The translations under genes were made by a program, and so were the position numbers. Positions 1 to 37,073 of a stretch of DNA of 37,073 nt are shown one piece after another. Position 1 is the first letter of the stretch; each line of letters opens with the position of its first letter. Under the pieces are notes generated by a model that was not told where the DNA came from, searched no databases, and was given only the letters and a program-made list of their open reading frames with translations. The DNA is from Actinomycetota bacterium (GTDB taxonomy: Bacteria; Actinomycetota; Actinomycetes; S36-B12; UBA5976): NCBI GenBank assembly GCA_947452755.1, contig CANGDT010000003.1, positions 1 to 37,073 on the forward strand. The letters run 5' to 3'.

Positions 1-2
1 AG

Positions 3-1382
3 GAAGACCAGACTGTCGAGTTCATTCACGCAGGCGGCATTTCTGAGTTTGCGGAGTTTCTGTCAACAGGTGAACCGGTTACACCAATCGTGCGATTGAC
101 CGGCAGTGGTCATTTTCAGGAAACAGTTCCAGTTCTTGATGACAAGGGCCACATGTCGCCACAAAATGTGGAACGTGACATGGGTGTTGACATTGCGGTT
201 CTGTGGAACAGCACCTATGACACAACAGTGCAGTCGTATGTCAACATCATTTCTACGCCTAAGGGTGGAACACACGTATCAGGTTTTGATCGTGCGCTGG
301 TCAAGGTAGTCAACGATCAGTTAAAGGCCCAGCGGTTGCTCAAGGCCGGTGAAGACGCGGTTACGAAGGAAGACGTTCAGGAAGGTATGACAGCTGTCGT
401 CACCGTTCGCGTAGCCGAGCCACAGTTTGAGGGCCAGACGAAAGAGATTCTGGGTACACCGGCTGCGACCAAGATTGTGTCTAACGTTGTCACCAAGGAA
501 CTAACCAATTGGTTCACCAATCCACCGCGGGGAGCAAAGCCAGCCACTCGCGCAGTCCTAGAAAAGGTTGCGAATGCTTCTCGTGCGCGTATCGCAGCGC
601 GTCATCATCGTGATACACAACGACGCAAAACTGCACTTGAGTCTTCAACCTTGCCCGCCAAGTTGAAGGACTGCCGTAGTGAAGATCCGGAGCGCACAGA
701 GCTGTTCATTGTTGAAGGTGACAGCGCGTTAGGTACGGCAAAGACAGCGCGTAACTCAGAGTTCCAGGCATTGTTGCCGATTCGTGGAAAAATTCTGAAC
801 GTTCAAAAGGCTTCGCTAGCCGACATGCTTAAGAACACGGAGTGCGCTTCGATCCTGCAAGTGATCGGTGCTGGGTCCGGTCGATCATTTGAGTTGGATT
901 CAGTGCGATACAACAAAATCATCATCTTGGCTGACGCTGATGTTGATGGTGCACACATCCGGACGCTTTTATTGACATTGTTCCATCGCTATTTGCCTGA
1001 CTTGCTCGCAAATGGACGGGTCTATGCCGCTGTTCCGCCGCTGCACCGAATTGAAGTGGTGGGTTCTGGCAAAAAGGGTGGGGAAGTCATCTACACCTAC
1101 AGTGATGCTGAAATGAAGTCCACGCTCGAAGATCTCACAAAGGCAGGACGCCGCTGGAAAGAGCCAGTGCAGCGTTACAAGGGCCTTGGCGAGATGGATG
1201 CTGTCCAACTACGTGAAACCACCATGGATCCGACTAAGCGCACGCTGCGTCGCATTACGGTTGAGGACGCCGCAGCTGGCGATGCTGTCTTTGAATTATT
1301 GATGGGTAATGATGTGGCTCCGCGTAAGGAGTTCATTATCGAAGGCGCCGCGCAGCTTGATCGGTCGCGAATCGACGCTTAA
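3..1382 (+). CDS. parE: DNA topoisomerase IV / gyrase subunit B (ParE-like), 5'-truncated by window edge
   Basis: Frame is open from nt 3 (EDQTVEFIHAGGISEFAEFL...) into the listed ORF. TOPRIM motifs VEGDSALG and ILADADVDGAHIRTLLLTLF. ParE versus GyrB inferred from the nearby ParC-like partner. Confidence 0.9.
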   Translation, partial: EDQTVEFIHAGGISEFAEFLSTGEPVTPIVRLTGSGHFQETVPVLDDKGHMSPQNVERDMGVDIAVLWNSTYDTTVQSYVNIISTPKGGTHVSGFDRALVKVVNDQLKAQRLLKAGEDAVTKEDVQEGMTAVVTVRVAEPQFEGQTKEILGTPAATKIVSNVVTKELTNWFTNPPRGAKPATRAVLEKVANASRARIAARHHRDTQRRKTALESSTLPAKLKDCRSEDPERTELFIVEGDSALGTAKTARNSEFQALLPIRGKILNVQKASLADMLKNTECASILQVIGAGSGRSFELDSVRYNKIIILADADVDGAHIRTLLLTLFHRYLPDLLANGRVYAAVPPLHRIEVVGSGKKGGEVIYTYSDAEMKSTLEDLTKAGRRWKEPVQRYKGLGEMDAVQLRETTMDPTKRTLRRITVEDAAAGDAVFELLMGNDVAPRKEFIIEGAAQLDRSRIDA

Positions 1383-1388
1383 CGCAAT

Positions 1389-1910
1389 TTAGATATCGAT
1401 TGGTGAGAGTTGACCAGTATGCACGTCGTAGATTGCGCCACCAACCGAAATGCCGTTAGCCAAAAGTGGGTACGTGCGGATTCTGGTGACATCCATTTCA
1501 AGAGCAGACAATTGGTCGGCTTCAGTGCGGAATTCCACGCTACGGGTATCAACGCCGTACTCGTCGATAATGATCTGGTGGAGCTCAGCTTCGGTCGCAC
1601 TTGCCATCCTGCAGTCGGTGTGAGGCATCACTAAAACACGGTTCACACCAAGGAGGAATGTTGCCAGCACGAGAGTACGCAGGACGTCGTCCGTGACTCG
1701 AGCGCCTGCATTACGAAGGATCTTCACGTCACCAGGCTGCATACCGACAATTGCCAGCGGGCTGATTCGGGAATCCATGCATGTGATGATGGCGAGGCCT
1801 TTATTGGCGGTGCCGGTCAGATGCTCATCAGAGAACTTTTCGGCAAAGACTGAATTGGCGCTAACGACATCATGAAAAACGTCGAGTGGAAAACCGGGGT
1901 TCTGAGTCAC
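1389..1910 (-). CDS. Beta-class carbonic anhydrase
   Basis: ITCMDSRI and HTDCRM motifs (Zn ligands C/D, H/C). GTG start at 1910 preferred because the upstream gene stops at 1915; the listed ORF extends further upstream. Confidence 0.88.
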   Translation of the reverse strand: MTQNPGFPLDVFHDVVSANSVFAEKFSDEHLTGTANKGLAIITCMDSRISPLAIVGMQPGDVKILRNAGARVTDDVLRTLVLATFLLGVNRVLVMPHTDCRMASATEAELHQIIIDEYGVDTRSVEFRTEADQLSALEMDVTRIRTYPLLANGISVGGAIYDVHTGQLSPIDI

Positions 1911-1914
1911 AGGT

Positions 1915-2892
1915 CTATTCTGCCCCACCACTTGAGTGGCCAGGAAATACGCCTTGTGCTGGGTCGATATCGGGTACCGCATTGTTGATTGCAGTAGCAG
2001 CTTCACCAAAACCAACACTGATTAGCGCTACTTTGCCTGGATATGTCGCAATGTCACCAGCGGCAAAAATCCTCGGCTGATTGGTCCGCATGTGTGTGTC
2101 TACGACAATGTGGCGTTTCTCCAGGTTCAAACCCCAGTCAGAGATAGGCCCGATGTTCGCCACGAATCCAAGCGCAGCCACGAGTGTTTGCGCAGGTAGA
2201 ACGCGCTCGTTACCAGAGTCCTTGTTTGTGATTGTGACGGATTCAATGTGATCGGTGCCTGTTACTGCCGACACTTCGCTGTTGATGATTAGTTCAATAC
2301 CAAGTTCACGAACCTGGTCAACGGTTGCTGCATGTGCGCGGAAAGCATCTCTGCGATGCACAATCTTGATTGAGTTTGCAATGCCATGCAATGAGAATGC
2401 CCAGTCGAAAGCAGAGTCACCACCGCCGACGATAACGATGTCTTTGCCGCGATGTTCCTCGAGGCGGGGAACGAAGTACACCAAACCCCGACCGATGAAT
2501 TCCGAACCAGTGGGGAGCTCGCGCGGAGTGAAGGAACCAATTCCACCGGTGATGACAACAGCTTTAGCAACAATCACTGTCCCCTTGTCGGTGGTAACTG
2601 TCACATGAGAACCGTCGGTGTGAGTGACTTGCTCGGCTCGTTCACCAAGCACGTAGGTGGGCGAGAAGTTGTTGGCTTGGGCAAGCAGTCCTTCGACTAA
2701 GTCGCGACCCTTAATTGCGGGAAACCCTGCGACGTCAAAAATCATTTTTTCGGGGTACATCGCGGTGATTTGACCGCCTGGTTCTGGCAGTACGTCCAGG
2801 ACTGTGACTGTGAACCCACGAAAGCCGGCGTAGTAAGCCGCATAGAGCCCAGCAGGGCCGGCACCAATGATTAAGACGTCTGTTTCGCTCAC
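1915..2892 (-). CDS. FAD/NAD(P)-dependent oxidoreductase, ferredoxin-NADP+ reductase / thioredoxin reductase-like
   Basis: VLIIGAGPAGLYAAYYAGFRG, EPGGQITAMYPEK, IVIVGGGDSAFDWA, and FAAGDIATYPGKVALISVGFGEAATAINNA. GTG start at 2892 preferred over upstream ATG at 2940, which overlaps the parC 3' end. Confidence 0.85.
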   Translation of the reverse strand: MSETDVLIIGAGPAGLYAAYYAGFRGFTVTVLDVLPEPGGQITAMYPEKMIFDVAGFPAIKGRDLVEGLLAQANNFSPTYVLGERAEQVTHTDGSHVTVTTDKGTVIVAKAVVITGGIGSFTPRELPTGSEFIGRGLVYFVPRLEEHRGKDIVIVGGGDSAFDWAFSLHGIANSIKIVHRRDAFRAHAATVDQVRELGIELIINSEVSAVTGTDHIESVTITNKDSGNERVLPAQTLVAALGFVANIGPISDWGLNLEKRHIVVDTHMRTNQPRIFAAGDIATYPGKVALISVGFGEAATAINNAVPDIDPAQGVFPGHSSGGAE

Positions 2893-2908
2893 GCCTTCAC
2901 CGTATCCG

Positions 2909-5341
2909 TTAGACGCGTGGTGCGCTGAAGATAAAGGCAATTGGTTTTGTCAGCTTTGTTCCTGAGCCGTCACGTTTGCCATTGGCTTCAGGGACATCAA
3001 CGGCCGCTCCAGTGGATCCACACGCGTGGATAGGTGCGCGTCCTGCTGTGGCAGCGACAAGCATGTCTTCGCCCTTAAGGAACTTGTGACAGCGCACGCC
3101 ACCGGTGGCTCGTCCTTTGGCGGGGAATTCATCAAGTGCAGTAATTTTCACGGTGTGTGATGCGGTGCCGGGCAGTGCACCGGATTCACCTGCAACAGTT
3201 GCCACAAAAACATTTTCACCCGCAAGAACGATCTGGGCACTGATTACCGCGGCGCCATCCGAAAGTCGAATGCCAGCCACTCCGCCTGCTGCGCGACCTG
3301 TGGCGCGCACGCCCGATGCGTCGAAGCGCAATAACTGGGCGTCGTCAGTAATCAAGACTGCTTCACCATCATTGTGTGCGACCTGCTGTGCACCGACGAT
3401 GAAGTCGTTGTCGTCGAGACGAATGATGGACCAGTCACCTGCGGTCGATGGGACATCGTGAGTAACACGCTTCACTGTGCCCTGGGCAGTGGCCAAGAAT
3501 ACTGTCGACTCATTTGCATCGAGAGCCATCAAGCCGATGGGTCGCTCATTTTTGTCTAGGGTGAGGAACTCTTTCAGAGCGGCGCCACCGGCAGCGCTGA
3601 ATTTTGTATTGTCCGGCACTGTGGGCAAACCGACAACGCTGAGTCGCAATACGCGACCAGCTGAAGTGATGACACCAATGTCAGCGCGTGCCGTGGTTTG
3701 GATTGCGCTGCGAATCGTGTCGTGATTAGCGCGCTTTGGCCCGAATGCAAGGTCATCTGTATTCATGGTGCGGGCTATGAGACCACTAGCCGACATCACC
3801 GCAAAGCAAGGGTCGTCCTCGACCTCGAGGGGAACGGCAAGAGCAGCTGAAACGACATCGTCACCGTCGAGCAGAACTGTGCGCCTTTCATCGCCGTACA
3901 TCTTTGCGACGTCATTGAGCTCGTCGTTGACAACCTTCTTCAGGCGTTTGGGATTGTCGAGGATGTCAGTTAAGTCGGCAATTGTGCGCTGGAGTTCACC
4001 TTGTTCAGTTTCGAGTTCAAGTCGTGAAAATTTTGTGAGTCGACGTAGTGGCATTTCCAGAATGTAGTTGGTCTGAATCTCTGAGAGATCAAATACCGTC
4101 ATTAAGCGTTCGCGTGCGGCGGCTGTGTCATCGCTTGAACGAATGACGGCAATGACTTCGTCAATGTCCAGGATTGCAACGAGCAAACCATCTACGAGAT
4201 GAAGCCGGTCCATCGCCTTTGTTCGTCGGAATTCAGAACGCCTGCGGACAACTTCGAGGCGGTGATCAAGAAATACTTGCAGTAATTCCTTAAGACCGAG
4301 AGTGATTGGTTGACCGTTGACCAAAGCAACATTGTTGATGTGAAAGGAATCTTCCAATGGAGTCAGTTTGAAGAGTTGTTCAAGTACTGCCGCAGGATTG
4401 AATCCACTCTTGATTTCGATCACGAGTTCCAGACCAGATTCGTAGTCAGTCAGGTCCGTAACATTTGAGATTCCTTGTAGCTTCTTTGAAGTCACCAGTT
4501 CCTTAATGCGTTCAATGACACGTTCTGGACCAACTTGGTAGGGAAGTTCACGCACCACGATGCCTTGACGTCGCGGCGACACTTGCTCGATGTCGACTTT
4601 CGCACGAACCTTGAAGCTGCCTTTACCTGTTGTGTAGGCATCACGAATGCCATCGAGTCCCACGATGATTCCACCTGTGGGTAGATCAGGTCCCGGGACA
4701 AATGTCATCAATTCATCGACAGTCGCTTTTGGCTGAGCGAGTAGGTGAGACGCAGCGGCAACAACTTCACGCAGGTTGTGCGGAGCCATATTTGTTGCCA
4801 TGCCCACGGCAATGCCACTTGCGCCATTAACCAAAAGATTCGGAATAGCCGACGGCAAAACTGATGGTTCAAACTCACGACCGTCATAGTTCGGTGTGAA
4901 ATCCACGGTGTCTTCGTCAAGTGAATCGACCATCGCCATTGCGGGGCTGCCGAGACGAGCCTCGGTGTAACGGTAAGCAGCTGGACCTTCGTCGAGCGAT
5001 CCAAAATTTCCATGCCCGTCTACGAACGGTAAACGCAGCGACCACGATTGAGCCATGCGGACAAGTGCATCGTAAATTGCAGTGTCACCGTGCGGGTGCA
5101 ACTTACCCATCACTTCACCAACAACTCGAGCACACTTCACATGTCCCTTATCGGGTCGCAGATTCATCTGCGCCATGGTGTGCAAAATTCGACGTTGAAC
5201 TGGTTTCAGGCCGTCACGTGCATCTGGCAAAGCTCGTGAATAAATAACTGAATAGGCGTACTCGAGGAACGATCCCTGCATTTCTGCGGCAACGTCAATG
5301 TCAACGATGCGACCGGAATCGTGTGTAGGTGTTTTAGCCAT
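2909..5341 (-). CDS. parC: DNA topoisomerase IV / gyrase subunit A (ParC-like)
   Basis: SVIYSRALPDARDGLKPVQRRILHTM, HPHGDTAIYDALVRMAQ (QRDR), AAYRYTEARL catalytic Tyr, 810 aa. No canonical GyrA box seen in the C-terminal region. Confidence 0.9.
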   Translation of the reverse strand: MAKTPTHDSGRIVDIDVAAEMQGSFLEYAYSVIYSRALPDARDGLKPVQRRILHTMAQMNLRPDKGHVKCARVVGEVMGKLHPHGDTAIYDALVRMAQSWSLRLPFVDGHGNFGSLDEGPAAYRYTEARLGSPAMAMVDSLDEDTVDFTPNYDGREFEPSVLPSAIPNLLVNGASGIAVGMATNMAPHNLREVVAAASHLLAQPKATVDELMTFVPGPDLPTGGIIVGLDGIRDAYTTGKGSFKVRAKVDIEQVSPRRQGIVVRELPYQVGPERVIERIKELVTSKKLQGISNVTDLTDYESGLELVIEIKSGFNPAAVLEQLFKLTPLEDSFHINNVALVNGQPITLGLKELLQVFLDHRLEVVRRRSEFRRTKAMDRLHLVDGLLVAILDIDEVIAVIRSSDDTAAARERLMTVFDLSEIQTNYILEMPLRRLTKFSRLELETEQGELQRTIADLTDILDNPKRLKKVVNDELNDVAKMYGDERRTVLLDGDDVVSAALAVPLEVEDDPCFAVMSASGLIARTMNTDDLAFGPKRANHDTIRSAIQTTARADIGVITSAGRVLRLSVVGLPTVPDNTKFSAAGGAALKEFLTLDKNERPIGLMALDANESTVFLATAQGTVKRVTHDVPSTAGDWSIIRLDDNDFIVGAQQVAHNDGEAVLITDDAQLLRFDASGVRATGRAAGGVAGIRLSDGAAVISAQIVLAGENVFVATVAGESGALPGTASHTVKITALDEFPAKGRATGGVRCHKFLKGEDMLVAATAGRAPIHACGSTGAAVDVPEANGKRDGSGTKLTKPIAFIFSAPRV

Positions 5342-5368
5342 ACTGAACCTTCGTGATGGAGGTGAAGA

Positions 5369-6196
5369 TTATTGGCCGTCGGGGCGGTGACCGAACAAGA
5401 TGTCGTCCCACGACGGAGAATTATCAACTGGCGGCGCAGGCGCTACCTGTACAGGCATTGTGGGTTGTCCAGGACCCGCCCACGCTGGTGGCTCAATTGC
5501 ATCGTCATCATTTTTGTAATCCTGGGGGAAATCTTCGTCGACATACTCGTCAACATCAATTTCGGGCTCAGCAACAGTCGGCAAACCAACTAGGCGAGGA
5601 CGAACTTCCTGAACAGGCTCAGCGACGGTTTGCGTGCGTGCAACTTCGTCTTCAAAAAGCCAACGTGCTTCGTCGTCAAGTGCTACTACCGAACCACCGG
5701 CTGGATCAAATACCCACTGAGCACTTCCTGAACCGCTGCCACTTGGCCACGTCACAGTTACTGTCCAGCGACCATCTTCACGTCGGTACGAATCCCAAAC
5801 GAGTGACAGAGTGTCAACATCGCGAAGTGCAAGTTGGTTAACAACAATTTCAGATAACAGAATTTCACTGTGTGGACGACGAATAGCGGTGTTTGCAGCA
5901 CGCTGAGCCATGTGTGCGCGTTCGGCAAGAACAGGTCCTGCGTATCGAGCAATACGGTCCTCATCTACGCCAGCTTCGAACGCAATGCTTGCAGCAGTCT
6001 CGCCACGACGAAGACGTGATTGAATATCGCGCGGACTGACGCCAAACGGCTGGTCGGCATCGTCGCGTGGAGTTGGCACGTTGATATTGCGGCGAATGTG
6101 ATCGTCGATTGCAACAACAAATTCCTGACCATCTTCATCCATGAAGATCAATCCGGTGTTGTCGTCGGTACGACCGACAAGGACCAACTCGTGCAC
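5369..6196 (-). CDS. sepH: Septation protein SepH (DUF3071)
   Basis: N-terminal MHELVLVGRTDDNTGLIFMDEDGQEFVVAIDD and SPRDIQSRLRRGETAASIAFEAGVDEDRIARYAGPVLAERAHMAQRA typical of DUF3071. GTG start with GGAGG upstream. Confidence 0.88.
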   Translation of the reverse strand: MHELVLVGRTDDNTGLIFMDEDGQEFVVAIDDHIRRNINVPTPRDDADQPFGVSPRDIQSRLRRGETAASIAFEAGVDEDRIARYAGPVLAERAHMAQRAANTAIRRPHSEILLSEIVVNQLALRDVDTLSLVWDSYRREDGRWTVTVTWPSGSGSGSAQWVFDPAGGSVVALDDEARWLFEDEVARTQTVAEPVQEVRPRLVGLPTVAEPEIDVDEYVDEDFPQDYKNDDDAIEPPAWAGPGQPTMPVQVAPAPPVDNSPSWDDILFGHRPDGQ

Positions 6197-6317
6197 AAAT
6201 GCCTCCTGGTAGTGATGCGTCTATAGTCTGACGGAAAAACCCCCAAAAATACGGCTTTTAGGGTGGTGTGTCGTATCTATCGGGTTGATTGTTGTCGCGG
6301 CGGACCAGAATAGAACT

Positions 6318-7142
6318 ATGCCTGCCGATGCCGTGCTCGAAATCCCTGAAGTTCATTTCGCCATAGAGGTTGCCCTTTCAACGGGGGCCATACTTGCCGA
6401 TCGGCCCGACGAGCTGACGATTTCGACCAAGTCGACCGCCACTGATGTTGTGACCCACATGGACCAGTTGGCTGAACGACACATCGTTGAACGTATCGAG
6501 GCCATGAGGCCGCTGGATGGGATCTTGGGCGAAGAAGGCGCCGCCAAGGTTGGCACAAGCGGGCTCGAATGGGTTGTCGACCCGTTGGATGGGACGGTCA
6601 ACTACCTTTACGACCTTCCGTTTTGGTGTGTGTCTATTGCCTTGGTCGATGCTGCCTCTCGCGAAGGTGTGGCCGGGGCAATCTATGCACCTCGTATGGA
6701 CAGCTTGTGGTTCGCGGCGCGCGGTCAGGGAGCATTCGTTACCTCCGGCGGTGTTACTCGGCGTCTCGGTGTGAGCGAATGTGCCAACTTAGATCGAGCA
6801 CTTATGGGTACAGGGTTTGGTTATTCGGCTGAGCGGCGTCAATCTCAAGGTCGTGTTGTTGCACAGATTTTGCCGCGCGTGCGCGACATCAGACGGATGG
6901 GTTCGTGTGCAATTGATCTATGTTGCGTTGCCAGTGGCGACCTTGATGGGTATTACGAACGTGGTGTTAATCCGTGGGATCACGCTGCAGGTGGCTTGAT
7001 AGCTCGTGAAGCCGGCGCAGTCGTCTCAGGTTTGTCTGGCGCACCCGAGGGCGAAGAGATGTTGGTGGCAGCGGGACCCGCAGTGCATCAACAACTTGTG
7101 GCACTCTTGGAACAGAACGACGCAGCCAGCGACAACTTGTAA
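6318..7142 (+). CDS. Inositol monophosphatase family protein
   Basis: DPLDGTVNYLYDLPFWCVSIALVD and WDHAAGGLIAREAGAVVSGL motifs. Start at 6318 (MPADAVLEIPEVHFA) preferred over 6285. Confidence 0.9.
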   Translation: MPADAVLEIPEVHFAIEVALSTGAILADRPDELTISTKSTATDVVTHMDQLAERHIVERIEAMRPLDGILGEEGAAKVGTSGLEWVVDPLDGTVNYLYDLPFWCVSIALVDAASREGVAGAIYAPRMDSLWFAARGQGAFVTSGGVTRRLGVSECANLDRALMGTGFGYSAERRQSQGRVVAQILPRVRDIRRMGSCAIDLCCVASGDLDGYYERGVNPWDHAAGGLIAREAGAVVSGLSGAPEGEEMLVAAGPAVHQQLVALLEQNDAASDNL

Positions 7143-7162
7143 ACGATTTATGAAGGAGCATC

Positions 7163-7681
7163 ATGCCTATCTACGCACTCGGAGACGTTGAGCCGCAGAT
7201 TCACCCAGACGCTTTTGTGCATCCAGATGCTGTCATCATTGGCAATGTCACCATCGGTGCGCTCGCTTCTATTTGGCCATGTGCCGTTCTTCGCGGTGAT
7301 TCCAATCGCATTGTTGTTGGCGAGCGTACTTCTATACAAGATGGCAGCGCGATTCATTGCACTGCAGAAATTCCTACTCTGATTGGGAGCGATTGCACAG
7401 TTGGACACAACGCCCATCTAGAAGGTTGCACAATTCATGACGGTGCACTTGTCGGTTCTGGATCGCTGGTCTTGCATAATGCGGTTGTTCACACGGGAGC
7501 CCTTGTCGCCGCTGGCGCAGTAGTGACATATGGAACCGTGGTACCGGCAGGCGCTTTGGCTGTTGGTGTGCCGGCGCGTATTAAAGAAAATGCTGCTGAT
7601 CCTGAAGTGTTGGCATACTCACAAGCAACATATGTGAAAAATGCACGCACATATCCCACAAATATGCGCCTCATCGGGTAA
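7163..7681 (+). CDS. Gamma-carbonic anhydrase-like / hexapeptide-repeat (LbH) protein
   Basis: Hexapeptide repeats, VLRGDSNRIVVGERTSIQDGSAIH, TVGHNAHLEGCTIHDGALVGSGSLV. AAGGAG ribosome-binding site. Confidence 0.87.
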   Translation: MPIYALGDVEPQIHPDAFVHPDAVIIGNVTIGALASIWPCAVLRGDSNRIVVGERTSIQDGSAIHCTAEIPTLIGSDCTVGHNAHLEGCTIHDGALVGSGSLVLHNAVVHTGALVAAGAVVTYGTVVPAGALAVGVPARIKENAADPEVLAYSQATYVKNARTYPTNMRLIG

Positions 7682-7788
7682 ACATAGGGGCAGTGTTAGG
7701 CGTGCCGCGGGCATAAAGTAGCCTCGCGACACGTTAGACCTCATAAGGGAACTAACTAGTAAGTCCTATAAGGAGATTTGAGCAAGCA

Positions 7789-8085
7789 ATGGCTACCGAT
7801 TACGACGCCCCGAGAAAAACCGACGAAGAACTCAACGAAGAGAGCCTCGAAGATCTCAAAGCTCAACATGCCGCTAAGAGCGGTTCGAGTGTTGACGTCG
7901 ACGAAGCTGACCACAATGAGAACCTCGAACTACCCGGTGCTGATCTTTCAGATGAGTCAATCACTGTCATGGTTATTCCAAAGAAGGCCGACGAGTTCAC
8001 CTGTTCGCGCTGCTTCCTGGTAAACCACATCAGCCAGAAGGCCAAAGATGGTAAAGAAGGCCCAGTCTGTAACGACTGCTCCTGA
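7789..8085 (+). CDS. DUF4193 family zinc-ribbon-like protein
   Basis: Acidic N-terminus and CSRCFLVNHISQKA...CNDC, typical of DUF4193. AAGGAG upstream of ATG. Confidence 0.85.
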   Translation: MATDYDAPRKTDEELNEESLEDLKAQHAAKSGSSVDVDEADHNENLELPGADLSDESITVMVIPKKADEFTCSRCFLVNHISQKAKDGKEGPVCNDCS

Positions 8086-8098
8086 TTCATTCTTTACG

Positions 8099-8134
8099 AA
8101 ATCCCTGCTGCGCAATATGCGAGCAGGGATTTTG
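8099..8134 (+). terminator. Intrinsic terminator after the DUF4193 gene
   Basis: Hairpin AAATCCCTGCT-g-CGCA-ATA-TGCG-AGCAGGGATTT, followed by TT; 13 nt after the stop. Confidence 0.85.
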
Positions 8135-8159
8135 CTTGTGTCAATAGATCTGTGTGAAC

Positions 8160-8684
8160 CTAGCGCGCGTTAATAGCCTGCGCGAGAGCTTTGGCTTGCC
8201 GCGATGAGATGTGCCAATAGGGATGTGGGTCATCAATATCGGTCACTTCAATGAGGACGGATTCCTTCACCCCGGCTCGCAGGCAGTAAAACGCATTCGG
8301 ATGGGCGCGCTTACTACGGGCCTGCACAGTCGATGTACTTCCGAGGACTTTCACTGTGCCGACAAACATTCGGGGTAAGCGCGCGTTACCTGCCCGCACG
8401 ACCTGGTCGTCGACAACAATGAGCGGCGAATTAACTAGCAAGGCAATAACAGCGACACTTGATGTCGCTACCGCCACGACTAGACCGGTGTTGAAGCCAT
8501 AGGCCCGTGCATAGGCAAGACCCAGTGAGAATGTCATCAGTAACGTGAAGCTCCACATTCCAGCACTAGGAAGCACACGTTCGCGATAGGACACAACGCT
8601 GCCATCCTGACCTTCATGTTCACGGGGATATTCAGGTGAACGTGGCGCAGGTGTGTGGGTATTGGACTCGTCAATCATCGGCAT
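8160..8684 (-). CDS. DUF3093 family membrane protein
   Basis: Two TM segments after a hydrophilic N-terminus; C-terminal PHPYWHISSRQAKALAQAI typical of DUF3093. Start 8684 or 8678. Confidence 0.8.
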   Translation of the reverse strand: MPMIDESNTHTPAPRSPEYPREHEGQDGSVVSYRERVLPSAGMWSFTLLMTFSLGLAYARAYGFNTGLVVAVATSSVAVIALLVNSPLIVVDDQVVRAGNARLPRMFVGTVKVLGSTSTVQARSKRAHPNAFYCLRAGVKESVLIEVTDIDDPHPYWHISSRQAKALAQAINAR

Positions 8685-8700
8685 CGCTAGGGTACATCAC

Positions 8701-9294
8701 ATGGAGCGCTTTGTTGGTGGTGTGCACCCCCTTACGATTCCGCCGGATGCAGTTGTGCCACAGAGGCATAAGGATGCACCAGCACCTGGACATGAGATTG
8801 CCAGCCATTACCGAAACTGTTTCGGCTGTGGGCAGGATCATCCAACCGGGTTACACATAGCGATTACCGCGAGTGAAGGTTTACGCATCACATCGGAATT
8901 TGAGGTCACAGAACACCACCAGGGTGCACCTGGTATCGCACACGGCGGTCTACTAGCGCTCGCCTTTGATGAATCACTGAGTGCTACGAACTGGCTTATT
9001 CGAGTTCCGGCTGTCACCGCACATCTCGAGGTGTCATATCGAATGCCGGTACCCGTCGGAACGCGTGTGTTCATTAACGCAGAGATCATTGCTGTCAAAG
9101 GACGCAAAATGTGGTCACGCGCTGAAGGTCATTTGAACACACCTGATGGACCTGTAGGAGTTGGCGCTGAAGCATTGTTCATGCAGGTGAGTTTGGAACA
9201 CTTCGAAAAATATGGTCGTGCCGAAGACCTTCAAGTTGCCGCGACAGATCCTCGAGTGTTGGACCACATTGCCGGATTGGATATTGCGCCATGA
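8701..9294 (+). CDS. PaaI-like hotdog-fold thioesterase
   Basis: NCFGCGQDHPTGLHI, GAPGIAHGGLLALAFDESL, EVSYRMPVPVGTRV. Start 8701 (MERFVGGVHP) preferred. Confidence 0.82.
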   Translation: MERFVGGVHPLTIPPDAVVPQRHKDAPAPGHEIASHYRNCFGCGQDHPTGLHIAITASEGLRITSEFEVTEHHQGAPGIAHGGLLALAFDESLSATNWLIRVPAVTAHLEVSYRMPVPVGTRVFINAEIIAVKGRKMWSRAEGHLNTPDGPVGVGAEALFMQVSLEHFEKYGRAEDLQVAATDPRVLDHIAGLDIAP

Positions 9295-9740
9295 CACACA
9301 TCGACATCCAGTTTGTATTGCTAGACCCGCGAGCAACAGTTCCCACGTATGCGCGTGAAGGTGATGCAGGCGCGGATCTGACGTGCATCGAAGACATCCG
9401 TATTGAAGCGGGAGAGCGAAGTGTTGTCCGCACAGGTCTTGCAATTGCGATACCGATGGGTTTCGTAGGGCTAGTTCATCCGCGTTCAGGCCTTGCCGTG
9501 AAGCACGGAATTACTATCGTGAACACACCTGGAACGATTGATGCTGGATACCGCGGCGAAATAATGATTTGCCTACTCAATACCGACTCACGAGCGACAT
9601 TTGAGATGCCTGCTGGCTCGCGTATTGCTCAGCTTGTTGTTCAGCCGGTCATGCATGCGGAATTTCGCGCTGTTGACTCGTTAGATGACTCGGAGCGGGG
9701 AACAGACGGATTCGGCTCCACAGGTGTGGCCACCTTATGA
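9291..9740 (+). CDS. dut: dUTP diphosphatase
   Basis: REGDAGADL, VHPRSGLAVKHGI, NTPGTIDAGYRGEI, GSRIAQLVV, RGTDGFGSTG: all five trimeric dUTPase motifs. Start overlaps upstream stop. Confidence 0.97.
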   Translation: MTHIDIQFVLLDPRATVPTYAREGDAGADLTCIEDIRIEAGERSVVRTGLAIAIPMGFVGLVHPRSGLAVKHGITIVNTPGTIDAGYRGEIMICLLNTDSRATFEMPAGSRIAQLVVQPVMHAEFRAVDSLDDSERGTDGFGSTGVATL

Positions 9741-10312
9741 GAGGCCCATGGGACGATTCGGAGGTTGCGAATGACGGAACACGACTTGACCTCGGATGCA
9801 TTCGCGTCCCGAACATCGCAAATCTCGAAATTCATGTTGACCTGGATGAAGAGACACACCGCGGCGTAGGAATGTCACTCGTTTTGCCAATGTCAATTGC
9901 GGCTGTGCAAGTTTTTGCACGGGCAAAAGATGAAGAAATGTGGCCTGTCGTCCAAGAGGGAATTAAGAGTGGTCTAGCGATTCAAGATGTTGAGAGTCAC
10001 ATTGTGTGGACACACTTCGGATTGGAATTGCGATCAACTATGCCGACGGTTGATGCCGAAGGTAAAGCCATTGTTCAACCAGTTCGTTTCATTGGCATTG
10101 ATGGACCTCGTTGGTTCTTGCGAATTGTGGTGTCAGGCGCGGCAGCGCATGAAGAAGCAAGCATGAATGAAATGGACACACTTCTCAAAGACATTGTTGT
10201 TGTCCGCGGAAACAGTCCATTGCCAAATGGCGAGCGACTAGAAATAGTCCTGCCAAGTGATCCTCACGTGACGAGTGATGACTCGCTTATGTCATTTCAT
10301 ATCGAGTTATAG
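9737..10312 (+). CDS. DUF3710 family protein
   Basis: GPWDDSEV N-terminus; FIGIDGPRWFLRIVVSGAA; located immediately 3' of dut, as is common in actinobacteria. Confidence 0.85.
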   Translation: MRGPWDDSEVANDGTRLDLGCIRVPNIANLEIHVDLDEETHRGVGMSLVLPMSIAAVQVFARAKDEEMWPVVQEGIKSGLAIQDVESHIVWTHFGLELRSTMPTVDAEGKAIVQPVRFIGIDGPRWFLRIVVSGAAAHEEASMNEMDTLLKDIVVVRGNSPLPNGERLEIVLPSDPHVTSDDSLMSFHIEL

Positions 10313-10357
10313 CTAGGGTTAGCACTACACCACACTGTCATCTGAAAGGGACGTCCT

Positions 10358-11020
10358 GTGACTGATGATCACCAAGAGCCCATTCAAGAGCAGGTTCATG
10401 ACCTCGAAATTGAGTTAGCAACAGACACCACATTGTTGGCGCAGGCCATGGGTGGACGTCGAGGCGTGATTGAGTCAGGTCTCCCTTCGCTAGTTTTTAT
10501 CGTTGTTTACTTGATCTCAGGTAAGGAAACGAAACCAAGCCTCATTGCGGCGCTTGCTGTGGGTTTGGGTTTGGCTGGCGCACGTCTGGCTCGTCGATCA
10601 TCGATTCAGCAAGTGGTCTCCGGGCTACTTGGATTGGCGTTGTCTGCATACCTCACCGCACGAAGTGGTCACGCGCAAGCCTTTTATTTGCCTGGGATTA
10701 TCAAGAACGCCGTTTATGGCGTACTGACTTTAGTCAGTATTTTCCTTCGTCGCCCCCTTATCGGATACATGCTTGGTGGCATCAAGGGTGACTTGTCAGG
10801 TTGGCTGCAGGACCCTGAGCTTCGCGCAAAGTATTCGACGGTCACCTGGATATGGTCGCTGGTGTTCCTGCTCAGAGTGGCCCTTATGTATCCGTTATAT
10901 CTGGCGGGACAGACCACAATCTTGGGCGTGCTTTCGATGGTCCTTAGCTGGCCGTTATTCGCTTTAGCAATCTACGCTTCGTATCTCGTATTGAATCGAC
11001 CATCAGGGAAGAGCTCATGA
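10358..11020 (+). CDS. DUF3159 family membrane protein
   Basis: Multi-TM; GGRRGVIESGLPSLVFIVVYL and RRPLIGYMLGGIKGD typical of DUF3159. GTG start with GGGA upstream. Confidence 0.85.
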   Translation: MTDDHQEPIQEQVHDLEIELATDTTLLAQAMGGRRGVIESGLPSLVFIVVYLISGKETKPSLIAALAVGLGLAGARLARRSSIQQVVSGLLGLALSAYLTARSGHAQAFYLPGIIKNAVYGVLTLVSIFLRRPLIGYMLGGIKGDLSGWLQDPELRAKYSTVTWIWSLVFLLRVALMYPLYLAGQTTILGVLSMVLSWPLFALAIYASYLVLNRPSGKSS

Positions 11021-12234
11021 CACTGGAAGAACTACATCCCGACGAAAATGCTCTGCGCGTTGGTGACTCAATAGAAATCGATATCACCAATGTGGCAAAT
11101 GGTGGATTTTGTATCGGACGCCACGAAGGCCGTGTTGTGTTTGTTCGTCATGCTCTTCCTGGAGAGCGCGTCGTGGCCGAAATTACCGAGATGACTAAGA
11201 AATTTCTCCGTGCAGATGCAATCGAGGTGCTCACCGCAAGTGAACATCGCGTTGACGTGCCTTGTGGCTACGCCGGAACCTGCGGTGGTTGCGATTGGCA
11301 ACATGCGTCTGTTTCTTATCAGCGCGAGTTGAAGAGTGCCGTTGTGCGGGAGCAAATGTCGCATCTGGCCAAAATTGAGTCGATCTCTGGCGTTCCACTT
11401 GAGGATTTCCAAGTGAAGTCGCTTCGCCCGATCGACAACGGTTTGCGATGGCGGACCCGAAATCGTTATTCAACGATTGGCAACCTCGGCCTCGGTTTCA
11501 AAATGAATCGCTCACACACGGTAATTGAAATCGATGACTGTTTGATTGCCGTTGAAGGTTCGACAGAGTTGGCTCAATCTGGTTTGAATCGTGCGCGAGG
11601 CGATATTGAAACCGCGCAAAGCTCCTCAGGTCAGCATGTCATTGTTGATCCTCGTGGCGGTCCATGGCTTGATGAAAAAGTCGGTGAGCGATCGTGGCGC
11701 ATTCACGCAAGTTCCTTCTGGCAAATTCACCAGGATGCGCCAGAGGCATTCGTTAGCACTGTAAGAAGTATGGCGAATCTGCGCACTGGTGATTCGCTTC
11801 TTGATCTGTATTCGGGATCTGCGCTTTTTGCAGCCTCACTAGCTGGAGATGTTGGCGAGTCAGGATCAGTCGTAGCTGTTGAATCAGGAATCGATGCTGT
11901 TCGTGATGCACGACGATCCTGTAGTGACCTTCCTCAAATTGATCTGGTCACAGCAGATGTAGCTAAGTGGGTTAAGAGCAATGCAGAAACGTTCGATGTC
12001 GTTGTGCTCGATCCGCCGCGTGCTGGTGCAGGCATCGAAGTTATCGAGGCTATCGGCAAGATTGCCCGTCGGACCATTGTGTATGTGGCCTGCGAACCGA
12101 GTGCGCTTGCTCGCGACACTCGCGTACTTTTGGATCAAGGCTGGCAATTGGACAGACTTGAGGGTTTCGACGCATTCCCCATGACCTCTCACGTGGAATG
12201 TTTTGCACTGTTCACGCATCCAACCCGCAAATAG
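11017..12234 (+). CDS. TRAM-domain class I SAM-dependent RNA (uracil-5) methyltransferase, TrmA/RlmD-like
   Basis: TRAM-like N-terminus, CGYAGTCGGCDWQH Fe-S cysteines, LLDLYSGSALFA, VVLDPPRAGAG, VYVACEPSALARD catalytic Cys. Confidence 0.9.
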   Translation: MTLEELHPDENALRVGDSIEIDITNVANGGFCIGRHEGRVVFVRHALPGERVVAEITEMTKKFLRADAIEVLTASEHRVDVPCGYAGTCGGCDWQHASVSYQRELKSAVVREQMSHLAKIESISGVPLEDFQVKSLRPIDNGLRWRTRNRYSTIGNLGLGFKMNRSHTVIEIDDCLIAVEGSTELAQSGLNRARGDIETAQSSSGQHVIVDPRGGPWLDEKVGERSWRIHASSFWQIHQDAPEAFVSTVRSMANLRTGDSLLDLYSGSALFAASLAGDVGESGSVVAVESGIDAVRDARRSCSDLPQIDLVTADVAKWVKSNAETFDVVVLDPPRAGAGIEVIEAIGKIARRTIVYVACEPSALARDTRVLLDQGWQLDRLEGFDAFPMTSHVECFALFTHPTRK

Positions 12235-12288
12235 TTGGGAAGTTCGGGAGCGTAGAATTCAACTGACAGACCGATTTGAGGAGTCACG

Positions 12289-14952
12289 TTGAGCAGTTTG
12301 AATTCATTTGGTGCTAAATCCACATTGAGCCATGACGGTCAAGATTTAGAGATTTTCCGACTGGACTCACTGCCGAGCGCGGCACGTTTACCGTATACGC
12401 ACAAGGTGCTACTCGAGAACCTTCTTCGTACTGAGGACGGCGCAAACGTCACAAAGGACACCATCAAAGCAATCGCCGAGTGGGATCCAACGGCCGAACC
12501 AAATGATGAAATTCAGTTCACTCCAGCACGCGTGATCATGCAAGACTTCACGGGTGTTCCATGTGTCGTTGACTTGGCCACAATGCGTGAGGCATTCACA
12601 GCACTAGGTGGCGACCCAAATCGGATTAATCCGCTGGCTCCAGCCGAGCTTGTGATTGACCATTCGGTTATTGCAGATTTCTTTGGATCACTTAACGCGG
12701 AGCAGAAGAACGTTGAGCTTGAATACGAAAGAAACGGTGAGCGTTACCAGTTCTTGCGTTGGGGTCAAGGGGCATTTGATGACTTTAAGGTTGTGCCGCC
12801 CGGCACTGGCATCGTTCACCAAGTCAACATCGAAGCACTAGCTCGAGTGGTGATGGTTCGCAACGGCCAGGCTTATCCCGACAGCTGTGTTGGAACTGAC
12901 TCGCATACAACCATGGTTAATGGTTTAGGTGTTCTCGGATGGGGCGTAGGCGGCATTGAGGCTGAAGCTGCGATGTTAGGTCAGCCAGTGTCGATGCTGA
13001 TTCCTCGTGTTGTGGGATTCAAGCTTTTTGGTGCGATGCCTGCTGGCACAACAGCAACTGATTTAGTTTTGACAATCACATCAATGTTGCGCACTCACGG
13101 TGTTGTTGGAAAGTTCGTCGAGTTTTATGGCGAAGGCGTCTCTGCTGTGTCACTTGCGAATCGCGCAACCATTGGAAACATGAGTCCTGAATACGGTTCA
13201 ACTGCAGCCGTATTCCCAATCGATGACGAAACCTTGAACTACTTGGCATTGACGGGTCGCACGCAGTCACATATCGATTTGGTTCGCGCGTATGCCCAAG
13301 CGCAAGGCTTGTGGCACACCCCCAATCTTGAACCTGTGTATTCGGAATATATCGAACTCGACTTGTCCACTGTCGTACCATCCATTGCTGGACCTAAGCG
13401 CCCACAAGATCGAATTGAATTGTCGCAATCTGCCACAGCCTTTGCTTCGGCGTTGCCGACCTATTCCAACGACATTGCAGCTCGCGCAGAAGTGACGGTT
13501 GACGGACAAACATTTGAAGTGAAAAACGGCGATGTGGTCATTGCCGCAATCACCTCATGCACGAACACTTCGAATCCATCCGTCATGATGGCTGCGGGCA
13601 TCCTTGCCAAGAAGGCTGTTGAGAAGGGCTTGACTCGTAAGCCGTGGGTGAAGACTACGTTGGCTCCTGGCTCGCAGGTCGTCACCGACTATTACGCCGC
13701 TGCGGGTTTGACTCCTTACCTGGACAAACTTGGGTTCAACCTCGTTGGTTATGGCTGCACCACCTGCATCGGAAATTCAGGTCCGTTGGCAGCGGAAATC
13801 AGCGCAGGTGTTTCAGCAAACGATCTCGCAGTCACAGCCGTGCTTTCTGGTAATCGCAACTTCGAGGGTCGTATCAATCCAGACGTGAAGATGAATTACC
13901 TTGCTTCGCCACCTCTCGTGGTCGCGTACGCAATCGCAGGTTCAATGGCAATCGACATCACTTCAGATCCGATTGGTACAGATTCCGCGGGAAATGATGT
14001 TTATCTTGCTGACATCTGGCCAACCGAACAAGAAGTAAACGATGCAATTGCATCGTCCATCAATGCAGACATGTTTACTTCGCGATATAAGGATGTTTTT
14101 GCAGGCGACGCCCGCTGGCAAAACCTCAATACTCCAAGTGGTGCAACTTTTGATTGGGCGCAGGACAGCACTTATGTTCGTCGTCCACCTTATTTTGAGA
14201 GCATGCCAGCCCAGCCAAGTGCAGTTACCAATATTGATGGTGCTCGAGTGTTGGCGCTTCTGGGTGACTCTGTGACAACCGATCACATCTCACCAGCCGG
14301 CTCTATTCGTGCAGACAGTCCAGCAGGCAAGTACCTGCAAGAAAATGGCGTTTCAAAGAATGATTTCAACTCTTATGGATCGCGGCGTGGAAATCACGAA
14401 GTGATGATTCGAGGCACGTTTGCGAACATTCGTTTGCGTAACCAGTTACTTGATGGCGTTGAAGGGGGCTTTACCCGTGACTTTACGCAGCCTGACGGTC
14501 CGCAAACAAGCATTTATGAAGCATCGGTTGCGGCGCAAGCAGCCAACGTCCCACTGGTGATTCTGGCTGGCAAGGAATATGGCTCAGGCTCTTCGCGTGA
14601 CTGGGCCGCCAAGGGCACCGCACTGTTGGGTGTACGCGCTGTAATTGCGGAAAGCTACGAGCGAATCCATCGTTCGAATTTGATTGGTATGGGTGTTCTG
14701 CCGCTTCAATTCCCACAAGGTCAGACTGCTGCGACTTTGGGTCTGAATGGAACAGAGACGTTTGCGATTTCAGGAATTACAGACTTGAACAACGGAACGA
14801 CTCCGTCAACCGTCCGCGTTGTCGCAACTGGTATCGATGGCGAAGTTGTTGAGTTCGATGCGAAGCTGCGAATTGATACGCCTGGCGAAGCTGACTACTA
14901 CCGTCACGGTGGAATTTTGCAATACGTTCTTCGTTCGCTTTTGTCGGCCTAA
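12289..14952 (+). CDS. acnA: Aconitate hydratase
   Basis: [89 protein letters not shown] start. Confidence 0.97.
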
Positions 14953-15311
14953 TGTCGTGGCCACAGGGCCTGACGCCTGAAGGTGCTACAGGTTGGCAAC
15001 GAGATGCGGTGAATTGGCTTTTGGATCGATGCCCGAGTGAGTTCAGAACGTATGACGTATTTCGTGCACATCCCGAGGCGCTTGCCCATGTCGCGTACAA
15101 GCATTTCGATCGGCAAGTTGAGTCAATACGGGATGCTTATCGCAGTGCACGTACAGAAACGACATTGACACCAGAGGTACTCGCTGAGTTGCTTCAAGCA
15201 CTTGAGAAAGAGGGCGCAAGATTGGCCCTAGAACAGCTGAGCGCAGGGTTAGTGTGCTCAGCCTTAATCAGTGCGGCTCAAGCCGAATCAGCCGGATCAA
15301 AAACCCCTTAA
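14952..15311 (+). CDS. Small hypothetical protein between acnA and dxs
   Basis: 119 aa intact ORF, TAATG overlap with acnA. Predicted largely helical; no recognised catalytic motif. Confidence 0.7.
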   Translation: MSWPQGLTPEGATGWQRDAVNWLLDRCPSEFRTYDVFRAHPEALAHVAYKHFDRQVESIRDAYRSARTETTLTPEVLAELLQALEKEGARLALEQLSAGLVCSALISAAQAESAGSKTP

Positions 15312-15387
15312 CCAAGCCCAATTTCATAAGACGGTTTAGACTGAGGGCACGGTAATGGTGGAAGTGATTAGAGGAATGGGGTAGAGC

Positions 15388-17265
15388 GTGGCAATACTTC
15401 AGCGCATCAAGTCTCCTGCCGACCTTCGTGAACTCTCACCTGAAGAATTGACCGAACTTAGCCAAGAAATCCGTGAATTTCTTGTGGCGGAAGTAAGTCG
15501 AACCGGGGGACACCTCGGACCTAATCTTGGCGTCGTTGAACTCACGCTTGCACTTCATCGCGTTTTCGAATCTCCACGTGATCCCATTTTGTGGGACACC
15601 GGGCACCAGTCATATGTGCACAAGATTGTGACCGGTCGTGCTGGTGATTTTGCGACATTGCGTAAAGAGGGTGGTCTGTCGGGATACCCGTCACGCGATG
15701 AGAGCGAACACGACTTTATTGAAAATAGTCACGCGTCAACCGCGTTGTCGTACGCCGATGGTCTTGCTAAAGCTTTTCAGATTCAAGGTGAAGATGATCG
15801 GCATGTGGTTGCGGTCGTAGGTGATGGTGCCCTGACGGGTGGCATGACCTGGGAAGCCATCAACAATATTGCCGATGACACCACGCGTTCAGTTGTCATC
15901 GTTGTCAACGACAACGAGCGATCATATTCGCCAACAATCGGTGGGCTTGCCAACCATTTGGCGACGTTGCGGACAACACGCAGTTACGAGCGCTTTTTGG
16001 ACTGGGGCAAATCCGTACTCGAGAAAACCCCAGTTGTTGGTGGACCAATGTACGACGCCCTCCACGGAATGAAAAAGGGAATCAAGGACATGGTTGCCCC
16101 GCAAGGCATGTTTGAAGATTTGGGTTTGAAATACATCGGTCCTATTGACGGTCACAACATTCAAGATTTGGAGTTCGCGTTCCAACGGGCACGTGACTTT
16201 GGCAGCCCCGTCATTGTTCATGTCATTACCGAAAAGGGACGTGGGTACGCACCAGCCGAAATGGATGAAGCAGATCGCTTCCACGCAGTTGGTGTCGTAG
16301 ATCCAGATACCGGCAAGCCCATAACGGCAGCGGCACGTACCTGGACGTCAGAATTCTCAGAGGAACTTGTCGCAATCGGCGACACCCACCCGGAAGTCGT
16401 AGCAATAACCGCCGCGATGCTTGCGCCTACGGGACTAGATGGCTTCAAAGAAAGATTCCCCACACGTACTTTTGATGTTGGCATTGCTGAACAACATGCG
16501 ATTACTAGTGCTGTTGGCATGGCAACTGCAGGATTGCATCCAGTTGTTGCCATTTACTCAACGTTTCTTAATCGAGCGTTTGACCAGGTTGTTATGGATT
16601 GCGCCCTCCACAAGGCAGGCGTCACCATCGTGCTTGACCGTGCGGGAATCACTGGGGACGACGGAGCCAGTCACAACGGCATGTGGGATCTTTCCATCAT
16701 GCGCGTAGTACCCGGCTTGCAATTAGCAGCACCGCGTGATGGCTTACAGCTGCGCTACGCGCTACAACGAGCGGTCACCATCACAGACGGTCCTTCTGTA
16801 GTGCGTTTCCCTAAGGGCAACCTGCCAGACCCTGTTACAGCAATCCGTACCGAATCGTATGGTGACGTGTTGTTCGAGACGGAAAATCCTGAAATTACCA
16901 TCGTCTCTATTGGCGGTTTAGTAGCCGAAGTGATGTCGGCCGCACAGATGTTGTCCAGCCAAGGCTTGCGGGTTCGCGTCATCGATCCAGTGTGGGCGCT
17001 ACCCGTTGCACCTGAATTGATTTCTGAGCTTGCCAATGCATCCATTGTCGTCACTGTCGAAGACGGCCTTGTCGATGGAGGAATTGGCGAAGCTATTGGG
17101 GCAGCGCTGCACAATGGCGAAAGCACAGCTTCCGTTTTGTGTCTAGGCGTACCAAAGAAGTTTTTACCGCATGCCAAGCGTGTGAAATTGATCCACCAAC
17201 TTGGACTCGATGGGTCTGGAATTGCGTTGTCAGTCTCTGATCGCGTGCGCGCAATAGTTCGCTAA
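15388..17265 (+). CDS. dxs: 1-deoxy-D-xylulose-5-phosphate synthase
   Basis: GGHLGPNLGVVELTLALH, WDTGHQSYVHKI, GDGALTGGMTWEAINN, DVGIAEQHAITSAVGMA, DRAGITGDDGASHNGMWDLS. Confidence 0.97.
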   Translation: MAILQRIKSPADLRELSPEELTELSQEIREFLVAEVSRTGGHLGPNLGVVELTLALHRVFESPRDPILWDTGHQSYVHKIVTGRAGDFATLRKEGGLSGYPSRDESEHDFIENSHASTALSYADGLAKAFQIQGEDDRHVVAVVGDGALTGGMTWEAINNIADDTTRSVVIVVNDNERSYSPTIGGLANHLATLRTTRSYERFLDWGKSVLEKTPVVGGPMYDALHGMKKGIKDMVAPQGMFEDLGLKYIGPIDGHNIQDLEFAFQRARDFGSPVIVHVITEKGRGYAPAEMDEADRFHAVGVVDPDTGKPITAAARTWTSEFSEELVAIGDTHPEVVAITAAMLAPTGLDGFKERFPTRTFDVGIAEQHAITSAVGMATAGLHPVVAIYSTFLNRAFDQVVMDCALHKAGVTIVLDRAGITGDDGASHNGMWDLSIMRVVPGLQLAAPRDGLQLRYALQRAVTITDGPSVVRFPKGNLPDPVTAIRTESYGDVLFETENPEITIVSIGGLVAEVMSAAQMLSSQGLRVRVIDPVWALPVAPELISELANASIVVTVEDGLVDGGIGEAIGAALHNGESTASVLCLGVPKKFLPHAKRVKLIHQLGLDGSGIALSVSDRVRAIVR

Positions 17266-18594
17266 TTAGACAGAGTCTGTGTTGTCAGGTGTAACACTTA
17301 AGTCCCCACCCTGAAGATTGTCATCGACTTCTTCCTGCGCTTTAGTGGCCGTTGCAGGACGGTGCCACAGCGCATCTACCAAGATGGGTTTGACGATTTC
17401 GTGCTGCCATGGGCGAACGTGGAGTTCAAGTAGACGATGTGTGATCTCATCGGGGCTTGCGGGTGGTTTCCAAAGGACGCGGCGAACACTCTCTGGGGTC
17501 ACAATGTTCTCCGGGGGTATGCCCAATGCGGCAGACACTTCTGCAATCTTGGTGCGCGCGTATTCCAACGCTGCATACGACTCAGGAGCACGATCAATCC
17601 AGGCTCGGACTGGTGGCGGTGAGTCGCTGTGGACCTTTGCCGCGGGCCAGTCGTTTTGGTTCAGCGCCTGTGCTCGTCGGATGGCATCACGCCATACGCG
17701 CTGGTGTCGCTTCGCTGCACGTGAATCTAAGGCGGCCACCGAAGCACCTGGTTCAGACTCGGCGGCTTCGATTGCCATTGGCAACATGTGTGCGTCGGAA
17801 AGAAGCCGACCTGGTGCCGTATCGAGTTCACGGGCAAGATTGTCACGGGCCGTCCACAATTCGCGGACGAACGCTAGGTCGTGGGGCTTACGTACCTTAT
17901 GAAGCCCCGATGTACGTCGCCACGGTTCTGCACGTTCAATCGGAGCTGTGTGTTCCTTAACATGATTGAACTCTTGGATTGCCATCTCGTACTTACCGGC
18001 ATCGTGAAGTTGTTGCTGGATGACGTCCCATAGCTCGATAAGGAACTCAACATCGAGGGCGGCGTATCGCAACCATGAGTCAGGCATCGGCCTTTTGGAC
18101 CAATCGGCAGCGCTGTGTTCCTTTGCCAATGCAAAACCCAGTTGCGATTCAACAAGTGTTCCAAGACCCACGCGCGGGTAGTTCAAAAGGCGACCAGCCA
18201 ATTCGGTATCAAAAAGCGCAGCCGTGGGATGGAGGCCTGCCTCGGCCAAACACACCAGATCCTGAGATGCCGCGTGCAAAATCCAATCCACGCCATCCAA
18301 AGAGCGCGCTATTGGTTCAAGATTGTCAAAGCACAACGGATCAATCAGAAAGAGTCCGGAACCTTCACGTTTAAGTTGAATCAGATAGGCACGTTGGCTG
18401 TAGCGAAATCCACTTGCGCGCTCCGCGTCCAATGCGACTGGGCCAGAGCCTTTGCGAAGCAAGTCTGCTGCGTGGGCTAGTGCTGCGTTTGTTTCGATGA
18501 CATCGGGCATACCATCGCGAGGCTCATCAACCTTTAGCGCCGTGCTCTCAGGAATTTCTTCGGGCTCGACTGGGGAAGTGTCATCAACTGTCAT
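17266..18594 (-). CDS. Ribonuclease D-like 3'-5' exonuclease with HRDC domain
   Basis: VALDAERASGFRYSQRAYLIQL (DEDD exonuclease), LAGRLLNYPRVGLGTLVE, YAALDVEFLIELW; C-terminal HRDC-like region. Start 18594 (MTVDDTSP) preferred over 18633. Confidence 0.88.
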   Translation of the reverse strand: MTVDDTSPVEPEEIPESTALKVDEPRDGMPDVIETNAALAHAADLLRKGSGPVALDAERASGFRYSQRAYLIQLKREGSGLFLIDPLCFDNLEPIARSLDGVDWILHAASQDLVCLAEAGLHPTAALFDTELAGRLLNYPRVGLGTLVESQLGFALAKEHSAADWSKRPMPDSWLRYAALDVEFLIELWDVIQQQLHDAGKYEMAIQEFNHVKEHTAPIERAEPWRRTSGLHKVRKPHDLAFVRELWTARDNLARELDTAPGRLLSDAHMLPMAIEAAESEPGASVAALDSRAAKRHQRVWRDAIRRAQALNQNDWPAAKVHSDSPPPVRAWIDRAPESYAALEYARTKIAEVSAALGIPPENIVTPESVRRVLWKPPASPDEITHRLLELHVRPWQHEIVKPILVDALWHRPATATKAQEEVDDNLQGGDLSVTPDNTDSV

Positions 18595-19174
18595 GAAGTG
18601 ACTTCTTGCGTGGTGCGATAAATGCAACACCAACAGGCGCCGGCGTGAGTCCCGCGCATTTTTCGACTACTGCCAGCCACGCTTGCATGTGTGCCGCAAG
18701 ATCCTCACTGTCTGGTGTCCACGATGCGCGAATTTCCAAATCCGTTTGCCCATCGCGACCCTCGAGGCCTGCGAATGGTCGCGAAACGGTTCGGGTGACA
18801 GTTCCCGAGAGGTTGTGATGATCAGCATCTAAATCGCTCAGTGCATCCGTCAACCACGACCAGGCAACTTCATCCAACATGGAATCAGTGACCATTTCGG
18901 TTTCCACCGATGCGCGTACAAATGTCACTACACGGAATCGCCCGTCCCACGTCTCTTGTTCCTGGGGGTCATGCAGAACAACAAGGCGACCATTGGCTAA
19001 ATCTTCATCGTCGGGTCCCACTGCATCTACCGCAAGGGCGATGCTGTGGGGGGCAAGGCGATTGGGCGCTGGAACTTCTTCAATAATGAGTTCGGGCCTA
19101 ATTGGAACGGCTCGCAGCGTCGCCACGGCATGTTCCCACTCTGTTGTGGTGCCTAAGCCAAGTTGATGTGTCAT
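18584..19174 (-). CDS. DUF3000 family protein
   Basis: Sequence pattern (RPELIIEEVPAPNRLAPHSIALAVDA) and position upstream of RNase D typical of actinobacterial DUF3000. Confidence 0.8.
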   Translation of the reverse strand: MTHQLGLGTTTEWEHAVATLRAVPIRPELIIEEVPAPNRLAPHSIALAVDAVGPDDEDLANGRLVVLHDPQEQETWDGRFRVVTFVRASVETEMVTDSMLDEVAWSWLTDALSDLDADHHNLSGTVTRTVSRPFAGLEGRDGQTDLEIRASWTPDSEDLAAHMQAWLAVVEKCAGLTPAPVGVAFIAPRKKSLHDS

Positions 19175-19240
19175 TTCGCCTAAGCCTAATTTGAAATTCC
19201 CATGGTGAGCCCTTGGCGCGCCGTGGGATAGTCTCGGCGA

Positions 19241-20068
19241 GTGGCTGTGATTCTCGCGTTGTTATCAAGTGTGGCTTGGGGTACGGCCGATTTTTTGGGC
19301 GGGACACTGTCTCGTAAGCGCAAGCCATTTGCTGTTTTAGGTGCGTCACAGATTTTTGGTCTCGTTGGTGCGAGCTTCATGGCATTGCTTTTCCATGACT
19401 GGGGATTCGATCGCGTTGTCGTAGTGAACGGCATCATTGCTGGCGTTATCGGGCTTGCAGGATTGACCCTGTTTTATGCGGCCTTGGCGTCAGGTCAGAT
19501 GGGCATCGTGTCACCGATTGCATCCATTGGCGTGGTGGTGCCGGTATTTATGGGGCTGGCACATGGTGACAATCCTTCGATGCTGCAACTGGTAGGTATA
19601 GCTATTGCGATTGTCGGCGTTGTTTTCGCATCTGGCCCCGAGTTGGGTGGAGGCGCAGATCCGAAGCCGGTGGTTTATGCGTTTCTTTCTGCGCTCGCAT
19701 TTGGTACTTGCACCTATTTCATGGCGGTAGGTGGGCAGTCCAGTCCAACCATGACAATCGTGGTGATGCGTATTACCCAAGTACTCATTGCAGTCATAGG
19801 GTTACTGATTCTCCGCGATCTTGGTGGGCTCGTGAAGTCCGACTTACCAATGCTCGCCTCGATTGGAGTGCTTGATGCATCGGCCAATATTTTGTTTGCC
19901 GCGTCTTCAACACTTGGAATGCTCGCTTTGGTATCTGTGTTGAGTTCGTTGTTCCCCGTTGTGACCGTGCTTCTCGCTTGGTTTATTCACAAAGAGCGAC
20001 TAATTCGCATCCAGTACATCGGAATTGCTATCGCCGCCATTGGCGTATGCGCAATCAGCGCTGGCTAA
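19241..20068 (+). CDS. EamA/DMT-superfamily transporter
   Basis: About 10 TM segments in two repeats; N-terminal ILALLSSVAWGTADFLGGTLSRK; GTG start. Confidence 0.85.
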   Translation: MAVILALLSSVAWGTADFLGGTLSRKRKPFAVLGASQIFGLVGASFMALLFHDWGFDRVVVVNGIIAGVIGLAGLTLFYAALASGQMGIVSPIASIGVVVPVFMGLAHGDNPSMLQLVGIAIAIVGVVFASGPELGGGADPKPVVYAFLSALAFGTCTYFMAVGGQSSPTMTIVVMRITQVLIAVIGLLILRDLGGLVKSDLPMLASIGVLDASANILFAASSTLGMLALVSVLSSLFPVVTVLLAWFIHKERLIRIQYIGIAIAAIGVCAISAG

Positions 20069-20469
20069 ATCTTTGGCTCAAGTGTCAATGAAATCGAATT
20101 GATGCAGTAGCGAAGGTCCGTGGGCGTGTCATAACCCTCGCCTTTAAATACATGCCCAAGATGCGAGTCACACGACGCGCAACGTATCTCGGTGCGCACC
20201 ATGCCATGCGAGTGATCATCAATTTCCACAATGGACTCACCGGCAAGGGGAGAGAAGAACGATGGCCAGCCGCATCCCGAATGAAACTTCTCGTGTGAAC
20301 GAAAGAGCTCGGAGCCACATGCGCGGCAGCGATAAATGCCCTCTGTCTCGGTGTCGGTGTACTCGCCAACAAAGGGTGCTTCAGTTCCCGCTTGACGTAG
20401 AACGCGAAACTCTTCGTCGTTGAGTTGAGCACGCCACTCATTTTCAGTTTTGGTTACCTTGTCAGCCAT
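20065..20469 (-). CDS. msrB: Peptide-methionine (R)-S-oxide reductase
   Basis: CRACGSELF, HSGCGWPSFF, RCASCDSHLGHVFKG, RYCINSISL motifs. Confidence 0.95.
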   Translation of the reverse strand: MADKVTKTENEWRAQLNDEEFRVLRQAGTEAPFVGEYTDTETEGIYRCRACGSELFRSHEKFHSGCGWPSFFSPLAGESIVEIDDHSHGMVRTEIRCASCDSHLGHVFKGEGYDTPTDLRYCINSISLTLEPKI

Positions 20470-20495
20470 GACTCAAGGTTAATGGCGAATGCACA

Positions 20496-21251
20496 CTACG
20501 CATTTTCTGGAGCAAATGAACGCGAGAAAGTGAATTGTTCGGTGATTATTTCGTATTGGGTCTCGAAAGCGCTTAGCGCTGATAACAGATCCTCATCCGG
20601 TGGACGCTTGCTCGCAATGTTCGATTGAGTGAGGCACACATCGTCCACTAGGTCGGCGGCAAGGACGGATGAAAGCAGGCGTGGGCCACCCTCGCACAAC
20701 ACGTGCGTGAGGTCTCGTTGCCCCAGGTCTAGGACCACCGAATTGAGAAATGTGTCATCTGGCGCGGAGAGTGCGACAACATCCGCGAAACCGCGGAGGT
20801 GTTCAAAACGGTTTTGCCACACCTCGTCATCTGATGCGCGAGTAAAAATCAGCGGTTGAAATCCAGGTTCGTTGAACATGCGTGCGCCACTCCACAAATC
20901 TAGACTTAGCGAAACGACTGCGAGCTGAGGCTTGATCTTTCGAGCAAATTCAACGAACTCGTCACGAATATTTATTTGCCCGTACTTCTCTGATTGCGCC
21001 GTTGAAGCGCCGACAAGAACAACATCCGCCTGAGAGCGTAAAAAATTGAACACCCGCATATCTTCCGGACCGCTCAGAAGTCGACTTGAACCGTTGTCAT
21101 CAACAAAAGATCCGTTGGCGCTCACCACCATATTCGTACGAAACATGCTGCTCTGGTCGGAACTGTAAATTGCAGCCAGCGTCGAAGGACCAATTTTGTC
21201 CAAGGATCCTGCATTAATAGTGCGCACGGGTTCATAATGCCATGTCGGCAC
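20496..21251 (-). CDS. RibD C-terminal-domain reductase (pyrimidine reductase family; Rv2671-like)
   Basis: RTNMVVSANGSFVDDNGSSRLLSGPEDMRVFNFLRSQADVVLVGASTA and LCEGGPRLLSSVLAADLVDDVCLT. GTG at 21251 preferred; listed ORF start lies inside the divergent gene. Confidence 0.8.
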   Translation of the reverse strand: MPTWHYEPVRTINAGSLDKIGPSTLAAIYSSDQSSMFRTNMVVSANGSFVDDNGSSRLLSGPEDMRVFNFLRSQADVVLVGASTAQSEKYGQINIRDEFVEFARKIKPQLAVVSLSLDLWSGARMFNEPGFQPLIFTRASDDEVWQNRFEHLRGFADVVALSAPDDTFLNSVVLDLGQRDLTHVLCEGGPRLLSSVLAADLVDDVCLTQSNIASKRPPDEDLLSALSAFETQYEIITEQFTFSRSFAPENA

Positions 21252-21281
21252 ACACTTGAGGTCTTGACCTAGGCTAAGGAT

Positions 21282-22271
21282 GTGCTTCGCCTTCTTGATC
21301 GCAACCCACGCGTGAACGCGCTGAATGTGGTTGCAGGATTTCAACCGCCACCGCGTTTTGCGGATGCGCGGCTGAGCAACTACCTGCCCAACCCGCACGA
21401 ACCCACGCAGTCGAGCGCACGGAATGTGGTACACAAGTTTGCCCAGGGTGCACCTCCCGTAAAGAAATCACTTTTGCGCAAACCCAAGCCGGTAGTTGGT
21501 CAAGGGATATATCTGGATGGCGGTTTTGGCGTGGGCAAGACACATCTTCTTGCCAGTCTGTGGCATGAACATCCTGGTACTCGAGCCTTCGCAAGCTTTG
21601 TTGAGTACACGAATCTGGTCGGTGCGGTTGGCTTTGAACGCGCAGTCGATTTGTTGGCCACATATGACCTCATTTGCATTGACGAATTTGAACTTGATGA
21701 TCCAGGGGACACAGTTTTGATGGCAACACTGCTTCAGCGTTTGGTTGAACGGGGGGTTCGCCTAGCGGCAACGTCCAACACCTTGCCTGACAAACTCGGT
21801 CAAGGTCGTTTCGCGGCTGATGATTTTCTTCGCGAGATTCAAGGTCTTGCGGCGCACTTCAATATTGTGCGAATCGACGGGCCTGACTATCGCCATAGAG
21901 ACGCAGTTGAAGCAGCACGGCCACTGCAGTTTGCTGAACTGATGAGCATCGCCGAGCGGCCAAACGTGTCCCTGGATGCTTTTGAAGACCTAGATGAGCA
22001 CTTGGCATCCGTCCATCCCAGTGCATACGGTGCAATAGTTGAAGGCGTCGAGCGAGTGGCGATTAGTGATCTGGAAACCATTAGTCATCAAGCAAATGCA
22101 CTGCGATGGGTAGTCTTCGTAGACCGACTGTATGACCGCCAAATCCCAGTTAGCTATTCAGGTGTTTCTGCAATGAGGCTGTTCACCGAGGACATGATGC
22201 GCGGGGGATACCGAAAGAAGTATCTGCGGTGTTTGTCTCGATTGTCGGCTCTCACTCGCGAAGAGCTCTAA
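21282..22271 (+). CDS. zapE: ZapE/AFG1-like ATPase
   Basis: Walker A GGFGVGKTHLLASL, Walker B ICIDEFELDDPGDT, YSGVSAMRLFTEDMMRGGYRKKYLRCLSRL; GTG start. Confidence 0.85.
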   Translation: MLRLLDRNPRVNALNVVAGFQPPPRFADARLSNYLPNPHEPTQSSARNVVHKFAQGAPPVKKSLLRKPKPVVGQGIYLDGGFGVGKTHLLASLWHEHPGTRAFASFVEYTNLVGAVGFERAVDLLATYDLICIDEFELDDPGDTVLMATLLQRLVERGVRLAATSNTLPDKLGQGRFAADDFLREIQGLAAHFNIVRIDGPDYRHRDAVEAARPLQFAELMSIAERPNVSLDAFEDLDEHLASVHPSAYGAIVEGVERVAISDLETISHQANALRWVVFVDRLYDRQIPVSYSGVSAMRLFTEDMMRGGYRKKYLRCLSRLSALTREEL

Positions 22272-22334
22272 CTACCTAAGGCTTGTTGTGTCCGGGTAAC
22301 ACGCATGGGATTGCAGCAGAACTACTTCAAATGG

Positions 22335-22408
22335 TGGTCGATACAGGACTCGAACCTGTGACCTCTTCCATGTCAAGGAAGCGCGCTAACCAACTGCGCC
22401 AATCGACC
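22335..22408 (-). tRNA. tRNA-Val(GAC)
   Basis: Minus strand GGTCGATTGGCGCAGTTGGTTAGCGCGCTTCCTTGACATGGAAGAGGTCACAGGTTCGAGTCCTGTATCGACCA; anticodon loop TTGACAT. Encoded CCA follows at 22332-22334. Confidence 0.95.
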
Positions 22409-22425
22409 AGTGTTACAAACTTACG

Positions 22426-22496
22426 AGGTGGAGACGGGATTTGAACCCGTGTACAGGGATTTGCAGTCCCTTGCCTCGCCTCTCGGCCACTCCACC
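22426..22496 (-). tRNA. tRNA-Cys(GCA)
   Basis: Minus strand GGTGGAGTGGCCGAGAGGCGAGGCAAGGGACTGCAAATCCCTGTACACGGGTTCAAATCCCGTCTCCACCT; anticodon loop CTGCAAA; discriminator U. No encoded CCA. Confidence 0.95.
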
Positions 22497-22520
22497 GATG
22501 TGCTCCTCAAGAGCCTTGCG

Positions 22521-22593
22521 AGCGGACGACGGGATTCGAACCCGCGACCCTCACCTTGGCAAGGTGATGCTCTACCAGCTGAGCCACGTCCGC
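22521..22593 (-). tRNA. tRNA-Gly(GCC)
   Basis: Minus strand GCGGACGTGGCTCAGCTGGTAGAGCATCACCTTGCCAAGGTGAGGGTCGCGGGTTCGAATCCCGTCGTCCGCT; anticodon loop TTGCCAA. No encoded CCA. Confidence 0.95.
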
Positions 22594-22713
22594 GTAGACC
22601 TCAAAGGCCAACTCCGTAACCCTAGCCCAGTCCCGTGAATCTCGCAAAAGTGGGTCCTGGCAGGTATCGACACCCAGGTGTGCACACATGCGTTTCTTTC
22701 ATAGGGTTGAACG

Positions 22714-23784
22714 GTGACGACGCTGCCGCCTTCGGAATCCTTCGCCATTTTTGGTGAGCGCATGGCATCTGAGCTCGTCGAGCACTCCACTGATCCTGCG
22801 TGCCTTGAGCGTGAGGGTTTCTGGGCTGTGACGCAAACGTTCGAAGGCGACTTTGATGCATATAGGTTCGCAAAGATTGCCGACTTGTCAACAGCTTCGC
22901 AGTTACCGGACGAAACATTCGTAGGTGTGCCTGTCAAGAGCTGGCAGTCATCGGTTGATGCTGAAACGTACATGGATGGTGTGCGTCAAGTTCGTGACGA
23001 CATCGCTCGCGGTTGGGTTTACCAGACAAATTTGTGTCGCGTGTTATCGACACCGCTCGGCGAGAGCATTAATGCGTTCGGGCTGTGGTCGCTCATGCGT
23101 GAGCATAATCCTGCGCCATATCTATCGGTGATTTCTCTTGACGCAAGCGATGTGCTTGACGCTGATGTTCGAATCGTTTCTGTTTCGCCCGAGTTGTTTT
23201 TGCGTCGCACAGGTGACCAGTTGCTCACAAGCCCAATCAAAGGCACTGCGGACAAAGAGTCAGACTTGCTCGAGAAAGACAGTGCCGAGAACGTCATGAT
23301 TGTGGATTTGATGCGCAATGACTTGTCGGCTGTCTGCACCGAAGGCTCAGTGAAGGTGGTGGACCTTTTGAGAGTGGAGCAGCATCCCTCATTGGTGCAT
23401 CTGGTGTCCGATGTGATTGGTGAAGTTCGTCCAGGACTTTCATGGTCAACAATTTTTAACGCGCTGATGCCCCCAGGTTCTGTGAGCGGCGCTCCGAAGA
23501 GTAGTTCGTTGGAAGTAATCAATCGACTAGAGCAGGCACCTCGCGGTCTTTATTGTGGCTTCGTTGGGTGGGTGGACACAAGGTCGGATGCGCCTGCTGG
23601 CACAACAGCAGAATTGGCTGTAGCTATTAGAACTTTCTGGCAAGAACATGCGACCGCGGGTCCACAGTTGCGCTTTGGAACAGGTGCAGGAATCACATGG
23701 GGAAGCGATCCGCTACGCGAATGGAACGAAACCGAATTGAAGGCTCGTCACTTACTTAACGTTGCGGCGATGAGTCTGCCCTAG
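22714..23784 (+). CDS. pabB: Aminodeoxychorismate synthase component I (chorismate-binding)
   Basis: SPIKGT (lysine typical of ADC synthase), DLMRNDLS, PPGSVSGAPK, chorismate-binding C-terminus; followed by a class IV aminotransferase gene. GTG start. Confidence 0.88.
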   Translation: MTTLPPSESFAIFGERMASELVEHSTDPACLEREGFWAVTQTFEGDFDAYRFAKIADLSTASQLPDETFVGVPVKSWQSSVDAETYMDGVRQVRDDIARGWVYQTNLCRVLSTPLGESINAFGLWSLMREHNPAPYLSVISLDASDVLDADVRIVSVSPELFLRRTGDQLLTSPIKGTADKESDLLEKDSAENVMIVDLMRNDLSAVCTEGSVKVVDLLRVEQHPSLVHLVSDVIGEVRPGLSWSTIFNALMPPGSVSGAPKSSSLEVINRLEQAPRGLYCGFVGWVDTRSDAPAGTTAELAVAIRTFWQEHATAGPQLRFGTGAGITWGSDPLREWNETELKARHLLNVAAMSLP

Positions 23785-23796
23785 GCTAAAACAACT

Positions 23797-24687
23797 ATGA
23801 GCGATCTGTTTTGGGTTAACGACGAACTTGTACGAGCCGGTGACGCTCGCGTGTCTGTTCTTGATCACGGTTTTACCGTTGGTGATGGCGTCTTTGAAAC
23901 GATCAAGGTTGTCGATGGTCAAACGTTTGCGCGGACGCTCCACTTGGATCGTCTCGATCGTTCGTGTGTGGGCATTGGTCTTGCTGCGCCGGATCGCACC
24001 TTAGTAGTCAAAGCCATCGACGAGGTGCTGAGCGCGGGTGACTTTCAAGGCCTTGGTCGAATTCGTGTCACCGTGACAAGTGGTGTCGGACCCTTAGGAT
24101 CAGACCGGAGCTCTACTCAGCAAACACTCATCGTCGCTGGCACACAACAAAAACCCTGGTCCGAGGCTGCCTCTGTTGCAGTGGTGCCGTGGGTGCGCAA
24201 TGAACGCTCTGCTACATCAGGGTATAAAACAACGTCTTACGTTGAGAACGTCATAGCGCTGGAAGCTGCACATCAAGCGGGCTGTTCTGAGGCAATATTT
24301 CTCGACACGCGTGGCTACGTGAGCGAAGGAACCGGTTCAAACATTTTTTGGATCAAAGATTCCATAGTCTATACACCTGCGAGTTCAACCGGGTTGTTGC
24401 GTGGAATTACCCGGGAGTTGGTCATGGAATTATGCACGCGCATCAAAGTGGATTTACGCGAGAGTGAGTACCCGCTGGCTAGTCTGCTGGGTTCTGACGA
24501 GATCTTCATCACCAGTTCAACTCGTGATGTCATGCCAGTTACTGAGGTAAAGACCCTCGACCACGTAGCGAGCTTAAGTAGCTCTGTAACGTTTCAGTCT
24601 GGACCAGTGACGAATCAACTCATCGGGGAGTTCGCGGCGATGTCATCAGCAATTCCCGACCCGCGCATCGGTGAATTCTCGCTATAA
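23797..24687 (+). CDS. pabC: Class IV aminotransferase, probable aminodeoxychorismate lyase
   Basis: [53 protein letters not shown]; next to pabB. Confidence 0.87.
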
Positions 24688-24742
24688 GTACCGTGGGATA
24701 AAGTGGGACAGCAACACACGCAAACCACAAGTCCAGAACAGG

Positions 24743-26755
24743 ATGATCACTTTGGCCGAAGTACTCGTAGGACCCGATCGCGTTCCAACAGCGATTGAGG
24801 CCGGAGCGAGCGCCTATGACGTCGTTGGCGACAAAGCTCGCAAGGTTGTGGTGGCCAGCGTCAACGGCACAACTGTCGACCTCAGCCATGAGTTACAGGA
24901 TGGCGACGTTGTAGAGCCAATCTTGATTAGTGATCCAATCGGCTTGTCCGTCATGCGCCACAGCGTTGCACACATCGTTGCGCAGGCAACACAGTCACTC
25001 TTTAGCGATGTGTACCTCGGAATCGGACCTCCAATCAAGGACGGATTTTTCTACGATTTCGGCACTGAGCGAACTTTCTCGCCAGATGACTTGGCAGCTA
25101 TCGAGACCCGGACTGCAGAAATCATCCAATCCGGTCAAAAGTTCACCCGCCGGGTCGTCACGCGTGACGAAGCACAAACTCAGCTCGCGCACGAGCCGTT
25201 CAAGCAGCGCCTTCTGACGGCCGACGACGCCGAAGTAATGAACGAAGACGTTATGGAAGTTGGCGGCGGCGAACTCACAATTTACGACAACATCGATTTA
25301 CGTAGTGGTGATCACAAATGGTGCGACCTGTGCCGAGGTCCGCACGTTCCAGATACTCGTTATCTAGATGCTCGCGCCATCAAGCTCACCCGCACGTCTG
25401 CGGCTTACTGGTTAGGCGACCAGCGCAACGAGTCCATGCAGCGTGTTTATGGAACCGCGTGGCCAACCAAGGATGACCTTAAGGCACATCTCACCATGCT
25501 CGAGGAAGCCGAGAAGCGTGACCATCGTCGACTAGGTGTTGACCTGGACTTGTTCAGTTTCCCCGATGAAATTGGTTCAGGCCTTGCGGTCTTCCATCCC
25601 AAGGGTGGCATTATTCGCCGCCAGATGGAGGATTACTCGCGAGTGCGCCACGAGAACGCCGGGTACGAGTTTGTTTACACACCCCACATCACCAAAGGCA
25701 CTCTATTTGAGACTTCAGGACACCTTGATTGGTACAAGGATGGAATGTTCCCAGCGATGCATCTCGATGAGGAACTACACGAGGACGGCACAGTAAAGCG
25801 TCAGGCGCAGGAGTATTACCTCAAGCCAATGAACTGTCCTTTCCATAACTTGATTTTCAAATCACGTAGTCGCTCTTACCGCGAATTGCCGCTTCGACTT
25901 TTTGAATTCGGTTCGGTCTACCGGTACGAGCGTTCAGGTGTTATCCACGGTTTGACCCGCGTTCGTGGAATGACGCAAGACGATGCGCACATTTACTGCA
26001 CACCGGAACAGATGCCTGGTGAATTGAAGAATCTACTGGGCTTTGTGTTGGATCTGTTGCGCGATTACGGATTGAATGATTTCTATCTTGAGCTCTCAAC
26101 TCGCAATCCTGAGAAGTCGATTGGCTCTGAAGAGGAATGGGAAGCAGCAACACAAGCGTTGGCAAGTGCTGCTGCAGACTCTGGTCTTGATCTTGTGCCT
26201 GATCCTGGCGGAGCTGCGTTCTACGGACCAAAGATTTCTGTGCAAGCTCGCGACGCCATTGGCCGCACTTGGCAAATGTCGACCATCCAGGTGGATTTCC
26301 AGTTGCCGAATCGATTTGATCTTGAGTTCCAAAATTCAGACGGAACCCGTGCACGCCCAGTGATGATTCACCGCGCGTTGTTCGGTTCAATCGAGCGTTT
26401 CTTCGGTGTGCTCTTGGAACACTACGCAGGTGCTTTCCCTCCATGGCTCGCTCCAACGCAAGTTGTCGGTATCCCTATTGCATCCGCCCATGTTGATTAC
26501 CTCGATGGTGTAGCAGTGCAACTTCGTGCTGCTGGCATACGAGTGGAAGTTGACGCTAGCGACGAGCGTATGCAGAAAAAGATCCGCACCGCACAAACTC
26601 AAAAGGTTCCGTTCATGTTGATTGCTGGCGATGAAGACATGGCTGCAGGTGCAGTTTCTTTCCGTTATCGCGACGGATCTCAGGAAAATGGTGTTCCAAT
26701 CGCTCAGGCAATTGCAAAGATTGCCGACATTGTTGCATCGCGCGAGCAGATTTAG
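24743..26755 (+). CDS. thrS: Threonine--tRNA ligase
   Basis: TGS and editing domain ([11 protein letters not shown]), [67 protein letters not shown]. Start 24743 or 24752; the listed 24671 start lies inside pabC. Confidence 0.95.
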
Positions 26756-26762
26756 TCACGCT

Positions 26763-27275
26763 ATGAATGATGCGTCCAACGCACGCCCAAGTGCATGGGA
26801 TCGTATTTGGGCTCCGCATCGACGTGAATACATTGACAAATTTGCTGGTCGTTATAGCGACGGCGATTGCCCTTTCTGTTTAGGTGATGGCAACCAAGAA
26901 CTCGTCGTTCATCGCGGCGAACTTGCCTACGTTTTGCTCAACCTCTACCCGTACAACGCTGGACATGTGCTGATCTGCCCCTATCGCCACGTGCCTCTTT
27001 ATGACGAATTGACCGTGGTGGAGCGTCACGAGATTGCCGAGCTGACTGGAAGCGCAATGCGAACCTTGCGCAAGGCGAGTGGCTGTGAAGGCTTCAACAT
27101 TGGCATGAATCAGGGCGCGATTGCCGGTGCTGGCGTTGCTGGTCACTTACACCAGCATGTAGTTCCAAGGTGGGCTGCCGACATTAATTTCATGCCGATC
27201 ATTGCAGGCACAAAGGTTATGCCCGAAATGCTTGAGGACACCCGTGCGTTGCTATCAGAACTCTGGTGCGAATAA
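26763..27275 (+). CDS. HIT-family protein (Ap4A phosphorylase/hydrolase-like)
   Basis: CPFCLGDGNQELVVHRG, NLYPYNAGHVLICPYRHV, HLHQHVVPRW histidine triad. Start 26763 preferred; the listed 26622 start is inside thrS. Confidence 0.88.
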   Translation: MNDASNARPSAWDRIWAPHRREYIDKFAGRYSDGDCPFCLGDGNQELVVHRGELAYVLLNLYPYNAGHVLICPYRHVPLYDELTVVERHEIAELTGSAMRTLRKASGCEGFNIGMNQGAIAGAGVAGHLHQHVVPRWAADINFMPIIAGTKVMPEMLEDTRALLSELWCE

Positions 27276-28202
27276 CTTCGACATCTGACCGGATTCTGTG
27301 AATGTGTGACCGGGCGCAGCTGAACCGCAGGCAACTAGGCAAGGTGTGTCGAATTCGAACGAACATGTGCATTGCAGTTCGTGAGTGTGTGGTCCCCACG
27401 TCCGCGCTAGTCCAGCGGAAATGCCCAAACCAACGCGAGTTGGCGAATTGCTAGCGTCGCTGATAACTCCTTGTGAGTCGACACTGGGAATCCATCTCGG
27501 CTTTCGCGCTGCGAGCCACTCGCGCAATACAGGAACTCCGACGCCGTTATCGATAGCAGTCACTGCGACGATGTCGTCCGCCAAGAAGGCGCGTTCCAAA
27601 CCAGGCGTATTAGTTGGCATCCCAGCGATTAATGCTTCGATGAGTGCTTCACCTTCACTGAAGTGTGTCAATGTTTCGACAAGATCTTCGCGTCGCTCGA
27701 AAGTAAGTTGCATGTGTTCGGGATCGCCCGGTCGTGACATGAATCCGTTTGCGTCACGCGCAAGAATCTGCCCAGTCAAAATATCGAATTGTCCGACCAG
27801 CGTCGATTCGTCATCCGAAACAATAGGCATGTGACGAACAAGGATGTCGTCATCCAGAACGCGCTCAGCAATTGCCACAACTTCGTCGAAATCTGCTCTA
27901 GTTCCCACGCTATTCACCGACAGCACCCCACGCGGGATGCTCGAGTCACATGCCTTGGACCACAGGTTCATTTGCACAGGGGATAGACCAGTCAGACCAT
28001 CGACTATCACGAGCGCTGCATCACAAGCTTCAAGAACCAAGAAGTCATCCTGTGAGGTCAGACAAATGAAGGTTATTTCCGATTCTGCGAGCCGAACGTG
28101 AAACACCTGCGGTGAGTGCAAAGCAACATTGTCGGCAACCAAAGGTCCAATGACTGCGGGGTCATGGTGATCTTGGGCTAACAGGCCCACCAGAAGGTTC
28201 AT
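27255..28202 (-). CDS. Degenerate EF-G2-like protein: G/G'-domain-like region without GTP-binding motifs
   Basis: CDAALVIVDGLTGLSPVQMNLW, TRADFDEVVAIAERVL, PGDPEHMQLTFERREDLVETLTHFSEGEALIEALIAG and VGVPVLREWLAARKP resemble the corresponding EF-G(2) region. P-loop, DTPGH and NKxD motifs are absent. Confidence 0.6.
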   Translation of the reverse strand: MNLLVGLLAQDHHDPAVIGPLVADNVALHSPQVFHVRLAESEITFICLTSQDDFLVLEACDAALVIVDGLTGLSPVQMNLWSKACDSSIPRGVLSVNSVGTRADFDEVVAIAERVLDDDILVRHMPIVSDDESTLVGQFDILTGQILARDANGFMSRPGDPEHMQLTFERREDLVETLTHFSEGEALIEALIAGMPTNTPGLERAFLADDIVAVTAIDNGVGVPVLREWLAARKPRWIPSVDSQGVISDASNSPTRVGLGISAGLARTWGPHTHELQCTCSFEFDTPCLVACGSAAPGHTFTESGQMSKLFAPEF

Positions 28203-28286
28203 GTGCTCTCACTTACCACGTTGGTCATTCAGTAACATCTAGTTACCACTAGGAATGCTAGCGGCAGTTGAGAAGGGATCGAGTCG

Positions 28287-28886
28287 GTGCTTGATAACGC
28301 TGAATCGCGCGCACGCATCTCTGGTCTCGTTGATCCAGTTGCCCGGAAACTTATTTCGTTTGGTGTGAGTCCAGATGCCGTTACTTGGGCTGGTGCAATC
28401 GGAAGCGTTCTGACGTCCGCGATTTTCATTGCACATGGTCGATTCCTGCTTGGCGCGCTCATCCTTGGGGTTTTTTCGCTTTCTGATCTTCTTGACGGAA
28501 CCATGGCGCGAATGCAGAACCGTGCAGGGTCCTGGGGCGCATTCTTAGATTCGACACTCGACCGCGTATCTGACTCTGCAGTGATCTGCGCTCTCATCGT
28601 GTGGTTCGCGAACTCAAAGTCATCATTGATGGTTGCGGTAGCTTCGTTGGCATTGGTGACTGGTTTTCTTACCTCTTACATCCGAGCTCGCGCCGAAGCG
28701 GTTGGCGTCGAATGCAAAGTCGGTTTCGCGGAACGGGCTGAACGTTCCTTGCTGATTTGGATGGGCATGCTTCTCGCAGGATTAGGCGTCCCAGTTTTAT
28801 CTGCAACAGTGTGCCTTCTAGTGATTGCATCAACTATCACGGTTGCCCAACGCATGATGTTTGTGCGAAAACAGCTATCGTTATGA
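28287..28886 (+). CDS. pgsA: CDP-alcohol phosphatidyltransferase (phosphatidylinositol phosphate synthase-like)
   Basis: DLLDGTMARMQNRAGSWGAFLDSTLDRVSD matches D-x2-DG-x2-AR-x(n)-G-x3-D-x3-D; multi-TM; adjacent to acyltransferase and pimA-like genes. GTG start. Confidence 0.88.
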   Translation: MLDNAESRARISGLVDPVARKLISFGVSPDAVTWAGAIGSVLTSAIFIAHGRFLLGALILGVFSLSDLLDGTMARMQNRAGSWGAFLDSTLDRVSDSAVICALIVWFANSKSSLMVAVASLALVTGFLTSYIRARAEAVGVECKVGFAERAERSLLIWMGMLLAGLGVPVLSATVCLLVIASTITVAQRMMFVRKQLSL

Positions 28887-29797
28887 AACTTAAAGATCGA
28901 GCAATAGACGCGGGGTACTGGCTCGGATGGAATGTCCTGTGGACATTGCCAACTCCAATTGCACGATGGCTCTTCGACCGAATTGCCGTTGTGTCGCTAC
29001 GTATGCGTGTCAAAGGCGTTCGTCAGCTGGAATTGAATCTTTCTAGGGTGTTAAACGTGGAACCTTCTGATGAAGTAGTGCGCGAAGTAAGTCGCAAGGC
29101 TATGCGTTCGTACATGCGTTACTACTGTGAAACTTTTTTACTACCGCGATGGTCTGATGAAGAGCTGCTTGCTCGGGTTCGTGTGGAAAACATCGAACCA
29201 ATCCAGAAGGCTCTGAGTGAAGGTGGGGTCATTCTGACACTTCCTCATTCAGGAAACTGGGATCATGCTGGTGCGTGGGCAGCCGTGTACTTCGGTTCTA
29301 TGTGCACGGTTGCTGAACGCCTGCGCCCAGAGGGTGTGTTTCAAAAGTTTTTGAAAATGCGCACAGGTCGCGGCATGACCATCATGCCCCTCACGGGCGA
29401 AGGTGGAACATATGAATACCTGCGAAATAACGTCAACGAGGGTCGACTCGTCGCGCTTCTGGGCGACAGGGACGTTGCAAAGAATGGAATGGGCAACCAA
29501 TTTTTTGGGCACCGCGCTTCACTGCCTATTGGTGCCGCTGTTTTGGCAATAGATACAGGGCGGCCATTGTTTACCTGCTCCGCGTGGTACGACAGCGAGC
29601 AATTGGTGATCACATTCGATGATGAAGTTCAATTTCCTATTAGTGAAGTAACTGGTCGCGAAAGATTGCGCAAGGCACAAGAGATCACCGCGCAAGTTGC
29701 AACACGATTCGAGACGCATTTGCGACGACACCCTGATAACTGGCACCAACTCCAGCCCGTGTGGAGCGATCTGGTCGCCGACGGGACAAAGTCATGA
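28883..29797 (+). CDS. LpxL/HtrB-type acyltransferase (phosphatidylinositol mannoside acyltransferase-like)
   Basis: LPHSGNWDHAGAW (HX4D), GRLVALLGDRDV; ATGA overlap with pgsA and pimA-like genes. Start 28883, not 28757. Confidence 0.87.
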   Translation: MKLKDRAIDAGYWLGWNVLWTLPTPIARWLFDRIAVVSLRMRVKGVRQLELNLSRVLNVEPSDEVVREVSRKAMRSYMRYYCETFLLPRWSDEELLARVRVENIEPIQKALSEGGVILTLPHSGNWDHAGAWAAVYFGSMCTVAERLRPEGVFQKFLKMRTGRGMTIMPLTGEGGTYEYLRNNVNEGRLVALLGDRDVAKNGMGNQFFGHRASLPIGAAVLAIDTGRPLFTCSAWYDSEQLVITFDDEVQFPISEVTGRERLRKAQEITAQVATRFETHLRRHPDNWHQLQPVWSDLVADGTKS

Positions 29798-30984
29798 AGG
29801 TCGGAATTGTCTGTCCGTACGCATGGGATGTACCAGGTGGTGTATCCGCACATGTACATGACCTAGCAATTGCACTTCAGCGACAAGGTCACACAGTGAG
29901 CGTTCTTGCCCCGGCCAGCGATGATGCGGTCTTGCCGGAATTCGTCACGAGTACAGGAACACCTCGCGCCGTGCGATACAACGGTTCAGTTGCGCGGTTG
30001 AGTTTTGGGCCTGTGACCGCACGCAAAGTTTCAAAGTGGATCGCGGATGGCGACTTCGATGTGTTGCATGTACACGAGCCGTTGGCACCGAGCCTTTCGG
30101 TACTTGCTTGCTGGGCCGCGCGAGGCCCAATTGTGGCCACGTGGCATGCCAGCTACGAGCGCAGCCGCATGCTTTTGAGTCTTGCCAAGTTGGCGCAAAC
30201 TGCGATGGAAAAAGTGTCGGCACGAATTGCAGTGAGCGAGGCCGCCAGAACAACACTTGTCGAACATGTAGGTGGCGATGCCGTCATCATCCCTAACGGA
30301 GTCGATACGCAATCATTCGCTGGCGCCAAGGCAATGCCCGGTTGGCCTGGCGACGGCAAGTCATTGGTGTTCCTAGGGCGAGTCGATGAACCTCGTAAAG
30401 GGCTTGCAATTCTTCTCCAGGCAATGCCTCAAATCCTGAGCGCGTACCCGCAGCTTCGACTCTTAGTCGCAGGCCCCGGTGATTCAGAGGCGGCACTCGA
30501 AGACGCTCCACAACTTGTGCGTGATGCCACCACATTCCTCGGTCTTATTGACGCCGAGGAAAAGGGGAATGTTCTAGCGTCAGGTTCGATTTACGTGGCA
30601 CCAAATACCGGAGGAGAGTCTTTTGGAATTGTGTTGCTTGAAGCCATGGCCTCTGGAGTGCCAGTTGTTGCCAGTAACTTGGAAGCCTTCGAACGCGTAC
30701 TCAACTACGGTCAAGCAGGGCGCACCTTTGCGAACGAGAACCCTGACGCGCTTGCCCAAGTGATTGTCAACCTGCTGGCAGATGACAACGAACAACAACG
30801 GCTAGTCACAGCTGGGCATACCCGCGCCAAAGAGTTCGACTGGGAAAGTGTTGCCGCACGTATTGTCGATGTTTATGAATCAGTTCGAGTTCCAGGCATG
30901 CATGTTGAGCCCGATCTGGCCGGACAAATGATGGGACGTTTTGCAAAAGTCCTGCCATTTGAACTGAATCGAGATGAGTCATGA
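29794..30984 (+). CDS. pimA: GT4 glycosyltransferase, phosphatidylinositol alpha-mannosyltransferase-like
   Basis: VGIVCPYAWDVPGGVSAHVHDLAIAL, VLHVHEPLAPSLSVLA, YVAPNTGGESFGIVLLEAMASGVPVVAS. Start 29794. Confidence 0.88.
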   Translation: MKVGIVCPYAWDVPGGVSAHVHDLAIALQRQGHTVSVLAPASDDAVLPEFVTSTGTPRAVRYNGSVARLSFGPVTARKVSKWIADGDFDVLHVHEPLAPSLSVLACWAARGPIVATWHASYERSRMLLSLAKLAQTAMEKVSARIAVSEAARTTLVEHVGGDAVIIPNGVDTQSFAGAKAMPGWPGDGKSLVFLGRVDEPRKGLAILLQAMPQILSAYPQLRLLVAGPGDSEAALEDAPQLVRDATTFLGLIDAEEKGNVLASGSIYVAPNTGGESFGIVLLEAMASGVPVVASNLEAFERVLNYGQAGRTFANENPDALAQVIVNLLADDNEQQRLVTAGHTRAKEFDWESVAARIVDVYESVRVPGMHVEPDLAGQMMGRFAKVLPFELNRDES

Positions 30985-31523
30985 CTGACGACCGATGGAT
31001 CTTTGTTGCAATGCTCGTCATCGGAGTGTGGTACCTGTCGCACCAAGCAGGACGCCTCGACCGTTTACATCACCGCATAGATGTTGCGATGGTCTCACTC
31101 GATGCACTCTTGATTCGTCGAGCAGCCATCGTGGCGGAACTTGCTGCAGCAGAAACAGTTGATGTCTTAACCGCGGCACTCTTCCTAGATGCGGCACACG
31201 AAGTTCTCTCCTTCGAGGGGGAGTTCTCAAATGCACGCATCGAACTTGAGAACGACCTTTCACTCGTTGTTAGTGACGCGTTCTCAACCACGGACGATGT
31301 CGAAGCCATCAACTCAGCACCAGCCGCATCATTACTGCTCAACGAATTCGTACAAGTAGTAAAGAGAATCCAACTCAGTCGCCGGTTCTACGCCGAGGCA
31401 GTCACAGCCTGCATCAATCTGCGTCGACAAAGAGCTATACGTCTATTCCGATTAGCCGGACACGCACCAATGCCCAAGACCCTTGATTTCGATGATTCTT
31501 TGCCATTTGGCCTACGCGAATAG
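30981..31523 (+). CDS. Membrane-anchored LemA-like protein
   Basis: One N-terminal TM helix, then RLDRLHHRIDVAMVSLDALLIRRAAIVAELA and SRRFYAEAVTACINLRRQRAIRLFRLAGHAPMP; ATGA overlap with pimA-like gene. Confidence 0.6.
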   Translation: MTDDRWIFVAMLVIGVWYLSHQAGRLDRLHHRIDVAMVSLDALLIRRAAIVAELAAAETVDVLTAALFLDAAHEVLSFEGEFSNARIELENDLSLVVSDAFSTTDDVEAINSAPAASLLLNEFVQVVKRIQLSRRFYAEAVTACINLRRQRAIRLFRLAGHAPMPKTLDFDDSLPFGLRE

Positions 31524-31596
31524 CGCAAAGCCGAATAGTGACTAGACTCGTCACAGCAGTTCCGAATACCGTAAAACACACCAACAAGAGGGCCTC

Positions 31597-32496
31597 ATGT
31601 CAACTGAGTCAACAGCAGTAACAGGTACAAATCGCGTCAAGCGCGGCATGGCAGACATGCTCAAAGGCGGCGTCATCATGGACGTTGTCGACGCAACACA
31701 GGCAAAGATTGCCGAAGATGCCGGTGCGGTTGCAGTAATGGCACTAGAACGCGTCCCCGCAGACATTCGTGCGCAAGGTGGCGTTGCACGCATGTCTGAT
31801 CCAGACATGATTCAGGGAATCATCGAAGCAGTGTCCATTCCAGTTATGGCGAAGGCACGCATCGGTCACTTTGTAGAAGCTCAGGTCATCCAGAGTCTCG
31901 GTGTTGACTACATTGACGAGTCCGAAGTGTTGACGCCGGCTGACTACGCACACCACATTGACAAGTGGAACTTCACAGTTCCTTTCGTCTGTGGGGCAAC
32001 AAATCTTGGCGAAGCACTTCGTCGCATCACTGAAGGCGCTGCCATGATTCGCTCAAAAGGCGAAGCAGGAACTGGCGACGTTTCAAACGCAACAACGCAC
32101 ATGCGTGCAATCCGCGGAGAAATTCGTCGCTTGTCATCCATGTCGAAGGATGAACTTTACGTTGCCGCAAAGGAATTGCAAGCACCATACGATCTCGTGT
32201 GCGAAGTGGCTGAAAAGGGTGCACTTCCAGTCGTACTTTTCACAGCAGGCGGAATTGCCACACCAGCTGATGCTGCGATGATGATGCAACTTGGTGCAGA
32301 CGGCGTATTTGTCGGTTCAGGTATCTTCAAATCAGGCAATCCAGAAAAGCGTGCGAAGGCAGTTGTTCAGGCAACAATGCACTTCGATAATCCTGATGTG
32401 ATTGCAAACGTGTCACGCGGTCTTGGCGAAGCAATGGTCGGCATCAACGTAGCTGACATTCCTGTCCCACATCGCTTGGCTGATCGCGGCTGGTAG
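31597..32496 (+). CDS. pdxS: Pyridoxal 5'-phosphate synthase lyase subunit
   Basis: [55 protein letters not shown] and [15 protein letters not shown]. Confidence 0.98.
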
Positions 32497-32498
32497 TC

Positions 32499-33104
32499 AT
32501 GACCCCAACTATTGGGGTGCTTGCTATCCAGGGTGATGTTCGCGAGCACATACTTAGTCTCGAACATTCCGGCGCCAAGGCTGTTCCAGTCAAAACGCCT
32601 GACGCTTTGTCAGGGATTCACGGTCTTGTCATTCCCGGTGGGGAATCGACGACTATGAGCATCTTGGCAGTTATCAATAATCTGCTTGAGCCTCTACGTG
32701 CACTTCGTAGTGAGATTCCAATGTACGGATCGTGTGCTGGCCTGATTATGTTGGCAGACGAGATTTTGGATGGTCGCTCGGACCAACAAACCATTGGCGG
32801 TCTCGATATCACTGCGCGCAGAAATGCCTTTGGTCGCCAAGTTGACTCTTTCGAAATTGACCTGCCGATTCCAGTTCTCGGTTCTGATCCGTTCCACGCA
32901 GTGTTCATTCGCGCACCCTTAGTGGAGCGGATTGGACCGAACGTAGAAGTCTTAGCTCACATTCCAGCCGGTTTATACGGTGACGACCAGGATCGTGTAG
33001 TTGCAGTCCAGCAGGGTAATCTTCTAGCAACGTCTTTTCATCCCGAAATTGTGGATGATTATCGTTTTCATAAGCACTTCGTAGAGATGGTGAAATCAGC
33101 ATGA
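32499..33104 (+). CDS. pdxT: Pyridoxal 5'-phosphate synthase glutaminase subunit
   Basis: [45 protein letters not shown]; directly follows pdxS. Confidence 0.97.
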
Positions 33105-33853
33105 GTGGCCATTCCAAATGGGCAACAACTAAGCACAAAAAAGCCGTAATTGATTCTCGGCGTGGAAAGTTGTTTGCAAAACTCATAAAAAACATTGAAG
33201 TTGCGGCCCGTGTTGGCGGTGGCGATCCTGCTGCTAATCCAACTCTTTACGATGCCATCACGAAGGCAAAAAAGAGTTCTGTTCCTAACGACAACATTGA
33301 TCGTGCTGTTAAACGTGGCTCAGGTGCTGAAGCTGGAGGCGCTGACTACCAGACCATCATGTACGAAGGTTATGGTCCAAATGGCGTAGCAATCTTGATT
33401 GAGTGTTTGTCAGACAACCGCAATCGTGCCGCATCGGATGTTCGAGTCGCGGTGACTCGCAATCACGGAACGATGGCTGATCCTGGCTCGGTTTCATACT
33501 TGTTCGAACGCAAAGGTGTCGTCATAGTGTCTGAAGGAGCATCAGACGAAGACACCATCCTGGAAACAGTTCTTGATGCTGGGGCTCAAGAAGTCAATTC
33601 GCTCGGTGGTCCAACGGAAATCATCTGTGAAGCGTCCGACATCGTGGCTGTGCGCACGGCACTTCAGAACGCGGGAATTGAATACGACTCGGCAGAATCA
33701 GCCTTCATGCCGAGCATGTCCATCCCAGTGGACGTTGACACCGCACGCAAAGTCTTTGTACTGATTGAGGCACTTGAAGATGTTGATGACGTCCAGAATG
33801 TGTTCACAAACATTGACATTTCAGACGACGTCCTAGCTGAACTTGACGCATAA
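33101..33853 (+). CDS. YebC/PmpR family regulatory protein
   Basis: [65 protein letters not shown]. Confidence 0.96.
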
Positions 33854-33917
33854 GCGTTCAATCGCGGGCTTTTGGCCAGTTATGTATTAGGCTTTCGAAC
33901 AGATGTTCGGAGGAATT

Positions 33918-34460
33918 ATGCGCATTCTTGGAGTCGATCCAGGTTTAACCAGATGTGGTGTCGGTGTCATTGACGTTGACTCACGCCGGCAGCCGCGTTT
34001 TGTCGCTGTACATGTCTTGCGCACACCAGCAGAATCAGCTCTCGCCGAGCGCCTAGTTTCGCTCGAAGAACAGATGCAAAAACTATTTGATTTGTACCAA
34101 CCAACTGATGTCGCTTTAGAGAGAGTGTTCAGCCAGCACAATGTGCGAACGGCCATGGGCACAGCACAGGCTAGTGCCGTGGCATTGATGACAGCGTGCA
34201 AGCGTGGACTTGAGGTGCATTCGTACACACCAACTGAAGTGAAGGCCGCTGTGACTGGAACCGGTCGCGCAGATAAGGCGCAAATCACCACGATGGTTAC
34301 ACGACTTCTGAATCTCGAATCTGCGCCGAAACCAGCAGATGCCGCAGATGCTTTGGCGCTTGCACTATGCCACGCCTGGAAAGGCGCTGGTAAGTCACGA
34401 CTTGCCGCCCACATGGCATTTCCAACATCTGCCCAGTCTGTGTTAGCGAGTTCATCATGA
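33918..34460 (+). CDS. ruvC: Holliday junction resolvase RuvC
   Basis: RILGVDPGLTRCGVGVID, DVALERVFSQHNVRTAMGTAQASAV, DAADALALALCHAW. GGAGG upstream of ATG at 33918; ATG at 33903 is the alternative. Confidence 0.95.
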   Translation: MRILGVDPGLTRCGVGVIDVDSRRQPRFVAVHVLRTPAESALAERLVSLEEQMQKLFDLYQPTDVALERVFSQHNVRTAMGTAQASAVALMTACKRGLEVHSYTPTEVKAAVTGTGRADKAQITTMVTRLLNLESAPKPADAADALALALCHAWKGAGKSRLAAHMAFPTSAQSVLASSS

Positions 34461-35047
34461 TTGCTTCAATTTCAGGCACAGTGATTGATGTACGCATCGA
34501 CTCTGTGGTGATTTCAGTTGGTGGCGTTGGGATGCATATTTTTTGCGCACCCAATGACATCGCAGGGCTCAGAGTCGGCGAAGACGCTTCGCTATTTACA
34601 TCACTCATAGTGCGCGAAGAGTCGTTGACGCTCTATGGATTTGCAAACGCAGAGAGTCGTGAACTTTTTGAAATCGTGCAAAGCGTTTCTGGCTTTGGTC
34701 CCAAGCTTGCCTTCACAATCATCGCAACGTTTAAGCCAGATGATTTGCGAACAGCGATTGGTTCCGGTGACATCGCAAGGCTGACCAAAACTCCAGGAGT
34801 GGGATCCAAGGGTGCACAGAGGCTGATTCTGGAATTGAAGGACAAGATTGGTTATGCACCAGGACAGCCTCACCTTCAGGGACAGTCGAGTGAATGGGCT
34901 GACCAAGTGACGCAGGCTCTTGTTGGGCTTGGATGGAGTAACCGCGACGCAACCTCAGCCATTGATCGCTTGACTGAAGATGAAGTAGCCAACTCAGCCG
35001 ATGTTGCGTTCATTTTGCGGCGAGCTTTGCAGATTTTGGCAAACTAG
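34457..35047 (+). CDS. ruvA: Holliday junction DNA helicase RuvA
   Basis: MIASISGTVIDVRIDSVVISVGGVG N-terminus and VSGFGPKLA / TPGVGSKGAQRLILELKDK HhH motifs. Confidence 0.95.
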   Translation: MIASISGTVIDVRIDSVVISVGGVGMHIFCAPNDIAGLRVGEDASLFTSLIVREESLTLYGFANAESRELFEIVQSVSGFGPKLAFTIIATFKPDDLRTAIGSGDIARLTKTPGVGSKGAQRLILELKDKIGYAPGQPHLQGQSSEWADQVTQALVGLGWSNRDATSAIDRLTEDEVANSADVAFILRRALQILAN

Positions 35048-35056
35048 GAGAGCGAC

Positions 35057-36142
35057 ATGCAGGACTATGCCGATGACGATGTTGCCACTGACGTGTACGA
35101 AAGTACACGGGTTGTGTCGACTTCTGTGAGCTCGGAGGAACGTGCCGCTGAGGCCGCACTTCGCCCAACTTCACTTGCGGACTTTGTCGGACAGGAGCGC
35201 GTGAAAGCGCAACTCAACCTTGTCCTCAGTGCAGCTAAGCAACGCTCGGCGAGTGCCGATCATGTGTTGCTGGCAGGTCCTCCTGGGCTGGGCAAAACAA
35301 CGCTCGCCATGATCATTGCCTCTGAGGTTGGAAGTCCTTTGCGTTTGACCAGCGGTCCAACCATCCAACATGCAGGCGACCTTGCTTCAATCCTTTCCAG
35401 TCTTGTTGCTGGCGAAGTCTTGTTCATCGACGAGATTCATCGAATGTCACGGTCCGCTGAAGAAATGCTTTATTTGGCCATGGAAGATTTTCGTGTTGAT
35501 GTGATGATTGGCAAGGGTGCAGGAGCGACCTCGATACCTCTGGAATTGCCACCGTTCACACTTGTCGGCGCAACAACACGTTCGGGGCTTCTACCTGCTC
35601 CATTGCGAGATCGATTCGGCTTTACTGCCCATCTGGATTATTACGAGCCAAGTGAGTTGGAGTCGATAGTTTTACGTTCGGCTGCACAACTTGGTGTCGA
35701 CATTGACCACCAGTCGGCTGTGGAGATCTCGCGACGCTCACGCGGAACACCACGAATCGCTAACCGCCTTCTGCGACGAAGTCGTGATTACGCAGAAGTT
35801 CACCATGATGGCGTTCTGGACGTTCAACGAACTCGAGCGGCCTTGGAACTTTACGAGGTTGATGAGTTGGGCTTGGATCGCCTGGATCGCGCAGTACTGT
35901 CGGCGTTGATCGACAAGTTTGCCGGAGGTCCCGTGGGGCTATCGACTTTGGCACTATCTGTCGGCGAAGAGGCCGAAACTGTGGACACTGTGAGTGAACC
36001 TTTTCTCGTCCGAGAGGGTCTCATGGTGCGCACACCCCGTGGACGCGTGGCAACACCCGAGGCCTGGCGGGCGTTGGGGCGCGAGATTCCCACGTCCCTG
36101 AGCCAGCATTCCATTGATCAGCTGGAATTAGACCAGCCGTAA
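35057..36142 (+). CDS. ruvB: Holliday junction DNA helicase RuvB
   Basis: [78 protein letters not shown]. Confidence 0.98.
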
Positions 36143-36205
36143 CCGGTCTTGCCGTAACAGGACTAGCCGACTGAATCGGTCGTTCTATCCACTAAACTCG
36201 TGGAA

Positions 36206-36227
36206 GGCCATTTCGATGGCCCCTTTT
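36206..36227 (+). terminator. Candidate stem-loop between ruvB and secD
   Basis: GGCCAT-TTCG-ATGGCC followed by CCTTTTA; only a short T tract. Confidence 0.5.
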
Positions 36228-36252
36228 ACTGTTGACATCAGGAAGTTGATTC

Positions 36253-37073
36253 GTGGCTAAGCATTACAGACCTCGTCGGTCGTTGCTGATTCTTGGGCTA
36301 ATCCTCGCTGGATTAGCAACTTGGGCATTCCTACCTAATCGTGACCATAGCCCAAAGCTTGGCCTAGATCTTCGTGGTGGAACCCAGGTCATCCTGTCAC
36401 CACAGAGTGCCAACTCTGACGCTGTTACCAGTGATCAACTAGCGCAGACATTACGCATCATCCGTCAACGTGTTGATGGTTTCGGTGTTGCCGAGGCCGA
36501 AGTACAGGTTCAGGGCAGTGGTGCTAACACAAAGATTATTGTGACAATTCCTGGCGCCACTTCACGAACAGTTGTCGACCAGTTGAAGACAACAGCAAAG
36601 ATGAGTTTCCGACCAGTTGTGGCTGAGGATTACGGAACACCACAGCCGGACCCGTCAACATCACCATCTGCCAGCGCAAAACCAACCGCGTCACCCACGC
36701 CATCAGTTGATCCGGCTCTTCTCTTGCCACCAATCCAGAGCAAAACTTTGACAGAGCAGTACGCAAACATTTTTAAAGCTCTCGACTGCGCTACGAATAG
36801 CAGCGTTGACGGCGCAAAGCCAGACGATGAAACCCAGTACCTCATAGCCTGCGATAAGGACGGGGCATACAAGTACGTATTAGGTCCTGCGCTGCTGTCC
36901 GGAACTGACGTACAGAGCGCTTCTGCTGGGTTACCACAATCAGGTGCCGGCAATTGGCAGGTCGATCTCACGATGACAACCGCAGGTGCAAAGAAGTTTG
37001 CGGATGCGACAAAGGCTCTGTACCAACAGAAGGCTCCCACAAATCAATTTGGCATCGTTCTTGACGGTGTCGT
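36253..37073 (+). CDS. secD: Protein translocase subunit SecD, 3'-truncated by window edge
   Basis: GTG start with AGGAAG upstream; VAKHYRPRRSLLILGLILAGLATWAF (TM1), PKLGLDLRGGTQVIL, IIRQRVDGFGVAEAEVQVQG. Open to window end, hence absent from the ORF track. Confidence 0.93.
   Translation, partial: MAKHYRPRRSLLILGLILAGLATWAFLPNRDHSPKLGLDLRGGTQVILSPQSANSDAVTSDQLAQTLRIIRQRVDGFGVAEAEVQVQGSGANTKIIVTIPGATSRTVVDQLKTTAKMSFRPVVAEDYGTPQPDPSTSPSASAKPTASPTPSVDPALLLPPIQSKTLTEQYANIFKALDCATNSSVDGAKPDDETQYLIACDKDGAYKYVLGPALLSGTDVQSASAGLPQSGAGNWQVDLTMTTAGAKKFADATKALYQQKAPTNQFGIVLDGV

Follow-up and report, generated by a model that had tools for sequence, protein, structure and literature searches.

The window, by which we mean the whole analysed stretch of 37,073 nucleotides from a bacterium of the phylum Actinomycetota, belongs to an assembly of 1.73 Mb in 66 contigs. 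It carries a gene for a reduced EF-G2-like protein, flanked by thrS and a HIT-family gene on one side and a divergent pgsA-like gene on the other (Table 1). The frame is intact, with an ATG start and no internal stop, as the first-pass annotation of this DNA had read it. The own promoter which that annotation believed to be apparent was not recovered, as a scan restricted to sigma-70-like promoters found no site in 27200-28400, where 1.0 would be expected. On the minus strand at 28203-28228, directly upstream of the gene, an ATG at 28228 opens another frame that reads MTNVVSEST and then meets a stop. The profile search match also ran upstream past a TGA in this region. Because MTNVVSEST resembles the start of the orthologs, MT(M/I)(L/V)PS, we suspect a one-base indel or an assembly error near the start, and the window copy may use an internal ATG, with about nine residues affected.

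Table 1 Features of the reduced EF-G2 locus in the window. Residue numbers refer to the 315-aa protein; regional dN/dS values are from pairs within the window genus
Feature	Position	Strand	Basis or remark
thrS	24671..26755	+	left part of conserved neighbourhood
HIT-family gene	26764..27275	+	3' end overlaps 3' end of reduced EF-G2 gene by 21 bases
Reduced EF-G2-like CDS	27255..28202	-	315 aa plus stop; intact ORF, NCBIfam match, 21 intact orthologs
Compact, fast-evolving domain II (predicted), residues 238-315	27258..27491	-	AlphaFold2 strands 240-311, Foldseek; dN/dS 0.25-0.32
End of G domain (rest of G', beta7, alpha5), residues 184-237	27492..27653	-	model, alignment; dN/dS 0.04-0.10
Constrained core (beta4, alpha3, beta5, alpha4, beta6, G' sheet, helix A), residues 57-183	27654..28034	-	dN/dS 0.03-0.07, significantly lower than in the other regions
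DPEH motif and G' helix A, acidic, residues 160-181	27660..27725	-	corresponds to L7/L12-contacting helix of EF-G
ADFDE of alpha4	27882..27896	-	DFDE invariant in 21 orthologs
Lost G4 position, reads NSVG	27903..27914	-	alignment to full-length EF-G2
Relic of nucleotide-binding half (beta1-alpha1, beta2-beta3; switch I excised), residues 1-56	28035..28202	-	alignment to full-length EF-G2; dN/dS 0.09-0.29
Lost G3/DTPG position, reads LTSQDD	28044..28061	-	alignment to full-length EF-G2
Lost P-loop position, reads VGLLAQDHHDP	28158..28190	-	alignment to full-length EF-G2
pgsA-like phosphatidyltransferase gene	28287..28886 (start about 28287)	+	divergent neighbour, in reduced and full-length genomes alike

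Profile comparisons identify the window protein as a homolog of EF-G2 and exclude a chance match. The NCBIfam EF-G2 model (NF009377) matches it with E=3e-14 and recognizes 21 of 21 aligned members of the genus (best 8e-20), although its score of 52 bits is below the curated family cut-off of 890 bits. A profile built from the 21 proteins aligned with the second half of the G domain of full-length EF-G2 at a probability of 99.5% (hhalign, profile-profile). Sequence searches against Pfam and the PDB gave weak results for this divergent protein: its Pfam search gave no match above the cut-off, and GTP_EFTU (PF00009) left it without a match and hit three of the 21 orthologs weakly (best 8e-4). Alignment to full-length actinobacterial EF-G2 placed the segments cited by the first-pass annotation in the proposed order and confirmed the replacement strings that it had read at the P-loop, near G3, and at G4. 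The residues of the P-loop, switch I/G2, DTPG, and G4 are lost genus-wide, and no residue of the G1, G3, or G4 signatures persists across the 21 orthologs in this alignment. Features kept in most of the reduced lineages are the W and PR preceding beta5, LP in beta6, the D-D loop, a helix beginning with xDFDE or similar, the G' sheet, DxEH, and helix A.

AlphaFold2, run with 19 orthologs, returned a model of the window protein (pLDDT 86.6, pTM 0.86) with a Rossmann-type order, the G' sheet and helices, including helices at residues 161-166 and 168-181 in the DPEH/helix A region, and a strand-rich tail at residues 240-311. The best PDB matches of the model in Foldseek were all EF-G (E 8e-18, TM 0.73 by query length) and included N-terminal fragments comprising the G domain plus domain II; prediction and search for an ortholog gave the same answer. 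The model and its matches to EF-G therefore indicate that the C-terminal tail is a shrunken domain II. A residual alignment can still be drawn between AAPGHTFTESGQMSKLFAPEF of the window protein and AGDIVAV..AETGDTLS..NPLLVEPW of full-length EF-G2. The proposed loss of domains II-V thus holds for domains III-V and fails for domain II. Of the five domains of EF-G2, the protein has the G domain and a reduced domain II only; a GTPase-domain fold is present by prediction and the G motifs are lost, two of the features expected of pseudoGTPases. Judged from these sequence features, the window protein should be unable to bind or hydrolyse GTP in the manner of EF-G and unable to translocate.

An intact ortholog without internal stops is encoded in 21 of the 22 other genomes of the genus, usually with a length of 326-340 aa (one reaches a contig end), and the sole genome without a match is 65% complete. 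The order thrS-HIT-X-pgsA-pimA, with X on the opposite strand, is conserved, and in many order-mates X is a full-length EF-G2 of about 700 aa. Among 20 loci from other orders of the class, EF-G2 adjoins pgsA in 16 and lies some distance off in two; the other two, from family f8, have no recognisable pgsA. Since full-length EF-G2 occupies the thrS-HIT/pgsA position in sister lineages and in other orders, EF-G2 was reduced in place at its ancestral locus. The reduced form of X is found in the window genus and in g8, g12, g25, g26, g27, g29, g37/g38, and g3, and X is missing from further genomes, in which HIT abuts pgsA. A class-level search added family f27 of another order, with genomes mostly of 1.2-1.9 Mb and many of them single-contig, where 20 of 20 loci (L178-L197) hold an intact syntenic reduced EF-G2, mostly of about 200 aa, without P-loop and without domain II.

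Several other copies depart from this pattern. The reduced forms of genus g12 (L068-L073, about 350-370 aa) have lost switch I and DTPG and keep GPxxSGKT (GSAGSGRS in G120) and TKLD. They may, by these motifs, still bind a nucleotide, and because the P-loop is kept there, not all reduced forms need be nucleotide-free. The EF-G2 of G091 (L076, 3401-4831, minus strand) has intact G motifs and stops early in domain III. The copy is otherwise nearly full-length; the family search crossed a single in-frame TAG, which may be a recent nonsense mutation or an error. Two genomes of the window's own family (G160 and G161; L098 and L099) encode full-length EF-G2 outside the thrS-pgsA locus, with HIT abutting pgsA in both, a placement that suggests relocation or re-acquisition. 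Domain IV of EF-G2 scores 42 bits in G036, whose full-length form is sister to the reduced g12 forms, versus 149 in G030 and G037. For the pair G036/G121 (L096, L097), dN/dS of domains III-V is 0.107 compared with 0.03-0.04 in the N-terminal half, the core, and domain II, values that are approximate at a dS of 2.8. EF-G2 of these two genomes, whose domains III-V are relaxed and whose domain IV is degraded, looks like an intermediate, at a stage before loss.

The same kind of reduction seems to have arisen independently several times, in about nine events. On a tree of thrS, pgsA, and pimA with outgroups from other orders, the distribution of reduced and full-length forms needs nine changes, six of them forced by strongly supported branches, which disfavours a single ancient truncation. 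An alternative tree with other taxa and a larger ingroup needs 11 changes, five of them forced. The changes are read as reductions because the outgroups are full-length, and the exact count is soft because the tree is built from three linked genes in a short search with SH-aLRT support only. The reduced proteins tend to end at domain borders: those of g1, g8, g12, and g27 stop behind domain II, and those of g25, g26, g29, g3, and most of f27 stop behind the G domain. Among the results listed by searches of open-access literature text, none described an EF-G2 that is truncated and motif-less, or the repeated origin of such a form. Independent, repeated shrinking of this kind points to a useful GTP-free job residing in one face of the protein.

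Purifying selection on the reduced gene is strong. For pairs within the genus whose dS is below 2, pairwise codon models gave dN/dS of 0.09-0.14 and rejected neutrality with 2dlnL of at least 77. In the other reduced lineages dN/dS was 0.03-0.32 and neutrality was rejected in nearly every pair, most weakly in a pair with a dS of 0.03 (2dlnL 3.9); f27 pairs with dS of 1.4-2.5 had dN/dS of 0.03-0.06. Selection is concentrated in the alpha4-beta6-G' core and not in the dead nucleotide-binding half or in domain II: the differences in dN/dS between the regions in Table 1 are significant, and a slightly different split of the regions agrees. Conservation has shifted from the P-loop and beta4 to alpha4 and beta6. 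The most conserved blocks of full-length EF-G2 are alpha2-beta4 (84%) and the P-loop (79%), whereas those of the window genus are alpha4 (67%) and beta6 (68%), compared with 53% and 57% for the same two blocks in the full-length proteins. The same tendency is seen in g12, g25, and f27, and g8 is nearly level.

Alignment, predicted fold, gene position, and selection together support the earlier reading of the gene as an EF-G2-derived pseudoGTPase, and we consider it very probable that the protein is a selected pseudoGTPase that acts through its alpha4-beta6-G' face. Loss of the GTP site and of domains III-V from an EF-G2 at the ancestral locus would have left a binding module that acts via this conserved acidic face. 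The first-pass annotation had also considered a gene well into decay. A decaying pseudogene, caught between full-length EF-G2 and complete loss, would account for the truncation, the loss of motifs, and the clean absence of the gene in several related lineages, and the in-frame TAG of G091 and the degraded domain IV of full-length G036 could be seen in the same light. Yet unbroken frames in all but one of the other genus genomes and at every f27 locus, together with rates far below 1 among orthologs in the genus, its core, and the other reduced lineages, lead us to reject decay as very improbable. Still more remote is a split EF-G2, in which a separate gene supplies domains III-V and the halves assemble into a working factor. 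The reduced protein does end at the border of domains II and III, but a search for EFG_IV and EFG_C domains in twelve reduced genomes revealed no separate gene for domains III-V. Each of them has one EFG_IV and three EFG_C domains, all accounted for by frames the size of canonical EF-G, TypA, and LepA, versus two and four in three full-length genomes, and the split was rejected on this count. We also regard it as improbable, if less so than decay, that other residues let the G fold bind a nucleotide such as GTP or ppGpp. The modelled G-domain fold is kept, and the g12 form retains a P-loop and TKLD; on the other hand, switch I is excised and the signature residues are gone throughout the window genus, where the nucleotide-binding half also evolves faster than the core.

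The choice of partner is more evenly contested. Docking on the C-terminal domain of bL12 in the ribosomal stalk, via the retained acidic G' face, is the mechanism that we consider most likely, and we propose it tentatively. The reduced protein would then be a GTP-free stalk ligand, either a competitor of translation factors or a tether of something to the ribosome. The first-pass annotation had thought of a perhaps ribosome-associated scaffold, and the most strongly selected part does include the acidic G' region. In EF-G, this region interacts with L7/L12; it is conserved in EFG II, and so are the G1, G3, and G4 motifs (PMC3150367). The L7/L12 contact is made by glutamate residues of the G' subdomain (PMC8446442), and GTPases bind to a positively charged surface of the bL12 C-terminal domain (PMC6753160). 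Every reduced group has a helix A of net negative charge, and the acids equivalent to the EF-G residues in contact with L7/L12 are only partly kept in the reduced forms. As the acidity of helix A is inherited from EF-G2, it is compatible with bL12 binding and is not evidence for it. The main rival is a selected pseudoGTPase adaptor with a different partner, such as canonical EF-G or EF-Tu, a site on the small subunit contacted via domain II, or the neighbouring pgsA/pimA enzymes, and we grant it a substantial chance that stops short of an even one. It gains from the finding that conservation peaks in alpha4 and beta6 and not in helix A alone; to our knowledge, these two blocks are not known as stalk contacts. 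The reduced gene moreover adjoins pgsA in nearly all reduced genomes. Against a partner among the phospholipid/PIM enzymes, however, this neighbourhood is inherited from full-length EF-G2, which is sited there in many orders, and full-length EF-G2 lies away from pgsA in L098, L099, G174, and G175, so that adjacency is not required. A partner bound through domain II is at odds with the fast evolution of this domain in the window genus and its absence from several short forms.

EF-G2 is widespread in actinobacteria, and the reduced lineages amount to a natural series of deletions from which the part that matters can be read: they dropped the parts for GTPase activity and translocation and kept one face under strong selection. 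This suggests that a GTP-free factor derived from EF-G2 operates in freshwater actinobacteria. The gene is wholly lost in some lineages, and its function is therefore dispensable there. It is conceivable, though we hold this with more reserve than the docking on bL12 itself, that several lineages, some with very small genomes, independently turned EF-G2 into a GTP-free stalk-binding protein. If so, the function under selection would reside on the G' side of the G domain and not in translocation, and the reduced proteins would make up a recurrently evolved class of translation-factor pseudoGTPases.

The closest known system is actinobacterial EF-G2 itself (EFG II; NF009377/PRK12740), represented by FusA2 of Mycobacterium and by the EF-G2-70S complex of M. 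smegmatis (PDB 9k0z). The window protein shares with it a homologous second half of the G domain, the chromosomal position, and the acidic G' helix, and differs in lacking the G1/G3/G4 signature, switch I, and domains III-V, with 315 versus about 700 aa. The two-domain outline of the model, G plus II, recurs in N-terminal fragments of EF-G (such as PDB 5vh6 and 6bk7), which unlike the window protein are laboratory constructs with the GTP-binding sequence kept. Pseudo-GTPases of p190RhoGAP (PMC5593906) and degenerate septins (PMC10731463) are likewise G-fold proteins that lost GTPase motifs and serve as binding modules. They are eukaryotic and not derived from translation factors, and their loss of nucleotide binding was measured, whereas for the window protein we infer it. 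EF-G2 of Bacteroides is reported to be a full-length EF-G paralog without GTPase activity (Han et al. 2023, cited in PMC12775393). Its parallel to the window protein is that of an EF-G paralog whose function needs no GTP hydrolysis, as is probable for the reduced form; unlike the window protein with its missing domains III-V, it is full-length and catalyses translocation. Both pseudoGTPases and a GTPase-inactive EF-G paralog are thus already known.
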